DNA of 61,880 nucleotides. Source: Bacillus sp. ISL-37. Its GTDB lineage: Bacteria; Bacillota; Bacilli; Bacillales; Cytobacillaceae. The DNA lies in contig NZ_JAGGQL010000013.1 in the NCBI RefSeq assembly GCF_018613315.1, positions 1 through 61,880 of the forward strand, given 5' to 3'. Below the pieces are notes generated by a model, which did no database searches, was not told the origin of the DNA, and worked only from the letters and a program-made list of their open reading frames with translations. This document shows positions 1-61,880 of the stretch, one piece after another. Position 1 is the stretch's first letter. The number at the start of each line of letters is the position of its first letter. The position numbers and the translations under genes are program-made.

Positions 1-31
1 TTTTTTGGTTCACTTCACCTCAGGTCCTTTT

Positions 32-586
32 TTACTTTAATATTAAACGTTCTTTCAATAATGTGAGTTCTTTATAAATCCCCACTACTTCATCCATCTT
101 CATCCTCACGAGCCCGCTTGAGGAAGGAGCAACGAAGTCAATGGTACCAGCCACGACAGGTTCATCCTGTTTTCCCCATGGAATATCTTTTTTGCCGCTG
201 TATTGCTGGTAGACACCTTTACCAACGAAACAAACGATTTTGGGACTGAATTTCTCGATTTTACTCCTTAACTCTAGTTTCCCCTGCTGGTATTCTTCTT
301 TCGTAATCTCATCCGCTGCTTTAGTCGGACGCGCAACTATGTTCGTCATCCCATAGCCTAAATCCAGTAGCTGAGTATCCTCTGAAGAATCATACTTTCT
401 TGGCGTTATGCCTGCTTCAAAAAGAATCTTCCAAAATCTATTGTTTGGATTGGCGTAATGATGCCCTGTTTCAGACGAACGGATGCTCGGATTGAAACCA
501 ACAAAAATGACGTCAAGGTTTTCACGTAAATGATCAGAAATCGGCTCCACAATCCCACTCCTCTCCAATCTTATGTATCTATGCAC
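32..586 (-). CDS. mug: G/U-mismatch-specific uracil-DNA glycosylase (Mug/TDG family)
   Basis: This 184-residue protein should remove uracil or thymine mispaired with guanine in DNA, starting base-excision repair. The family's first motif, GFNPS, is at about residues 30-34 and is followed by NPNNRFW, which is typical of Mug; the second, minor-groove loop appears as PSSSGLVR near residue 154. The start is a GTG directly after the TGA of the upstream 81-codon gene, with no gap, so the two are probably translationally coupled. No strong ribosome-binding site precedes the GTG, which fits coupling. Family assignment is firm; exact substrate preference is not visible from sequence. Confidence 0.85.
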   Translation of the reverse strand: MHRYIRLERSGIVEPISDHLRENLDVIFVGFNPSIRSSETGHHYANPNNRFWKILFEAGITPRKYDSSEDTQLLDLGYGMTNIVARPTKAADEITKEEYQQGKLELRSKIEKFSPKIVCFVGKGVYQQYSGKKDIPWGKQDEPVVAGTIDFVAPSSSGLVRMKMDEVVGIYKELTLLKERLILK

Positions 587-832
587 TCACCAAAATCGGG
601 GAGGCAGCTCATTATTTTTGCGGATATTCTTGAAAATTCTTAGATGGAATAAAAACTCATCATAATACATCGTTTCGGCACTTTCAAATGAATAAGCGTC
701 CGAAAAGTGATCCAATAGTTCGGTATCAATATTATCTTCAAGGCCGCTCAGCCACATTTTATAGCCGTGTTGTTCATAAACATCTGATAAACCTGCCCAA
801 TCGAACATATCTTGCAAATCCTTTTCACCCAT
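587..832 (-). CDS. Small acidic protein of unknown function
   Basis: An 81-residue soluble protein rich in Asp, Glu, Tyr and Phe, with no signal peptide, membrane segment or cysteine motif. I do not recognise the family. Its TGA stop abuts the GTG start of the downstream mug gene, so they form a two-gene unit on the minus strand. A helper role in the same unit is only inference. Confidence 0.6.
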   Translation of the reverse strand: MGEKDLQDMFDWAGLSDVYEQHGYKMWLSGLEDNIDTELLDHFSDAYSFESAETMYYDEFLFHLRIFKNIRKNNELPPRFW

Positions 833-918
833 TCTATCACTCCTTCAGGTCTCACCTCCATTTTTCCATACTTTTACACACCTTATACAAGTCCTCATTT
901 CTGCACAATGGTATTACT

Positions 919-1350
919 CTATAAAAAGCGGCAGGCATCATTCCCCACTTCATCAGAGGAAAGAATATACAGGGAAGTTCCACTAGGGGATTTTCCTTTA
1001 GAAAAACCAAAGCTTTCTAAATCATCGTAATCACCGTTTACGATGATTGCTGAAGCGAAAAGCAATGCCTGCAGATGGAATAGTGATACATCAATAATAT
1101 CTGTCAATGAATTGCCAGGCATGATATCTGCCAGTACAGCAACCCTCCCGCGAATTCCCATGTTTTCATAAGCATATTCAATACTATCGGCCAGTGTGTC
1201 GGAAATGGCTGCAGCAGTACTGATGATGTCATTCCAATTTTCATCAAAAACATAAGCATGCCACGGAGATTGTTTTGAGGCAATTAGAAACTCAATTTTA
1301 AGAAATTGCTGGTCATTATCAAAGTGATAAACCGATTTCAGTGCATCCAT
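919..1350 (-). CDS. Conserved hypothetical protein, 143 aa
   Basis: A soluble 143-residue protein with no recognised motif. It starts with MDALKSVYHF, behind a good ribosome-binding site (GGAGGGAAAC). The first part looks like a beta-strand region (FLKIEFLIAS), the middle is helical and alanine-rich, and the C-terminus contains a short Gly/Ser segment. No signal peptide or transmembrane helix is evident. It lies 86 bases upstream of the small gene before mug on the same strand, so it could belong to the same transcript. No function is proposed. Confidence 0.6.
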   Translation of the reverse strand: MDALKSVYHFDNDQQFLKIEFLIASKQSPWHAYVFDENWNDIISTAAAISDTLADSIEYAYENMGIRGRVAVLADIMPGNSLTDIIDVSLFHLQALLFASAIIVNGDYDDLESFGFSKGKSPSGTSLYILSSDEVGNDACRFL

Positions 1351-1532
1351 AGTTTCCCTCCATTAGTAAAGTAGGAATAGTTTCCCACAGCAAGCAAAAG
1401 TTAATGAATTTGTTTTGCATGATTTAAATTCGTTAGTAAATACTTACAACGACATGACCCTAAGCATGAATTTTTCTGATAAGGGAAAAAGGTAATAAAC
1501 AACTATTAACTAGCTGTAAGGAGGCCGAATAA

Positions 1533-1688
1533 ATGGACCAAAAGCAAAATAATCAAAAAAATCCAAATGAGGAAAATGAACAGCAGCACAGCATGGTGTG
1601 CAATGATCAATTATTTTTTCAGGAATTAAGGATAGCAGCTGAAGAGGCAGAACGTGACCATGCAGATACAAATCAAAGCAAGGCATAA
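1533..1688 (+). CDS. Small acidic, glutamine-rich protein, 51 aa
   Basis: A short reading frame with a very good ribosome-binding site (TAAGGAGG, 10 bases before the ATG). The 51-residue product is Asn/Gln/Glu-rich (begins MDQKQNNQKN) with a single Cys and an acidic alpha-helical C-terminal half. No membrane segment is present. It ends just before a hairpin terminator shared with the converging gene. The family is unknown to me; the ribosome-binding site and tidy termination are the evidence that it is real. Confidence 0.55.
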   Translation: MDQKQNNQKNPNEENEQQHSMVCNDQLFFQELRIAAEEAERDHADTNQSKA

Positions 1689-1690
1689 TA

Positions 1691-1718
1691 AAAGAGAAAG
1701 GCAATTTTGCCTTTCTCC
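1691..1718 (-). terminator. Rho-independent terminator between convergent genes
   Basis: The stem is GAGAAAGGC/GCCTTTCTC with a short AT loop. On the minus strand it is followed by TTTTATTAT, so it mainly serves the small membrane protein gene, and it also sits just after the 51-codon gene on the plus strand. Confidence 0.7.
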
Positions 1719-1758
1719 CCATTACTTCTTTAACTATTGATATCCACATATTCTTTAC

Positions 1759-2013
1759 TTAACTGATGAAACGGTCTCTTTCTGCCGACTCTTCCTCGCG
1801 CTCTGCTTCTCGTTCTTCATACCAAAATTTAATATGGGTAAGGATCGAGAAAACAAGGAAAAAGTTCATCGACCAGACGCTCACAAACGGGGCCATTCCT
1901 CCAAATTCAATCGTCTGATACTGTTTAAAAACCATCACAATATATGACTCAATGAACACAAGGACAAAGCCGGCTACACCTGCAATTGCCATACGCATCA
2001 TATCAATAACCAC
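1759..2013 (-). CDS. Small two-helix membrane protein
   Basis: An 84-residue protein with two predicted membrane helices, about residues 6-29 (IAGVAGFVLVFIESYIVMV) and 41-60 (APFVSVWSMNFFLVFSILT), then a highly charged cytoplasmic tail with repeated Glu/Arg (EEREAEREEESAERDR). I do not recognise the family. It is a single-gene unit ending at the terminator near 1700. Confidence 0.6.
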   Translation of the reverse strand: MVIDMMRMAIAGVAGFVLVFIESYIVMVFKQYQTIEFGGMAPFVSVWSMNFFLVFSILTHIKFWYEEREAEREEESAERDRFIS

Positions 2014-2261
2014 CTTATCGTATTATCAGATTATTTAAATAATACGACTAATTATTAATTACCGCAACTATTTTGTCACTAATTTGCCACATTTTTGAAT
2101 TGACAATTTGGCATAGTACTTTTTATCTATTGCTCTTTTGGTAAACTTTGTTGTTTTCTCAACTAATTATAACAATCTTTTTCAGAAAGTCTCCTGGGAA
2201 AACCTTTATAATGTGGGACCTGATATATGTTCAAAAAGCTACAATCTGTGCCAAAAAAGCT

Positions 2262-2450
2262 TTATCTGTTCAACTTCTTCTGCTTTTGCATGATCTCATA
2301 TGATTTTTCAATAATATCTGTTAATACATCACCTTTGTATACTCTGCCGACTTTCGTATTTTCCTGATAGTATTCTACAATTTCATCAAGCTTGTCAGAT
2401 GTATCCTTGGAGACTCTAACGTTCAATTGAATTCTCTGGGTTTCATTCAT
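2262..2450 (-). CDS. Small ribbon-helix-helix-like or antitoxin-like protein
   Basis: The likely start is the ATG at 2450, preceded by GGAGGGAAG, giving 62 residues; a longer frame upstream lacks its own ribosome-binding site. The N-terminal half (IQLNVRVSKDTSDKLDEIVEYY) has the beta-strand then amphipathic-helix pattern of small ribbon-helix-helix DNA-binding proteins, and the rest is a charged helix. No toxin gene accompanies it. A regulator role is inference from the fold pattern. Confidence 0.6.
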   Translation of the reverse strand: MNETQRIQLNVRVSKDTSDKLDEIVEYYQENTKVGRVYKGDVLTDIIEKSYEIMQKQKKLNR

Positions 2451-2693
2451 GGATTCGACTTCCCTCCAAATACTTCCACTTCTATATAAAAACAAAAATC
2501 TATCATATTGCTAGCAGTTTGATATTATGTAGATATATGTCGCTAACCCTGCTGCAACGTTCTCTATCTTAACATATTCCGTCATCTTGCAACACTATGT
2601 TGGATTGAGATTCGTTTCTCCCCCAGTCTTAAAGGGTAATTACTATCTGAGTCGTACCCTCTAAAAGTTTATGAAAATATATGGAGATTTTCT

Positions 2694-2942
2694 ATGAAGC
2701 TTATAAAATGGTCTTACACAAAGAGATATAATATAAAAGCGCAATTTGACGTTTTTCCCAACTCGATCGCCATATTCCGGCAAATCAAAGATTACTACTT
2801 CGTATATACTGTGAATTGGTCCTTTGGTGACCCTGTTGTCTCGAAAACCGCGTTGGAGGAAATGGAGTGGCTGTTGAATAAGGAGCTCGGCACCCTGGAC
2901 AGCTACTGCGAAAGAAAATTTTTCCGGAGTGATACCGAATGA
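2694..2942 (+). CDS. Hypothetical protein, 82 aa
   Basis: An 82-residue soluble protein starting MKLIKWSYTK, with the ribosome-binding site ATGGAGAT upstream. It is rich in aromatic residues (FVYTVNWSF) and ends in a helix with Cys73 and a charged tail. No known motif was seen. It is isolated on the plus strand just upstream of the TPP riboswitch, with no clear terminator between them. Confidence 0.5.
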   Translation: MKLIKWSYTKRYNIKAQFDVFPNSIAIFRQIKDYYFVYTVNWSFGDPVVSKTALEEMEWLLNKELGTLDSYCERKFFRSDTE

Positions 2943-3025
2943 TTCATTTTTTTAAATTAGGGCATTTACAATTCTGACTATTTACATTAAGATGATTTTG
3001 GAAACAACAACTGCATAGTTTTTTG

Positions 3026-3105
3026 CACTAGGGGAGCTTTAGGCTGAGAAGAACTTTGTTCTGACCCTTATTACCCGATCTGGATAATACCAGCGTGGGG
3101 AAGTG
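3026..3105 (+). promoter_or_regulatory. TPP (THI-element) riboswitch
   Basis: The conserved blocks of the thiamine pyrophosphate aptamer occur in order: ACTAGGGGAGC (P1 start), GGCTGAGA, GACCCTT, ACCCGATCTGGATAATACC, AGCGTGGGGAAGTG. Together with the terminator 50 bases downstream and the ykoFEDC genes this is a classical transcription-attenuation riboswitch: bound TPP should favour the terminator and switch off thiamine/HMP uptake. Confidence 0.96.
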
Positions 3106-3154
3106 CAGGTGAAGCTCTTCGTTATATCACTTTTTTATTCTAACGATAGAATTC

Positions 3155-3188
3155 AACTGCATCCACCCCGCTGGATGCAGTTTTTTTG
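3155..3188 (+). terminator. Riboswitch-controlled terminator
   Basis: Stem AACTGCATCCA/TGGATGCAG with a CCCCGC loop, followed by seven T residues. It lies between the TPP aptamer and ykoF and is the expression platform. Confidence 0.9.
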
Positions 3189-3223
3189 TTTTCCAATCAA
3201 TGAACAAAAGGAGATGTAACGTA

Positions 3224-3826
3224 ATGAAAGAAATTCTTTGTGGTACTAGCGAGATTACAGGTGCGAGGTTTTCCATTTACCCAATGTCAGACAAGTTCGT
3301 GGATATTATCCTCTCTGCACTGAAGGAAGTTGATACAACAAAGGTTTGGATGAAGACGGATGATGTCAGCACTTGTGTGCGAGGTCGTTCTGAACATGTT
3401 TTTGACGTGGTTAAAGCAATCTTCTTAAATGCATCAAAGGGTGGAGACCATGTGGTCCTTAATGCTACGTTCTCAAATGGATGTCCTGGTGATAGTTCCG
3501 GTGATGCTTTCATGGCGGAAGATTCAATTTTATTGAATGATGAGCTTTCACAAAAAATCAACCAGGAGGTCGCAACCCAGTTCGCTCTCTATCCGTTAGG
3601 CTTTCCAGGATATATGGATGTAATTATGGACCAAATAAAGACGGTAGAACAGGATGGTGTCTTTAGCGGAGGAGTTCATTATGCCTCAAGATTAGACGGC
3701 GAGACCAATAAGGTTTTTGCCGCATTGGAAGGTGCGTTTGAAGGTGCCCGAAACAGTGATTCTTCACACATTGTCATGACGGTGACCATGTCAGCCAATA
3801 GCCCTTCTCGCAAGGAGGATCAATAA
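3224..3826 (+). CDS. ykoF: Thiamine/HMP-binding protein YkoF
   Basis: A 200-residue soluble protein of the YkoF family, which binds thiamine or its hydroxymethylpyrimidine precursor and accompanies the YkoEDC uptake system. It has two similar halves, each containing a FSIYP/FALYPLG strand followed by a 'D.I...' helix (about residues 15-35 and 115-140), matching the family's tandem fold. The ATG at 3224 is chosen because AAAGGAGATG lies just upstream; an earlier ATG at 3200 has none. It is the first gene of the riboswitch-controlled operon, and its stop overlaps ykoE by one base. Confidence 0.9.
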   Translation: MKEILCGTSEITGARFSIYPMSDKFVDIILSALKEVDTTKVWMKTDDVSTCVRGRSEHVFDVVKAIFLNASKGGDHVVLNATFSNGCPGDSSGDAFMAEDSILLNDELSQKINQEVATQFALYPLGFPGYMDVIMDQIKTVEQDGVFSGGVHYASRLDGETNKVFAALEGAFEGARNSDSSHIVMTVTMSANSPSRKEDQ

Positions 3827-4422
3827 TGCTCGCAAACTGGAAACTTCGTGAGGTTGTTGTCCTATCTGTCCTGGCAGTCGTTTTTGGGGTCATCTACCTC
3901 CTATTCTTACAAATCGGCAATGTGCTTGTTGGTATGTTCGGCCTTATTGGCTATGATTTGATATTCGGCATCTGGTTCATCGTTTCCATCATAGCTGCAT
4001 ACATCATCAGGAAGCCTGGAGCAGCGGTGTTATCAGAAACGATTGCGGCGACAATAGAGGTCATGCTTGGCAATGCTGTGGGGCCACGCCTAATCCTTGC
4101 TGGCATTATTCAAGGACTAGGTGCAGAAGCTGCTTTTGCGGCAACCAAATGGAAGAACTATTCAACTTGGGTGCTGGTAGCCGCAGGAATGGGTTCTTCA
4201 ATCACCAGTTTCATATGGGGTTACTTTTTAGGAGGATTCGCTGCACTCTCACCTGGTTATGTAACTGCAATGTTTTTCGTCAGGCTTGCAAGCGGAGCAA
4301 TCTTAGCCGGCCTACTAGGTAAATACATAAGTGACAGCCTCGCTAAAACTGGAGCGTTGAATAGCTTCCCGCTTGGAAAGGAAGCCAGAAAGGCAAAGCA
4401 GAACGATGATATCTCAGCCTAG
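3826..4422 (+). CDS. ykoE: ECF transporter substrate-binding membrane subunit YkoE
   Basis: A 198-residue membrane protein with about five to six hydrophobic helices, the S component of an energy-coupling-factor transporter for thiamine or HMP. The helices begin with VVVLSVLAVVFGVIYLLFL; a central 'GPRLILAGIIQGLGAEAAFA' region is typical of YkoE/thiamine S components. The start (TAATG) overlaps the ykoF stop, behind AAGGAGG. The end overlaps the start of ykoD, so the four genes are tightly coupled. The riboswitch context supports the substrate assignment. Confidence 0.92.
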   Translation: MLANWKLREVVVLSVLAVVFGVIYLLFLQIGNVLVGMFGLIGYDLIFGIWFIVSIIAAYIIRKPGAAVLSETIAATIEVMLGNAVGPRLILAGIIQGLGAEAAFAATKWKNYSTWVLVAAGMGSSITSFIWGYFLGGFAALSPGYVTAMFFVRLASGAILAGLLGKYISDSLAKTGALNSFPLGKEARKAKQNDDISA

Positions 4423-6082
4423 CCATCCATTTTTTGAAGTGTCAAACTTAACTTTCAGATTTGATCCTGACCAGGATCCTGTCTTAAAAAACATCACTTT
4501 TAAAATAAATGAAAATGAGAATCTCCTTGTTCTGGGACCAAGTGGTTCAGGTAAAAGCACACTTGCATACTGTCTGAATAATCTTTATCCATCTTCTGTT
4601 GATGGAATCATGAAAGGCTATATTAATTATAGAGGGCGCGCTTTATCCTCCTTTGAGCCAGGAGAAGTAAACCGAAAAATCGGATTGGTCATGCAGGATC
4701 CAGATTCGCAATTTTGTATGCTAACTGCCGAGGAAGAAGTGGCTTTCGTATTAGAAAATATTCAGTTTCCCAGATTAAAAATGGGAGAAAGAATAGATTA
4801 TCTCCTTGATTTAGTAGACATGCTGCCCTTCAAACACAGGCTGATCCACACTCTCTCTGGAGGGCAAAAGCAAAAGCTGGCGATTGCCTGTGCACTGGCA
4901 ATGGAACCGGAACTATTGATCCTTGATGAACCAACTGCTAATCTAGACCCCGCTTCTGGGTTTGAATTAGTCCAAACGTTAAAAAAGTTAAAGAATACCC
5001 ATTCCTTCAGCGTCCTCGTTATCGAGCATAATTTGGACAATTGGCTCGATATTGTCGATCGCTGCATCATTTTGAATTCTGAGGGTGAATTGTTTTTTAA
5101 TGGTCCGCCAAACGTTTGCTTTGCAGAATTTGCCAAAGAACTCGCAAGTGAAGGCATATGGCTCCCCTGCACAATTGACGCAGGATTAAAACTGCGGGAC
5201 GTCGGTTTGTTAAAGAACTCTTCCCTGCCAATGACAATCAATGAAATTATTGAAAATAGTAAAGATATAGGTCGTACAATTGAATTTTTATCAACTAACG
5301 TCCGCAAGCAAATGGTGAACCCCTCTCCTTCCATTTTCGAAGTGGAAGATGTCAGCTATTCGAGAGACAATCAGTTGATAATCCAGGATATTTCTTTATC
5401 ACTTAATGCTGGGGAATTTATTGCAATAGCTGGGGCTAACGGATCCGGGAAGACAACTTTCTCCAAATGTTTGGCCGGTTTGATTCCATCACGAGGCGAA
5501 ATAAAGTTGTATGGTCACTCTTTAGAAGATTGGCTTGAGGAACAAAAGTGGAGAACGCTCGGTTATGTATTCCAGAATCCTGAGCACCAATTTATTACTG
5601 ATTCTGTTATCGAAGAAATAAATTACAGCCTTCAAGCGAAAGAGAAAAGGACACAAGTATATAAGAGTAAAGAAATTTTAAAAACCCTTCGTATGGCCGA
5701 CCAGGTTTACAGTCATCCCTTCTCATTGAGCCAGGGCCAAAAAAGAAGACTGAGTGTGGCAGTCATGCTGGTCAATGGCCAGGAGGTGCTGATTATGGAT
5801 GAACCAACCTTTGGCCAGGATGCGATCACTTCAAAGGAAATCATCGACTTTGCTGTAAAGTCTGTACCCGAGACAGGGAGCATAATCATGATTACCCATG
5901 ATATGGATATAATTGATCGTTATGCAGATAAAGTTTTGGTACTCGAAAAAGGAAAAATGATATTTTACGAGTCTCCAGGAAAACTTTGGAATCAACCAGA
6001 AATTTTGGCTAGAGCTAATCTAAAACTACCTTTCCTTAGGGAATTAGAAATGCATGTGGAGGGAAGATATGCTGTTAAATGA
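4406..6082 (+). CDS. ykoD: ECF transporter double ATPase YkoD
   Basis: A 558-residue fusion of two ABC ATPase domains that powers the YkoE/YkoC thiamine-HMP importer on the cytoplasmic face. Domain 1 has Walker A GPSGSGKST (44-52), signature LSGGQKQ and Walker B LLILDEPTANLD; domain 2 has Walker A GANGSGKTT near residue 342, signature LSQGQKRR and Walker B VLIMDEPTFGQD. The start at 4406 (ATGATATCTCAG) lies inside the ykoE end; an upstream frame extension lies wholly inside ykoE. The gene ends overlapping ykoC by 14 bases. Confidence 0.93.
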   Translation: MISQPSHPFFEVSNLTFRFDPDQDPVLKNITFKINENENLLVLGPSGSGKSTLAYCLNNLYPSSVDGIMKGYINYRGRALSSFEPGEVNRKIGLVMQDPDSQFCMLTAEEEVAFVLENIQFPRLKMGERIDYLLDLVDMLPFKHRLIHTLSGGQKQKLAIACALAMEPELLILDEPTANLDPASGFELVQTLKKLKNTHSFSVLVIEHNLDNWLDIVDRCIILNSEGELFFNGPPNVCFAEFAKELASEGIWLPCTIDAGLKLRDVGLLKNSSLPMTINEIIENSKDIGRTIEFLSTNVRKQMVNPSPSIFEVEDVSYSRDNQLIIQDISLSLNAGEFIAIAGANGSGKTTFSKCLAGLIPSRGEIKLYGHSLEDWLEEQKWRTLGYVFQNPEHQFITDSVIEEINYSLQAKEKRTQVYKSKEILKTLRMADQVYSHPFSLSQGQKRRLSVAVMLVNGQEVLIMDEPTFGQDAITSKEIIDFAVKSVPETGSIIMITHDMDIIDRYADKVLVLEKGKMIFYESPGKLWNQPEILARANLKLPFLRELEMHVEGRYAVK

Positions 6083-6848
6083 GATGAATCCGAGCATTAA
6101 AGCCCTGGGCATTCTTGTCAGCATCTTGCTGCTATCGATATTTTTCGATCCGGTCACACCTTTGCTAAGTTTCGTTTTGACCATAGCGATTACATTAATT
6201 TTGGGGAAGATTAGTTTTAGGAAGTGGATTCTGTTATTTTCTCCTTTTCTCTTCATGGCGATTGTCTATGTCTGGTCATCACTTTTGTTTCCGAGAATAG
6301 ATCCGGGAGACAGCATCATCTGGGAATGGTGGTTCATCACCATCACTGCTGAAGGATTCCAAAGGAGCATATCGCTTGGATTAAGAGTGCTGAGTTTCGC
6401 TTCCCTTTCGCTTTTATTTGCCCTTACGACAAATCCGATTAACTTTTTGCTTAGCTTGATGCAGCAATGCAGGCTATCTCCGAAGATTGCTTATTCCATC
6501 ATGGCGGGATATCAATTTCTTCCTTTGATAAAAGATGAATTTGAGATAATCAGGAGCGCCCATCGAATCAGAGGTGCAGGAAGAACAGAAACTTTCTTGG
6601 ATAAAATGAAGCAAATAAAGAAGTATGGCATTCCTTTACTGGCGAGCGGAATCAGAAAAGCAGAAAGAACAGCTATTGCGATGGAGTCAAAAGGTTTCAC
6701 AGGAGATAGAAACCGAGAATTTTATAAGGAAATCGCCGTTTCTAAAAGGGATTGGCTGCTGTTATGTTTACTGATCTGCATAGTTCTTGTAAGTGCTTTT
6801 ACCTCCCACAAGCTTGGTTACCTGACATTGTATAAAGGCGAACTATAA
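6069..6848 (+). CDS. ykoC: ECF transporter T component YkoC
   Basis: A 259-residue integral membrane protein of the EcfT/CbiQ type that couples the ATPase to the S component. Four to five hydrophobic segments are visible, and the cytoplasmic coupling helices carry 'AHRIRGAG' and 'ERTAIAMESKGF', matching the family's conserved Ala-Arg-Gly motifs. The ATG at 6069 follows GGAGGGAAGAT. It is the last gene of the operon and is followed by a strong hairpin. Confidence 0.93.
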   Translation: MLLNEMNPSIKALGILVSILLLSIFFDPVTPLLSFVLTIAITLILGKISFRKWILLFSPFLFMAIVYVWSSLLFPRIDPGDSIIWEWWFITITAEGFQRSISLGLRVLSFASLSLLFALTTNPINFLLSLMQQCRLSPKIAYSIMAGYQFLPLIKDEFEIIRSAHRIRGAGRTETFLDKMKQIKKYGIPLLASGIRKAERTAIAMESKGFTGDRNREFYKEIAVSKRDWLLLCLLICIVLVSAFTSHKLGYLTLYKGEL

Positions 6849-6850
6849 TA

Positions 6851-6884
6851 AAACCCAGCACCTTCAAATGCAGGTGCTGGGTTT
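6851..6884. terminator. Bidirectional terminator after ykoC
   Basis: Stem AAACCCAGCACCT/AGGTGCTGGGTTT, with a T-rich end on both strands. It separates ykoC from the convergent cytochrome gene. Confidence 0.85.
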
Positions 6885-6893
6885 CTGCTAGAC

Positions 6894-7826
6894 CTAATTT
6901 TTTACCGAGAGAATTGCTTCCCAATCGATTGTACCGTTTTTGACTTGTTCACGTTTTTCCTTATCCATGATGTCTGCCGGTCTCCCGCCTTTCGGCCAGT
7001 CTCCCTCATGTCCTTCGAATTCTGGTCTGTCATGTGAAAGGATAAATGCAGCCAAATCGATTGCTTGCTGGTCAGATAAAGTTCCACCTTGCCCTTTTGG
7101 CATGTTCTTCTGAACGTATCCCGCCATCTTCGTCATTCTCGACATACCTGCACCGTCGTTGAAAGAGTTTTCTCCCCAAACAGCAGGTCCTGTGTTTGTT
7201 CCAGTACCAGATCCATCAGCAGCATGGCAGCTTGCACATGATTGTGCGTAAAGCTTTTCTCCGTTCTCAATGCTAGGAACAGGGTATTGCTTAGGCTCTT
7301 TAGGCCCTCTCCACGGAAGGTCCGCTCCAGCCGGTACACCTTCTGACATGTATTGCAAATAAGCAATCATCGCACGCATTTCTTTACTGTCAGTCGGGAA
7401 CATTTTTCCATTCATGCTTCGGATCATACATCCATTGATACGATCTTCCAGAGTGTAAACCTCACCTTCGCGCGGCCTGTATTCTGGATAGACTGCAGAA
7501 AGTCCGACCATCGGTGCTTCTTCTTTCACTGTACCTCCATTTGCGTGGCAGCTTGCACATGAAAGATTATTGCCGACGTACTCATCGGCTACTGTATTCG
7601 TTTCCATGACAAGCTCATGGCCATATTTAATACTTTCCCCAAGAGGACCATCAGGTACGTCCTCCATGCTTGGCGGGTTGAACTCAATTTCTTTGCTGGC
7701 ACTCTCAGTTTGCGGCTGAGGCGCAGTTGCTGTTTCAACTGGCCCCAGATCCTGGCTTATTTTCCAGCCGACGAATAATGAACCAACGATTAAAAATCCG
7801 ATAATAATTGCAAGACTGTTTTTCAC
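6894..7826 (-). CDS. Membrane-anchored dihaem cytochrome c, TsdA-like
   Basis: A 310-residue protein with an N-terminal membrane anchor (about residues 4-21) and two class I haem sites, CASCH at 90-94 and CASCH at 197-201, facing outside. Between them lies INGCMIRSMNGK (Cys133), a pattern I associate with thiosulfate dehydrogenase TsdA and relatives, where a Cys is a haem ligand. The start is a GTG at 7826 after AAGGAGGAAAACATT; the upstream frame extension has no ribosome-binding site. It may pass electrons from thiosulfate or a similar donor, but a generic electron-carrier role is possible. It is a single-gene unit. Confidence 0.75.
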   Translation of the reverse strand: MKNSLAIIIGFLIVGSLFVGWKISQDLGPVETATAPQPQTESASKEIEFNPPSMEDVPDGPLGESIKYGHELVMETNTVADEYVGNNLSCASCHANGGTVKEEAPMVGLSAVYPEYRPREGEVYTLEDRINGCMIRSMNGKMFPTDSKEMRAMIAYLQYMSEGVPAGADLPWRGPKEPKQYPVPSIENGEKLYAQSCASCHAADGSGTGTNTGPAVWGENSFNDGAGMSRMTKMAGYVQKNMPKGQGGTLSDQQAIDLAAFILSHDRPEFEGHEGDWPKGGRPADIMDKEKREQVKNGTIDWEAILSVKN

Positions 7827-7976
7827 AATGTTTTCCTCCTTATGTAGTTTCTGCAAATGCCTCTTCAATTTCTCTATACCCATTCTAGTATAGATAACTC
7901 TAGTATTTTTACATTAAATATGTAGAAATAGTGAAAACTATAAAAATAGGAAAAAGGAGCTGGAATGCTCCAGCTC

Positions 7977-8405
7977 CTACTTTTCTTTTCCAAAATAATA
8001 GAGGAACCACACGGCATGGTTCTGCTCATCATAAGCCGCCCGCCTGAAAATTTCTTTTATGACAGTGTCTGCAGCTTCATCCGCTATTTCATGATAAAAA
8101 TCAGTTGTCTTTTGTTCATCCTTGAAAGAAGCTTCAAGTCCTTCCAAATACGTTTCACCGCATTCTTCCACCATCTGCGGGCGTGGCTGCTTTCCTGTTA
8201 GAGTTGTATAAATTTGCGAAAACTGCCGGAGATGCTTTTTTTCATCATTTAGTATTTCATTGATTTGGTCCCGCTGTTCCTCATTAGGCGCCATACCTGC
8301 AAGCTTAACGTAGCATTGTGTCGCACTGTATTCGCCATTTATAGCTTTAATTAGATCATTAACAAGCTTTTGATTCTGTCTGTAATGGTCATAATATGGA
8401 TACAT
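7977..8405 (-). CDS. Ferritin-like (rubrerythrin-type) protein, YhjR-like
   Basis: A 142-residue four-helix-bundle protein starting MYPYYDHYRQNQ, behind GGGAGGATAGAC. Two E..H-type helix motifs, 'NGEYSATQCY' near residue 24 and 'ILNDEKKHLRQF' near residue 51, together with 'EAADTVIKEIFRRAAYDEQNHAVW' near the end, fit a diiron ferritin-like fold. It resembles B. subtilis YhjR as I recall it. Function in iron or peroxide handling is inferred from the family only. Confidence 0.72.
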   Translation of the reverse strand: MYPYYDHYRQNQKLVNDLIKAINGEYSATQCYVKLAGMAPNEEQRDQINEILNDEKKHLRQFSQIYTTLTGKQPRPQMVEECGETYLEGLEASFKDEQKTTDFYHEIADEAADTVIKEIFRRAAYDEQNHAVWFLYYFGKEK

Positions 8406-8470
8406 GTCTATCCTCCCCAAATTCTTTGTATTAGTGTATGGAGAGGAGTGAAGGGCGTGCTTGCTTCCGT

Positions 8471-9070
8471 TTATTTTGGATTAAGCCCCTCATATTCAAC
8501 AAAAATACCCTTAAAATACTTCTTTTCTTTTACCATTTTGATTCCGGATTCCTTCATATAGCGACCTGTATCACGATTTAAATGGCAGCCATCACAAAGC
8601 CGCTTCCACGCCGGAGTCAGGACATCCTGCAGTGCCGCAAGCGATTTCGATTCTGTTCTGACATGCTCAAAGAGGACAATTTTCCCTCCTTGTTTACATA
8701 CTCTTCTCATTTCCTGAAAAACTTTTTGCGGATCACTAACAGAACAAAGAACAAGCGTGGCGACAACTGTATCAAACTCATCATCATTGAATGGAAGTGT
8801 CTCTGCCATCCCCTGATGGAACTCGACTGGCAGTTCAAATTCTTTCGCCCTGCGTTTTGCCTGATCAAGCATATGGGGATTTGGCTCCAATGTTACCAAC
8901 CGTTCCACCTTAACTTTAGAATAATAAGGAAAATTCGCACCAGTACCTGCGCCAATTTCAAGAACCTTCCCCTGTAGTCCAGAAACTATCTTTTTCCTGA
9001 TACGCGCTATCCACCTTTTCTCAAGAGGTCCCATTACAGTATCATAAAAAAAAGCAAACGATTTTCCCAA
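8471..9070 (-). CDS. Class I SAM-dependent methyltransferase
   Basis: A 199-residue cytoplasmic methyltransferase. Motif I is VLEIGAGTGANF (about residues 36-47), the acidic residue ending strand 2 is in TLEPNP, and post-I DTVVATLVLCSV follows; the arrangement is UbiE/METTL7-like. The start is TTG (TTGGGAAAATCG) behind AGGAGCACTTATT. Near the C-terminus 'LCDGCHLNRDTG' contains two Cys and may bind a metal or substrate. The methyl acceptor cannot be told. It lies downstream of the alcohol dehydrogenase gene, but a terminator separates them. Confidence 0.8.
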   Translation of the reverse strand: MGKSFAFFYDTVMGPLEKRWIARIRKKIVSGLQGKVLEIGAGTGANFPYYSKVKVERLVTLEPNPHMLDQAKRRAKEFELPVEFHQGMAETLPFNDDEFDTVVATLVLCSVSDPQKVFQEMRRVCKQGGKIVLFEHVRTESKSLAALQDVLTPAWKRLCDGCHLNRDTGRYMKESGIKMVKEKKYFKGIFVEYEGLNPK

Positions 9071-9116
9071 AATAAGTGCTCCTATCTGTTACGTTTTAAA
9101 CTATTATAATAAAAAA

Positions 9117-9150
9117 GGCCCTGGAAAAGCTATTGCTTTAGCCAGGACCC
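9117..9150 (-). terminator. Terminator of the alcohol dehydrogenase gene
   Basis: Read on the minus strand, GGTCCTGGCTAAAGC pairs with GCTTTTCCAGGGCC and is followed by a run of T. It lies just downstream of the alcohol dehydrogenase gene. Confidence 0.8.
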
Positions 9151-9218
9151 TTATTGGTGGCAACAATGTTTACCTGTTACCCATTCTTTTTGATTTTTCA
9201 AAATCAATATCAACAATC

Positions 9219-10352
9219 TTAAGGTTTTAAAATTACCTTAATACAGTCATCTTTACGGTCATTGAACATCTCATATCCTTTGGCTGCATCTTCAAGCGGA
9301 ATCTTATGCGTGATGATGTCAGTTGGGTCGAATTCACCATTAGAAACCATTTCGAATAGTTTTGGCATGTAGTGAATAACAGGAGCCTGTCCCATTTTCA
9401 TTGTAATATTGCGTTCGAAGAATCGGCCAAGCGGGAACATATTGTACCTTAATCCATAAACTCCGGTGATTTGCAAGGTTCCGAATTTACGAACAGCTGT
9501 ATGGGCAATTTCCAAAGCGGAAAGGGTTCCTCCTTGCAGCTTCAGTTTTTGTTCCACTTTTTCCACCACGGACTTCTTTCCATCCATTCCTACACAATCA
9601 ATTACTACGTCGGCACCGCCATCCGTCAAGTCCTGAAGGAATTTACCCGGATCATCTTCCTGTGTAAAATCAAAAATCTCTACACTATTTGTCTTTTTAG
9701 CATGCATCAGCCTGTAGTCGAGGTGATCGACAGCAATGACTCGCTTTGCCCCTTTCATCCAGGCAAATTTCTGCGTCATCAATCCAATTGGCCCGCTGCC
9801 AAGAACAATGACTGTATCTCCCTTTTTTACGCCAGCGTGCTCTACACTCCACCATGCTGTTGGAATGACATCCGACAGGAACAATAACGATTCATCCTCA
9901 AGCTCACATGATTCAGGTACTACAAATGATGTGAAATCAGCGTAAGGCACCTTTAAATACTCTGCCTGTCCACCCGGGTGATTGCCATATTGTTCGGTGT
10001 ACCCAAAATACGCCCCTGTATCTTTGTATTCATTAGTGTTATCACACTGGCTTTCCATCTGATTCTGGCAGTAGAAACATTCACCACATGAAACATTGAA
10101 AGGAATGACCACACGGTCCCCTTTTTTTAAATTCTTAACGCCAGGACCCACTTCTTCAACAATACCCATGGGTTCATGTCCGATGATGTAGCCTGGACGG
10201 AGAGGCATGTTGCCCTGATAAAGATGGAGATCCGACCCGCAAATAGCTGTTGAGGTAATCTTCACGATCATATCTTGTTCATGTTCTATTTTTGGTGCTT
10301 CTACGTTTTTCACTTGAACGTCTTTTGAACCTTGATAAGTAACTGCTTTCAT
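9219..10352 (-). CDS. adhB: Zinc-dependent alcohol dehydrogenase (AdhB/formaldehyde dehydrogenase-like)
   Basis: A 377-residue medium-chain dehydrogenase. Catalytic-zinc residues are in STAICGSDLHLYQG (Cys near 38) and GHEPMGIVEE (His-Glu near 60); the structural-zinc lobe has C-x2-C-x2-C spacing in SCGECFYCQNQMESQC; the NAD site is VIVLGSGPIGLM. It closely matches the AdhB family of B. subtilis as I recall it and has the length of glutathione-independent formaldehyde dehydrogenases. The ATG at 10352 follows GGGGTGGCGAATT; the longer frame upstream lacks support. Substrate remains uncertain. Confidence 0.85.
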   Translation of the reverse strand: MKAVTYQGSKDVQVKNVEAPKIEHEQDMIVKITSTAICGSDLHLYQGNMPLRPGYIIGHEPMGIVEEVGPGVKNLKKGDRVVIPFNVSCGECFYCQNQMESQCDNTNEYKDTGAYFGYTEQYGNHPGGQAEYLKVPYADFTSFVVPESCELEDESLLFLSDVIPTAWWSVEHAGVKKGDTVIVLGSGPIGLMTQKFAWMKGAKRVIAVDHLDYRLMHAKKTNSVEIFDFTQEDDPGKFLQDLTDGGADVVIDCVGMDGKKSVVEKVEQKLKLQGGTLSALEIAHTAVRKFGTLQITGVYGLRYNMFPLGRFFERNITMKMGQAPVIHYMPKLFEMVSNGEFDPTDIITHKIPLEDAAKGYEMFNDRKDDCIKVILKP

Positions 10353-10496
10353 AATTCGCCACCCCATTCCAGTTAAGTACATTTTATGTTTCCCCCCAAC
10401 TTATCAGAGAAAACACCTATGGAAGTTTTTCCAATAATTAGCTCTGTACATAAACTACCCTTCAATAAAGCAAGTTATAAAATGGAGGTGTTGAAA

Positions 10497-10697
10497 ATGA
10501 AAAATAAACAGCCTGGAAGTAAAAACCTTCCTGACTTCAAGGAAATGACAGACCGAGTTATGGCAGAACCTGCAAATGGTCCGCAGCTGGTCATTAAAAC
10601 AAATCTGGACCCGAGTGATGCAACAGAGGATAACCCTTATTTCAAAAACGACCAAATCACCGATTCTGAACAATTTAAAGAATATTTCAAGGAGTAG
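10497..10697 (+). CDS. Small protein upstream of csgA, YbxH-like
   Basis: A 66-residue acidic protein beginning MKNKQPGSKNLPDFKEMTDR. The ATG at 10497 has a textbook ribosome-binding site (GGAGGTG, 6 bases spacing). It sits two bases before csgA, as I recall ybxH doing in B. subtilis, so it is probably co-expressed in the developing spore. The homology to YbxH is from memory and moderate. No catalytic motif is present. Confidence 0.65.
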   Translation: MKNKQPGSKNLPDFKEMTDRVMAEPANGPQLVIKTNLDPSDATEDNPYFKNDQITDSEQFKEYFKE

Positions 10698-10699
10698 AT

Positions 10700-10951
10700 A
10701 TGGAAAAAACACAGGCTTATTTACGCGAAATCATTTCCAATTACACAGAGACGTATCCACTTAGCAAGAAGATTTATCAACGCTTAGAACAAGGTGATTA
10801 TCCTTCTGAGGGTGACTTTGTCAGGGACCTAACGACTGAAGAAATAGAATTTTTGAATAAAATCCTCCCTGAAGCGATTGAATATGCAAAAAATGAATTA
10901 GATGAAAAAAGAGCACAACAATTAAATGAAGTATATGAATTACTCTATTGA
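10700..10951 (+). CDS. csgA: SigG-dependent spore protein CsgA
   Basis: An 83-residue acidic helical protein. The C-terminal half (FVRDLTTEEIEFLNKILPEA, then YAKNELDEKRAQQLNEVYELL) matches the CsgA family, made in the forespore under sigma-G; its molecular role is unknown. It follows its partner gene by two bases and is followed by a strong terminator. The ribosome-binding site AAGGAG lies at the end of the preceding gene. Confidence 0.8.
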   Translation: MEKTQAYLREIISNYTETYPLSKKIYQRLEQGDYPSEGDFVRDLTTEEIEFLNKILPEAIEYAKNELDEKRAQQLNEVYELLY

Positions 10952-10994
10952 ACAGTGTAAATCATTACCACTTTTACACATTAAAAGATATAAA

Positions 10995-11027
10995 AAACAG
11001 CAGAAGAGTAATCTGCTGTTTTTTTAC
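10995..11027 (+). terminator. Terminator after csgA
   Basis: Stem AAACAGCAGA/TCTGCTGTTT with an AGAGTAA loop, followed by a run of T. Confidence 0.88.
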
Positions 11028-11087
11028 TAATTAATTTTTATAAACTATTTTGCTTTCATCAAAAGAAAAGTGAAATGTGAAATAGAC

Positions 11088-11948
11088 TTAACTATTCACT
11101 GAAGCTGCATGCTCTTCGATGGGCTCCTCACCAGTTTTGTCCCTGTGATAAAGCGCATTGATTTCCCCTCCAAGGACAAGTGCGAGTCCAGTCAGGAATA
11201 ACCACAGCATCAATACGATGACTCCGCCAATGCTGCCATATGTGGCTGAGTAGTTTCCAAAGTTACTAACGTAAAAAGAAAATCCAAGGGAAATCAACTG
11301 CCAAACAACTGTTGCGAAAATCGCTCCTGGTATTACATGCTTGAAAGGATAATGTTTATTTGGAGCTACTCGATATAAGCCTGCCAAAACTGCTGCCATT
11401 ACGACTAAAGCTACAACCCATCTAACAATGGTGAACACAATTTCAAAAGGCTCCGGGATTTGGATGAAAGATTGGATTGTATCCATGATTACCCTGCCAA
11501 ATACCGGCAAGAGGAGCGCCACAACAAACGCCAGGATCAGTCCGAGTGTAAGCATAATAGATACGAGCCTTGCCTTGATGAATGATCTTGTTTCCTCTAC
11601 ATCAAACGCAATATTCATTGCTTTTATAAAAGCATTCATCCCACTTGATGCTGACCAAATCGTACCTATGATACCAAAAGTAAGCAGTCCTCCGTTTCGT
11701 TCGCTAACCAGTTTGACAACATTATCTCGTAATAATTCAGCTGATTGCGAGGGCAATAATTTATTCACGACAATTATTGCTTGCTGGGGATCAATATTTA
11801 AATAAGGAACAATTGCTATCAATAGGATCAGCAACGGAAACAATGCCAGCATATAATAATACGCCTGTTGAGCAGCCAAGCCCGTTGCCCGATCTTTTTT
11901 CAGCTCGCCCAGCAGGCTCTTTCCGTAGTACTTAATTTTCTCTTTCAA
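11088..11948 (-). CDS. YihY/virulence factor BrkB family membrane protein
   Basis: A 286-residue protein with six hydrophobic helices, of the YihY family (formerly mis-called RNase BN). Typical landmarks are 'AQQAYYYMLALFPLLILLIAI' near the start and 'FSFYVSNFGNYSATYGSIGGVIVLMLWLF' near residues 225-255. The start is TTG at 11948 with GAGGTGAGCC upstream. The acidic C-terminal tail is cytoplasmic. Biochemical function of the family is unsettled; B. subtilis YfkH is the likely counterpart. Confidence 0.82.
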   Translation of the reverse strand: MKEKIKYYGKSLLGELKKDRATGLAAQQAYYYMLALFPLLILLIAIVPYLNIDPQQAIIVVNKLLPSQSAELLRDNVVKLVSERNGGLLTFGIIGTIWSASSGMNAFIKAMNIAFDVEETRSFIKARLVSIMLTLGLILAFVVALLLPVFGRVIMDTIQSFIQIPEPFEIVFTIVRWVVALVVMAAVLAGLYRVAPNKHYPFKHVIPGAIFATVVWQLISLGFSFYVSNFGNYSATYGSIGGVIVLMLWLFLTGLALVLGGEINALYHRDKTGEEPIEEHAASVNS

Positions 11949-12046
11949 TTATGGCTCACCTCTCATTGACGTTTAAGTATGCTTGTCTTTTCCCCGTCAT
12001 GAGAGGTTTTAATCATGACAAAAAATCCTATTATAATGCAAGGAAC

Positions 12047-12210
12047 AAAAAGCGCAAGCGCCTCGTTCAGCCCCGACAAGCGCTGGAGGGCCGACCGGTG
12101 AAGTCGTTCTTTGACTTCATTGGGCGGACCGAAGCGACTCGAGGGGCTAGGCGCTGGAGCTGGATTAAGAAAACTCCATGTAGTTCTCCACAACTAAATA
12201 ATTTTATAAT
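12047..12210 (+). repeat. Structured 117-bp intergenic repeat, copy 1
   Basis: The core (12047-12163) begins AAAAGCGCAAGCGCC and ends AGGCGCTGGAGCTGG. Outer arms AGCGCC..AGCCCC pair with GGGGCT.AGGCGCT, and an inner stem CCG..GTGAAGTC/GACTTCATT..CGG closes on GTTCTTT. About 45 further bases after the core are shared with copy 3 only. A reading frame across it is an artefact of the repeat. Confidence 0.9.
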
Positions 12211-12222
12211 TTTCTAAGAAAC

Positions 12223-12247
12223 AAAAAAGACCATCGCTGGTCTTTTT
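12223..12247. terminator. Terminator after yteA
   Basis: Stem AAAAGACCA/TGGTCTTTTT with a TCGC loop; serves the minus-strand yteA gene. Confidence 0.8.
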
Positions 12248-12254
12248 CACATTT

Positions 12255-13010
12255 CTACTTATCGCCCTCTACATATGGATCATGTTCATAAGCTGGAAGG
12301 TCGCCAAAGGAGGTCATAATTCCCTCTTCATCGAGCTCGTTTTCGTACTTCTCATGCTGCTTATTTGGGTAAACGGTTATTTCCTTGCCGGTAATATCGT
12401 TACCAATAAAATTCTCAAAATCCTCAACATACCCTACATTCTCTTCTGACTCAATATAAGTGTCATTATAGTGGTTCTGTGGCGTCACAAAATCAGAAGG
12501 AGTTTCTGATGTACCCCAGCTAGAAACCTCTTGCCAGGAATCTTCTGCATCAAAGGCAACATTTTCATCCTTGTTATCAAGATCGAATTTTCCAAAAGGC
12601 GGCATGAGCACACCTTCTTCTATAGGTCGGTTATGGGAAACGGTGCGGTCAGGTGTATGTTCAATACAAAAGGTCGTTTCTGGTACAGCTCGAAGACGCT
12701 CATAGGGAATTTCACGCCCGCAAGCCTCGCATTTTCCATATGTTCCTTTTTCAATGGCCTGTATGGCTTTATCTATACTTTGGATTTGATATTCTACATG
12801 ATCGTTCAGTGCAATATCCTTCTCCCGTTCATATAACTCGGTTCCTTCATCCCCTGGATGGTTATCATAACTCGAAAGCTCACCAGTTGACTCATGAGCA
12901 TGTCCACTTCTCAGGTCAAAATGGTCATTCCCGTCAAGGTGGGATTCAAGGTCTTGTTTGTTTTTGAGAAGCTCTGCCTTGAATGCCGACAGTTGCCCTT
13001 GTGTTAGCAT
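12255..13010 (-). CDS. yteA: DksA/TraR-type zinc-finger protein YteA
   Basis: A 251-residue acidic protein of the YteA family. The N-terminal coiled coil contains 'HPGDEGTELYEREKDIAL', and a TraR/DksA-type zinc finger follows as CEACGREIPYERL..PETTFCIEH (about residues 94-118). The C-terminal half is acidic and disordered, as in the sporulation-linked YteA family. The ATG is preceded by AAAGGAGCAGCTG. It may act on RNA polymerase like DksA, but that is inferred; family function is not established. Confidence 0.85.
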   Translation of the reverse strand: MLTQGQLSAFKAELLKNKQDLESHLDGNDHFDLRSGHAHESTGELSSYDNHPGDEGTELYEREKDIALNDHVEYQIQSIDKAIQAIEKGTYGKCEACGREIPYERLRAVPETTFCIEHTPDRTVSHNRPIEEGVLMPPFGKFDLDNKDENVAFDAEDSWQEVSSWGTSETPSDFVTPQNHYNDTYIESEENVGYVEDFENFIGNDITGKEITVYPNKQHEKYENELDEEGIMTSFGDLPAYEHDPYVEGDK

Positions 13011-13162
13011 ATCAGCTGCTCCTTTCGTTAAATCGATTTTTATTAGCTTGCTGCAATCTGCTCTATTTAATAAAAGGTAATAAGTGTTATCTTTCCCGCA
13101 AGTACCATTATTGCAGTAGAAGTCATAGTATATATGACAACTTATAACGAGGAGTGATGCCT

Positions 13163-13942
13163 ATGCCTTTATTTGTAAATGGATATGTTTCACCACAGGT
13201 TTTTAGAAATAGCGATAAAATTGCAGAGCAGAGCAACCAGGAGAAATTTCGTCTAAACTATTTACAAGAAATCCTGAATGAGCAGCAAAAGTTCAATGAT
13301 GAGTTAACAGGCAGCGTAACAAAATTCGATCGCAACCTGGAGCATAACAGACAAGAACAATATACTCAGTTTCAGGAAATGGTTTCTTTTCTGGCGAAAC
13401 AGGAGAATTTTTCAGAAAAAGTCATGGAAAACATCTCAGAACAAAAAGAATCCACAACTGAAATCGATGATAAACTGATCAAGCTCGAAGAAATGCACGA
13501 ACAATTTTCAAAAGCACTTTTGAATCGGGAGTTAACAAGCGAGGCGATTTTGAACCAGCTTGCCCATCAGCAATCAATGATTCAGGACTTGAACCGAAAG
13601 CTTCTTGAATATGAAGATGTCACTAAAGCACTGGTTATCCAGGCTAAAAAGCAAGAAGAGCTGCAGGATATGCTGGCAAAACATGCAGACTTGCAGGGAA
13701 TATTCCATGAAACAATTATGGAACGACTCGGGAAACAAGATGCTGTTGGTGAAACAATCACCGATCAACTTGGCGACATCAAGATATCTTTATCGCAAAA
13801 AGCTAACTCAATCCTTGAAAAAATTGAAGAACAGTCCTCCAAATTCTCGCAGTTTTTCTTAAGCCTTATCATGCCCAATATCACTCAAAAGAAAATTATT
13901 AAAGGTAAAACGTTTAAGACAAAAACAAAACAGGAAAGATAA
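13163..13942 (+). CDS. Coiled-coil protein of unknown function
   Basis: A 259-residue protein that is almost entirely predicted coiled coil from about residue 20 to 225, rich in Glu, Gln, Lys and Leu, after a short N-terminus MPLFVNGYVSPQVF. A basic tail (KKIIKGKTFKTKTKQER) ends it. No membrane segment is visible, though 'FSQFFLSLIMPNI' near residue 233 is hydrophobic. The ATG at 13163 is chosen over two upstream starts because GAGGAG is 8 bases away. The family is not recognised. It is followed at once by repeat copy 2. Confidence 0.65.
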   Translation: MPLFVNGYVSPQVFRNSDKIAEQSNQEKFRLNYLQEILNEQQKFNDELTGSVTKFDRNLEHNRQEQYTQFQEMVSFLAKQENFSEKVMENISEQKESTTEIDDKLIKLEEMHEQFSKALLNRELTSEAILNQLAHQQSMIQDLNRKLLEYEDVTKALVIQAKKQEELQDMLAKHADLQGIFHETIMERLGKQDAVGETITDQLGDIKISLSQKANSILEKIEEQSSKFSQFFLSLIMPNITQKKIIKGKTFKTKTKQER

Positions 13943-13943
13943 G

Positions 13944-14060
13944 AAAAGCGCAAGCGCCTTGTTCAGCCCCGACAAGCGCTGGAGGGCCTGACAGTGAAGT
14001 CGTTCTTTGACTTCATTGGCAGGACCGAAGCGACTCGAGGGGCTAGGCGCTGGAGCTGGA
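13944..14060 (+). repeat. Structured 117-bp intergenic repeat, copy 2
   Basis: Same outer arms as copy 1 but the inner stem differs on both sides: CCTGACAGTGAAGTC pairs with GACTTCATTGGCAGG, where copies 1 and 3 have CCG and CGG. The paired change preserves base pairing. It directly follows the coiled-coil gene. Confidence 0.9.
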
Positions 14061-14100
14061 CAATTATCGAAGTGAAATTTATACTTTCTTATCTGTTAAA

Positions 14101-14130
14101 AAAAGCATTGGCAAATTGCCAATGCTTTTG
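14101..14130 (-). terminator. Terminator of the LysM-3D protein gene
   Basis: Stem AAAAGCATTGGCAA/TTGCCAATGCTTTT, followed on the minus strand by more T residues. Confidence 0.88.
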
Positions 14131-14164
14131 CGAACTACATCCCATCAGATTTCTATACTAATTT

Positions 14165-14935
14165 TTAATCCAAGATTGTAACTTTCACTTGCTTTCTTCC
14201 CCACTGAAGAGCAGCGCTTTGAGTAGGGATAAAGACATCAATGCGGTTTCCTTTGATGGCTCCGCCAATATCTTCAGCAGTGGCATAGCCATAGCCTTCA
14301 ACATATACTTTAGATCCAAGAGGAATAACAGTTGGATCAACAGCAATTACTTTTGCATTTGGGTTTGCTTTCAGGTCCACACCTGTCTTTGTAATCCCTG
14401 AGCATCCTGTACAATTGGCTGTATAAGCTGTCGCTTCAACGGTAATCTGGTTTGTCGCTGCTGCAGGCTTTGTTGCAGCTGGTTGTGCTGTGACCTGAGT
14501 TGCAGGTGCAGCTGCGGGCGTTGCAACCGGAGTTGCAGCCGGCTTGGCAGACTTTTTCTCAACCTTCATATCAGCTGGCATGTTTGTATACACAGTCAGA
14601 CTCATTCCAGGATGAATAAGGTCTGATGATAATTTATTCCAATCTTTAAGATCATTTACTGTAACACCGTAAGCCTTAGATATACTCCAAAGTGTATCAC
14701 CTTTTCTAACTTGTGCATATTTAATAGGAGATACTTCTAGTAAATCGTTTGGATGAATTACATCACTCGATAAGTTATTCCATTTTTTTAGTGAATCTAC
14801 TGTTACGCCGTATTCCTTAGAAATACCCCAAAGTGTATCACCCTTATGTACGACGATTTCCTCTGCCTGTGCTTGTGTGCCGGCAGCTCCAGAAATTGCC
14901 GCTGCTGCAACCAAAGATAATAATGACTTTTTCAT
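14165..14935 (-). CDS. yocH: Secreted LysM-3D cell-wall protein, YocH-like
   Basis: A 256-residue exported protein. It has a signal peptide (MKKSLLSLVAAAAISGAAG, cleavage near AQA), two LysM modules (HKGDTLWGISKEYGVT and RKGDTLWSISKAYGVT), an Ala/Pro/Thr linker, and a C-terminal 3D domain with TAYTANCTG, VDPTVIPLGSKVYVEG and the A.DIGGAIKGNRIDVF motif carrying catalytic Asp residues. Such proteins bind peptidoglycan and probably act as lytic transglycosylases. The ATG at 14935 follows GGGAGGCAAACAA. It is a single-gene unit. Confidence 0.88.
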   Translation of the reverse strand: MKKSLLSLVAAAAISGAAGTQAQAEEIVVHKGDTLWGISKEYGVTVDSLKKWNNLSSDVIHPNDLLEVSPIKYAQVRKGDTLWSISKAYGVTVNDLKDWNKLSSDLIHPGMSLTVYTNMPADMKVEKKSAKPAATPVATPAAAPATQVTAQPAATKPAAATNQITVEATAYTANCTGCSGITKTGVDLKANPNAKVIAVDPTVIPLGSKVYVEGYGYATAEDIGGAIKGNRIDVFIPTQSAALQWGRKQVKVTILD

Positions 14936-15198
14936 TTGTTTGCCTCCCATCGGCTAATTTTTATCACGTGAATTATCGTAACATAGAATTTCGGTACAAA
15001 AAGAACAAGCACATTTAAATTGGATTACGAGAATAACAGAATTATAACGAGAACATGTCATTTTTACTGAAAATTTTGACTATATAATACTTTCGTAGGA
15101 ATAGTTTCTAGTTTATTTGAAAATTATTCTATGTAATTCCTATGAATCCACTTTTTCCCTTCGAGTTTAGATTAATAGTTTGGGTTCTGACCTGCTAC

Positions 15199-15260
15199 AT
15201 TGGTGACCTATTATACCCTTTTTTGAATTTTTAGGGCACCAATCAGCTTCATTGGTGACC
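15199..15260. repeat. 52-bp-period hairpin repeat, short copy (CACCAAT/ATTGGTG type)
   Basis: ATTGGTGACC occurs twice 52 bases apart (15199 and 15251), the second as the right arm of a CACCAAT/ATTGGTG hairpin. This matches the long array at 40132-40345. The rest of the 14936-15341 interval holds nothing else that I recognise. Confidence 0.7.
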
Positions 15261-15341
15261 TCATTTTAGAATTACTGATAGTTTCGAGGCATCGGCAATT
15301 ATTAAATACGAGGACGCCACTTAGATATGATTATCCCAATA

Positions 15342-15378
15342 AAAAAGCTAAAATCCCCGAAGAGGATTTTAGCTTTTT
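15342..15378 (-). terminator. Terminator of the formate dehydrogenase gene
   Basis: Stem AAAAAGCTAAAATCC/GGATTTTAGCTTTTT, ideal for the minus-strand gene ending at 15385. Confidence 0.92.
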
Positions 15379-15384
15379 ACTTCT

Positions 15385-17445
15385 TTATGCGATTGTTTCG
15401 ATTTTAACTGCACATGCTTTAAATTCTGCTGTGCCGGATATAGGGTCATATTCATTAAGAGTGAGGACGTTGGTTGGAACTTCGGACCAGTGAAAACTCA
15501 TGAAAACGAGTCCCGGAACTACCTGTTCTGTTATCTTCGCTTTTACATCAAGAGTTCCTCGCCGTGAACTTACCCTTACAAGATCGCCGTCATTAATATG
15601 AAGGCGCAGTGCATCTTCGGGATGAATATCCAAGGTTTCCTCTGTTTGTTTAATTTTCACCCCTGCTGCATAGTGCCGGGTCTGGGTATGAGTATTGTAG
15701 GACTCATACCTCCTTCCGGTCGTCAAGGTAAAAGGATATTGTTCATCAGGCTGTTCCAAAGGTGGTGTGAATTCAACTGGTACGAAACTGGAGCGCTTTT
15801 CATTTTCTTTTTCAGCATGGAACCTTTCATGAAGTACTTTCGTGCCAGGATGAGTATCATCTGGACATGGATAGTGGATTCCATACTCTTTATCAAGACG
15901 TGCATATGATATGCCGCCATACATCTCCCAAGCAAGTTCTCTGACTTCATTCCAAATCTCTTCGCTTGAACTATACCCCATTGGATAGCCCATCCTCGTG
16001 GAGAGTTCACACAATATCTCCCAATCTTCTTTCACTCCTGGCTGCGCAGTGACCGCGGTGCGTACACGCTGTACTCTCCTGTCTGTATTTGTGTATGTCC
16101 CGTCAACTTCGCCCCATGACTTGGCTGGAAGCACGACATCTGCCATCTCAGCTGTTTCTGTCATAAAGATATCTTGAACTATAAGGAAATCGAGTTTTTC
16201 TAATAAGCTTCTCGTATGGTTCATATGAACATCTGCAACTAGCGGATTTTCCCCTATGCAATATAATGCTTTGATTTCACCGGTTTCGATTTTATCGAAG
16301 GCCCTTGTCTGGGTGTCACCGACTTTTTTACTGATTGCTATATTCCATTTTTTCTCATAGCGTGCCCGGTACCCGTCGTCCAATAAGCTTACAGCACCGG
16401 TAAGCTGGTTCGGTAAACAGCCCATATCTCCCGCGCCCTGGACGTTATTCTGTCCTCTTAAAGGCATGATACCGGAACCTCGTTTCCCGATATGGCCACT
16501 CAGCAATGCAAGGTTGGCAATATCGAATACATTGTTCACTCCACAGTGATGTTCTGTAATACCAAGTGTATAAGCGATCATAGCCTTGTCAGCATTTGCA
16601 TACAAGCGAGCAACCTCTATGATATCTTCTGCAGCCAATCCTGTGATTTCAGCTGAATATTCCGGTGTGTATTGTTCAACCTTTGACAACAACACATCAA
16701 AATCTTCAGTGTGCCTGCCAATGAAGCCTTCATCATACAGTTTTTCAGTTATGATAACTCTAATAATTGCGTTGATCAGCGCAATATCTGTACCAACGTT
16801 AATTTGCAGATGTTTATGAGCTGACTTGACCATATCAATTCTTCGTGGGTCAATCACGATTATCTTGAGACCGCCTTTGGCAGCTTTTTTGATTCTATTT
16901 CCAATGATCGGATGGGCTTCCGTTGTATTGGAACCCATTAATAAAAGCACCTCAGCCTCATCAATATCTTCTAATGTATTTGTTGGGAAACCGCTTCCAA
17001 AAACAGTCGCCAGACCGGCGACACTAGGAGCGTGTCAGGTTCGATTACAGCCATCAATATTATTGCTTCCGACAGCAGTCCTCATGAACTTCTGGGTAAC
17101 ATAGTTCGATTCATTGGTCGTACGGGCACATGCGAACATCGAAACTGATTCTGGACCAAAATTATCTCTTAAATCAGACAATCGGTTTGCGATGTAATCA
17201 TATGCTTCATCCCATGTAGCCTTTACCAGTTCTCCTGCTTTTCTGATCATAGGTGTATTTAATCGTTTCGGAGCGTGGACATATTGATAGGCAAAAGCAC
17301 CTTTTACACATGTCTGTCCTTTATTTACCGGCGCTTCTTTGTCTCCTCTGATTTTAACAATCTTATTATCTTCTACTTCCAATATCAAACCGCAGCCTGT
17401 ACCACAATAACCACAGACCGTCTTAACCTGGCTAATCGATGACAT
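15385..17445 (-). CDS. fdhF: Selenocysteine-containing formate dehydrogenase alpha subunit (FdhF type)
   Basis: One 686-residue molybdopterin enzyme oxidising formate to CO2, read through an in-frame UGA (17035-17037) at residue 137. The 4Fe-4S ligands are Cys11, Cys14, Cys18 and Cys46. Sequence on both sides of the UGA, DGCNRT-U-HAPSVAGL, aligns with E. coli FdhF CCARV-U-HGPSVAGL, where U is the Mo-binding selenocysteine. A SECIS-like hairpin follows the UGA. Both halves are in the same frame, so there is no frameshift. The start ATG has GGAGGGGAAGCT upstream. Length and architecture match FDH-H (715 aa) and not the larger Bacillus YrhE/YjgC. No hydrogenase genes adjoin, and selA/selB/selC/selD are not in the window. 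Confidence 0.93.
17006..17022 (-). promoter_or_regulatory. SECIS-like hairpin in the fdhF reading frame
   Basis: On the mRNA the stem GTCGCC/GGCGAC closes a GGTCT apical loop. GGTCT begins 18 bases after the UGA. The E. coli fdhF element has the same GGTCT loop at the same distance. Bacterial SelB binds such an element to insert selenocysteine. Confidence 0.85.
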
Positions 17446-17597
17446 AGCTTCCCCTCCGGCATTTTAGATAAATTCCTCTTACTTCCATAGTAGTCTAAAT
17501 TTTCAAAGCGATGTAGAAAATCGAAAAGATTTTTTTGTCATATTTCCAACATTTTTTCGACAAATTTTGATTTTGGCCCTCAGAAAGTATAAAAAAT

Positions 17598-17620
17598 AAG
17601 GCAGGATCACCTCCTGCCTT
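17598..17620 (-). terminator. Terminator of the histidine kinase gene
   Basis: Stem AAGGCAGGA/TCCTGCCTT, followed on the minus strand by ATTTTTTATAC. Confidence 0.85.
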
Positions 17621-17634
17621 ACTCAGACTTTCTA

Positions 17635-19794
17635 TTATGCAGTTTTTGCCGGGAGCATAATTTTGAATGTTGTACCTTTGTTCTGCTCACTTTCGATGTA
17701 TACCTTACCATTATGGCTTTCAATAATCTTGAAGCTCACCATCAGGCCGAGTCCATTGCCATTTTTCTTGGTGGTATAGAAAGGCTCGCCAATTTTCTTG
17801 AGCGTTTCTGGAGGAATTCCTACGCCTGTATCCTTTATGGAGATGACGACATTATCATCCTGTATTTCTGTTCTCACTTTTAAATCTCCACCATCAGGCA
17901 TTGCTTCAATTCCATTTTTTATAAAATTCAAGAATACTTGCTTCAATCGGTTCTCATCACATTCAATCTGGATGATTTCCTCTGTAGCATCAAAATCCAG
18001 TTTGACATTCCTTTTTCTTGCTTCGAATTTCAACATGGACACTACATTTTGGACAATCGGAATGATATTTTGTTCTTCAAGCTCCACAGCCTTTGGTTTT
18101 GCAAGTACCATGAACTCTTCAACAATATTATTGACTCTGTCAATTTCATCAAGAATGATTTCAATAAACTCCTGGCGTTGTGGATCTGTTTCGTCAAGCT
18201 GCAGGAATTCGGCATATCCTTTCATTGATGTCAGCGGATTTCTGATTTCGTGGGCAACCCCAGCAGCTAGCTGGCCAACAGCAGCAAGCTTATCCTGGCG
18301 GTGCAGCATTTCCTCTGACTTTTTCTTCTCTGTGATATCATTACGAATTGCAAGATATTGATATGGCTTTCCTTTTTCATTTAGGAAAGGAACAATCGTG
18401 GTATCCACCCAGTAAAAGGAACCATCCTTCGCCCTGTTTCGAATATCCCCTTTCCAAACCTGGCCGGATCCAATGGTTTTCCACAGATTTTTAAAGAATT
18501 CCTTCGAATGTAGTCCGGAATTCAATAAGCTGTGATCATTACCAATCAATTCTTCCCTGTTGTATTTAGAGATTTCACAGAATTTATCATTCACATTTTT
18601 GATAATCCCCTTCTCGTCAGTAAAAGCCACGATGGATGATTGATCGAGGGCAAAATTAATATCACTGACCTCTTTCAGTGTTTCCTTTAGGCTCGCTTCC
18701 GCCTGCTTTCGTTGAGTTATATCAGAACGAATAGAGACATATTGATACGGCCTGCCTTTACTATTCAGGAAAGGGACAATCGTGGTATCAACCCAGTAAT
18801 AAGAACCATCTTTCTTCTTATTCCGTATTTCACCCTTCCAAACCTCTCCAGAACCAATCGTTTTCCACATATCTTTGAAAAATTCCTTAGTATGAAGTCC
18901 AGAATTCAAGATCGAGTGATTTTGACCCAAAAGCTCAGCTTCACTATAGCCAGAAATCTCAATAAATTTTTCATTAACATATGTGATATTACCTTTAGGA
19001 TCCGTAATCGCAACAATTGCTGATGAATTAAGTGCATCTGTAATATCTTTCAAGTTGGTATCTGAAACTGCAAGCCTTTTGCTGATTAACGCACTTGAAC
19101 CGATCAAGCCAGCAAGGATGAGAACCGAGATAAAAACAATAAGATAACTGATCAACGACTCTGGAATCCCCGTCTGCTGGGCAACACCGTTGCTCACATT
19201 GATTGAAGATGATCTAGTTAATAGAAAATGACCTTCTACAATTGCAGCCGTCACGAAAAGTGCACTTAACGGCTTTATCCAGCCATGGTCTCCCTGAGTG
19301 AAACTTTTCGAAAAGAAAAGCATCCAGAAGGAAAAGTAAAAAGACACGAAAACAAGGGCAAGTGCTACCAGTAAAATAGAAGGCTGATAACTAAAATCTA
19401 ACCTCATAGAGTACATGCCAAGAATATGGACAACAAGGACTGCGAGCATCATGAAGAAGCTTCCTGCAAGCATATTGCTTTTTTTTACTGACTTGCCTGT
19501 CATTGAATAGAACGCCATTGCTGTAAATGAAATAACTAAAATAATCGATAATACTGTTATTGGAATTCTGTAAGACACATTGCCATTTAGGTTCATTGCA
19601 AGCATTCCAAAGAAATTCATAACCCATATCCCTATGCCAAGTGAAAATGTCCCACCCAAAAACAGGAACCGTTTATTTCGATCTGATGACTTTATTAGAC
19701 TGAATAAATCGAGTGCTGTATATGATGACATGATTGTCAATAAAATGGCTACTAGCAGTAATATTGGATTGAAGGATAATTCCGGATTATCCAT
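17635..19794 (-). CDS. Membrane histidine kinase with MHYT-like sensor and two PAS domains
   Basis: A 719-residue sensor kinase. Residues 10-235 hold about seven helices in an MHYT-like arrangement, although the first motif reads MNFFGM, lacking the usual His, and the second keeps VHILGM. Two PAS domains (about 250-365 and 370-485) are nearly duplicates, both with LNSGLH.KEFFK..WKTIGSG.VWKG and KDGS.YWVDTTIVPFLN. Then come HisKA (phospho-acceptor His in VAHEIRNPLTSMKGYAEF) and HATPase_c (NGIEAM, DTGVGIPP, NGLGL). The layout resembles sporulation kinases. No response regulator gene is adjacent, which fits a phosphorelay kinase. Confidence 0.88.
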   Translation of the reverse strand: MDNPELSFNPILLLVAILLTIMSSYTALDLFSLIKSSDRNKRFLFLGGTFSLGIGIWVMNFFGMLAMNLNGNVSYRIPITVLSIILVISFTAMAFYSMTGKSVKKSNMLAGSFFMMLAVLVVHILGMYSMRLDFSYQPSILLVALALVFVSFYFSFWMLFFSKSFTQGDHGWIKPLSALFVTAAIVEGHFLLTRSSSINVSNGVAQQTGIPESLISYLIVFISVLILAGLIGSSALISKRLAVSDTNLKDITDALNSSAIVAITDPKGNITYVNEKFIEISGYSEAELLGQNHSILNSGLHTKEFFKDMWKTIGSGEVWKGEIRNKKKDGSYYWVDTTIVPFLNSKGRPYQYVSIRSDITQRKQAEASLKETLKEVSDINFALDQSSIVAFTDEKGIIKNVNDKFCEISKYNREELIGNDHSLLNSGLHSKEFFKNLWKTIGSGQVWKGDIRNRAKDGSFYWVDTTIVPFLNEKGKPYQYLAIRNDITEKKKSEEMLHRQDKLAAVGQLAAGVAHEIRNPLTSMKGYAEFLQLDETDPQRQEFIEIILDEIDRVNNIVEEFMVLAKPKAVELEEQNIIPIVQNVVSMLKFEARKRNVKLDFDATEEIIQIECDENRLKQVFLNFIKNGIEAMPDGGDLKVRTEIQDDNVVISIKDTGVGIPPETLKKIGEPFYTTKKNGNGLGLMVSFKIIESHNGKVYIESEQNKGTTFKIMLPAKTA

Positions 19795-20157
19795 TTAGGC
19801 ATCATTCCCCATTTAAAGTTTCATTTCGATTGTATGTTAAAACTGAAAAGAATAAAAGGGTTTCTTAAATAAAATGTAATAACTTTGTCACTTTTATCTA
19901 TTGACAATTGAAATTTATGGAATTCCCTTTCCTTTTGTAGTTGAGTTCTCTGCAAACGGCATAATGAACTTACCAATCCTGGATAACATATACCCTGGCA
20001 CTTATTAACTATTACCCCAAACAGATCATACGAACAAACAAACACCTATTTTTAAATTTTTTCAAAAAAAGGCTACACAAATTTGCTAATAATGTTTATA
20101 CTGTACTATAACAGGTTAAGTAAAATATAAATTGTACTATAAAAGGAGGATTTTTTT

Positions 20158-20289
20158 ATGATGAGTCCGGTTGAATTTTTTCGTAATCTACCAAAGAAGG
20201 TTTGCCCTGAGTGTGGTGAAGGAATGCACGAACAAGCTGAGTCATATTTAATGGAATGTGACCGTTGCTTATCAAAAAAAGAGGAATAA
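20158..20289 (+). CDS. YhfH-family small zinc-ribbon protein
   Basis: A 43-residue protein with strong AAAAGGAGGATT upstream. It starts MMSPVEFFRNLPKKVCPECG and has two Cys pairs, C-P-E-C and C-D-R-C, suited to bind one zinc. The 'EFFRNLPKK.C..CG' start is the hallmark of the YhfH family; function unknown. It is too short for normal ORF thresholds but the ribosome-binding site and following terminator support it. Confidence 0.8.
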   Translation: MMSPVEFFRNLPKKVCPECGEGMHEQAESYLMECDRCLSKKEE

Positions 20290-20290
20290 T

Positions 20291-20328
20291 ACAAGAAGGC
20301 ACCTTTAAAAAAAGGTGCCTTCTTGTAT
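20291..20328 (+). terminator. Hairpin after the YhfH-like gene
   Basis: Stem ACAAGAAGGCACCTTT/AAAGGTGCCTTCTTGT. No long U tract follows, but it lies directly after the stop codon. Confidence 0.65.
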
Positions 20329-20352
20329 AACCCGAAGAAAAAACTCACATAG

Positions 20353-20383
20353 AAAAAGAAGCTCAATTGCGAGCTTCTTTTTT
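20353..20383. terminator. Terminator of the large RNA candidate (also works on plus strand)
   Basis: Stem AAGAAGCTC/GAGCTTCTT with an AATTGC loop and T runs on both sides. Confidence 0.85.
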
Positions 20384-21005
20384 AACATCTTAGGAGACCC
20401 AACCAGCATCAGCCCAAAACTTTTTGGAACTATTGAGTTGTATGATCCTCTTACTATAGCCGATGTGTGTTTGTTCCGCATTAAAGTGTCATTTCATAAA
20501 AAGGTTTCCCTACTTTATGACGACTCTTTACAAACACATTTTTCGGTATAATCACCGAGAGACTCATTATTCCATTTAGTATTCGGTTAGCACTTTTCTT
20601 CATTTGCATCATGTGTCCCTGCTGACCATTCCATTTGGATGGTTAGCTGCCATCAAGGTTATGTTCTCCTAAGGACTGTTATACCTGAAAATTGTTGACT
20701 TTCCTTGAGAATGGTGCTTTTCCAAGTATCAATTGTTGAATTTGATACTCTGTTGGTTAAAAGCTTCCTTCCTGCGTACAAGTAAATAATAGGCAGGACT
20801 TCTGCTTTTACCCTTTTGAATTGAACCACTGGAAGGACAACATTCTTTCTGGTTTAACTTTTATTAGGTTCAAGATCCCTGTGGCTGGTGGTACTGATTT
20901 TGTGAAGAGAAGGTAACGACACTTTAGGAATAAACCTTTTTTCGTTCACTACGGAACGAACACAATTGGTTGAGCCTCCTAAGATGTTAATCACTTTCTT
21001 TCTAC
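20353..21005 (-). ncRNA. Candidate large structured non-coding RNA (about 650 nt)
   Basis: No gene fits this 0.7-kb interval. On the minus strand an extended -10 promoter (TGG-TATAAT at 21012-21017) precedes it and a terminator hairpin with a T run ends it. The ends pair over 24 bp (20967-20990 with 20382-20405); the two non-Watson-Crick positions are G-U only when read as minus-strand RNA. Inside, 20915-20926 pairs with 20482-20493 (12 bp), and local hairpins occur at 20941-20960, 20725-20749, 20755-20812 and 20634-20662. Size is like OLE, ROOL or GOLLD RNAs, but I cannot match it to any of them. Confidence 0.72.
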
Positions 21006-21011
21006 ACTCTT

Positions 21012-21037
21012 ATTATACCACCACTTCCGAATGTAAA
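21012..21037 (-). promoter_or_regulatory. Promoter of the large RNA candidate
   Basis: Minus strand TTTACA, 14 bases, then TATAAT preceded by TGG (extended -10). The spacer is short, but the extended -10 is perfect. Predicted start is near 21005, 15 bases before the closing stem. Confidence 0.6.
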
Positions 21038-21148
21038 CCCTTACATTTGTGACAAATTAGTGTCTTTTCCAATATTTATAACACAGGTTAAATTACCCGT
21101 ATATCCTATATCTCAATACAAAAACTAGTATTACCAGGGGGTGAGATA

Positions 21149-21319
21149 ATGGATAATAAAAAAGATGATTTAAAACGGAATAAGGATTTACTTAATTCAA
21201 CATACACACCAAATCAACGCTATGTACCAGGTGGATCCGTTGATGAGCATAGGGATTTTGAAGCTGGAAATATTATTCTTACCGGGGATGAGATAAAACA
21301 GCAGAATGAAAATTTATGA
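21149..21319 (+). CDS. Small hydrophilic protein, 56 aa
   Basis: Starts MDNKKDDLKRNKDLL with a GGGGGTGAG ribosome-binding site 5 bases upstream. The product is charged, with YVPGGSVDEHRDFEAGN in the middle, and lacks Cys or membrane segments. I do not recognise the family. It precedes the SplA-like gene by 66 bases. Confidence 0.55.
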   Translation: MDNKKDDLKRNKDLLNSTYTPNQRYVPGGSVDEHRDFEAGNIILTGDEIKQQNENL

Positions 21320-21385
21320 TTCAATATATGTCACCGACATATAATACAACCAATGCTTAAAACTTAACGAAAAGAGGTATTAAAC

Positions 21386-21634
21386 TTGGATTTACTCGAT
21401 CCCAAAAATTTGAAATTTGGTGATGAAGTGTTCGTCATTTATCGGAACCCTCATGTACCTTCTGTTTCAAACATAAAAGCTGGTGAAATTGTTCCTCACC
21501 CAAAAGATCCTAATCAGTTCGCCCTATTCCTGAACGAAACCTTACATGTAATTGAAGACGATGATGCTCTGTTTGCTACACAAGACGCAGCCGAAAAAGC
21601 TTATTTTGATGCAATGGACCCTTATAACACTTAG
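21386..21634 (+). CDS. SplA-like small protein
   Basis: An 82-residue protein with a TTG start 8 bases after AAAGAGGT. The segment FGDEVFVIYRNPHVPSV (about 10-26), then 'KAGEIVPHP' and 'FALFLNETLHVIEDDDALFATQDAAEKAY', matches SplA, the regulator of the spore photoproduct lyase operon in B. subtilis. Unlike there, no splB follows; the next gene is a 39-codon frame and then a methyltransferase. It may regulate splB elsewhere or have a different target. Confidence 0.7.
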   Translation: MDLLDPKNLKFGDEVFVIYRNPHVPSVSNIKAGEIVPHPKDPNQFALFLNETLHVIEDDDALFATQDAAEKAYFDAMDPYNT

Positions 21635-21721
21635 TAACCCCTTCCCTTTCCAAAGGTTTTAAGAGCTTTTTATAGGGGTAAAAATAGAAACGCAAGCCAA
21701 TTTCCATTAGGAGGGATGAAG

Positions 21722-21841
21722 ATGAAAGTTTTATCAGCATCTTCTAAGTTCGTTATTGGCTCTGCACTTGAAGGAGGATTTGTCTATCTAAAGAAAGGCA
21801 CCCTTACCCCCAACAAAGTGATACGACGTGGAAAGCTTTAA
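21722..21841 (+). CDS. Very small basic protein, 39 aa
   Basis: ATG at 21722 lies 6 bases after TAGGAGGG. The product MKVLSASSKFVIGSALEGGF.. ends in a basic tail (KVIRRGKL). It is followed by a terminator. The strong ribosome-binding site is the main support; the family is unknown to me. Confidence 0.5.
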   Translation: MKVLSASSKFVIGSALEGGFVYLKKGTLTPNKVIRRGKL

Positions 21842-21863
21842 ATCTGCAAATCCTCTTTCTAGA

Positions 21864-21892
21864 AGCACATCCATCCAGGGTGTGCTTTTTTG
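21864..21892 (+). terminator. Terminator after the 39-codon gene
   Basis: Stem AGCACATCC/GGTGTGCT followed by TTTTTT. Confidence 0.8.
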
Positions 21893-21969
21893 TAATTTTT
21901 AGAAAATTAAAGGGTTTTCTTAATATTAGACGAATTTATTAAGCAGTATAAATATGTGGGGTGACCAGA

Positions 21970-23001
21970 TTGCTTCAAATAGAAATTGAGCCGGCCTTGA
22001 ATCCAAATGAAACCCGATTGCAACCTTCCTACAGAATGGACCTTAGAAATTTCTCAGAAAAGGAATACAACAAGTTTGTAAAATTGAATACCGTGAATGA
22101 TTGGAGCCAGCTAAGCTGGAGAGGTGTAGGAAGACCATACGAGGTTACATCTTTCGCACAGGATAAGAAGGATTGGGAAGAAGTAAATCAACACAGTCTT
22201 CCGGCGAATATCTCCTGGCAGATGTTCAACAGGTCGTTCCACGAGTGGTTCGTTAAGGATGTTCCTGCTGAAATGGACAAGTCGAAACAAAATTTCATGA
22301 AAAGTCTTACGAATTTCAAGCTGACAGAAACAAAATCTGCATTGGGTGAATTGATCAGAATACACCTGTGGAACTACGCTCACCGGATCGAGGATGGCAT
22401 TTGGGATCCAAGGGGCAAACGTGCTTTGTTTGAAGGACTTGATTTAATTAAGCCAAGAATTCTTTTCCTTGGAGCCGCTGAAGGATATGAAGCAATGCAG
22501 TTAAGCGCAATGTATCCAGGTGGTGATATAGTCTTTGTAGATTATGATCCTTTCTGCAAGGATACAAGATTTGCGGAATTCCCTGACACTTATCCATTTT
22601 TGGGAAGCAACCCCTCAACAGGAGGTAATAAAGTCTACCATAAAAGTGATTTTGAGACTGAATACATTGTTGAAGATATTCGCAAGCTCCCTTTTGGCCG
22701 AGAATTCGATATCGTCCTTAGCGTCGGATTACTCGAGCACTTCCCGGATTCTTTAAAAAGCGAAGTCGTGGATTGGCACACAAAGTTCCTAAAAGCGGGT
22801 GGATATATCATCATGACAACACCCCGGGCTCAGTTAAAATCCAAGCTTTATTATGAAATCATGGCTGATGTCATGAACCATACATACAGGGAGCTGATGA
22901 CAGTCGAGCAGATGGGACTATATTTATATGAGAACGGTTTAGACATTTTAAGGCACGGCTTTATTAAAGTCCATAACGGAATCATAGCACGTCCCCGATA
23001 A
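21970..23001 (+). CDS. Class I SAM-dependent methyltransferase, 343 aa
   Basis: The C-terminal half is a Rossmann methyltransferase: RILFLGAAEGYEAMQLS (motif I, about 165-181), IVFVDYDPF (acidic residue), EDIRKLPFGREFDIVLSVGLLEHF and GGYIIMTTPRAQL. The N-terminal 150 residues are unlike common families and may bind the substrate. TTG at 21970 is preferred because GGGGTGA precedes it at the right distance; an in-frame GTG at 21961 lacks a site. Substrate is unknown. It is a single-gene unit with a strong terminator. Confidence 0.75.
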   Translation: MLQIEIEPALNPNETRLQPSYRMDLRNFSEKEYNKFVKLNTVNDWSQLSWRGVGRPYEVTSFAQDKKDWEEVNQHSLPANISWQMFNRSFHEWFVKDVPAEMDKSKQNFMKSLTNFKLTETKSALGELIRIHLWNYAHRIEDGIWDPRGKRALFEGLDLIKPRILFLGAAEGYEAMQLSAMYPGGDIVFVDYDPFCKDTRFAEFPDTYPFLGSNPSTGGNKVYHKSDFETEYIVEDIRKLPFGREFDIVLSVGLLEHFPDSLKSEVVDWHTKFLKAGGYIIMTTPRAQLKSKLYYEIMADVMNHTYRELMTVEQMGLYLYENGLDILRHGFIKVHNGIIARPR

Positions 23002-23002
23002 A

Positions 23003-23036
23003 ACAGGCCCTTCTTTAGAAGGGCCTGCAATTTTTT
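23003..23036 (+). terminator. Terminator after the methyltransferase gene
   Basis: Stem CAGGCCCTTC/GAAGGGCCTG with a TTTA loop, then CAATTTTTT. Confidence 0.9.
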
Positions 23037-23193
23037 ATAGATCCGATCTCTTTACCGGTTCCTCTTCGTTATTTGTTTGATTACCGGTACTTGAAGTGTA
23101 TCCTACTCGATAGACAAAATCTTTCTTTTGTTTTAACGCGTTTGGCATTTTGTATTGATCGCTATTCGATTGAAATTCACCTTTATGCGACAC
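23035..23193 (-). CDS. Small hydrophilic protein, 52 aa
   Basis: GTG start with GAGGGGTACAA upstream. The product begins (V)SHKGEFQSNSDQYKMPNAL and ends in a charged tail. No membrane segment or Cys. It converges on the methyltransferase gene and its stop lies in that gene's terminator region. It is probably in one transcript with the YozQ-like gene 20 bases upstream. Family unknown to me. Confidence 0.5.
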   Translation of the reverse strand: MSHKGEFQSNSDQYKMPNALKQKKDFVYRVGYTSSTGNQTNNEEEPVKRSDL

Positions 23194-23213
23194 TTGTACC
23201 CCTCATTTCCTGC

Positions 23214-23417
23214 TTACTGATAACCTCTGTTATTCAATTCATCTTCGGCTCCCGACGAGCGCTCAATCTTTCCGCCGACCTGCCCTTCTACATAACTGTC
23301 ACTGGCTTGTTCATGGGTCATTGCAAGCCCATCTGAAAGTTCGTCATTTTTTCGATAATCAGAAGTATCGTACATACGCCCTGCAAGCTCAAGGTTTTTA
23401 CCTTTATTCTCTTTCAT
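23214..23417 (-). CDS. YozQ/DUF4025-like small protein
   Basis: A 67-residue hydrophilic protein with ATG behind GAAAGGAGGGACTTTC. The core AGRMYDTSDYRKNDELSDGL and AMTHEQASDSYVEG matches the YozQ (DUF4025) family found in spore formers. Function of that family is unknown. Likely co-transcribed with the downstream 52-codon gene. Confidence 0.72.
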   Translation of the reverse strand: MKENKGKNLELAGRMYDTSDYRKNDELSDGLAMTHEQASDSYVEGQVGGKIERSSGAEDELNNRGYQ

Positions 23418-23501
23418 GAAAGTCCCTCCTTTCGTACTTCAATTATTTTTTGATATAAAGACTAAAACCATACTTCTTTTCAATCCTGTTAAAAAACAAA
23501 A

Positions 23502-23531
23502 AAAACACTTCATGTAAGAAGAGTTTTTTCT
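23502..23531 (-). terminator. Terminator of the MFS gene
   Basis: On the minus strand ACTCTTC/GAAGTGT closes on TTACAT and is followed by a long T run. Confidence 0.7.
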
Positions 23532-23640
23532 GTGAATAATTGTAAATCATCATTATCCTTATAGATTTCACTAATAACCTGTTTCAAAAGACGTTTTCTA
23601 ATGATTATCGTGTATAATCTTTTTTTATTTGAATTAGTGG

Positions 23641-23686
23641 CTAGTTCCAGCGTTAGTCGGGGCTGACCATGGAGCTTGCGCTTTTC
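23641..23686 (-). repeat. Remnant of the 117-bp repeat, within the MFS gene end
   Basis: Read on the minus strand this carries AAAAGCGCAAGC, then GTCAGCCCCGAC and AGCGCTGGA-like blocks in the same order as the repeat start, with changes and no inner stem. The MFS stop codon lies inside it. Confidence 0.65.
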
Positions 23687-24831
23687 TTATCATCCTGCAA
23701 CAACCAGACTGTCAGCAAAACACCAATTAAAGTCAGAGCAGCAAAGAATATGTACACCCCATAAATACTGAATTCCTCAAAAATGATGCCACCGAAAAAC
23801 GTGAAAAACCAGTTGCCTAATCCGTTGCCAACTGCGGAATAAATTGTTACTGCCGTAGCCGTAATATGCAGTGGTGTGATATCCCGAATATACTGCAAAC
23901 CTGCAGGAATGAACAATCCAAGTGAAAAACCTTGAATAACAGCTGATGCGTATACAAGAGCTAGAGCAGGCTCTGTAAAATAAAAAATCCATCTAATTAA
24001 TGATACAAGCGCTGCAATAAAAGCGACCTGGAGCAGCCCTAATTTACTGATCCAGCTTCCAGCAACCCTCATAAATGGAATTTCGGATAACACAGCGATA
24101 AGGAACGCAATACCAATTCCTGTATAAGTGCCGCCTCGGTCCTCCACAAATAGACTGAAGTAGAAGTTATTGGCCAGGTTAGGACCAAAAACCATGAATG
24201 TGACCCCTAGGAAAATAAGAAACTTCTTCATCTTTATTAAATCCTTCATTCCTGCGAAAAGACCGCTTGGCCGACCAGAAGATTCTCTGGGCATTTGCAT
24301 CGAAAATGCTGCGGAAACCAATAATGTCAAGAAAAACGCGTAGAATATCACTTGCGGATTCCACTCGGATAATCGGCCCATAACAAAAACTGCCAGTCCA
24401 AAACCGAGGGATCCAAATAATCGTACATTTCCATAATTAACTCCGGCATTGCTTGTATATTTTAAGGAAATACTATCTGATAAAGGAATGATCGCACTTT
24501 GAAAAATCGCAAGAATCATTGCTACAATTATGAACGTAGAGAAGCCTTCGAAGAAAATATAACCCAAAGCGACAACCCCTGTTAGCAGCGTTGTTAAAGT
24601 AAGCAGCACATTATGGGAATTTTTCATGTCGGCAAGCATACCCCAAAACGGCTGGAAGAAGATCATGATCACTGGACCAATGGACAGGATCATGCCAATC
24701 TGATACCCATTTAAATTTTCAACTTCGCTTAAGTAAACACTTAACAAAGGGAATAAACTACCTATGCCAAAAAATACAAAAAGATAAAAACCTTGCAAAG
24801 TAAAGATGTTGCGCTTGACGTGCTTGTCCAT
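23653..24831 (-). CDS. MFS transporter (LacY/3-phenylpropionate-permease-like)
   Basis: A 392-residue membrane protein with 12 hydrophobic helices in the pattern of the MFS_1-like/nucleoside-sugar:H+ symporters (YwbF-type in Bacillus). Landmarks are GFYLFVFFGIGSLFPLLSVYL in helix 1 and GMLADMKNSHNVLL between helices 2 and 3. The ATG at 24831 has CGGAGGATGCAG before it; the ATG two codons earlier overlaps that site. The last dozen codons (KKSASSMVSPD) are encoded in a repeat remnant. Substrate is unknown. Confidence 0.8.
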   Translation of the reverse strand: MDKHVKRNIFTLQGFYLFVFFGIGSLFPLLSVYLSEVENLNGYQIGMILSIGPVIMIFFQPFWGMLADMKNSHNVLLTLTTLLTGVVALGYIFFEGFSTFIIVAMILAIFQSAIIPLSDSISLKYTSNAGVNYGNVRLFGSLGFGLAVFVMGRLSEWNPQVIFYAFFLTLLVSAAFSMQMPRESSGRPSGLFAGMKDLIKMKKFLIFLGVTFMVFGPNLANNFYFSLFVEDRGGTYTGIGIAFLIAVLSEIPFMRVAGSWISKLGLLQVAFIAALVSLIRWIFYFTEPALALVYASAVIQGFSLGLFIPAGLQYIRDITPLHITATAVTIYSAVGNGLGNWFFTFFGGIIFEEFSIYGVYIFFAALTLIGVLLTVWLLQDDKKSASSMVSPD

Positions 24832-25038
24832 CTGCATCCTCCGTACTGACGAATTATAGAGCTATATTTTACCACTATTTTAATATAAGAATAGATCATT
24901 TCGTTTCATGCATGATAAAAGGATAAATAAAGCGTTTTCATTTTATGCAGGGCATGATAAAATAATGTTGCCAAAAGGTGATCAGACGTCTGCTCACTGA
25001 TAATCCATTACCATCTTGCCATAAGAGGCGGTGAAAAC

Positions 25039-25209
25039 ATGAAAGAAATCATCTTAAGCTTAGTTGCTGGTTTAGTCGTAGGGATCCTATTTAAATTCCT
25101 GAAGCTCCCTCTTCCTGCACCTCCTGTACTAGCAGGTGTCCTGGGAATTGTAGGAGTTTATTTAGGTGGAATTGTCGGGGAATGGATCTTGAATTCTTTT
25201 AAAGGGTGA
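25039..25209 (+). CDS. XapX domain protein
   Basis: A 56-residue protein with two hydrophobic segments (IILSLVAGLVVGILFKFL and PPVLAGVLGIVGVYLGG). The central LPLPAPPVLAGVLGI motif is typical of XapX-domain proteins, small membrane proteins of unknown function. The ATG follows GGCGGTGAAAAC. Single gene. Confidence 0.8.
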   Translation: MKEIILSLVAGLVVGILFKFLKLPLPAPPVLAGVLGIVGVYLGGIVGEWILNSFKG

Positions 25210-25347
25210 CAGGAGGTATATAAACATAGGTTCTTTTCGTAAGCTTTAAATTACGTAATAAAAGCCTAATCCACTCGAAAAGAGCCCATCTCCTTTTAAA
25301 TTTGGAGCTACATTATTAAAACAATCAATGTGAATATAACGAAACTA

Positions 25348-25379
25348 AAAATCCACGGATCCCTCCGTGGATTTTTTTA
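25348..25379. terminator. Terminator of the formate/nitrite channel gene
   Basis: Stem AAATCCACGGA/TCCGTGGATTT with T runs on both strands. Confidence 0.88.
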
Positions 25380-25383
25380 TCGC

Positions 25384-26220
25384 TTACATTCGCTTAAGTG
25401 CATTTTGACCATACACTGATTGGGCTGTCGTTTTGTTCTTTTCGCCAACTACTCCTTTGGCATTCAGGTAGACATATAGAGTGCCAACAAAAAAGCCTCC
25501 GCCTATTATATTTCCCAATGTTACAGGCACCAGATTGTATATACTTCCGGCAATACTGACAGTTTCAGGATGGGGAACAAAGAGTGCAATTGAAAAGAGA
25601 ACCATGTTAGCAACACTATGCTCGAATCCTGACACTACAAAAGCAAAAACCAAAAGCATCATGACTCCAATTTTTGCTCCATCTCCTTTTACATTAAACG
25701 GGACCCATACAGCAAGGCACACAAGCCAATTGCACAAGATTGCACGAAAGAACAATTGATATGCAGGTGTGTTCATCTTCATGCTCACCGTTTCCATCAT
25801 GTATTGCGATTTTTCTGGCGATAAAAAAATGCCCGACATCATAATAAGTATTCCAAAGAATACTGCTCCCAACAAATTTCCGGAATAACACGCTATCCAA
25901 TTTTCAATGGTATCCTTCCACGTCGTTGCTTTTTTTAATGAACTGATTGTCATCATCATTGTGTTGCTTGTGAATAATTCTCCTCCCCCGTACAAAATCA
26001 GGACAAGAGCCAAGCCGAAAAAGATCGAGCTAACGATAGGTGTCGCTGCTGAATGAGTATCATAGAAATATTCTCCCAGCCGGTATGAGACCATGATGCC
26101 AAAGCCGATATAAACACCAGCAAGCGCTGCCCGCAGCAGGTACTTTGCTTTGGACTCCCTGAGATACTTTTTCTTTTTTAAAGCTGTGGCGATCGCTACT
26201 TCCATTGGCTGTTCACTCAT
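25384..26220 (-). CDS. Formate/nitrite transporter (FNT family)
   Basis: A 278-residue channel of the FocA/NirC family, forming pentamers in the membrane. Six helices are visible; the family-specific GGGELFTSNTMMM (about 78-90) and NLLGAVFFG are present, and GFEHSVANM carries the pore His. The ATG follows GAGGAGTCTTAAA. Bacillus YrhG is the likely counterpart and carries formate. Because pflB and a formate dehydrogenase are in the same window, formate is the probable substrate; nitrite is not excluded. A palindrome overlaps the region just upstream. Confidence 0.88.
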   Translation of the reverse strand: MSEQPMEVAIATALKKKKYLRESKAKYLLRAALAGVYIGFGIMVSYRLGEYFYDTHSAATPIVSSIFFGLALVLILYGGGELFTSNTMMMTISSLKKATTWKDTIENWIACYSGNLLGAVFFGILIMMSGIFLSPEKSQYMMETVSMKMNTPAYQLFFRAILCNWLVCLAVWVPFNVKGDGAKIGVMMLLVFAFVVSGFEHSVANMVLFSIALFVPHPETVSIAGSIYNLVPVTLGNIIGGGFFVGTLYVYLNAKGVVGEKNKTTAQSVYGQNALKRM

Positions 26221-26237
26221 TTTAAGACTCCTCTATT

Positions 26238-26253
26238 TGTGAATAAAGTCACA
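26238..26253 (-). promoter_or_regulatory. Candidate Fnr/Rex operator before the formate channel gene
   Basis: TGTGA-ATAAAG-TCACA is a perfect match to the Fnr palindrome and half-matches Rex (TTGTGAA). It lies only 18-33 bases upstream of the start codon, so it is more likely a repressor site near the transcript start than a -41.5 activator site. Confidence 0.55.
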
Positions 26254-26455
26254 TTTTTACTGTTAGATTAATCTTAAACCTGAAATCAGGGTTTGTTAAT
26301 AGTAAACACGATGAACTGTTTATGTCTATTTTCGAAGCGTTTTCATCCCTTATATATAGCGTTTCTAATAAAATCGGAATTCTAATCATAAAGACATATA
26401 GGGGAAATCCTTTAGATGCTAACAATAATGTTGCAATATATACAATCATTATTAC

Positions 26456-26483
26456 GAAAAAAAGAGCCCTTTTCAATAAGGCT
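26456..26483 (-). terminator. Terminator of the MutS2-like gene
   Basis: On the minus strand AGAGCC..TTATTGAAAA..GGGCTCT is followed by seven T residues. The rest of the 26254-26455 stretch holds no supported gene. Confidence 0.82.
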
Positions 26484-26521
26484 CTCCTTGCAAAAATTAC
26501 AATATCAAAAACAAAATAGGC

Positions 26522-28450
26522 TCAAGTATCATCCCTTATAACACGCTCTTCAATATGTTTTTTACTCATCTGGTTCAACAGCTTTCGGTGCTCTTTGGAT
26601 TCAAAAATAATACTGAAATCATAGTCTTCTGGATAAAGTTCTGACGCAGGCAGATTCAGCTTCAAACGTTTATAATTGACGTCAATTTTACGATCCCTGA
26701 TCTGGACGAGATAATTACCCTGACTGTCAGGGCCTTTAAAAACCACCCCTAGCTCACCTGAGCTTAGCACATGTACACTATCACCCATTTCAAATCGTTT
26801 TACCGGCTGCTTCGCAACTGTAGAAGACTTCTTTCTTTTGTGTTTGTTTGCTATGATTTGCTGCTCTCTTGCTTTCAGCTCCGCAGGCTCATTCGCAAAT
26901 AAGACAGTGTAATCATTCTCAGATTTGTAGGTTATATTATGGGCTCGTTCAATCAACTTCGGATGGATGCCAAGTTTCAGCGCAATGGCAAAAGCCTGGC
27001 TCTCACCGCCCTTTCCGATTCGCAGACGGTACGTAGGCTTAAGTGTTTCAATGTCAAATTCCATTGAACCGTTCATGAAATCCTCATGATTGTCAGCAAA
27101 GTCTTTTATCTCGCTATAATGAGTTGTCGCAAATATAGTTGCCCCTTTATTGTTCAGGTTCTCAAGGATGGCTGTAGCAAGGCCCATCCCTTCTCCTGGG
27201 TCAGTTCCAGATCCCAGCTCATCCAGGAGGACAAGCGTCTTGTCATTGGTCTCCTTTAATATCTCAATAATATTGACAATCCTGGAACTGAAGGTGCTAA
27301 GGTTCTGCTCAATGCTTTGACCATCTCCTATATCGACAAGTACTTTATGAAAAATCCCTGATACGCTCCCATCTTCAACCGGCAGAAGCAAACCGCTTTG
27401 TGCCATCAACGACAGCAGTCCTGCTGTCTTGATGGACACGGTTTTCCCGCCTGTATTTGGCCCGGTAATGACAAGAGCATGATAATCTTTTCCAATTTCA
27501 ATTGTTAATGGAACTGCCTTTTCACCAAGGAGCGGATGGCGTGCATCATTAAATAAAATGATTGGTTCGGGATGAATTTCTACTCTTTTGCCATCAGTAG
27601 ACCGGCAATATTTTGCTTTTGAAAACAGATAGTCATAATGAACCATTGTCTCCATGGCCATTCGGATTTCCTTCTCTTTCCCCTCAGCCAATCCAGTCAA
27701 GGCAAATAGCACCTTTTCCATTTCCGCTTGCTCTTCTAAATAAAGCCACTCCATCTGATCCTGGAACGATCCAATTTCTTCAGGTTCTACAAAAAGAGTT
27801 GAGCCTGATGCTGATGTATCAAGGACCGCCCCTCTTACTTTTCCACGATATTCCTTTTTTACAGGAACAACATACCTGCCGTTTCTTTGACTGATTACAG
27901 CTTCTTGAAGAAATGGTTTTATTTTTGCAGATTTCAGCAACTGGTTAAGTTTATCTTTTAAGCGATCTTCCTGTATTCCAATCTGTTTCCGCACCTTCAA
28001 TAGTTCCCTTGTTGCGTAATCATCAATTTGGCCATTACGGATACATCTTTGTATCTCAGCAGCAAGTTCGGGAAGTTCTTCGATCGCAAAGACGTATGCA
28101 GAGACTCTAGGAGCTACAAACTCCTTATCCTTCATAAACCGGCGGATCTTATTGCAGGTTTCCAGGAACGAAAGCAGCTGCATCAGTTGATCTGTCCTAA
28201 GTGGTATTCCCTTGTTAAAGCCTTTAAGAACCATTTCCATTCCCTCAAGCCCATGTATGGGTACACTAGAACTAATCTTGAGAATTTCAATCGCTTCATA
28301 GACTTCCTCCTGCCATGATGTAATTTGTTGCATATTGACGGATGGCTGCATTTCCCTTGCTTTTATTCGCCCTGATTCAGTCAAAGCAAAGCCGGCGATC
28401 TCCTCCTTAATTTTGTCGTAACCAAGAACCGTAAACGTTTGTTCGTTCAA
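26522..28450 (-). CDS. MutS2-like ATPase lacking the Smr domain
   Basis: A 642-residue DNA-binding ATPase of the MutS2 group. The start is a TTG at 28450, behind AAAGGAGGAATATAAA. The core and clamp domains (1-300) precede the ATPase: Walker A ITGPNTGGKTVS, Walker B LVLLDELGSGTDPGEG, and ATTHYSEIKDFA. After it comes a short beta-rich KOW-like segment (FEMGDSVHVLSSGELGVV). The usual C-terminal Smr nuclease domain is missing; standard MutS2 is about 780 residues. It is thus a paralogue that may act on branched DNA or collided ribosomes without cutting. Confidence 0.85.
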   Translation of the reverse strand: MNEQTFTVLGYDKIKEEIAGFALTESGRIKAREMQPSVNMQQITSWQEEVYEAIEILKISSSVPIHGLEGMEMVLKGFNKGIPLRTDQLMQLLSFLETCNKIRRFMKDKEFVAPRVSAYVFAIEELPELAAEIQRCIRNGQIDDYATRELLKVRKQIGIQEDRLKDKLNQLLKSAKIKPFLQEAVISQRNGRYVVPVKKEYRGKVRGAVLDTSASGSTLFVEPEEIGSFQDQMEWLYLEEQAEMEKVLFALTGLAEGKEKEIRMAMETMVHYDYLFSKAKYCRSTDGKRVEIHPEPIILFNDARHPLLGEKAVPLTIEIGKDYHALVITGPNTGGKTVSIKTAGLLSLMAQSGLLLPVEDGSVSGIFHKVLVDIGDGQSIEQNLSTFSSRIVNIIEILKETNDKTLVLLDELGSGTDPGEGMGLATAILENLNNKGATIFATTHYSEIKDFADNHEDFMNGSMEFDIETLKPTYRLRIGKGGESQAFAIALKLGIHPKLIERAHNITYKSENDYTVLFANEPAELKAREQQIIANKHKRKKSSTVAKQPVKRFEMGDSVHVLSSGELGVVFKGPDSQGNYLVQIRDRKIDVNYKRLKLNLPASELYPEDYDFSIIFESKEHRKLLNQMSKKHIEERVIRDDT

Positions 28451-28507
28451 TTTATATTCCTCCTTTAATATAGAAGCCTTGTTAAAGTTTATTGTAGTTT
28501 TTAAACC

Positions 28508-28640
28508 CTGTTGATTGGAGTGGAAGGCGTGAAGACCTGTGGGAGCATGGGTCAGGGGAGACCCCACAGGTGCTGAAAGCACCGAGGAGGCTCCCCGGTC
28601 CTCCCACGGAAAGCGAAGCGACTGGAACGGAAATCAACAG
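28508..28640. repeat. 133-bp palindromic intergenic element
   Basis: Terminal inverted repeat CTGTTGATT/AATCAACAG encloses nested pairs: ACCTGTGGG with CCCCACAGGT, and a small hairpin GGTGCT-GAA-AGCACC. It lies immediately upstream of the MutS2-like gene. It resembles a GC-rich repeat I recall from several Bacillus genomes; only one copy is in this window. Confidence 0.75.
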
Positions 28641-28664
28641 CCTACTTTAACACAGCCAAAATAT

Positions 28665-28700
28665 AAAAAAGCCGCAATGGAACAAGTCCACAGCGGCTTC
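28665..28700 (-). terminator. Minus-strand terminator hairpin
   Basis: AAGCCGC..GCGGCTT, followed on the minus strand by TTTTTATATTTT. No obvious minus-strand gene ends here. Confidence 0.7.
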
Positions 28701-28748
28701 TTAAAATACCTTGCAGTCATCTCTGCAGGCATTCCTCTCCAAAAGAAA

Positions 28749-28773
28749 AAGCTGTGTACAAGTACACAGCTTC
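28749..28773 (-). terminator. Second minus-strand terminator hairpin
   Basis: AAGCTGTGTAC/GTACACAGCTT, followed on the minus strand by TTTTCTTTT. Together with the neighbouring hairpin it insulates the MutS2-like gene from upstream transcription; an unrecognised small RNA between 28780 and 29000 is possible. Confidence 0.7.
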
Positions 28774-29034
28774 TGCTCATGGATATCGAGCATGCTTTAC
28801 TATGTTCATTGTTCTTAACATTCAATCCAGCGCATAATTAAATAAACCTATAAAAGGTTTAAAGAAAAACCAGATTGACCGTATGAAATTAACGGTTTAG
28901 TTAAGAACGACACCTAACATAAAACATACTCCCTAATATAAAAAAATATTTTCTACAATAGATTACCTCCTCTACACCAATATAGTCAACCACAATTATC
29001 CAATTAAAAGAAAAATATAGAAAACCAACACGTG

Positions 29035-29089
29035 TGAAAAAGAATGTTCACATTTTCTCTATTGACCTCTTGTTTATATTTCATTTTAA
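29035..29089 (+). promoter_or_regulatory. fnr promoter with adjacent palindrome
   Basis: TTGACC, 17 bases, then TTTAAA form a sigma-A-type promoter at 29062-29090. Directly upstream is the palindrome TGTGAA-8-TTCACA, resembling Fnr/Rex half-sites but with wider spacing than the usual Fnr box. Confidence 0.5.
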
Positions 29090-29126
29090 ATTAGGTTAAA
29101 CAACGGACGGAAAAGGTGGAGATATT

Positions 29127-29828
29127 GTGGCCGGCCAGGAAAATCAAAATAATTTAACTTATGAGATGAGCGAATTAATAAAAGCCTCAGAAAAAATCAT
29201 TAAATTTAAAAAAGGTACTTTTTTATTCCGCGAAGGACAGGAAGCAAAAGAAATGTTTATTATTCTGTCCGGCAAAGTACAGATCTCAAAAATGAATGCG
29301 GAAGGCAAAGAATTGTATTTAAGATTATGTAATAAAAACGATATTGTAGGCGAGCTAACCCTCTTTACTGTGGGTCCTCGATATTTATTCAATGCAAGAG
29401 TAGTTGAAGATGGTGAGGCAGCAGCGGTTAATATTGAGAACCTTGAACAAACGTTGTTCAACAACAGCCAGCTTGCATACCAATTCCTAAAATGGATGAA
29501 TGACCATATCCGAAAAACAATCACTAAATTCCGCGATCTTGTCCTGCACGGCAAAAAAGGAGCCTTGTATTCTACCCTTATCAGGCTGAGCAATAGTTAC
29601 GGCATTCAAAAGGACGATGGCATTCACATCAACGTACCGATCACGAACCAGGATTTAGCAAATTATTGCGGAACTGCCAGGGAAAGCGTCAGCCGTATGC
29701 TTGGGGAATTACGCGATGAAGGGATCATCTCCATACACAAAAAAAGAATTATCATTCATGACCTACTCTACCTTAAACAACAAATAGACTGCGAGAATTG
29801 TCCAATAGTGTTTTGTAATATAGATTGA
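29127..29828 (+). CDS. fnr: Anaerobic regulator Fnr (CRP/FNR family, 4Fe-4S)
   Basis: A 233-residue transcription factor. The N-terminal cyclic-nucleotide-fold domain holds LFREGQEAKEMFIILSGKVQIS; the long dimerisation helix and HTH follow, with NYCGTARESVSRMLGELRDEG as recognition helix region. The C-terminal Cys222, Cys225 and Cys230 (C-x2-C-x4-C) match the oxygen-sensitive cluster ligands specific to Bacillus Fnr, unlike the N-terminal ligands of E. coli FNR. GTG start after GGTGGAGATATT. It should activate anaerobic respiration and fermentation genes when oxygen is low. Confidence 0.93.
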   Translation: MAGQENQNNLTYEMSELIKASEKIIKFKKGTFLFREGQEAKEMFIILSGKVQISKMNAEGKELYLRLCNKNDIVGELTLFTVGPRYLFNARVVEDGEAAAVNIENLEQTLFNNSQLAYQFLKWMNDHIRKTITKFRDLVLHGKKGALYSTLIRLSNSYGIQKDDGIHINVPITNQDLANYCGTARESVSRMLGELRDEGIISIHKKRIIIHDLLYLKQQIDCENCPIVFCNID

Positions 29829-29831
29829 ATT

Positions 29832-29865
29832 AAAAAAGGAAACCTGTGGAGGTCTCCTTTTTCAT
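29832..29865. terminator. Terminator between fnr and the cidB-like gene
   Basis: Stem AAAGGAAACC/GGTCTCCTTT with T/A runs on both flanks; serves both converging genes. Confidence 0.8.
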
Positions 29866-29873
29866 ATGCTTCC

Positions 29874-30560
29874 TTATAAAAATACTGGGAGAATTATGGG
29901 CAGGAACAACGAAGTTATTATAGCGGCCATACCCATTGCTGCTCCTGAAACTGCGCCCTGCAACTCTCCTTCCCTGGCTGCTTCTGCTGTACCAATTCCG
30001 TGAGCAATGGTGCCGATGGCCAAACCTCTCGAAAAAGGGTCGTCAATTTTCATGGTGTTCATAAGAAATGGGCCAATCATCGCCCCGAGCATGCCTGTGA
30101 TCATGACGAATGCTGCAACCAAAATCGAGTCTGCCCCGATGATCCTAGCAACCTCCGAAGCTACAGGTATTGTGATAGACTTGATCGTCAAAGAAACTAA
30201 GATCAAATCTGATAAGTTAAGCAAATACGCTACGAACACAGCTGAGATAATGGTCGAGACTATCCCTGCTATAAGACCGAACAAAGCAGGAACCGCGTAG
30301 GCTAAAATGATCTTTCTTTGGCGATACAATGGTACAGCTAAAGCCACAGTAGCCGGCCCCAGAAAATAGGTCATAATCTCACTTGCTGGTTCATATTTCT
30401 TATAAGGTATATTCAGCAACAGCAACACAGCAATCACAATCACTGTACTTAAAAATACCGGAGATGTTAGCGGAGATGGATATTTACCTGCAGCCCTCCT
30501 GGCAAAAAGGTAAGCAAGCAAGGTTATAATAATGCTAAAGATCGTGAGCAGAGTTTCCAG
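29874..30560 (-). CDS. CidB/LrgB family membrane protein
   Basis: A 228-residue membrane protein of the LrgB/CidB group, partner of the upstream CidA-like protein; such pairs modulate murein hydrolase activity or export small metabolites. Conserved SLTIKSITIPVASEVARIIGG-like and GIGTAEA regions are present (KSITIPVASEVA; IGTIAHGIGTAEAAREGE). The only start that keeps the whole first helix and has a ribosome-binding site (AAGGAGGGAAAGGAAA) is a CTG at 30560; the next in-frame start, TTG at 30521, cuts into the helix. It overlaps the cidA-like gene by 26 bases. Confidence 0.8.
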   Translation of the reverse strand: METLLTIFSIIITLLAYLFARRAAGKYPSPLTSPVFLSTVIVIAVLLLLNIPYKKYEPASEIMTYFLGPATVALAVPLYRQRKIILAYAVPALFGLIAGIVSTIISAVFVAYLLNLSDLILVSLTIKSITIPVASEVARIIGADSILVAAFVMITGMLGAMIGPFLMNTMKIDDPFSRGLAIGTIAHGIGTAEAAREGELQGAVSGAAMGMAAIITSLFLPIILPVFL

Positions 30561-30933
30561 TTTCCTTTCCCTCCTTACGCTTTACCAGCATATGTGAAGT
30601 GCCACCCGCAAACACCATGCCTATTATAGCGCTCAAAACTAAAATAACCGCAAGTTGTATGCCATTTTCTGCAATAAGTCCCCCGAGAGTCATCAAACCA
30701 ACTGAAATCGGTACAAAAAAGAACGATAGATGCCTGACGAGAAAATCAGCTGCGCCTTCAAACCATTCAAGCCGGACTACCCTCGTCCATAACAGCACGA
30801 AAAGTAGAATCATTCCCAAAACATTACCCGGAATACGCAGCTCGAACAGTTCTACAATATAAAAGCCGGCCTTGTTAATCAGGATCAACCCTGTGATTTG
30901 CAATAAGTATTTTATGATTTTATCAGCTGTCAA
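30535..30933 (-). CDS. CidA/LrgA family holin-like protein
   Basis: A 132-residue membrane protein with four hydrophobic helices. LRIPGNVLGMILLFVLL (about 32-48) and FFFVPISVGLM (about 72-82) are signature segments of CidA/LrgA. It forms an operon with the downstream CidB-like gene, overlapping it. The charged tail KRKEGKETGNS is cytoplasmic. Whether the pair is closer to CidAB or LrgAB (YwbH-YwbG or YsbA-YsbB) cannot be decided here. Confidence 0.85.
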   Translation of the reverse strand: MTADKIIKYLLQITGLILINKAGFYIVELFELRIPGNVLGMILLFVLLWTRVVRLEWFEGAADFLVRHLSFFFVPISVGLMTLGGLIAENGIQLAVILVLSAIIGMVFAGGTSHMLVKRKEGKETGNSAHDL

Positions 30934-31122
30934 AGCTTAAATCCCCTTTATATTTCCCTAGACCTTGAAATTGTTTTACAATTCATTATAAATCTCATTC
31001 GTTATATTGCAAGAATATTCACTTATCTTTTTTCTTGGAAGCTTATGTTAAACATAGTTCACACAATGTCCATATGATTTTCCTCATATTTCTTATATCT
31101 TTATAAGGGGGAGGATTGTGTT

Positions 31123-31722
31123 ATGAAAAAAATCTATCTTATCAGCTCACTTATTATATTAATAGGAATTACATCGGGAATCTCATTTTTTCTAATCCGG
31201 GATGCGAATGCACAAATTCCAGAGGACATCACGCTTGTCACCATGGATGAAGGAAATTATACTTTTGGTGAAGAAACAGAGACTATCAAGCTTGTAGAAT
31301 TCATTTATACTCATTGTCCTGATATCTGCCCAACGACAACACAAAAAATGAACCTACTTCGTAAAGACTTAATCCAAGAAGGTGTTTACGGTAAGAAAGT
31401 ACAATTCGTTACTATTACAATTGATCCGTACCGGGATACGCCTGAAGTTTTGAGGAAATATATGGACAATTTCGGACTCGAAAACGACGGGAATTGGATC
31501 TTCTTGACGGGTGACCCAGCAGACACATTGCAAGAACAAAAGAAAATCAAACAGGTTGCCGATACATTCCAATTCCAGTACCGTGATCCAGGAAATGGCT
31601 TTTACGTCCACAGTACATTTACTTACCTGATTGATGAGAATAATAAATTCATAAAAAAATTCCCGATGGGGGAAGATTTTAATAAAGATGAAGTGTTCGA
31701 AGAAATAATGGACGAAATCTAA
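31123..31722 (+). CDS. SCO1/SenC/PrrC family protein
   Basis: A 199-residue membrane-anchored thioredoxin-fold protein facing outside. The N-terminal anchor covers about residues 4-26. The copper/redox motif is CPDICP (near 63-68) and the third ligand is His in FYVHSTFTYL (near 161). SCO proteins help assemble the CuA site of cytochrome c oxidase; B. subtilis YpmQ is the counterpart. The ATG follows GGGGGAGGATTGTGTT. Single gene followed by a strong terminator. Confidence 0.9.
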   Translation: MKKIYLISSLIILIGITSGISFFLIRDANAQIPEDITLVTMDEGNYTFGEETETIKLVEFIYTHCPDICPTTTQKMNLLRKDLIQEGVYGKKVQFVTITIDPYRDTPEVLRKYMDNFGLENDGNWIFLTGDPADTLQEQKKIKQVADTFQFQYRDPGNGFYVHSTFTYLIDENNKFIKKFPMGEDFNKDEVFEEIMDEI

Positions 31723-31727
31723 GCAAC

Positions 31728-31757
31728 AAAAAAAGCGGTCGTTTGCACCGCTTTTTT
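31728..31757 (+). terminator. Terminator after the SCO gene
   Basis: Stem AAAAAGCGGT/ACCGCTTTTTT with a CGTTTGC loop. Confidence 0.88.
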
Positions 31758-31852
31758 GTATGCTGTTTACTTTGCTGATTTAGCTTTTCATTATGACTCC
31801 TAGGATGAGATTCATGTAGGGTTCTGCATCATGGGGAGAGCCTGTCTATCTC

Positions 31853-31990
31853 TTAATGTGAATTCACTGTGGTGGGATGTTTCTCTGTTTTTTGCAGGGA
31901 GAAAAATTCTGATTTTGGCTTAGTGAAGCTGACTTTTATCCCTGATTCCTTTAGGCGGTTAACAAAATCAACCAGCTGCTTTTTAGCCAT
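31853..31990 (-). CDS. Small basic protein, 45 aa
   Basis: Reads MAKKQLVDFVNRLKESGIKV.. from an ATG with AAAAGGAGTTTTTGAAA upstream. The product is basic with an amphipathic N-terminal helix. I do not recognise it. It is the only supported frame between the SCO gene and the next 530-base gap. Confidence 0.5.
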   Translation of the reverse strand: MAKKQLVDFVNRLKESGIKVSFTKPKSEFFSLQKTEKHPTTVNSH

Positions 31991-32350
31991 TTTCAAAAAC
32001 TCCTTTTATCCATCTTTGTCTATTATTATTTTACATGAAAAATATGAAAAATGTGTGAAAATGAGCAAAAAAATTGACATCAGCTAGCAAAAAAAATTCA
32101 CAATTTTCCCAATAGACACTCTGTGGATGTTGTGATTAATAATAAAAAACTACCCCGCTTACTTACTACTCTCGCCTTTTCCCAATTTGACTCCCTTAAA
32201 AACACCATTCCACAAAAAAATCGTATCTATTCACTCTAATACCTGCACTCATCTTTATAATGGGCTGTTTTCGAAAAGATTGTTGTTAAAATCCTAAGAC
32301 CGATTTTAACGTGATATACACATTTTGCAGGTCGGTATTAAGTTTGCATG

Positions 32351-32442
32351 CTCTTTTCTCAAAAGAAGCGTCAACTTTACGAAGGTATATAGTTAATTCA
32401 ATCCAATTTTGTAATCAATAGTAACAAAGTTTGAGAAAAGAG
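32351..32442 (+). repeat. Inverted repeat upstream of the ABC-F gene
   Basis: CTCTTTTCTCAAA (32351) and TTTGAGAAAAGAG (32430) form a perfect 13-bp stem with a 66-base loop, ending 77 bases before the ABC-F start. A related CTTTTCGAAAAGA palindrome lies nearby at 32276. The remainder of 31991-32519 has no supported gene. Confidence 0.6.
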
Positions 32443-32519
32443 TCTTAAAAAGAATTCGCTCATAGCATTCAAACATGTTATAATCTTTGGGATATATATT
32501 AATGGAGGCTACTAAATAA

Positions 32520-34139
<1,620 letters not shown>

Positions 34140-34142
34140 ACA

Positions 34143-34176
34143 CCAAAACCCTCGGACATTAACCGAGGGTTTTGAT
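34143..34176 (+). terminator. Terminator after the YkpA-like gene
   Basis: Stem AAAACCCTCGG/CCGAGGGTTTT with an ACATTAA loop. Confidence 0.88.
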
Positions 34177-34197
34177 TTTTGCTTCTTAAAAATGCCA

Positions 34198-34332
34198 CTA
34201 ACCTCTTTTTTGCTTTTTCCGCGAAGAAGAGGAGGTCTTGCTTCCGGTTTCGCTGGTTGTGGTCCCCTGCCCTTCTACTTGTGATGAATTCAACCCAATA
34301 GTCGAAGGATCCTTTTTCCTTATATTACTCAT
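34198..34332 (-). CDS. Small Ser/Lys-rich protein, YuzL-like
   Basis: A 44-residue protein beginning [20 protein letters not shown], with GGGAGGTGCAGAC before the ATG. It is rich in Ser, Thr and Lys and has a basic end (RKKQKRG), unstructured in appearance. It resembles the YuzL family of spore formers as I recall it; function unknown. Translated from the minus strand between two plus-strand genes. Confidence 0.6.
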
Positions 34333-34436
34333 GTCTGCACCTCCCATTGATCATTAGTATGCTCTTCTATTGTCTGGTGATTGGTATATTTTATACCTGC
34401 GCCGGACAACTTAAATTAAGTGAGGAGGTGTTATTG

Positions 34437-34688
34437 ATGGCAAGAGTTGGTGTAGAACAATCGCTTACTAATATTTCGGAAGCTTTGCGTGAAAGAGGCC
34501 ATGACGTCGTTGAATTGCGCTCTGAAGCCGATGTACAAGGCTGTGATTGCTGCGTGGTTTCTGGTATCGATTCAAACGTAATGGGTATGCAGGATGCCTC
34601 CATCCAAGGATCAGTCATTGAAGCAAATGGCCTTTCCGCTGACGAGGTTTGCAGCCAGATTGATCAAAAAACTGGACAGAATCAATAG
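34437..34688 (+). CDS. ykuS: UPF0180 protein YkuS
   Basis: An 83-residue protein starting [20 protein letters not shown], behind GAGGAGGTG. The pattern 'GHDVVELR...[32 protein letters not shown]' is the UPF0180 family signature. Its function is unknown. The ATG at 34437 is preferred over a frame extension upstream that has no ribosome-binding site. Followed by a terminator. Confidence 0.85.
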
Positions 34689-34695
34689 TATTTAC

Positions 34696-34722
34696 AAAAC
34701 TGCCACCTGGCAGTTTTTTATT
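34696..34722 (+). terminator. Terminator after ykuS
   Basis: Stem AAACTGCCA/TGGCAGTTT, then TTTATTTTA. Confidence 0.85.
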
Positions 34723-34870
34723 TTAAATCTTCCTTACTCCCCAATAACTCAAATCAATGATAATTTCACCAACTTGTGATATTTTTTGTTATGTAGCATC
34801 CTTTTAATTCGATATAATCAGTTATATCTATTGTAAATGTTTAAAAAGGTCTTTTGAAAGGATGTCTTGA

Positions 34871-35644
34871 TTGAGGATAATACATATTGTTTTATTCGCA
34901 GCCCTACTACTCTTCATTGCGGGCTGTGCGGATGACAGTGAGTCAAACACAATTGAACTTACCATCTCTGCAGCAGCAAGCCTCCGTGATGTAATGGAAG
35001 AAGCTGGGCAACAATATATGAAACATAATCCAGGAATTAAAATTGTCTACAATTTTGGCGGCTCCGGTTCCCTGCAGCAGCAAATATCCCAGGGTGCCCC
35101 CGTAGATATGTTTATTTCCGCGGCTGAGGATAAATTCGATTACTTACTTTCCAAAAAGCTTATAGATGAACAACACAGCGTTAGGCTTCTTAGGAACGAA
35201 CTTGTGTTGATCACACAAAGAGATAACAAGAATATCGATTCAGCACAATTACTTACTAACGAAAATATTAGAAGAATCGCCCTAGGCACTCCCGAATCTG
35301 TTCCTGCAGGCATGTATGCAAAACAAGCATTGCTATCATTGCAATTATGGGGAGATCTCGAGAAAAAAATCATTCCCGCTAAGGACGTCCGCCAGGTTCT
35401 TTCATATGTTGAAACAGGAAATGTTGATGCTGGCATTGTATATAAAACAGATGCACTCGTTTCCGATAAAGTAAAAATTGTCCCTTTAGACGGAAAAGAC
35501 TTACACGACCCTATTGTTTATCCTGTTGGTGTCATTGCGGGAACTGAGCATCCTGAAGAGTCTATCGACTTCTTCAATTTCCTAAAAGGACCAGAAGCAA
35601 TGAAGATTTTCAAAAAATATGGCTTTACAGCAGCATTGGAATGA
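34871..35644 (+). CDS. modA: Molybdate ABC transporter binding lipoprotein ModA
   Basis: A 257-residue extracellular lipoprotein with lipobox IAGC at residues 15-18. ISAAASLRDVMEE, NFGGSGSLQQQI, GAPVDMFISAA and GTPESVPAGMYAKQAL are typical ModA binding-loop segments, and 'VDAGIVYKTDA' follows. It captures molybdate for the molybdopterin enzymes, for example the formate dehydrogenase at 15-17 kb. TTG start behind AAAGGATG. It overlaps modB by four bases (ATGA). Confidence 0.93.
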   Translation: MRIIHIVLFAALLLFIAGCADDSESNTIELTISAAASLRDVMEEAGQQYMKHNPGIKIVYNFGGSGSLQQQISQGAPVDMFISAAEDKFDYLLSKKLIDEQHSVRLLRNELVLITQRDNKNIDSAQLLTNENIRRIALGTPESVPAGMYAKQALLSLQLWGDLEKKIIPAKDVRQVLSYVETGNVDAGIVYKTDALVSDKVKIVPLDGKDLHDPIVYPVGVIAGTEHPEESIDFFNFLKGPEAMKIFKKYGFTAALE

Positions 35645-36306
35645 TTTTTATGAGCAGTGAGTTCTGGAGCCCGATTAAACTTTCCCTTGAGATTGCCTCA
35701 GTGTCGGTAGTATTTGTATTTTTATTCGGCATATTTGCTGCAAGGTTTATGGCAAGGAGGCAGTTCTTAGGTAAAACAGCCGTAGAAACGCTGTTAACAT
35801 TGCCTTTAGTACTCCCTCCAACTGTAGTAGGATTTCTATTGATTGTCATCTTTGGCATAAATAGTCCGATTGGAAGATTAATTGAAAATGTTTTCGGCAG
35901 TCCCATTATCTTTAGCTGGTGGGCAGCTGTTATCGCTGCGTCAGTCGTGGCCTTTCCGTTGATGTATCAATCAGCCAAGACAGGGTTCTTATCGATTGAT
36001 CCTGGCGCGGAGGAAGCGGCGAGGGTAGATGGAGCAAATGAGTGGATGGTTTTCTTATATGTTACTCTGCCCCTGTCAGCGAAAACATTAATCACCGGGC
36101 TTATTTTAAGCTTTGCCAGAGCGCTGGGTGAATTTGGAGCAACCCTGATGTTTGCCGGCAACTTGCCTGGAAAAACCCAGACAGTCCCAACGGCAATCTA
36201 TGTAGCACTAGAGTCTGGAAACATGCAATCAGCCTGGTTATGGGTAATTGCCATGGTTGGAATATCATTCCTTATGCTGCTTTCCACTTCCTTATTAAAG
36301 CAATAA
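35641..36306 (+). CDS. modB: Molybdate ABC transporter permease ModB
   Basis: A 221-residue membrane permease with about five to six helices. The EAA loop is EEAARVDGANEWMVFLYVTLPLSAKTL (first Glu near residue 123), and FARALGEFGATLMFAGN is the ModB signature. The start overlaps the modA stop; an internal ATG three codons later is possible. No modC ATPase gene follows; B. subtilis also lacks an adjacent one, so an ATPase from elsewhere is expected. Confidence 0.93.
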   Translation: MIFMSSEFWSPIKLSLEIASVSVVFVFLFGIFAARFMARRQFLGKTAVETLLTLPLVLPPTVVGFLLIVIFGINSPIGRLIENVFGSPIIFSWWAAVIAASVVAFPLMYQSAKTGFLSIDPGAEEAARVDGANEWMVFLYVTLPLSAKTLITGLILSFARALGEFGATLMFAGNLPGKTQTVPTAIYVALESGNMQSAWLWVIAMVGISFLMLLSTSLLKQ

Positions 36307-36383
36307 AAGGAGCATACCGATTACCCGGCCATTATGAACGGATTTATCCTCTGATTGGAAATTCCCAAACAAATCGTATAGAA

Positions 36384-36412
36384 AAAGCCATGGACCCTCC
36401 ATGGCTTTCTTG
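36384..36412 (+). terminator. Terminator after modB
   Basis: Stem AAAGCCATGG/CCATGGCTTT with an ACCCT loop. Confidence 0.82.
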
Positions 36413-36486
36413 CATTCTATTAGACTCTAAAGTGATGTATTCACCCATGCTTTTGAAAAGGAAAAAATCCAGGTTATAATACACTC

Positions 36487-37140
36487 TTATTCAAAGGTTA
36501 CAACGAGGTTGACGGGTGCCCCTATTTTCTTTTTATCCTTGTCAACGAGGTCCCCTGAGAGGAACTCCACTTTATCGAGGTTTTCAAGGTCATCCACGAT
36601 AAACCCAAGGCTTCCTTGCTTTTTTTGTCCGCCTGCAATTTCACCATGTAATTCTTCCAGGTAAAAATCATCTTCCCAAGTTTTGTGAATTGAATCATTT
36701 ATATTCACCATTGCCACCGGTCCAAAGTGATAACTTTCTTTGGTACTATTCTGTATTTCAACTCCAATTTTAACAAAATCAAATTCTTCATCATGTGTAT
36801 ATGGATGGAAGAAATCGATCAGGCTGTAATCAGGGATAAAGTGTAGCAACTTAATTTCTTTAACCTTATATTCAATACCATCGAGATTGAAAGTTTCATT
36901 GACTTCTTTAACCGCCTTAAGAGTTAATTCTCCTTTATCGTCAATTAAAGAATCCCCTGCTTTTTTCAGTTCCCTGTCGTCTGTGACTTGTGGATTAGGT
37001 ACAAATACTTCTGTATTTTTCTGTATTGGTTTTTCTGCAGATTTTTCAACAGATTTGATTTCGTCACTTGTATCAGCTTGTGCGAACGAACAACCATTCA
37101 GCAGTAAAACAGCTAACATTACCTGCAAATGTTTTTTCAT
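36487..37140 (-). CDS. Lipoprotein with DUF4352/DUF5068-like domain
   Basis: A 217-residue secreted lipoprotein: signal sequence MKKHLQVMLAVLLLNGC with lipobox LNGC at residues 14-17. After a charged linker, residues 75-215 form an Ig-like beta domain (FDFVKIGVEIQNSTKESYHFGP) seen in Bacillus DUF4352-type lipoproteins. It follows the alkaline phosphatase gene after a hairpin. Role unknown; co-expression in phosphate starvation is possible but unproven. Confidence 0.72.
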   Translation of the reverse strand: MKKHLQVMLAVLLLNGCSFAQADTSDEIKSVEKSAEKPIQKNTEVFVPNPQVTDDRELKKAGDSLIDDKGELTLKAVKEVNETFNLDGIEYKVKEIKLLHFIPDYSLIDFFHPYTHDEEFDFVKIGVEIQNSTKESYHFGPVAMVNINDSIHKTWEDDFYLEELHGEIAGGQKKQGSLGFIVDDLENLDKVEFLSGDLVDKDKKKIGAPVNLVVTFE

Positions 37141-37159
37141 TTTTAAAACCCCCTTTTCA

Positions 37160-37199
37160 TAAAATCTCCCGCAGATCCAAGGTTCGGCGGGAGATTTTC
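37160..37199 (-). terminator. Hairpin between alkaline phosphatase and lipoprotein genes
   Basis: AAAATCTCCCGC/GCGGGAGATTTT with a long loop. It is followed on the minus strand by only a short T tract, so some read-through into the lipoprotein gene is possible. Confidence 0.65.
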
Positions 37200-37206
37200 A
37201 AATTCA

Positions 37207-38595
37207 TTACTTTCTTTTGCCATTTTCAAGGATATCAAAAATGTTTTTCGCATTGTCAGTGTTGTCAATTTGTCCGTAGAAACGCTCTTTACCAGGACCG
37301 AATGCATATACTGGGACGTCTTCACCAGTGTGTCCACCGGTTGTCCAGCCGGTGTGTGAACGTTTATCGAAAATCTGTTCAATAGCGTTGTCAATGTCTC
37401 TGACTTTCTTTGTTGGAGCAATATCTTTAACAGCCTGAAGCTCTTCTGAAGTCAGCTCAGGGAGACCTACAGATTGAAAGTCAATATATTTTTTTAATGT
37501 ATCTTCAGCATCAGCACCGTTAGCAATTTCTGCAGCCATGAAATCTGGAGTGCGTTTTGCAGCTTTGATCGGTGCTCCAAACCAGTTATAGATTCCATCA
37601 GCACCAATGGAATATCCGCCAGTTGAATGGTCAGCAGTGGCCACAACTAAGGTGTGCTTGTCCTTCTTAGCGAATTCGATTGCTGCTTTGTATGCTTTCT
37701 CAAAATCTTCCATTTCGCTCATGGCAGCAACAATATCGTTGTCATGTCCAGCCCAGTCGACCTGGCTACCTTCTACCATTAAAAAGAATCCATCCTTATC
37801 CTTGTTTAAACGTTCGATTGCTGTTTTAGTCATATCTTCTAGGGAAGGAGTTTCTTCATTGCGATCGATCATCTTGTCCATTCCACCTGGTGCAAAAAGC
37901 CCCAGTACCTTTTCGTTCTTGTTTTTTAACAGGTCCTGTTTGTTCGTTACATAGCTATAGCCATCTTTCTGGAATTCCTCGGCCAGATTCCTGTCATTAC
38001 GAACAAAGTTACTTACTCCCCCGCCAAGCATTACATCAATTTTATGCTCACCATTAACCAGTTCATCATAATAATCGTCTGCAATAGAATTCATGTTTTT
38101 GCGGCTTTCATCATGCGCACCAAAAGAAGCTGGAGTGGCATGCGTAATTTCAGAAGTAGCAACAAGGCCAGTAGCTTTGCCGTTTTCCTTTGCAGCTTCC
38201 AAAACTGTCTTTACTTCTGACCCATCATTATCCACTGCAATTGCATTATTATAAGTTTTGATTCCAGCCGACATCGCTGTTGCAGCTGAGGCAGAGTCAG
38301 TTACGTTCTGTTCAGGGTCTTCCGGGTAAGTCATCTGGCTGCCAACAAGGTATTTGTCAAATTCCGTCTTCTCGGCTTCTGGAGTTTCAGGGTTGTCCTT
38401 CAAGTAGCGGTAAGCGGAAGTATAAGAAACTCCCATTCCATCACCGATTAAGAAAATAACATTCTTAATTTCTGAACGGTTATCTTTTCCTTTATTTTTT
38501 GCTTCTGCGTCAAAAGTACCTGCTAAGCTGCCGAACGCTACAGTGGATAGAACAGCGATCGGGAGAATCTTCTTTTTAAAATTTGCCTTAATCAT
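37207..38595 (-). CDS. phoA: Secreted alkaline phosphatase
   Basis: A 462-residue exported enzyme releasing phosphate from phosphomonoesters. A signal peptide (about 1-32, ending FDAEA) precedes the metal-site motif NVIFLIGDGMG; nucleophile Ser is in VTDSASAATAM (near 106); further ligands lie in HATPASFGAHDESR, DWAGHDND, VATADHSTGG and GWTTGGHTGEDVP. This is the PhoA/PhoB class of Bacillus. PhoP-type repeats are found just upstream. The gene letter is used in the B. subtilis PhoA/PhoB sense; which paralogue it is cannot be decided. Confidence 0.92.
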   Translation of the reverse strand: MIKANFKKKILPIAVLSTVAFGSLAGTFDAEAKNKGKDNRSEIKNVIFLIGDGMGVSYTSAYRYLKDNPETPEAEKTEFDKYLVGSQMTYPEDPEQNVTDSASAATAMSAGIKTYNNAIAVDNDGSEVKTVLEAAKENGKATGLVATSEITHATPASFGAHDESRKNMNSIADDYYDELVNGEHKIDVMLGGGVSNFVRNDRNLAEEFQKDGYSYVTNKQDLLKNKNEKVLGLFAPGGMDKMIDRNEETPSLEDMTKTAIERLNKDKDGFFLMVEGSQVDWAGHDNDIVAAMSEMEDFEKAYKAAIEFAKKDKHTLVVATADHSTGGYSIGADGIYNWFGAPIKAAKRTPDFMAAEIANGADAEDTLKKYIDFQSVGLPELTSEELQAVKDIAPTKKVRDIDNAIEQIFDKRSHTGWTTGGHTGEDVPVYAFGPGKERFYGQIDNTDNAKNIFDILENGKRK

Positions 38596-38648
38596 TACAA
38601 GACCTCCAGGAATGTTATTTACTACGACTTTTAATATACTGGAAAACT

Positions 38649-38676
38649 ATTAACCTCTTATTAACACAATGTAAAA
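38649..38676 (-). promoter_or_regulatory. Candidate PhoP box
   Basis: Read on the minus strand: TTTACA, 5 bases, TTAATA, 5 bases, TTAATA. The spacing and TT(A/T)A(C/T)A form fit the PhoP direct repeats upstream of Bacillus phosphate-starvation genes. A palindrome TTAACACAATGT/ACATTGTGTTAA overlaps it. Confidence 0.65.
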
Positions 38677-38754
38677 AAACATTGTGTTAATGTTAAGACT
38701 CTTCACAATTCCTTCATTTCACTTTTGGAAAAAATAAAAATAGCAGGTGATCAC

Positions 38755-39927
38755 TCACCTGCTACGAATTCTTCTTTTCTTTTTTTGTTTTCGATTCAGC
38801 ACCCACGCAATTGCAGCCAAAATAAACAACGCTGCACCCAGTAAGGTATTCATGGATAGCATCCCGCTTTGCTCAGGCTGTTCTGTGGTTTTCTTCACTT
38901 CGGGCTTTTTCTCTATCAAAGGCTTCAGTTCAACAGAATGAATCGTTTCCCCACTGCCGTTCTCTACTCTTAGTACGCCCCCGTCGTCTACCACTCTTTC
39001 ACTCTGTCCGTTCGGCTCAGTCAGATACATATCATCTCCAGCCTTGAATTTCAGGTTGCCGCTATTGAATTTCTCACCTTTCCTGATTTGAACTGAGTGA
39101 AAATTAGCAAAGCCGAAATCAAAGAGTTTTGAAGTATCTTCATAAATTTTACGTTTGTATTCTGATTTCAATAAAATGGCTGTCAACTTCAACTTCCCGT
39201 TATCAGCTGTGGTAGCAAGCGTCTGCTTCGATTGGTCCACAAAGCCTGTCTTTCCTCCCGTAACTCCTTCATAAGGAATTTCACCTTTTAACATACGATG
39301 ATGGGAAAGAATCGTTGTATCCCAAGACTCCCCATCCCACTCCAATTCCTTAGTACCAAAGATTTCCCGGAAATCAGGATTGTTAATTGCATAGTTTACT
39401 ATCATGCCTAGGTCCTTGGCTGTTGTATAATGATTTTCATCAAACAGGCCATGCGGATTGATGAAATGAGTATCCTCTATACCAATATTTGTCTCCAGGA
39501 ACTTATTTATATTTTCAGAGTAACTTTCTAAAGAACCGTCCAGGTGAATGGCAATTGCCAACGCGGCATCATTTCCTGAGTTGATCAGCATTCCCTGAAC
39601 CAACTTCTTTAAAGATACCTGTTCGCCAGGATTTAAATAAACCCTTGTACCATCAATATTCTCGATTTCCTCACTAACAATTACCTGCTCATCCAAGTCA
39701 GCTGTTTCAATAGCGTAAATGGCTGTTGCAATCTTTGTCAGGCTCGCAGGATACATCTTTGTTTCTTCATTTTTCCCGAATAGTATGGCACCCGATTGGG
39801 TGTCCATCAAAACAGCGGCCTCAGAAGTTAAGACAGGTGCAGGTGCATCTGCCTCTGCTTCAACCAATTCAGCAGAAGCATTCATACTTACAAATAACAA
39901 CATAAACAGAGCCAAAAATTTCCTCAT
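38755..39927 (-). CDS. D-alanyl-D-alanine carboxypeptidase (DacF-like)
   Basis: A 390-residue penicillin-binding protein trimming the peptidoglycan stem peptide. A signal peptide (1-19) is followed by the S11 peptidase motifs SLTK (near 62-65), SGN (near 116) and KTG (near 227). The C-terminal beta domain is followed by a membrane helix (MNTLLGAALFILAAIAWVL) and a Lys/Arg tail, so it is anchored at its C-terminus. ATG at 39927 is preferred to the adjacent TTG. It is close to the DacF/YrrR type; sporulation role not shown. Confidence 0.85.
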   Translation of the reverse strand: MRKFLALFMLLFVSMNASAELVEAEADAPAPVLTSEAAVLMDTQSGAILFGKNEETKMYPASLTKIATAIYAIETADLDEQVIVSEEIENIDGTRVYLNPGEQVSLKKLVQGMLINSGNDAALAIAIHLDGSLESYSENINKFLETNIGIEDTHFINPHGLFDENHYTTAKDLGMIVNYAINNPDFREIFGTKELEWDGESWDTTILSHHRMLKGEIPYEGVTGGKTGFVDQSKQTLATTADNGKLKLTAILLKSEYKRKIYEDTSKLFDFGFANFHSVQIRKGEKFNSGNLKFKAGDDMYLTEPNGQSERVVDDGGVLRVENGSGETIHSVELKPLIEKKPEVKKTTEQPEQSGMLSMNTLLGAALFILAAIAWVLNRKQKKKRRIRSR

Positions 39928-40131
39928 CAAACCACATCCAGTGTCCTATTCTCTCCAACCATTTTAACAGAATCTTGTCGAAAGGTGTTTGGTGTTATAA
40001 TTTTTTAATCAAACTGGAATAATCCGAAAGGTTTGTAAAGATTTAAAAACCTAGCCAAACTTATAATTCATTAAAAAGTACTTGTGAAGTCCGTTGGAGG
40101 TTGAATAAGCGAGACTCTGGAGAACTGATAC

Positions 40132-40345
40132 GTATTGGTGATTGTAAAGTTTTTGAAAATCGGGCACCAAGGATGGCTATTGGTGACCGCAAATGCCAGT
40201 TTTTTTAAAAATCGGAGCACCAATGATGCCTATTGGCGACCTTAAGAGTCAGTTTTTTGAAAATCAGGGCGCCAATGATGCCTATTGGTGAGAGGAAATG
40301 TGTAATTTTAAGAAAACAGGTCACCAATAAAGAACATCGGTGACC
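40132..40345. repeat. 52-53-bp-period hairpin array (CACCAAT/ATTGGTG type)
   Basis: CACCAA-type arms start at 40165, 40218, 40270 and 40322, and each hairpin (CACCAAT-7-ATTGGTG) is separated by a spacer with TTTTTTGAAAATC. A half unit begins at 40132. It lies between convergent-to-divergent minus-strand genes with no ORF inside; the rest of 39928-40414 has nothing else recognisable. Confidence 0.85.
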
Positions 40346-40414
40346 TAAATGTAAATACCTTTTAAAACAATTGACTAGCATTGACAGCCTAGCTCGTCAC
40401 CGACAGGGCTGTAC

Positions 40415-41608
40415 TCAATTCCTCCCGTTAAATACGATATTTTCGAGATAGGAAATATATACGTCATCCCTGACGAGTGCTGCTCCATATTCTCTTTTCA
40501 CAAAGCGTTCGGCTGCTTCAAAACTGTCAAAGGGGCCATGGCGCTCTTTACTTTCCTGCTGAACAAAATACCGGGTTCCATCCGTATAAATCAGAAACAT
40601 GTCCCGGTCACGATTCTCATACAGACATCCATTTTTCGATCCCTTTAGATTATAGGTATTTTTAAAAGCGTCCGGCTTTATTGGATCCAGCGGGAATGCT
40701 TGTTCAATATATCGGTTGTAAGCTTCCTTATTCATAGAACATCCAGAAGCTTTGGCGTGTCCGCCCCCTCCAAATTCGCCAGCGACAGCAGAGACATCTA
40801 CGTCATCATGAATTGTCCTGAAGCTTATTTTCTTTCCTCCCAAGTTCAAAATTGCTATATAGTCCAGATGTGGATACTCCTTGCCCAGTTCGTTCCCTAA
40901 TTCTGAATGATAGGATTCTGCATGAACGACCCCGCCGTATAAACCATCATTTTCAATTTGGATAATTTCGCGTTTTTTCCTCCTTATATATCGTTCGATC
41001 TTATCTTCTTCCATTTCAAGGAGCTTTTTTTCAAAATCATCATAATCAAAGTTATCCCCGGATTTAAGACGCGGTACCATCCGTTCTTCAAATTCTTCTA
41101 TTGATACCATAAAAAATAAGTCATTCAAATTCTTAGCTTTATAATTCTTGAGGAGGTCCCAGTCCCAGGTATCATATTGCCTGACAAGCTCAACAAACTC
41201 ATCAAGAGATCCATTTCTAACAAGATAATTCCCCTGTACTAAATATTCATATACTAGTGACGCCGCGCTTGTCAGTGTCCCGGATTCATCCTCCACTTTT
41301 ACCATACCCCAGCTATATTCATTGAAATTCAATGCTGTTTTATGGTGGTCTATCAGCTTTGCCTTTCCCCCATCTTTTACAAACTGATTGATTTTTTCAG
41401 TGACTTCATGGTTGACAGATAAATCTGTTATGTATAGATGGTCTTCCTTTTTCATCCGGTCATTCATTCGCTCGAAATATTTCTCCACCTGAAAATTAAG
41501 TCCAGAAACAGAATTATATCGGATATCTGCTTTGTCTCCGAATGCAAGCCTGAATAGAATTCCGCAGGCCACCCCATCCAAATCATTATGAGTAAATAAA
41601 CGGTACAT
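40415..41608 (-). CDS. nrnB: DHH-family nanoRNase/phosphoesterase NrnB
   Basis: A 397-residue cytoplasmic DHH-DHHA1 phosphoesterase that degrades very short RNA (nanoRNA) and pAp-like molecules. HNDLDGVACG near the start provides metal-binding Asp residues, LIDHHKT (near 85-91) is the DHH motif, and FGGGGHAKASGC (near 277-288) is the DHHA1 GGGH motif. Length and order match B. subtilis NrnB (YngD). ATG behind GGAGGAAAATATG. A predicted coiled segment with RRKKRE lies between domains. Confidence 0.92.
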   Translation of the reverse strand: MYRLFTHNDLDGVACGILFRLAFGDKADIRYNSVSGLNFQVEKYFERMNDRMKKEDHLYITDLSVNHEVTEKINQFVKDGGKAKLIDHHKTALNFNEYSWGMVKVEDESGTLTSAASLVYEYLVQGNYLVRNGSLDEFVELVRQYDTWDWDLLKNYKAKNLNDLFFMVSIEEFEERMVPRLKSGDNFDYDDFEKKLLEMEEDKIERYIRRKKREIIQIENDGLYGGVVHAESYHSELGNELGKEYPHLDYIAILNLGGKKISFRTIHDDVDVSAVAGEFGGGGHAKASGCSMNKEAYNRYIEQAFPLDPIKPDAFKNTYNLKGSKNGCLYENRDRDMFLIYTDGTRYFVQQESKERHGPFDSFEAAERFVKREYGAALVRDDVYISYLENIVFNGRN

Positions 41609-41746
41609 ATTTTCCTCCTTGGCTTGTATCTAATCTATAGTTTGTTTTTGCCCAGATAATCTATACAAGAGAAAATCAAAAAATTAGACAAGTTCAGCCT
41701 GGGGACGAGCATAGATATTTATAGAGGATAGTGAGGAGGTGAAAAA

Positions 41747-42196
41747 ATGCATTTCTTTGTGTTTAAAAGAAAAACATTATATTTTTTTGGCTTAATCGTT
41801 TTTATTGCCATCATGGGTTCTCTTTGGTTGAGCCTAAAGCCTGATGCCACTCCGGCAATAGGTGGGCAAAATGAACAAATCCGCGAAATTCACATGGTGA
41901 CAGGCGAGTTCAAATCTACCACGGATGATGGAAAGGAAATTGAAGCATACCGATGGGATCCAGGAACAATCTTTTTGGAAAAAGGAGAAAAGGTTCGTTT
42001 GAAGATACTGGGTGTCAACGGAAAAGAACATCCTTTCATCATTGAAGGAACGGATATAAAAGGCGTGGTGAAAAAAGGGGAAGAAACAGTCGTCCCTTTG
42101 CAGTTTGATAAAGAAGGAACCTACAGGCTGATTTGTCTGACCCACCCTTCAGCTGAACATAATGGGCCTATGATTGCCTATATCGTTGTCGATTAG
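41747..42196 (+). CDS. Membrane-anchored cupredoxin-like protein
   Basis: A 149-residue protein with an N-terminal membrane anchor (about 10-29) and an outward cupredoxin domain. Candidate copper ligands are His in GKEHPFII (near 97), then Cys and His in CLTHPSAEHNGPM (near 129-141), ending with Met, in the order seen in type 1 copper sites. It probably carries electrons or binds copper outside the membrane. GGAGGTGAAAAA precedes the ATG. The family member cannot be named exactly. Confidence 0.7.
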   Translation: MHFFVFKRKTLYFFGLIVFIAIMGSLWLSLKPDATPAIGGQNEQIREIHMVTGEFKSTTDDGKEIEAYRWDPGTIFLEKGEKVRLKILGVNGKEHPFIIEGTDIKGVVKKGEETVVPLQFDKEGTYRLICLTHPSAEHNGPMIAYIVVD

Positions 42197-42210
42197 ATAA
42201 TCGGTATTAT

Positions 42211-42580
42211 GTACCCTTATCGGAAGCTGAATCGCTGCATAAGGGTATCTTTTTCCACTTATTGTACCCTTATGGAAGGCAACATCGCTGCATAAGGGTA
42301 TCTTTATCAACTTATCGTACCCTTATGGGAGGCAACATCGCTGCATAAGGGTATCTTTTTCCACTTATCGTACCCTTATGGGAGGCAACATCGCTGCATA
42401 AGGGTATCTTTTTCGACTTATTGTACCCTTATGGGAAGCAACATCGCTGCATAAGGGTACCTTTATCAACTTATTGTACCCTTATGGGAAGCAACCTTGC
42501 TGTATAAGGGTACCTTTTTCGACTTATTGTACCCTTATGGAAGGCAACATCGCTGCATAAGGGGATCTTTATTAAAATCG
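42211..42580. repeat. Seven-unit 53-bp hairpin array (GTACCCTTAT/ATAAGGGTA type)
   Basis: Unit starts GTACCC are at 42211, 42264, 42317, 42370, 42423, 42476 and 42529, exactly 53 bases apart. Each unit contains TACCCTTAT and ATAAGGGTA arms, a loop with AGGCAACATCGCTGC, and a T-rich spacer. Differences between units lie mostly in the loop and spacer. A frame across it is an artefact. Confidence 0.93.
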
Positions 42581-42621
42581 AATCTATTGGATCGTCCTGA
42601 TGATCCCGCTTGGTACCACTG

Positions 42622-42647
42622 GAACAGGATATTGCATCCTGTTTTTT
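42622..42647 (+). terminator. Terminator after the 53-bp array
   Basis: Stem AACAGGAT/ATCCTGTT with an ATTGC loop and a T run; the likely end of transcripts from the cupredoxin gene. Confidence 0.8.
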
Positions 42648-42742
42648 CTTTTGGTTACACTTCTTAAATTGACACAAAACATACATAACACTATAAACAC
42701 GGTACTAATTTTCCTGATAGAATTATATACATAAAGAAATTC

Positions 42743-42914
42743 TTATATAACAGCAACAGAAAAACTCCACACAATTATATAACAGCCTTTAAATCCAGAA
42801 CCAAATATAAGCCTAAAATGCATATCAATGTTGTATTGTTCATTATTTCACAAATATGTCACACTCAATCTGTTATATCCGTAGTATGATAAAAGTGTGG
42901 TAACTGTTATATAA
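42743..42914 (+). promoter_or_regulatory. pflB control region with Rex-like site and four CTGTTATA elements
   Basis: TTATATAACAG occurs at 42743 and 42775, and its reverse CTGTTATAT at 42870 and 42904. Between them, 42836-42853 (TTGTTCATTATTTCACAA) matches the Rex palindrome TTGTGAA-4-TTCACAA in 14-16 of 18 positions. A -10 like TATGAT lies at 42885-42890 with no clear -35, suggesting activator dependence. Confidence 0.5.
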
Positions 42915-42939
42915 ACATCTACTTTAGAGGTGAATTTAA

Positions 42940-45165
42940 ATGGAACAATGGAAAGGCTTTAAAAATGGTGCTTGGCAGGAAGATATCAATGTTAGGGACT
43001 TTATTCTAAAAAACTTCTCTGAATATACCGGTGATTCCAGCTTCCTTGAAGGTGCAACTAAGGAAACGCTTCAATTATGGCAGCAGGTTATGGAATTAAC
43101 AAAGCAGGAACGTGACAATGGCGGTGTACTTGATATGGACACAAAAGTAGTATCCACCATTACATCCCATGGACCGGGCTATCTTGATCAGAACAAAGAA
43201 AAAGTTGTAGGCTTCCAGACCGATAAGCCATTTAAGCGTTCTATGCAGCCTTTTGGCGGCATTCGGATGGCAAAAGCAGCATGCGAGGCATATGGTTATG
43301 AATTGGATAAAGAAGTTGAAAAGATCTTTACTGACTTCCGTAAAACGCATAATCAGGGTGTATTCGATGTTTATACAAAAGAAATGCTCCAGGCGCGTAA
43401 AGCCGGAATCATCACTGGACTGCCAGATGCTTACGGACGCGGCCGCATCATTGGTGACTACCGTCGAGTAGCTCTTTATGGTGTAGATTTCCTGATGGAG
43501 CAAAAGAAGAAAGATCATGGAACGACTAGCAGTGTCATGACTGAGGACACAATGCGCCTGAGGGAAGAAATTTCTGAGCAATATCGTTCATTGAATGAAT
43601 TGAAGCAGCTTGCCCAGAGCTATGGCTATGATATTTCCAAGCCAGCATCCAATGCAGTGGAAGCATTCCAATGGGTCTACTTTGCATACCTGGCAGCAAT
43701 CAAAGAACAGAATGGAGCAGCAATGAGCCTTGGCCGTGTCGCAACATTCCTGGATATCTATATTGAAAGAGATCTGCAAAATGGAACACTTACTGAAAAA
43801 GAAGCACAGGAAATTGTCGATCATTTCGTCATGAAGCTTCGCCTGGTGAAATTTGCGCGTACTCCTGACTATAACGAGTTATTCAGTGGTGACCCAACTT
43901 GGGTAACTGAATCAATCGGCGGTATGGCGCATAACGGGCAATCGCTTGTAACGAAGAACTCTTTCCGCTTCCTTCACACACTTGATAATCTCGGACCGGC
44001 TCCAGAGCCAAACCTGACAGTGTTATGGTCACCTGCCCTGCCTGAGAACTTCAAGAAGTATTGTGCTGAGATGTCAATTAAAACGAGCTCAATCCAATAT
44101 GAAAATGACGATTTGATGCGCTGTGAATATGGCGATGACTACGGAATTGCCTGCTGCGTTTCCGCAATGGAAATCGGTAAGCAGATGCAGTTCTTCGGAG
44201 CACGCGCCAACCTGGCGAAAGCTTTGCTTTATGCAATCAATGGCGGTGTCGATGAAAAGCTTAAGATTCAAGTTGCTCCAGCTTTAAGTCCGATCACATC
44301 CGATGTGCTCGACTATAAAGAAGTTATGGCTAAATTCGATACTGTAATGGAATGGCTTGCCGGCCTTTACATCAATACTCTTAATGTCATCCACTACATG
44401 CATGATAAATATAGCTACGAAAGAATCGAAATGGCGCTGCATGATACAGAAGTCCTTCGCACAATGGCAACTGGAATTGCAGGCTTAAGCGTAGTAGCGG
44501 ATTCATTGAGTGCCATCAAGCATGCACAGGTAAAAGTAATCCGTGATGAAAACGGCATTGCAGTTGATTTTGAAACAGAAGGCTACTTCCCTAAATACGG
44601 AAACAACGATGACCGTGTGGACAGCATCGCAGTTGAACTTGTGAAAAACTTCATGACAAAGCTGCGCAAGCATCCAACATATCGCAATTCTGTTCATACA
44701 ATGTCTATTTTGACAATTACTTCTAACGTTGTTTATGGTAAAAAGACAGGAAATACACCGGATGGAAGACGTGCTGGTGAACCATTCGCGCCAGGTGCTA
44801 ACCCAATGCACGGCCGCGACACGAAAGGAACACTCGCTTCCCTGTCATCAGTAGCAAAATTGCCATACAGCTATGCATTGGACGGAATTTCCAATACATT
44901 CTCCATCGTGCCAAAAGCGCTTGGAAAAGATGAAGACAGCCGTACAAATAACCTAGTTTCCATTCTTGATGGCTATGCGATCAAAGATGGTCACCATTTA
45001 AACGTAAACGTGTTTAACCGAGAAACTCTATTAAATGCGATGGAGCATCCTGAAGAATATCCGCAGCTGACAATCCGTGTATCTGGATATGCAGTAAACT
45101 TCATCAAGCTTACACGTGAACAGCAGATGGATGTAATCAACCGGACTTTCCATGAAACAATGTAA
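42940..45165 (+). CDS. pflB: Pyruvate formate-lyase (formate acetyltransferase)
   Basis: A 741-residue glycyl-radical enzyme converting pyruvate and CoA to acetyl-CoA and formate in anaerobic growth. The catalytic cysteine pair is Cys405-Cys406 ([11 protein letters not shown]), and the radical glycine is Gly716 in [12 protein letters not shown] near the C-terminus. ATG after AGAGGTGAATTTAA. It is followed by its activase, with a hairpin between them. It makes the formate consumed by the formate dehydrogenase in this window. Confidence 0.97.
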
Positions 45166-45182
45166 ATAATACAAGTGTACCG

Positions 45183-45226
45183 AAACAGGAGTTTCCCTCC
45201 TTTCCCATGGCGGGAACTCCTGTTTT
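45183..45226 (+). terminator. Hairpin between pflB and pflA
   Basis: AAACAGGAGTT/AACTCCTGTTT with a CCC..GGG inner pair and TTTTAATG after it. It probably lowers pflA expression compared with pflB, or stabilises the pflB mRNA end. Confidence 0.7.
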
Positions 45227-45245
45227 AATGAAAGGAGAAATCATC

Positions 45246-45986
45246 ATGAACGGAAACATTCATTCTATTGAAACCTTTGGGACTGTAGACGGACCCGGGA
45301 TACGCTATGTCATCTTCACACAGGGGTGCCTGCTGCGCTGCCAGTTTTGCCATAATGCAGACACCTGGGAGATCGGCACAGGCAAACAGATGTCTGTTTC
45401 CGAAATTATTGATGATCTGAAATCCTATCTCCCATTTATTGAAGCATCTGGCGGCGGCATCACTGTAAGCGGCGGTGAGCCACTGTTACAAATTCCTTTT
45501 ATTACTGAACTTTTTAAGGAGTGCAAAAAGCTCGGAGTGCACACCACAATTGATTCTTCAGGTGGATGTTATTCAACCGCCCCTCTTTTTCAAGAGCAGC
45601 TGGCTGAGCTATTGAATTACACTGACCTGATTCTATTAGATTTAAAACATATCAATAGAAAAAAACATATCAAACTGACAGGTATGGCCAATGATCACAT
45701 CTTGGATTTCGCCCGCTTTTTATCTGATCATCAAGTTCCAATTTGGATTCGCCACGTTCTGGTCCCTGGGGTCTCAAATGAAATCGAGGATCTCTCGAAA
45801 TTAGGCGAGTTTATTGGCACACTGGAAAATGTAAAAAAGCTTGAGGTATTGCCGTATCACAAGCTTGGCGTTTATAAATGGGAAGCATTAGGGCTCCAGT
45901 ACCCTCTTAAGGATGTTGAACCTCCATCCGACGATGAAGTGGAGAATGCATATAAGCTATTGACAGCCCATATAGCAGTGAATTAA
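45246..45986 (+). CDS. pflA: Pyruvate formate-lyase activating enzyme
   Basis: A 246-residue radical-SAM enzyme that installs the glycyl radical on PflB. The 4Fe-4S motif is CLLRCQFC (about 28-35, C-x3-C-x2-C), followed by HNADTWEIG and GGGITVSGGEPL. The ATG at 45246 follows AAAGGAGAAATCATC; an earlier in-frame start lacks a site. Directly downstream of pflB in one operon. Confidence 0.95.
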   Translation: MNGNIHSIETFGTVDGPGIRYVIFTQGCLLRCQFCHNADTWEIGTGKQMSVSEIIDDLKSYLPFIEASGGGITVSGGEPLLQIPFITELFKECKKLGVHTTIDSSGGCYSTAPLFQEQLAELLNYTDLILLDLKHINRKKHIKLTGMANDHILDFARFLSDHQVPIWIRHVLVPGVSNEIEDLSKLGEFIGTLENVKKLEVLPYHKLGVYKWEALGLQYPLKDVEPPSDDEVENAYKLLTAHIAVN

Positions 45987-46014
45987 CAGCAGGATACTCT
46001 CCTGCTGTTTTTCT
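45987..46014 (+). terminator. Terminator after pflA
   Basis: Stem AACAGCAGGA/TCCTGCTGTT followed by TTTCTCT. Confidence 0.85.
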
Positions 46015-46076
46015 CTGCATACATTTTTGATAGTTTTTTAGTATCATAGTGGTAATAGTTTTTGTGGAGGTACTTT

Positions 46077-46811
46077 ATGTATCAACTGTTTACAGAAATC
46101 AGTAATTTTCTGAGCGGACCATTTTTCACCCTTGTGAACCAGACTGAACAAATCCCATTATTGGCAAGCTTTCTGCTGGGTCTTGTCGGCGCTCTTGCTC
46201 CATGCCAGCTAACAGGCGATCTGGGTGCAATCACCTACTATGGCAATCGAAGTCTGCAAACGAAAGGCCAGTGGATCGAGATTATGTTTTTCATCCTGGG
46301 GAAAATACTGGTCTTTACACTGCTAGGCCTTGCAGTCTTGCTAGTAGGCCAGAGCTTCCAGCAAATTTTGCCGGGCTTCTTTTCCTGGTTCCGTAAACTG
46401 ATGGGGCCTCTTTTCATTTTGATCGGCCTGTCACTCACTGGTCTTTTCGCATTCAATTGGATCAATCGTTTCACTTCAGTTTTGCCACAATGGACAGGCA
46501 GCGGAAAAACAGGCTCTTTTTTAATGGGGGTGAGCTTTTCTATCGCTTTCTGTCCTACAATGTTCTCTTTATTTTTCTTTACTCTTATGCCGATTGTCCT
46601 GAATACATCCTACGGAGCAATTCTGCCTTCAGTTTTTGCCATTGGCACTTCCATCCCGCTGATTATCTTCGCAGCTTTCATTTCCTACATCGGTCTGAAC
46701 GGGTCATTGTTGAAAAAAAGTCGCAAGCTGGGTTCAGTGGTACAGAAATTAGCAGGATATACTTTAATTATCGTGGGAATTTTTGATACAGTGACTTATT
46801 GGGGGTCGTAA
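46077..46811 (+). CDS. CcdA/DsbD-like membrane protein
   Basis: A 244-residue protein with six hydrophobic helices. Two membrane Cys, in GALAPCQLTGDLGAITYYGNR (near 43) and SIAFCPTMFSLFF (near 159), correspond to the disulfide pair of CcdA/DsbD-type electron carriers; the PCQLTGDL variant is also seen in proteins annotated as sulfite-exporter or UreH-like. It probably moves reducing power or metal across the membrane. ATG behind GTGGAGGTACTTT. Confidence 0.75.
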   Translation: MYQLFTEISNFLSGPFFTLVNQTEQIPLLASFLLGLVGALAPCQLTGDLGAITYYGNRSLQTKGQWIEIMFFILGKILVFTLLGLAVLLVGQSFQQILPGFFSWFRKLMGPLFILIGLSLTGLFAFNWINRFTSVLPQWTGSGKTGSFLMGVSFSIAFCPTMFSLFFFTLMPIVLNTSYGAILPSVFAIGTSIPLIIFAAFISYIGLNGSLLKKSRKLGSVVQKLAGYTLIIVGIFDTVTYWGS

Positions 46812-46821
46812 ATTTGTTTCA

Positions 46822-47045
46822 CTGAAAAGTTGTCTAAATAACAGCTGTTTCTTGACAGCTTTGACCTCTTATTCTGAAAAGCTGTCACAATAACGGGCTT
46901 TTCTTGACAGCTTTGACCTCTTATTCTGAAAAGCTGTCACAATAACGGGCTTTTCTTGACAGCTTTGCCCTCTTTCTCTGAAAAGCTGTCACAATAACGA
47001 GCTTTTCTTGACAGCTTTGCCTCCTTTCTCTGAAAAGCTGTCTAA
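46822..47045. repeat. Five-unit 52-bp hairpin array (AAGCTGTC/GACAGCTT type)
   Basis: CTGAAAAGCTGTC (first copy TTGTC) starts at 46822, 46874, 46926, 46978 and 47030, exactly 52 bases apart. Each unit pairs AAAGCTGTC with GACAGCTTT around a GGGCTTTTCTT loop. It lies just after the CcdA-like gene. The rest of 46812-47203 has no supported gene. Confidence 0.92.
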
Positions 47046-47203
47046 ATCCATGCTAATTCCTAATAATTACTCAGTTGTTCCGGGAGTTTTGTTTGCTTGC
47101 AGATTTAATGTATATGACTGAGCAGTTACCTGTTCAAAAAAAGCAAGCAACCTGTGAAATGCAGTAACCATACCTTTGTCATAACCAAATAACATTCTGA
47201 TAC

Positions 47204-47234
47204 CAAAAAGCCATGGACGTCTAGTCCATGGCAA
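47204..47234 (-). terminator. Terminator of the 106-codon gene
   Basis: On the minus strand GCCATGGACTAGACGTCCATGGC is followed by TTTTTGG. Confidence 0.85.
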
Positions 47235-47240
47235 TTCGAC

Positions 47241-47561
47241 TTATGCTATATTCATATTTTCCTTATAACCAGGCTCACAGTTGATGCACACTGCTTCGTC
47301 GTAATCAACTGTGTTTACGTCCTCTGGATTGTACTCGACCCCACATAGTGGGCACTCTATCATTTCTTCTTCATCAAATTCTGCTGCTTCTGGAATGGAG
47401 TCATTGACCTTGAGCTCTCCCACCCAAACGCCGCTAATCGTAGACATTTCATTTTCAATATATTCATTCGCTGCTTCTTCTGTTTCCCATACACCATGGT
47501 CCCACAGCATTTCGTCAGCGTCACCTGAATTAATCATTAGTCCATAAACTATTTTTTTCAT
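47241..47561 (-). CDS. Small zinc-ribbon-like acidic protein
   Basis: A 106-residue protein starting MKKIVYGLMINSGDADEMLW, behind GGGGTGGCAAATC. An acidic first half (NEYIENEMST) is followed by a Cys-rich tail, CPLCGVEYNPEDV and CINCEPGY, which could bind zinc (C-x2-C and C-x2-C). The family is not recognised. Single gene. Confidence 0.65.
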   Translation of the reverse strand: MKKIVYGLMINSGDADEMLWDHGVWETEEAANEYIENEMSTISGVWVGELKVNDSIPEAAEFDEEEMIECPLCGVEYNPEDVNTVDYDEAVCINCEPGYKENMNIA

Positions 47562-47743
47562 GATTTGCCACCCCTTTTCGGATTGGGAAGTTTGTTTTAT
47601 ATACATAGCCACTATTCTAATTTTCGAAACCCCCACTATTTGGAAAATGAAACTTTCTAAGTTTATTTCCGTATATATTGTATGGATTGCTTAGAGTCGA
47701 TTTTTCAAATATAATTGAGCAATGATCGAAAAGAGGTGATGGC

Positions 47744-48031
47744 ATGCTATTGGAAATTTATGCTCAGTCTGTTGATGCAACAGCCGTTTACAGCGCTTAT
47801 TTGACTTTGCTCATCAGCATGTCGATGTCCGTCTTCTGGTTATATCGCGACGCCTCTATTATCCAATCATGTTTATTGCGAATCAGGCTGAAGCCTTCCA
47901 CTTCTGAAATAGCTTTTAACAATAAAGCTGAACTTGGGTTGAAGTTTCACCTGCAATTTCTTAAGCGAATAAAAATTAAAATTGATCCGGGTGATGAGGA
48001 CAGTCATTTTTCTCCTATAGTTAATTACTAG
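47744..48031 (+). CDS. Putative MifM-like translation-arrest leader peptide for yidC2
   Basis: A 95-residue frame with GAGGTGATGGC before ATG, ending 21 bases before yidC2. It has an N-terminal membrane segment (about 13-33, AVYSAYLTLLISMSMSVFWLY), then a basic region and an acidic end KRIKIKI-DPGDED-SHF (81-86). B. subtilis MifM, the arrest sensor before yidC2 (yqjG), is also 95 residues with an N-terminal membrane anchor and an acidic stall region near residues 85-89. The sequence itself is not conserved with MifM. Its last codons form a hairpin with the yidC2 ribosome-binding site. Confidence 0.7.
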   Translation: MLLEIYAQSVDATAVYSAYLTLLISMSMSVFWLYRDASIIQSCLLRIRLKPSTSEIAFNNKAELGLKFHLQFLKRIKIKIDPGDEDSHFSPIVNY

Positions 48032-48053
48032 ATATAATTTAGGAGGAGAAAAA
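48007..48053 (+). promoter_or_regulatory. Hairpin masking the yidC2 ribosome-binding site
   Basis: TTTTTCTCCT (48007-48016, inside the leader ORF) pairs perfectly with AGGAGAAAAA (48044-48053), covering the AGGAGGAG site and first base of the yidC2 start. A ribosome paused at the acidic codons 81-86 would cover or open the left arm and expose the site. Confidence 0.75.
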
Positions 48054-48823
48054 TGAAGAAGCTTTTCACCATGATTATTGTTCTACTTATACCAGCACTA
48101 TTAACTGGCTGCCAGGCGTTTACAAGCGAGGGGTCGTTCTTCCAGTCAACATTCATCACCCCCTTTACCTGGCTCATCAAGCTATTCGCCGGCATCACAG
48201 GAGAAAGCTACGGTCTGGCGATTATTTTGATTACAGTGCTCATCCGGCTGGTGTTAATGCCCTTAATGTTAAAACAATATAAAAACCAGCAGAACATGAA
48301 AGAAAAGATGGAAGTCCTCAAGCCTGAAATGGATGAAATCCAGAAGCAGCTGAAAGGGACTAAGGATCCAGCTGAGCAAAGAAAATTACAACAGGAAATG
48401 ATGGGCCTCTATCAGAAGCATGGAGTAAACCCCCTTTCTGTTGGCTGTCTGCCGATGCTGGTTCAGATGCCAATTTTGATGGGCCTATATTATGCGATTA
48501 GCGGTTCTGCCGAAATCGCCAGCCACTCCTTCCTCTGGTTCAACCTGGGACATTCTGATATTTGGATCACGACAGCTGCCGGGCTGATTTACTACCTGCA
48601 GTTTAAGGTCTCGATGTCCAATGTAACGGAGGAGCAGAAAAAGCAAATGAAGTTCATGGGGTTGCTGTCACCAGTTATGATTGTGATGTTTTCGTTAAAT
48701 GCCCCGTCTGCCCTTCCCCTTTACTGGACAGTTGGCGGGATGTTCTTGATTGTACAAACATTACTGGCTAGAAAGGTCTATGCCCAAAAAGAAAGTCCAA
48801 TTAGGGTTGAGAACCAAGCTTAA
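48053..48823 (+). CDS. yidC2: Membrane protein insertase YidC2 (YqjG/SpoIIIJ family)
   Basis: A 256-residue lipoprotein insertase of the YidC/OxaA family that inserts membrane proteins. Signal peptide with lipobox LTGC (17-20). Five helices follow; conserved hydrophilic-groove Arg lies in ITVLIRLVLMPLMLKQ (near 70), and the family loop NPLSVGCLPMLVQMPILMGLY is intact. Short C-terminal tail without long basic extension. The upstream leader ORF and hairpin suggest induction when the main YidC is deficient, as for B. subtilis yqjG. Confidence 0.92.
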   Translation: MKKLFTMIIVLLIPALLTGCQAFTSEGSFFQSTFITPFTWLIKLFAGITGESYGLAIILITVLIRLVLMPLMLKQYKNQQNMKEKMEVLKPEMDEIQKQLKGTKDPAEQRKLQQEMMGLYQKHGVNPLSVGCLPMLVQMPILMGLYYAISGSAEIASHSFLWFNLGHSDIWITTAAGLIYYLQFKVSMSNVTEEQKKQMKFMGLLSPVMIVMFSLNAPSALPLYWTVGGMFLIVQTLLARKVYAQKESPIRVENQA

Positions 48824-48831
48824 TGTACTAA

Positions 48832-48866
48832 TGCCTGGGGAATTGCTGCTCCCCAGGCTTTTTTAG
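48832..48866 (+). terminator. Terminator after yidC2
   Basis: Stem GCCTGGGGA/TCCCCAGGC with an ATTGCTGC loop and six T. Confidence 0.9.
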
Positions 48867-48879
48867 TGGAATTATATGG

Positions 48880-48909
48880 TTGACACGAAACTTTTCACCA
48901 AGTTATACT
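48880..48909 (+). promoter_or_regulatory. Promoter of the ABC-F resistance-type gene
   Basis: TTGACA, 18 bases, TATACT, with an AT-rich upstream. It starts a leader of about 300 bases before the ABC-F start codon. Confidence 0.8.
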
Positions 48910-48929
48910 TTGAATTAATGATATCTGAA

Positions 48930-49163
48930 GGGAATGGTAAAGAGCCGATGAAATACTAATCTTATTTTCTGCCCGATTTTTCTAATATGAAAAAACGTGT
49001 TGCCCGAAAATAGGATTAGTCTGCTCTTTTAGCCATTCCCAGTCGATTTATAACCTGATCAAAGCATGTTGCCTTTTGGCGTAACAATGCTTGTTTGGAG
49101 GCGTTTGAATCTATTGTGAGTGTATTGCAGAACCTTCCGGGTGACACCTGGGAGGTTTTTTTA
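48930..49163 (+). promoter_or_regulatory. Attenuator leader with short ORF before the ABC-F gene
   Basis: GGGAATGG-AAAGAGC (48930) pairs with GCTCTTTTAGCCATTCCC (49023). Inside are nested CTAATC..GATTAG and TATTTTC/GAAAATA pairs; a second hairpin AAGCAT..ATGCTT lies at 49063-49092, and a terminator (AACCTTCC/GGGAGGTT, then T run) ends at 49163. A five-codon ORF (MVKSR, 48934-48951) with GAAGG before it overlaps the first arm. Confidence 0.65.
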
Positions 49164-49219
49164 ATGGATAAAATACTCACCTTCATTCAATAGTTACAAA
49201 ACGAAAGGTGGAATTTTTT

Positions 49220-50941
49220 ATGACAATCATGAAAATAAGAGGTATCCAGAAGAGCTTTAATGAAAAGCAAATATTACAAAATGCGGAAATTGATATAAAA
49301 CAAGACAGCCGTATTGGACTGGTCGGCAATAATGGCGCCGGTAAGACTACATTGGCGAATATTATATATGGGAGTATCATCCCTGATAAAGGAATAATCG
49401 ACACTTTTAACAGCAGCGTGAGCATTGGCTACCTTAAACAATCCACTGAATATTCCATACATGAATTTGAGGACACCTATTTTCTTGCTGAAAACGGGCT
49501 CTTTCAGCTTTCAAGTCAGTTAGGTCTTAACAAGGATATTAATTGGGCTGATCCTGATTGGAGTAAGTTAAGCGGCGGTGAAAAGTTGAAAATTTCTCTT
49601 GCAAGTGTATGGGCAAGCAGGCCAGAACTTCTCATATTAGATGAGCCAACAAACCATCTGGACTTGCAAGGAGCAGAGTGGCTGATAGACGAATTGAAAA
49701 CTTTTAAATGCGCCGTAATCATTATTTCCCATGATCGATATTTCCTCGACCGGACCGTGGCAGAAATTATCGAAATCGAGGATGGATCAACAAAATTATT
49801 CAAAGGTAACTATTCTTCTTACCGTCAGGAAAAAGAAAGATTATATGAAATTCAGCTGCATCAATACGAAATACAGCAAAAACACAAACAACAAATTGAA
49901 CAGCAAATGGCTAATCTTAAAAACTGGTCTGAAAAAGCTCACCGTGATTCGACGAAACAAGGTTCGGCCTCTGAAAGAAGACAAATAGGATACAAGGAAT
50001 ACCATCGTATGAAAGCAAAGAAGATGGATAACCAAATAAAGTCGAAGATGAAACGGCTGAATCAGGAGCTTGAAAAGAATGAGGTTAGAGCGCCCATGGA
50101 GGAAGCCAAGGTGCGCTTCGAATTTCAGGATAGCCGAAAGAGAGGAAAACGCATATTAGAAGCTCGCGAGCTTTCAAAATTCTTTGGCAGCCGCTGTTTG
50201 TTTGAAGAGAGCCATTTTTATATGAACCACGGAGAAAGAATAGCATTGTTAGGTCCTAACGGCAGCGGTAAAACTACTCTGATTAAAATATTGCTCGGAG
50301 AAGAAACAGCTACATCAGGTGACGTTTGGGCCAGCGAAACGATAAGGATTGGTTACCTCAGCCAAGATGTATCAGACCTCCCTCTCGATAAAACGGCACT
50401 GGAATATACAGGATTTACAGACAGAGAATCAATCGGCAGGGCGAGGACGATTTTTGCCAATATTGGACTGTCAGAAGAAAAGCTTACAGTACCAATCAGC
50501 ACCCTTAGCCTTGGCGAGAGGACGAGAGTGAAGCTAGTGATGATGCTTTTGGAAGAAATCGATTTGCTGATTCTAGACGAACCTACTAACCATCTCGACT
50601 TGGCCAGCAGGGAAAGTCTCGAAAAAACCTTATTGAATTTCCAGGGTTCGGTTTTGGCTGTATCACATGATGTTTATTTTCAAGAGAAAATCAGTAATAA
50701 ACTTTTATTGATCGATAACGGAAAGATTATCAGGAAAGAATTTGGCATGAAGGAATTCAACACCAAAAAATCTTCTCCTAAAACAGGCAGCAAGGAAAAA
50801 GAAGAACAATTGATGGTCCTCCAAAATGAAATCAACGCCATCATTGGCAGACTGTCTTTCATGACCAAGGGTGAGCCTGGATATGAGCAACTCGATAAGG
50901 ATCTTACAGAGCTATTGAAAAAGAAAAGAGATCTTTCATAA
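49220..50941 (+). CDS. Antibiotic-resistance-type ABC-F ribosome protection protein (VmlR/Vga-like)
   Basis: A 573-residue protein with two intact ABC domains: Walker A GNNGAGKTT and GPNGSGKTT; signatures LSGGEKLK and LSLGERTR; Walker [13 protein letters not shown] twice. The long linker (about 180-280) with KNWSEKAHRDST and EYHRMKAKKMDNQIKSKMKR is the antibiotic-resistance domain type of Bacillus VmlR and related Vga factors, which displace drugs such as lincosamides and streptogramin A from the ribosome. Drug range is not predictable. ATG at 49220 after AAAGGTGG. Confidence 0.85.
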   Translation: MTIMKIRGIQKSFNEKQILQNAEIDIKQDSRIGLVGNNGAGKTTLANIIYGSIIPDKGIIDTFNSSVSIGYLKQSTEYSIHEFEDTYFLAENGLFQLSSQLGLNKDINWADPDWSKLSGGEKLKISLASVWASRPELLILDEPTNHLDLQGAEWLIDELKTFKCAVIIISHDRYFLDRTVAEIIEIEDGSTKLFKGNYSSYRQEKERLYEIQLHQYEIQQKHKQQIEQQMANLKNWSEKAHRDSTKQGSASERRQIGYKEYHRMKAKKMDNQIKSKMKRLNQELEKNEVRAPMEEAKVRFEFQDSRKRGKRILEARELSKFFGSRCLFEESHFYMNHGERIALLGPNGSGKTTLIKILLGEETATSGDVWASETIRIGYLSQDVSDLPLDKTALEYTGFTDRESIGRARTIFANIGLSEEKLTVPISTLSLGERTRVKLVMMLLEEIDLLILDEPTNHLDLASRESLEKTLLNFQGSVLAVSHDVYFQEKISNKLLLIDNGKIIRKEFGMKEFNTKKSSPKTGSKEKEEQLMVLQNEINAIIGRLSFMTKGEPGYEQLDKDLTELLKKKRDLS

Positions 50942-50972
50942 TCTTAGTTCATTGAAAAAAACAAAACAAAAA

Positions 50973-51016
50973 CTGCACATCAGATGTTAGATTGTGTGTC
51001 TAACATCTGGGTGCAG
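50973..51016. terminator. Terminator after the fluC pair
   Basis: CTGCACATCAGATGTTAGA pairs with TCTAACATCTGGGTGCAG; T-rich on the minus strand. It is an exceptionally long stem shared with the converging ABC-F gene. Confidence 0.9.
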
Positions 51017-51043
51017 ATCATATAAACTGGTGTTTCCCCATTC

Positions 51044-51394
51044 TTATAATAATCTTCCAATAACAAGTCCTGCGGCTGCACTTAAGATGCCGCCGACATA
51101 TGTACTTACTACATACACCAGCACAGCTTTGTTTTCTTTGCTGTTGATTAGCTTGACTATGTCAACATTCAGTGTGGAAAAAGTGGTGAATGCCCCCATA
51201 AAGCCTGTGGCAGCAAAAAGATAGAAATGACCCTGGATTCCTTGACCAACAATCCACCCAAGCAGAAAAGACCCAAGGAGGTTCACAGTAAGTGTAGCGA
51301 CAGGCAGCACCGATTGGGGCATTAACTTTTGGACACCGACCCTTGATAGAGCTCCAGCCATTCCACCTAAAGCAACCAGAACAAACCCAATCAT
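51044..51394 (-). CDS. crcB2: Fluoride channel subunit FluC/CrcB (second)
   Basis: A 116-residue membrane protein with four helices. LGGMAGALSRVGVQ at the start and GFMGAFTTFSTLNVD near residue 73 are signature CrcB motifs (the T-T-F-S channel segment). It pairs with the upstream FluC, overlapping it by four bases (ATGA), consistent with a heterodimeric fluoride exporter. Gene numbering is arbitrary. Confidence 0.9.
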   Translation of the reverse strand: MIGFVLVALGGMAGALSRVGVQKLMPQSVLPVATLTVNLLGSFLLGWIVGQGIQGHFYLFAATGFMGAFTTFSTLNVDIVKLINSKENKAVLVYVVSTYVGGILSAAAGLVIGRLL

Positions 51395-51780
51395 TTTCCC
51401 GCCTCCCTGCCAAATCCTGCGCCAAGCTTATAACCTGCCGCGGCAAGGATCAGTCCGCCAATAGCACTGATAACCGCATAGAATATTGCCATCCCTATAC
51501 TGCCGTTCTCTATCATTACCAGCGTTTCAAGGCTGAAAGCCGAAAATGTTGTGAATGATCCTGTTAGACCCGTACCAATTGTTGCCGACAGTACAGGATT
51601 CAGTTTTCTTCTTGCTATGATGCGGGCCGTGAACCACCCCAAGAACAAAGAGCCTGTGTAATTGGCAATTAATGTACCCATGGGGAATCCATTATTAAAT
51701 AATTCGCTTGTGCTAAGACTGACTAAGTACCGCAAGAGGCTGCCTAACATTCCCCCAAGCCCTACTCCTAGATATACCAA
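51391..51780 (-). CDS. crcB1: Fluoride channel subunit FluC/CrcB (first)
   Basis: A 129-residue four-helix fluoride channel protein with GVGLGGMLGSLLRYLVS near the start and GTGLTGSFTTFSAFSLET near residue 90. The pair removes toxic fluoride. The short gap to the upstream acetyltransferase gene (24 bases) leaves no room for a fluoride riboswitch, so it is probably expressed with that gene or constitutively. Confidence 0.9.
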   Translation of the reverse strand: MVYLGVGLGGMLGSLLRYLVSLSTSELFNNGFPMGTLIANYTGSLFLGWFTARIIARRKLNPVLSATIGTGLTGSFTTFSAFSLETLVMIENGSIGMAIFYAVISAIGGLILAAAGYKLGAGFGREAGK

Positions 51781-51804
51781 TGAAATAACCTTCCTTTTGC
51801 ACTG

Positions 51805-52389
51805 CTATTTTCGGTTCAATTTATCTTGTAATCCTTTTTTAATCTGCGGCCACTCTTCTTTAAGAATGCTAAAGACAACTGTGTCCCTAACATAACCGTC
51901 AGCGATCATTCGATGTTTGCGCAACACCCCTTCTCTTTGGGCACCGAGACGGGAAATAGCATTTTGCGAGCGTACATTCCTAGAATCTGTACAAAATTGC
52001 ACTCTGTTTACTTCCATTTTTTCAAAAGCATGTTGGAGCATGAGCAATTTTGTTTCTGTATTCACACTTGTTCTCCAGTAATCAGGACTGTACCATGTCC
52101 AGCCAATCTCAAGTGATTTATGCGCTTCTGAAATATCAAGGTATCTTGAGCTGCCAACTAGTTTATCAGATTTATTATCAAGAACAACAAATGGTATCTG
52201 TGTTCCTTTCTCTCTCTCAACCATTGCAGCTTCAATAACCTTTTTCATGTCTTCTTTGCATCTGACCTTCGAAGATGTAAATTCCCATATAGACTGGTTT
52301 TGCCCGGCTTCCCACAAACTATCAAGCTGACAAGTTTCCATTGGCAAAAGCTTTACAGTTTTACCTTCTAGAGTGACTTTTTTATCCAT
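51805..52389 (-). CDS. GNAT family N-acetyltransferase (RimJ/RimL-like)
   Basis: A 194-residue GCN5-related acetyltransferase. EIGWTWYSPDYWRTSVNTETKLL (near 95-117) is the acetyl-CoA binding motif region and RVQFCTDSRNVRSQNAISRLGAQREGVLR is the typical RimJ/RimL C-terminal motif. The ATG at 52389 follows GGGAG..GGGAAG; a longer frame upstream is unlikely. Substrate unknown, possibly a protein N-terminus. Confidence 0.82.
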   Translation of the reverse strand: MDKKVTLEGKTVKLLPMETCQLDSLWEAGQNQSIWEFTSSKVRCKEDMKKVIEAAMVEREKGTQIPFVVLDNKSDKLVGSSRYLDISEAHKSLEIGWTWYSPDYWRTSVNTETKLLMLQHAFEKMEVNRVQFCTDSRNVRSQNAISRLGAQREGVLRKHRMIADGYVRDTVVFSILKEEWPQIKKGLQDKLNRK

Positions 52390-52483
52390 CTTCCCAACTC
52401 CCAATTGGCTGTATATTCCTTTATCATACCACTGGGGAAGATCGTCTGGGAATTCCTTCATTCATAAAAAAGGACATCTCCAA

Positions 52484-52512
52484 ACGAAAGGCTGCCCGGT
52501 CTCCCGGACAGC
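52484..52512 (-). terminator. Terminator after the DUF6501 gene
   Basis: On the minus strand AGGCTGTCCGGG/CCGGGCAGCCT followed by TTTCGTTT. Confidence 0.8.
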
Positions 52513-52520
52513 CTGCGAAC

Positions 52521-52727
52521 TTATTTTACCTCTTCAAAATATTCCTTGTAATAGCCGCCGACCTTGCCGGTATTATCAACAATGAAATAAAATTCTTCGG
52601 TTTCGTTTTTTACTTCATATACTTTTCCAGTTGTCAGCTTGTTATTTACAATGTATTTTTTTGCATCTGTGTGAACGCACTTCAGAGTCTTAACCGTTTC
52701 ACGTTCGTGCCAGTTCGTGTGGATCAT
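52521..52727 (-). CDS. DUF6501 family small protein
   Basis: A 68-residue protein starting MIHTNWHERETVKTLKCVHTD, behind AAAGGAAGTGCAGAAG. The pattern KCVHTDAKKYIVNNKLT, EVKNETEEFYFIVDN and GGYYKEYFEEV matches the DUF6501 family of Bacillus, with a small beta-rich fold. Function unknown. The longer frame upstream has no ribosome-binding site. Confidence 0.82.
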   Translation of the reverse strand: MIHTNWHERETVKTLKCVHTDAKKYIVNNKLTTGKVYEVKNETEEFYFIVDNTGKVGGYYKEYFEEVK

Positions 52728-52796
52728 CTTCTGCACTTCCTTTATATGAGTTTCATACTCTATAGTATAAAGAAAAGATGATACAATACGCAATAG

Positions 52797-53000
52797 TTAG
52801 CTGGCATTCGCTTCCTCGCCGGCTATTTTCAAACCACGGACTTCCGATTTATCAAAAGTCATTGTTTCGCCAGTAATTACATTTTTCAAAGTTATATAAC
52901 AAACATCACAGATTACATCTTTGCGAATATATTGTAAAAAAGAAAAACGTTCATTTTTGTAAATCAGTTCATAAAAACCTGTTTTAGTAAAACCTTTCAT
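52797..53000 (-). CDS. Hypothetical protein, 67 aa
   Basis: A 67-residue protein starting MKGFTKTGFYELIYKNERF, after AGAGGGGTTAAC. A Cys-x2-Cys (DVICDVCYITLKN) lies near residue 31, followed by a beta-strand pattern ending FDKSEVRGLKIAG. Family not recognised. It is 69 bases upstream of the DUF6501 gene on the same strand, so the two may be co-transcribed. Confidence 0.6.
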   Translation of the reverse strand: MKGFTKTGFYELIYKNERFSFLQYIRKDVICDVCYITLKNVITGETMTFDKSEVRGLKIAGEEANAS

Positions 53001-53106
53001 GTTAACCCCTCTTTCCAGGATGTTTTCATCTTGGTGTTTGGCTGTGTCATTCTATACCACAATCAAGACTTGTATTAAACATCCCGGAGGTAAAGGGTAA
53101 TTTTCC

Positions 53107-53775
53107 CTACAAACTGTTAATTGGAGCAATTAGCTCCTTTCCCTCATTTTTGGCCGAATTAATTGCAGTGGAAACCGGATAAGCTTCCATTGAGTCGGCA
53201 TCGAATGGAACCAAGAGCTGTTTAAGTTTTTGAGGTTGGCCAATAGAATGGTCAAGCCATATATCAAGCTTGTCTTCAGGAAGAATCACAGGCATTCTGT
53301 CATGAATTTTTTCGGTGACCTCATTCGGACTAGTAGTGATAATTGTGCAGGAAGTAATCTCCTTCCCATCCTTATTCCAATTTTCCCAGAGCCCAGCTAA
53401 AGCAAACGGCTTTTTATTTTTCATACCGAATCGGTATGGAAGTTTTTGTTTGCCGTCTTTTTTCCATTCGTAAAATCCATCAGTCAGGATCAGGCAGCGT
53501 CTTTGTTTAAGAGCATGCTTGAAACTCGCTTTTTCATCAACTGTCTCCCCGCGAGCATTAATCATTCTATAACCGATTTTTTCATCATCCGCCCAGAAAG
53601 GAATCAATCCCCACCTCATTCTCGTCCCTATCCTGCCTTCCCCGTTATCAATCACCGTCAAAATGTCCTGTCCAGGAGCTATATTGTACCTGGCATCAAG
53701 TTCATCCGGGAAGTCGAACTGAAATTGTTCCTTCAATGAACCTATATCCTCAAATAATGAAAACCTTCCACACAT
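53107..53775 (-). CDS. SRAP domain abasic-site protein (YedK/HMCES family)
   Basis: A 222-residue protein that covalently binds abasic sites in single-stranded DNA through its N-terminal cysteine. The mature start Met-Cys (MCGRFSLF) sets the start at 53775, with TTGGAGGAAAGAAA before it; Cys2 is the nucleophile after Met removal. Further active-site motifs are ARYNIAPGQD (near 29-38), MRWGLIPFWA, INARGETV and HDRMPVIL. Bacillus YoqW is a homologue. Single gene, with repeat copy 3 upstream. Confidence 0.9.
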   Translation of the reverse strand: MCGRFSLFEDIGSLKEQFQFDFPDELDARYNIAPGQDILTVIDNGEGRIGTRMRWGLIPFWADDEKIGYRMINARGETVDEKASFKHALKQRRCLILTDGFYEWKKDGKQKLPYRFGMKNKKPFALAGLWENWNKDGKEITSCTIITTSPNEVTEKIHDRMPVILPEDKLDIWLDHSIGQPQKLKQLLVPFDADSMEAYPVSTAINSAKNEGKELIAPINSL

Positions 53776-53847
53776 TTTCTTTCCTCCAACCGATTGTTTT
53801 TTACTATAATTCCCGTCCTTTTCAGGAATTAACATCTTCTGTCAGAA

Positions 53848-54013
53848 CAAAAAGCGCAAGCGCCTTGTTAAGCCCCGACAAGCGCTGGAGGGCCGACCAG
53901 TGAAGTCGTTCTTTGACTTCATTGGGCGGACCGAAGCGACTCGAGGGGCTAGGCGCTGTAGCTAGATTAAGAATACTACATGTATTTATTCACAACTAAA
54001 TAATTTTTATAAT
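53848..54013 (+). repeat. Structured 117-bp intergenic repeat, copy 3
   Basis: Core 53848-53965 with the same arms and inner stem (CCG/CGG) as copy 1; 48 further bases resemble the sequence after copy 1, ending CACAACTAAATAATTTTTATAAT. All three full copies are on the plus strand. Confidence 0.9.
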
Positions 54014-54024
54014 TACCCAAACGA

Positions 54025-54061
54025 TAAAAAAATAAGCCAAGCTTCGTTGAGCTTGACTTAT
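54025..54061 (-). terminator. Terminator of the 89-codon membrane gene
   Basis: On the minus strand ATAAGTCAAGCTCAACGAAGCTTGGCTTAT, followed by seven T residues. Confidence 0.85.
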
Positions 54062-54331
54062 CTATATTTTTTCAGCATTGAGATTCTTTTTCATTTTAAC
54101 CCTAAGTGCAATATTCGCTGCTACCAGGAATGGAATGATTGATGCAATTGTAAATCCAAGCGCATAACCTGATATACTTTCATTTAAAACTCTATCGTTT
54201 ATGCTAAAGCCAAGAAATGTTATACCGATGCCATCCCCATCCACATGGTCAATGACCGACCAAAGCTCAATCCCTTTAATAAGGAACAAACCACTTATGA
54301 TCGACAGCAATATAACCCATAGCCATTTCAT
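54062..54331 (-). CDS. Small two-helix membrane protein, 89 aa
   Basis: An 89-residue protein with hydrophobic helices at about 3-25 (WLWVILLSIISGLFLIKGIELW) and 55-78 (GYALGFTIASIIPFLVAANIAL), joined by a loop containing DHVDGDGIGITFLG, and a basic tail. Family not recognised. Single gene with its own terminator. Confidence 0.6.
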   Translation of the reverse strand: MKWLWVILLSIISGLFLIKGIELWSVIDHVDGDGIGITFLGFSINDRVLNESISGYALGFTIASIIPFLVAANIALRVKMKKNLNAEKI

Positions 54332-54511
54332 ACGACCATACCTCCAATATCCCTAAACCCTTATACAAGTTCCAAGTTCAGGTGTATACACTATATTATA
54401 GGGAGATATGTTATTAATTAATATAAAGCTAGCGCAGTTGTAACAAAATGTTCATAATGATGTTCTTAATTTCGTCAAAAAGGTGTTAATTGTTTGCAAA
54501 ATTAAAAACAC

Positions 54512-55606
54512 TTAAAAAGAAAATTTGTTCTTCATCAATCTATCCAGCTGCAGAAATGCATTTTTCACGGCTGCTTTTGGAACTTCCTGATAACGGTCCC
54601 CAATACTCACTTCAAAATAACATGAAGATTCTCCAGTTGCCTTTAGGTGATTAATGAAGCCAACTCCCGTTTCGCGTATCACTTCTACCAAAATTGGTTC
54701 TATTTCCTCTTTAGAATGAGGAAAAAGGACATGAAACATGTTCGAAACTGGAATTTCCGGCAGTGTGGATACGTGATGACAAGAATTAAAGAAAACCGCA
54801 AGTTCCTTTGCATTTTCATAATACTCCGGCATTTTGTCAGATTTCTGATTGAAATAGTGGTCTGCTGAAATAATATATGGGTACAGGCTAATCAAATCGC
54901 CACCGTACCTTCTTTTCCAAACCTTTGATTCAGAGATGAACGTTTCCTCGCCGGCAAGAATTGCACCGGCAATCCCTCCAATTCCCTTGTAAAAAGAGAG
55001 GTAGACACTGTCAAAAAGCTCGCACACTTCCGATGCTGTCTTCTCATAAGAGGGCAGCACTTCCAGGAGCCTGGCTCCATCAAGGTGCAGCTTAATGCCA
55101 TTCTTTCGGCAATATTCTGAAATTCCTACTAGAGTTTCGTAGCTAGGCAGTTGCCCGCCTATTTCCCTTTGCGGCAATTCCAGCAATAGGCACGCAACCT
55201 CTTCCTCCATGGATACTACGTCATCAAGCTCGATAACACGTGTTTCGTCTGCAAGCAAAACTGTCTTGATATTATGTAATTCCTTTAACCCATCCTCCTC
55301 GTGAATTTCCAGGTGACTTAACGGATGGTATGCTACTTTTTGTTGTTCTTTTTTATCACACCAAATACGCATTGCGATTTGCTGGGCCATCGTTCCGCTC
55401 GGAAAGAAAACAGCCTTCTCCTTGCCAAGGAACGCTGCCAGTTTATCCTGAAAGGCTTCGATTACCTTTCCTGTTCCGTAAATATCACTATCCAGTTGTC
55501 CATCGATATTTTCAAAAGCATCCTTTAATACTTGAACGTTTCGTCTGCCATGGCCTGGCAATGGATATGTCGATTTATTAAAAACTTCCTGTAATGCACT
55601 AACCAT
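54512..55606 (-). CDS. Threonine-aldolase-like PLP enzyme
   Basis: A 364-residue pyridoxal-phosphate enzyme of the beta-eliminating lyase (low-specificity threonine aldolase) type. FFPSGTMAQQIAM, HPLSHLEIHEEDG, IKLHLDGARLLEV (Asp-Gly-Ala-Arg, near 178) and SVYLSFYKGIGGIAGAIL, with the PLP-binding Lys near 206, fit the family. It would split threonine or similar hydroxy amino acids to glycine and an aldehyde. It overlaps the upstream acetyltransferase by 8 bases. Confidence 0.82.
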   Translation of the reverse strand: MVSALQEVFNKSTYPLPGHGRRNVQVLKDAFENIDGQLDSDIYGTGKVIEAFQDKLAAFLGKEKAVFFPSGTMAQQIAMRIWCDKKEQQKVAYHPLSHLEIHEEDGLKELHNIKTVLLADETRVIELDDVVSMEEEVACLLLELPQREIGGQLPSYETLVGISEYCRKNGIKLHLDGARLLEVLPSYEKTASEVCELFDSVYLSFYKGIGGIAGAILAGEETFISESKVWKRRYGGDLISLYPYIISADHYFNQKSDKMPEYYENAKELAVFFNSCHHVSTLPEIPVSNMFHVLFPHSKEEIEPILVEVIRETGVGFINHLKATGESSCYFEVSIGDRYQEVPKAAVKNAFLQLDRLMKNKFSF

Positions 55607-56168
55607 TGTTAATCCCTCTATTCTGTTTATTGATCCGCCCCATCACTATCATATTATAGAAATTTCCATCAGAAAGCAGTTTGTCATCTTTCAGTATTCC
55701 CTCCACTTCAAATCCAAGCTTTTCATAGAGCCTCCGGGCATTTTCATTGGCCTCCATCACATTGAGAGTCATTTTTTTAATATCGTTTTCGTCTGCCCAG
55801 GAAATCGATTCTTGTAAAAGTTTTTTGCCGATACCATAACCCCAGAATTCTTTCAAAACACCTACCCCGAACTCTACCTTGTGCCTGAACCTCTTTAAGT
55901 CATTTCCAGCACACCTTGAAAACCCAATAAGTCTTCCATTCGTTTCTGCTACTAAAAATATGTTTCTGGCACTCTCACTGTCTGCATTTATAATAGATTG
56001 AAAACCCTGCGAATCAATGAATGCCTCTCCTGGTTCCCTGTCGAGATTTTCAGTTTCACCATCGATTTGCAGTCTTAATTCAGACAAAGCTTCTGCATCC
56101 GCTTCAACTGCAGACCGGATTGTATAATACAAACTTTTAATATTGTAATCCTTTTTACTTATCAACAT
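55599..56168 (-). CDS. GNAT family N-acetyltransferase
   Basis: A 189-residue GCN5-related acetyltransferase. GVGVLKEFWGYGIGKKLL (near 105-122) is the acetyl-CoA site and LNVMEANENARRLYEKLGFEVEG the typical C-terminal motif. Its last codons overlap the start of the threonine-aldolase-like gene, so they form one operon. Substrate unknown. Confidence 0.82.
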   Translation of the reverse strand: MLISKKDYNIKSLYYTIRSAVEADAEALSELRLQIDGETENLDREPGEAFIDSQGFQSIINADSESARNIFLVAETNGRLIGFSRCAGNDLKRFRHKVEFGVGVLKEFWGYGIGKKLLQESISWADENDIKKMTLNVMEANENARRLYEKLGFEVEGILKDDKLLSDGNFYNMIVMGRINKQNRGINNG

Positions 56169-56293
56169 ATATGTTCCTCCATAATATACCTTTTAGTTAA
56201 TTTTAGACATATAGAGTTAATCTGTATATAGAAGGAAAGTTCAAGACAGAGTGAACCTCGATTCTCAGAAATCAATGGGAAGCACGAGTAAAA

Positions 56294-56321
56294 AAGGATG
56301 GAATCCTGAGATTCCATCCTG
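56294..56321 (-). terminator. Terminator of the acyl-CoA synthetase gene
   Basis: AAGGATGGAATC/GATTCCATCCT with a CTGA loop and a T run on the minus strand. Confidence 0.88.
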
Positions 56322-56325
56322 ACTT

Positions 56326-57975
56326 TTATACTCTCTTTAGCTCTTCTACTGCTTCTATCGCCTGTTCTCTAAGCTTGAATTTTTGAATTTTCCCTGAAGC
56401 GGTCATTGGATAGCTTTCAGTGAACTCTAAATATCTTGGAATTTTGTGCTTCGAGATTTTTCCTTTGCAATATTCTTTGATTTCATCCGCTGTTGCAGAT
56501 TCTCCATCCTTTAAAATAATCCATGCCATGACTTCCTCTCCGTATACGCTGTCCGGGATTCCTACAACCTGGACATCAAGGACTTTCGGATGCCTGTAAA
56601 GAAATTCTTCGATTTCGCGTGGGTAGATATTTTCCCCGCCTCTGATGATCATATCCTTTAGTCTGCCGGTTACACGGCAATAGCCGTTTTCATCCATTAC
56701 TGCCAGGTCGCCAGTGTGGAGCCAGCCTTCTGCGTCAATCGCTTCCCTAGTTGCGTCAGGATTTTTATAATATCCGTCCATTACATGGTAGCCGCGTGTG
56801 CAAAGTTCACCCTGAACTCCTCTTGGAACTTCCTCCATTGTACCTGGCTTGACGATTTTTACCTCGACCTCAGGAAGGGCTTTTCCAACAGTTTCAACCC
56901 GCAGTTCGAGTGGATCGTTAGTCCTTGTCTGCGTTATAACAGGAGAGGATTCAGTTTGACCGTAAGCAATTGTTATTTCCTTAGCTCCCATTTTTTCATT
57001 TACTGCTTTCATCACTTCAATCGGGCAATTGGAACCAGCCATGATACCGGTCCTTAAGGAAGACAGGTCGTATTTTTCAAATTCCGGATCGTTCAGCTCG
57101 GCGATGAACATAGTTGGAACGCCGTGAAGCGCTGTACACTTTTCTTTTTCGACTGTCTCAAGAACTGCCTTTGGACTGAATTCCTGGACCGGCACCATTG
57201 TGGCGCCCACTGTGGCACAAGCCAGTGTCCCCATGACACAACCGAAGCAATGGAAAAATGGCACCGGAATACAAAGTCTGTCCTGATCCGTAAGTTTCAT
57301 TGCATTTGCAACATTATACGCGTTATTGACAATATTGCTGTGAGTCAGCATTACTCCCTTTGGGAATCCAGTCGTACCAGAAGTATACTGCATATTGATG
57401 ACTTCATTCTGCTCTAGAGTTGCCATTTGCTCGTCCAGTTCTTCTTCTGTCACATCATCAGCCATATCCAGAATATCCTGCCAGCTGTAAGTCCCCGGGA
57501 AACGTTTTTCTCCCATTACAATGACATTTTTCAAATATGGCAGCGTACTGCTTTCGAGCTTGCCTGGCTCGCTCGTTTTCAGCTCTGGAACAATCTCGTA
57601 CACCATGTCAATATAAGACGCGTCTTTAAATTGTTCCATTAATATAATCGTCGTCGAATCTGACTGCTTTAAAAGATATTCCAATTCCGCCGTCCGATAA
57701 TTTGTATTGACTGTTACAAGGACTGCCCCCATTTTCCCGGTGGCAAATTGGGATACTACCCATTCAGGAGTATTAGAAGACCAGGCAGCAATATGCTCAC
57801 CTTTTTTCACTCCCAGTTTCATCAATCCTCTGGCAGCTTTGCGGCATAACATATTGAACTCCCGGTAATTCATCCTCAGGTCACGGTCCGCATAAACAAC
57901 CGCTTCGTGTTCTGGGTATTTCTTGGCTTGAACCTCCAATAATTCACCTACAGTGTATGGCAGCAAATTCTCCAA
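56326..57975 (-). CDS. yngI: Acyl-CoA synthetase (AMP-forming), YngI-like
   Basis: A 549-residue adenylate-forming ligase activating fatty or short-branched acids with CoA. YTSGTTGFPKGVMLTH (P-loop, about 195-210), AYGQTESSPV (adenine site), GWLHTGDLAVMDENGY, RLKDMIIRGGENIYPREIEE and the C-terminal TASGKIQKFKLRE with the catalytic Lys are present. Same length as B. subtilis YngI. ATG behind TTAGGAGGTTAATAG. A cre-like CcpA site lies just upstream. Confidence 0.9.
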   Translation of the reverse strand: MENLLPYTVGELLEVQAKKYPEHEAVVYADRDLRMNYREFNMLCRKAARGLMKLGVKKGEHIAAWSSNTPEWVVSQFATGKMGAVLVTVNTNYRTAELEYLLKQSDSTTIILMEQFKDASYIDMVYEIVPELKTSEPGKLESSTLPYLKNVIVMGEKRFPGTYSWQDILDMADDVTEEELDEQMATLEQNEVINMQYTSGTTGFPKGVMLTHSNIVNNAYNVANAMKLTDQDRLCIPVPFFHCFGCVMGTLACATVGATMVPVQEFSPKAVLETVEKEKCTALHGVPTMFIAELNDPEFEKYDLSSLRTGIMAGSNCPIEVMKAVNEKMGAKEITIAYGQTESSPVITQTRTNDPLELRVETVGKALPEVEVKIVKPGTMEEVPRGVQGELCTRGYHVMDGYYKNPDATREAIDAEGWLHTGDLAVMDENGYCRVTGRLKDMIIRGGENIYPREIEEFLYRHPKVLDVQVVGIPDSVYGEEVMAWIILKDGESATADEIKEYCKGKISKHKIPRYLEFTESYPMTASGKIQKFKLREQAIEAVEELKRV

Positions 57976-58003
57976 TCTATTAACCTCCTAAATTAGTTAA
58001 ATA

Positions 58004-58017
58004 TGTAAGCGTTTACT
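58004..58017 (-). promoter_or_regulatory. Candidate cre (CcpA) site before yngI
   Basis: TGTAAGCGTTTACT differs little from the catabolite-responsive element consensus (TGTAAGCGTTAACA). It lies about 30-40 bases upstream of the start codon, a position suited to repression by glucose. Confidence 0.65.
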
Positions 58018-58092
58018 AATAACTATACCACCTTAGTTTGAATATTCAATATTTTTGGAATGTATTCCTCCCTTTTTCCTAAAAATATAAAA

Positions 58093-58114
58093 AAGCAGGG
58101 AAAATTCCCTGCTT
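58093..58114 (-). terminator. Terminator of the FAD protein gene
   Basis: AAGCAGGGAA/TTCCCTGCTT followed by T on the minus strand. Confidence 0.82.
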
Positions 58115-58119
58115 CATCC

Positions 58120-58689
58120 TTATTTGTCATGCCACATATAAGCTTTTCCGGTTTCTTTTGACACAATTGATATGCCTATAGAAGCGCCATGTCCCGCAGC
58201 AATGACGGATTGACTAGAAAGTCCCGCTAACAAGCTCGTGATATAAAGGTTAGGCAGTTTTGTAGTGCCATCCGGGTCAATGCCCAAAACCTTTTTAATT
58301 TTCCCGCTTGGTACCTTCTCATTTACTGCCAGTTCGAACCCAAGGCTTTCTAGCAACGAAGTATGAAGATTCGTGGCAATAACCAAATGCTTTGAAGCAA
58401 ACTCTTTACCGTCAGCCAAAATAACTGAATAGCCGTTATCATTCTTTTTGACAGTTTCCACGGCCCCCTCAATCCATTCAGTGCCTGCAGCGAAAGCCTG
58501 ATCTTTAATATTTTCGAGAAGTTCTGAACCGGTGATTTCTTTAATTCCCGGATAATTAAAAAGCTTTGAAACTTGTTTGATCTGGGATTTCCCTGAATCG
58601 ATGACTGCCGTCTTCAATCCGCCCTGGGAAGTGTAGATTGCTGCCGACCCACCTGAAATCCCGCCTCCAATCACTAATACATCTAGCAT
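58120..58689 (-). CDS. Small FAD/NAD(P)-binding oxidoreductase (thioredoxin-reductase-like fold)
   Basis: A 189-residue protein with the FAD-binding VLVIGGGISGGSAAIYTSQGG (5-25) and a second FAD contact, NLYITSLLAGL..SQSVIAAGHGASIGISI, near the end. It has the FAD domain of thioredoxin reductase but lacks the whole NADPH domain and the CxxC redox pair, giving 189 residues instead of about 310. Such proteins occur in Bacillus but function is unknown. ATG behind AGGAGGAGTATTAA. Confidence 0.75.
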   Translation of the reverse strand: MLDVLVIGGGISGGSAAIYTSQGGLKTAVIDSGKSQIKQVSKLFNYPGIKEITGSELLENIKDQAFAAGTEWIEGAVETVKKNDNGYSVILADGKEFASKHLVIATNLHTSLLESLGFELAVNEKVPSGKIKKVLGIDPDGTTKLPNLYITSLLAGLSSQSVIAAGHGASIGISIVSKETGKAYMWHDK

Positions 58690-58783
58690 TTAATACTCCT
58701 CCTGATTATGTAGCCTCCCTTCTAACTAAAAAGGGAGGTTATTTTACGAAAATTGCTATTAAAATAATTTAGAAAGCAAATAA

Positions 58784-58806
58784 ATGACTCCTGCCAGGAG
58801 CCATAC
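58784..58806 (-). terminator. Weak hairpin after the small Sec candidate
   Basis: GGCTCCT/AGGAGTC with a GGC loop, then ATTTATTT on the minus strand. Confidence 0.55.
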
Positions 58807-58818
58807 GTACGTGGCCGG

Positions 58819-58929
58819 TCATATAGGGGGAAAGCTGGAAAACTTTCCTTTTTCCTCTTCGCCTGTACGCTTTGGTCCGATGCCTCAGGACCCGCCTGCA
58901 CAATGGTTGTTTTTCTTATTCTCTTCCAA
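58819..58929 (-). CDS. Possible tiny selenoprotein (in-frame UGA)
   Basis: A TTG start lies 7 bases after GAGG (GAGGTGAGAAT). Reading gives MEENKKNNHCAGGS, then UGA (58885-58887), then GIGPKRTGEEEKGKFSSFPPI and a stop: 36 residues if UGA is Sec. The mix of Gly, Cys and a UGA six residues after Cys10... (C-x4-U) would be a redox or metal site. Support is the ribosome-binding site, a sensible downstream peptide, and the Sec formate dehydrogenase in this window. Against it: no clear SECIS hairpin after the UGA. It could instead be a 14-residue peptide or a broken Cys-protein gene. Confidence 0.35.
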
Positions 58930-59005
58930 ATTCTCACCTCACAAGCATTTACGAGCACACCGGTAACGATAAAAAGAGGAAAGCACTGCTCTCCTCTTTT
59001 GTTTT

Positions 59006-60139
59006 TTAGTGAGTGTGGTGCACAGCGCAGCGGTTAGGGCCGATTTCAAGCTCCATCGCTTCTTCTGCTGTCACTTCTTTAACCCCGCGGTTAATCGCAA
59101 CAATATCTTCAAAATTTGGTGGTGTTTCGCTGGATGCTGATTGTGCTACATGGTCGACAAACTCTTCAACTGTTTTGCCTTCCATGATTTCATTTTGCTT
59201 GCGGATCAAACCTAACTGGCTTCCAATGAAACCTTCTGCATTTACTTCGTCATCAAATGCGGCATAGTGGCCTGGCAATACAATAACGTCATCCGCAATT
59301 TGGGATACTTTGCTGTAGACTGTTTCATACAGGTCTTTTGCCCACTCAGCAGCTTTTCCGCCTAAATCAGGACGGCCAAGACCATTAACAAAAATAGTGT
59401 CTCCTGAGAATAAAAGTTTATTATTCACAAAGAACGAAACACTTCCAGGGGTATGCCCAGGCGTCTTAACAGCCAAAACTTCAAGAGTAATGTTCTCAAA
59501 TTCAATTTTATCATGCTGCTCCAGCGCTTCAAAGTCAAATACTGCGCCTTCACTCTTCATCAAATAATATTTTGCTCCAGTATTATCAGCTAGTTGCTTG
59601 CCTCCGGACAAGTGGTCAGCATGCAAATGTGAATCCACAATATGAGTGATTTTTACATTTTCCTTCTCAGCAATTGCAGTGTAACGGTCTGTAAACCTTG
59701 AAGGGTCAACTACAAGTGCCTCGTTTTCAGATAGGACCATGTAAGAAAGGCAGCCTTTGCCGACACGGATAAACTGAAGTACTTTAATTTTGTCATCTTT
59801 AAATACTTCAACTGGATATAAATATTCGCTCCATGACTTCATTCCGCCAGAAAGATAAGAAACATCAAATCCTGCATCAGCAAGCATTTCAGCCACCATA
59901 ACAGAAGAGCCTTCTTTAGCACAAATCACTACGATGTCTTTATCCTTCGGAAGCTGATCAACCACTTCATCTACACCATCGATTAAGTCGAAGTAAGGGA
60001 TATTGAGATATTCAATATTTTCACCTTCAACCTTCCAATCTTCAAAATCCTTAACATTCCTTACGTCAAAAATAAAAAACTCTTTCTTTTCTACTACCCA
60101 TTCATTCAATTTTTCAGCAGTAATAGCTTGCATTCCCAT
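59006..60139 (-). CDS. Rhodanese-metallo-beta-lactamase fusion (sulfur/persulfide enzyme)
   Basis: A 377-residue fusion. Residues 1-100 are a rhodanese-like domain with active-site Cys in VVICAKEGSS (near 74); residues 110-377 are an MBL-fold persulfide-dioxygenase-like domain with HLHADHLSGG (metal ligands near 168-173), GHTPGSVSFF, FSGDTIF and LPGHYAAF. Persulfide dioxygenase linked to sulfurtransferase detoxifies sulfide. Compared with CstB the order is reversed (rhodanese first). ATG follows GGGAGGAATTATA. A CsoR/CstR-like operator precedes it. Confidence 0.85.
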   Translation of the reverse strand: MGMQAITAEKLNEWVVEKKEFFIFDVRNVKDFEDWKVEGENIEYLNIPYFDLIDGVDEVVDQLPKDKDIVVICAKEGSSVMVAEMLADAGFDVSYLSGGMKSWSEYLYPVEVFKDDKIKVLQFIRVGKGCLSYMVLSENEALVVDPSRFTDRYTAIAEKENVKITHIVDSHLHADHLSGGKQLADNTGAKYYLMKSEGAVFDFEALEQHDKIEFENITLEVLAVKTPGHTPGSVSFFVNNKLLFSGDTIFVNGLGRPDLGGKAAEWAKDLYETVYSKVSQIADDVIVLPGHYAAFDDEVNAEGFIGSQLGLIRKQNEIMEGKTVEEFVDHVAQSASSETPPNFEDIVAINRGVKEVTAEEAMELEIGPNRCAVHHTH

Positions 60140-60194
60140 TATAATTCCTCCCAGTGTAAATAAATGATTAAGTCGAGTATCAAATCCCCACCTA

Positions 60195-60210
60195 ATACCC
60201 TTATGGGTAT
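60195..60210 (-). promoter_or_regulatory. Candidate CsoR/CstR operator
   Basis: Perfect palindrome ATACCC-TTAT-GGGTAT, 56 bases upstream of the rhodanese-MBL start. It resembles operators of persulfide-sensing CstR and copper-sensing CsoR; given the gene, CstR is the better guess. Confidence 0.65.
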
Positions 60211-60423
60211 ATATTATTATTTCGAATAATAAAATGCAAGCTTTTTTTGTTTAATAATGTGACTATGATGTTTTGGCTTTTTCACCGGCTTCCAAAACAA
60301 GAAAATATTTCTAATAAAAAATGTTCATAATGGGTTTTCAAATCTTTAATAAACCTTTACAATGAATGAAACTATACATTATAGTTTGAAAATTCAATCC
60401 ATTCTTACCGAGGAGGAATGCAA

Positions 60424-60558
60424 ATGAAAATTATGAGCAATGAACAGTTGGTGGTCTCGTATCGTGATGCATTAAAGTCGGAAAGTGATAAAGAATGGGC
60501 AAAAGTTTTAAAAACAGAAATATCCAAAAGAGGACTAAGGCCGTTTAAAAACCGTTAA
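60424..60558 (+). CDS. Sda-like small protein
   Basis: A 44-residue protein from ATG at 60424, seven bases after GAGGAGG. The pattern MSNEQLVVSYRDAL..EWAKVLKTEISKRGL fits a helical hairpin and resembles Sda (L-S-D-E-L-L-I-E-S-Y-x-K-A, EIxRRxL), the inhibitor of sporulation histidine kinases, from which it is diverged. The link to Sda is a family-pattern guess. Confidence 0.55.
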   Translation: MKIMSNEQLVVSYRDALKSESDKEWAKVLKTEISKRGLRPFKNR

Positions 60559-60595
60559 TCAGAAACAAGAAAAACATTTGTACCCTGGTGACATA

Positions 60596-60634
60596 GCCGC
60601 TTGCTGCCGATTGGCAGTTGAGCGGTTTTTTGTT
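60596..60634 (+). terminator. Terminator after the Sda-like gene
   Basis: CCGCTTGCTGCC/GGCAGTTGAGCGG with a GATT loop and TTTTTTG. The remaining sequence to 60852 has no supported gene. Confidence 0.88.
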
Positions 60635-60852
60635 TTTTTGCAAATTAGAGTTTGTCCGATGATCCGGGGAATATTTAAGCCGCTTGGTTGCCCTTTTAGC
60701 ATTTGAGCAGTTTGTTGGTGAAAAAGTTAATCAGCTTTGCGCCACATTTGCTGTTAATCGGCTTTAACATTACACGGTGAAAAGTTAACAAAAAATTCAC
60801 AAATCAGATTGTGAGTTTAGCTTAAAATTAGCTTATAGAAAGGAAGTGGACC

Positions 60853-61761
60853 ATGCTACTAAAAGCACGCACTGAGCCAATGGAATTAATCGCATTACGG
60901 CATTTAAACAGACGAATGGAGTTATCATCCCAGGAAAAGTTCCAGCTTTGGACTATGGAAAAGGGTTTTATTGGAGAAGTCTTATTTGACAAGATGACCG
61001 AAAATCTAGCCGAAGAAAGGTATATCATTGACGATCTCCTGCTTAAAGTGAATAATTCCTTTTTTCAACTCGATAAAGTAATCATTGCGCAGGATGGAAT
61101 TTATCTGATTGATGTCAAATATCACGAAGGCGATTACTATCTCGAAGGAGACAAATTATATTCTGTCCGCAGTAGTCGAGAATATAAAAACCCCGTCATT
61201 CAATTAACACGAAGCGAAACCCTTTTCCGGCAGCTCCTACAAAACCTCAAGATGAATCACCTAGTCCGTGCCTCCGTCATTTTCAACAATCCTGAGTTCA
61301 CCCTATACCATGCCCCAATGGATCAACCGATCATTCTACCAACACAAGTTAATCGGTTCCTAAAAGACTTAAACATTACTCCCTCCAAATTGGATGAAAG
61401 CCACAAGAAACTCGCTCAAGCTTTGCTTTCACTGCACCAGGTTAAAAATCCATTCGCCACTCTGCCTGACTACCAATATGATCAACTGGAAAAAGGGATG
61501 CATTGCTCGGAATGCGGGTCTTTGAATACCGAAATCGGTGATTACGACCTCGTTTGCGGTAAGTGCGGGTTACACGAAAGGGTAGAAAAAGCAATCGTGC
61601 GGCACATAGAGGAAATCAAAGTGCTGTTTCCTGGTAAGAAGATCACTACGCAGACCGTTTATGATTGGTGTAATGGGAAGGTTAGTAGGAGGACGTTTTT
61701 GAGGGTGTTGAAGAAACATTATGTTTTAGTAGGAAGGACTAGTGATACTTATTATGAGTAA
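60853..61761 (+). CDS. NERD domain protein with C-terminal zinc ribbon
   Basis: A 302-residue protein of the nuclease-related (NERD) group. GEVLFDKMTENL, LLLKVNNSFFQLDKVIIAQDGIYLIDVKYHEGDYY (about 62-96, with catalytic-type Asp and Lys) form the NERD core; residues 215-237 hold CSECG..CGKCG, a zinc ribbon. The C-terminus is helix-rich. Function is unknown; NERD proteins may cut nucleic acid. ATG after AAGGAAGTGGACC. Confidence 0.8.
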   Translation: MLLKARTEPMELIALRHLNRRMELSSQEKFQLWTMEKGFIGEVLFDKMTENLAEERYIIDDLLLKVNNSFFQLDKVIIAQDGIYLIDVKYHEGDYYLEGDKLYSVRSSREYKNPVIQLTRSETLFRQLLQNLKMNHLVRASVIFNNPEFTLYHAPMDQPIILPTQVNRFLKDLNITPSKLDESHKKLAQALLSLHQVKNPFATLPDYQYDQLEKGMHCSECGSLNTEIGDYDLVCGKCGLHERVEKAIVRHIEEIKVLFPGKKITTQTVYDWCNGKVSRRTFLRVLKKHYVLVGRTSDTYYE

Positions 61762-61765
61762 GCTA

Positions 61766-61880
61766 GACTGTCAAGGTGATTTTGCATGTTAAACCTGGCT
61801 TAAGTTGGGATTTCTTTTGACAGCTTTTCTTTTCCCCGCTGAAGCTGTCTTAAGTTAGACTTTCTTTTGACAGCTTTTCT
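61766..61880. repeat. AAGCTGTC/GACAGCTT repeats at the window end
   Basis: TTTTGACAGCTTTTCT occurs at 61815 and 61865, 50 bases apart, with GAAGCTGTC between them. It is the same hairpin type as the array at 46822-47045 and probably continues past the window end. Confidence 0.7.

Follow-up and report, generated by a model that had tools for sequence, protein, structure and literature searches.

A probable diverged MifM-type leader upstream of yidC2 in Mesobacillus: homology, an altered arrest core, and a tail conserved as RNA

The window, as we call the whole stretch of 61,880 nucleotides analyzed here (contig NZ_JAGGQL010000013.1 of Bacillus sp. ISL-37), carries yidC2, a gene for a YidC family insertase, and directly 5' of it on the same strand an open reading frame of 95 codons that begins with ATG and reads AAAGAGGTGATGGCATG (table 1). 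This is the position of mifM relative to a secondary yidC. The genome has two YidC genes, and yidC2, the product of which by eye has a lipoprotein-type N terminus, is 48% identical to the other copy, which lies between genes that by eye read as rnpA and jag, that is, in the spoIIIJ arrangement. A second YidC beside a copy in an rnpA–yidC–jag-like locus fits MifM-type control. The leader–yidC2 unit may end at the terminator-like stem-loop that follows yidC2; shuffled sequences average 1.7 such sites per region, so that this site says little alone.

Table 1. Features of the leader–yidC2 locus in window coordinates
Feature	Position	Strand	Basis
SigW/ECF-type promoter-like site TGAAAC-N16-CGTA	47648..47673	+	Strict motif match
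SigA-type promoter-like site TTGCTT-N17-TATAAT	47687..47715	+	Motif counts across loci
Shine-Dalgarno AGAGGTG of the leader	47732..47738	+	Sequence; GAGGTG-like forms precede most relatives
mifM-type leader ORF, 95 aa, predicted monitoring substrate	47744..48031	+	Homology, conservation
Predicted transmembrane segment, codons 13–33, N-out/C-in by charge	47780..47842	+	Hydropathy, charge
Predicted arrest core LQFLKRIKIKIDPGDED, codons 70–86	47951..48001	+	Lowest pN/pS (0.13); aligned to MifM 71–88
Hairpin 5' arm, within leader codons 87–91; contains anti-Shine-Dalgarno core TTTCTCC	48004..48016	+	
Hairpin 3' arm, the 3' part of the yidC2 Shine-Dalgarno and its AUG	48044..48056	+	
yidC2, YidC/Oxa1/Alb3 insertase	48053..48823	+	Pfam PF02096 (60KD_IMP), E 7.4e-47
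Intrinsic-terminator-like stem-loop ending the two-gene unit	48833..48858	+	9 pairs, 7 GC, then T run

The features that the original prediction had assigned to the leader, namely its 95 codons, an N-terminal membrane segment, and the acidic DPGDED at residues 81–86, were all recovered. By hydropathy alone, the best 19-residue stretch starts at residue 15 with a Kyte–Doolittle value of 1.53; the net charge is −2 before the hydrophobic segment and +3 over the 40 residues following it, and the C-terminal region is basic and then acidic (LKRIKIKIDPGDED). MifM proteins have been defined by clustering and an acidic cluster in residues 70–100 (excerpts of PMC10987492). The local charge of the leader is −0.6 at residues 81–85, below the MifM threshold of −0.3 within residues 70–100, as it is in all 91 leaders collected here, and 47 residues separate its hydrophobic stretch from the acidic cluster, more than the 30 required of MifM. 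The N-terminal charge is likewise negative in 91 of 91 leaders, and five of the 52 other family leaders have no 19-residue stretch with a hydropathy above 1.2.

Comparison across relatives showed that the leader is kept in all 21 genomes of the genus, Mesobacillus, and no orthologous leader without helix and hairpin was found. The 21 aligned leaders are 47–98% identical to that of the window (the match in G012 overruns its stop, the true ORF being 93 aa), and relatives with a species name include Mesobacillus selenatarsenatis (98%), M. boroniphilus (93%), and M. subterraneus (69 and 72%). JAGGQZ010000020.1 (L032), a record titled Chryseobacterium sp. ISL-80 that is probably mislabelled or contaminated, also holds a leader with 72% identity to that of the window. 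In two genus genomes yidC2 looks broken with the leader intact: the match in G001:C233 has internal stops, and the one listed for G020:C1 spans residues 95–256 only; both may be sequencing errors. Within the genus, pN/pS is 0.20, 0.22, 0.50, 0.13, and 0.31 for codons 1–12, 13–33, 34–69, 70–86, and 87–89, respectively, values obtained with synonymous sites near saturation. Because the ratio is lowest in codons 70–86 (0.13 vs. 0.50 for codons 34–69), we conclude that this core is selected as a peptide.

The start codons of the leaders vary. Of the other family leaders, 16 of 51 begin with TTG, and six of eight leaders from sister genera begin with TTG or GTG. The starts best spaced to a Shine-Dalgarno are ATT, ATC, and ATC in L139, L141, and L149 (genomes G063, G073, and G055), where an in-frame stop leaves no ordinary start near or only a badly spaced TTG, CTG in L094 (G094), and ATA in L148 (G178). 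Weak initiation of the sensor leader may be selected.

To place the leader among its relatives, we used searches at several levels. YidC matches were present in all 193 genomes of the family, with a single match listed for 14, and an alignment-based search alone found the leader in 31 of the 193. The wider leader family emerged only from reading upstream of YidC2: a leader-family ORF precedes the second YidC in all 60 family loci read, one locus from each of 60 among the 172 genomes that belong to the family but not to the genus (14 of the 60 seeded the profile and 10 had already matched in the alignment-based search). In the profile tests, the target group was excluded from the profile and E-values refer to 1404 translated segments. 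A profile of the 52 other family leaders found all 21 Mesobacillus leaders (all at E<1e-3, best 4.9e-11) and all 10 Bacillus MifM sequences (seven at E<1e-3, best 1.2e-6), the best segment that is not a leader having an E-value of 0.058. The profile of the 21 Mesobacillus leaders found 50 of the 52 other leaders, 18 at E<1e-3, and a profile of eight leaders from the sister genera g16, g17, and g24 found 52 of 52, 46 at E<1e-3. The Bacillus profile matched 51 of the 52, none below E 1e-3; among the Mesobacillus leaders it matched two of 21, with E-values no better than 8.6. In the other direction, the Mesobacillus profile found none of the 10 Bacillus MifM loci. Profile–profile alignment with hhalign gave the same picture, with a probability of 93.5% over 92 columns between Mesobacillus and the 52 and of 69% over 28 columns between the 52 and Bacillus, and of 0.5% between Mesobacillus and Bacillus directly. 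A search with MifM as the query did not find the genome of the window, and searches of PDB, Pfam, and NCBIfam with the leader or its alignment returned nothing.

The claim that the leader shares little sequence with B. subtilis MifM thus holds pairwise, as the Mesobacillus profile and the Bacillus loci illustrate. Judged by the profile chain, the leader is homologous to Bacillus MifM through intermediates, the last link lying mainly in the C-terminal region. If the arrest peptide had an origin separate from MifM and had come to the MifM layout by convergence, the absence of a direct link to Bacillus MifM, by sequence or by profile, would be explained, yet a chain of homologous leaders of equal gene position and length joins the two, and we consider such an origin exceedingly improbable; on the strength of the profile chain it was rejected. 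What had been proposed as a new, independently diverged sensor is better placed, given that chain and the alignable arrest regions, in the already known MifM family, of which 572 proteins have been reported from 592 Firmicutes genomes (Fujiwara et al. 2024, excerpts of PMC10987492).

The arrest regions of the Mesobacillus leaders and MifM can be aligned with each other, a gap of one residue falling at Trp73. The Mesobacillus core reads L-K-R-I-K-I-K-I-D-P-G-D-E-D, the consensus of the other family leaders W-I-x-K-x-I-R-x-K-x4-D-D-x-E (with W in the first position in 41 of 52, R in 8, and F in 3), and that of the Bacillus loci R-I-[TI]-T-W-I-[RS]-K-V-[IF]-R-M-[NK]-x4-D-D-E-D. Seven of the 17 core residues (L70, L73, K74, I78, K79, P82, and G83) are invariant in the 21 aligned genus leaders. 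The Trp73 column is a gap in all 29 Mesobacillus and sister leaders, 21 of 21 in Mesobacillus, and none of these 29 (genus 21/21) has a W anywhere in residues 61–82; in seven of the 21 from the genus, the column beside the gap holds F, which another alignment could put under the W. W is also absent from 11 of the 52 other family leaders. The M80 column holds I and the N81 column K in 21 of 21 genus leaders, and the I74 column holds I, F, or L. Residues R69, I70, W73, I74, M80, and N81 are important for arrest in B. subtilis MifM (excerpts of PMC4423224), and the Mesobacillus leaders do not have this set. Because the B. subtilis arrest residues are not kept, we class the window leader as a MifM variant.

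The end of the leader is of a different nature. A perfect hairpin between the last leader codons and the yidC2 Shine-Dalgarno, the arrangement known from MifM, had been predicted with 10 bp; the hairpin is present, but it consists of 13 Watson–Crick pairs between TCATTTTTCTCCT and AGGAGAAAAATGA and takes in GGAG and the AUG. The suggested folding check bore this out: positions 47985–48075 fold at −29.4 kcal/mol (z −4.67), and none of 200 dinucleotide shuffles was as good. When the upstream folds of 40 Shine-Dalgarno-led genes of the window were compared, yidC2 being one of the 40, that at the yidC2 start was the most stable (−29.0 vs. −27.8 for the next). Pairing of the Shine-Dalgarno with a probability above 0.5 was seen in 18 of the 40 and was therefore discarded as evidence by itself; joint pairing of the Shine-Dalgarno (>0.5) and the start codon (>0.9) was seen in 3 of the 40.

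We then followed the tail through all loci. The yidC2 start was assigned in 89 of the 91 (all but L006 and L111), and three rows, L126, L122, and L108, have wrong anchors, so that L126 was omitted from the frame and recoding counts and all three from the arm-covariation and box-conservation counts. In 88 of 89 loci the Shine-Dalgarno is paired (>0.5) to the tail that precedes it. Compared with 300 synonymous recodings, the native tail has a better fold than their mean in 87 of 88 loci and reaches p ≤ 0.05 in 47 of 88 and, among genus tails, in 9 of 20; the tail of the window beats 277 of its 300 recodings (23 as good, p about 0.08). This null is strict because serine–proline and leucine codons already favor pairing. 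All 20 genus rows counted contain an anti-Shine-Dalgarno core (TCTCC, CCTCC, or CTTCC), and it is read in three frames, 13 of the FSP, five of the FLL, and two of the FFS type. The count drops L019, a near-copy of L018, and becomes 12, 6, and 2 with L019 in and L006 out, or 13, 4, and 2 without L008 (G001), whose frame may stem from a sequencing error, its yidC2 likewise being broken. Five frame changes are needed on the yidC2 tree, compared with an average of 6.5 for shuffled labels, and all three frames recur in each of the other three groups. Among 58 distinct arm combinations, outer pairs 1–5 exceed partner-shuffles (0, 3, 0, 0, and 5 of 1000 as high) and outer pair 6 does not (85 of 1000 as high), in a test whose register, chosen by minimum energy, favors pairing. 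The leaders L092, L094, and L116, of G096 and G094 (g16) and G087 (g13), respectively, lack a stop codon ahead of the Shine-Dalgarno and end inside yidC2 in another frame, as if the end of the peptide did not matter. Judged by these alignments, the part of the leader beyond the acidic residues is dispensable as protein and conserved as RNA.

A tail constrained as RNA and not as protein, together with leaders that pass the Shine-Dalgarno into yidC2, would also suit a leader that merely couples translation to yidC2, the passing ribosome opening the hairpin with no nascent-chain arrest. Coupling does not need the peptide, however, and the codons just before the hairpin, 70–86, are those with the lowest pN/pS and the seven invariant residues; moreover, arrest has been proven by experiment for a peptide to which the leader is homologous. 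We therefore regard mere coupling as unlikely. MifM-like control of yidC2, as first proposed, is instead well supported at the level of sequence by the gene order, hydrophobic N terminus, acidic cluster, spacer, and hairpin, and the leader is very probably a diverged MifM of Mesobacillus that controls yidC2 by stalling.

The position of the putative stall can be estimated from MifM. B. subtilis MifM stalls at D89–S92 (excerpts of PMC4423224). In our alignment, MifM D86–S92 corresponds to D84–S90 of the window leader, and the stalls would accordingly fall at leader codons 87–90. A stalled ribosome reaches about 15 nt further, and one at codons 87–90 would reach 48017 or beyond and cover the whole 5' arm. 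Over 89 loci, the three with wrong anchors included, the median distance from the acidic cluster to the AUG is 54 nt, and this distance and the stall geometry agree with arrest-dependent opening. In B. subtilis, M90 of uL22 sets the specificity of MifM stalling, and M90 is retained in nine of ten genomes tried, that of the window included; L174 (G092, g16) has Q90 in its place.

The proposed circuit would work as follows. The leader would be translated, its N-terminal segment serving as a YidC substrate. When YidC capacity is short, the segment would stay uninserted, no force would pull on the chain, and the ribosome would stall, its tunnel occupied by the basic core, with the acidic residues close to the peptidyl-transferase center and the P-site, by alignment with MifM, around codons 87–90. 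With the 5' arm under the stalled ribosome, the yidC2 Shine-Dalgarno and AUG would be freed and YidC2 made. When YidC works, insertion would pull the chain, translation of the leader would finish, and the 13-bp helix would shut yidC2.

Upstream of the leader, two promoter-like sites were found. TGAAAC-N16-CGTA, which we take to be the consensus of SigW-type ECF sigma factors, ends 70 bp before the leader start and is the only strict match on either strand of the window. The strict form (spacer 15–17) occurs in 14 of the 21 genus loci (0.0 expected, 50 shuffles each), and the looser GAAAC/GGAAC-N15-17-CGT[ACT] in 20 of 21, one of them (L022) out of place at −130, with 0.08 loci expected from shuffles. 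Elsewhere, the looser form was found in five of eight sister, 8 of 52 other family, and none of 10 Bacillus loci, which carry B. subtilis-like MifM. Where the spacer is 16 nt long (17 rows), conservation is 98% in the boxes, 72% in the spacer, and 83% in the flanks. The genome encodes SigW (339 bits, cut-off 243) among many other ECF-like matches, and its sigW gene is preceded by CGAAAC-N17-CGTA with GAAAC starting at −61. Strict matches number 38 in this genome compared with seven for the reversed pattern, and of 30 that were fetched, 21 lie within 260 nt before a Shine-Dalgarno-led ORF, the leader included; the 38 sites make up a candidate SigW-type regulon of Mesobacillus. The SigA-like site is nearer the leader. 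Its motif, TTGNNN-N16-18-TA[TA]A[AC]T, is loose and occurs in 19 of 21 genus loci (0.78 expected) and 50 of 52 other family loci (2.28 expected); the site has a −35 box that matches at three of six positions and was not listed by a standard promoter scan. For the 10 Bacillus loci, these promoter counts rely on leader starts assigned heuristically. Transcription is probably driven by the SigA promoter and, in Mesobacillus, also by the ECF (SigW-like) one, which suggests that envelope-stress control is added to the leader–yidC2 unit. For B. subtilis, yqjG, yqzJ, and mifM are absent from the main text of a SigW regulon paper (PMC3498285), and excerpts of PMC6827917 name no ECF promoter for yidC2.

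The hint of envelope stress given by the ECF-type promoter might be read to mean that the leader does stall but responds to another signal than YidC insertion, such as Sec function or membrane potential. The downstream gene in the loci read, however, is yidC2; the median spacer, as we measured it, is 47 residues for the genus and 53.5 for Bacillus, close to the published MifM value of 54 (excerpts of PMC10987492); and an acidic N terminus before a single membrane segment fits an N-out substrate of the YidC type. Another sensed function is in our judgment highly improbable, and we retain YidC insertion as what the leader would monitor.

Combining these observations, we tentatively propose, with slightly less than even confidence, that Mesobacillus yidC2 is under two stacked controls, a SigW-like envelope-stress promoter that yields the leader–yidC2 transcript and a Trp73-less MifM with the core KRIKIKI-PGDED and other tunnel contacts, whose stalling determines whether YidC2 is produced from it, followed by a frame-free tail that acts as an RNA switch. 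This kind of control is known; as far as our searches of the open-licence literature reach, the variant without Trp73, with a frame-free tail and an ECF-type promoter, is apparently undescribed, and no paper treating both Mesobacillus and MifM was found there. Its interest is that an arrest peptide can drift far with the circuit kept, a residue needed in B. subtilis being gone throughout a clade. The Trp73-less leaders are natural variants for asking which tunnel contacts stall the ribosome, and the three-frame tail divides the leader, by sequence alone, into a part conserved as peptide and a part conserved as RNA. If it is real, the ECF-type promoter couples the reserve for membrane insertion to envelope stress; no such link was found for B. 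subtilis in the excerpts of literature searched.

Several known systems resemble this one. The ApcA and RAPP/RQH arrest peptides (excerpts of PMC7897499 and PMC10987492) also combine a membrane segment with a C-terminal arrest sequence and lie upstream of yidC or sec genes; the RAPP/RAPG/RAGP-like motif that characterizes them is, by eye, absent from the 95 residues of the window leader. CliM of Clostridia is likewise a YidC-monitoring leader with a stem-loop over the yidC2 start (excerpts of PMC13183943); it has a KYxIW motif (excerpts of PMC10987492), which by eye the window leader lacks. With the Firmicutes MifM family (excerpts of PMC10987492) the window leader agrees in every property compared, as an ORF upstream of yidC with a hydrophobic segment by hydropathy, the charge pattern, and a spacer above 30. 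MifM–YidC2 (YqjG) of B. subtilis also has a 95-codon leader with one N-terminal membrane segment and a basic then acidic end, a stem-loop that masks the Shine-Dalgarno, and the second YidC of two as its target, and the profile chain joins it to the window leader by homology. Unlike B. subtilis MifM, the window leader is without Trp73 and M80–N81 and has PGDED in place of DEED, and its hairpin also includes the AUG and an ECF-type promoter-like site lies upstream.
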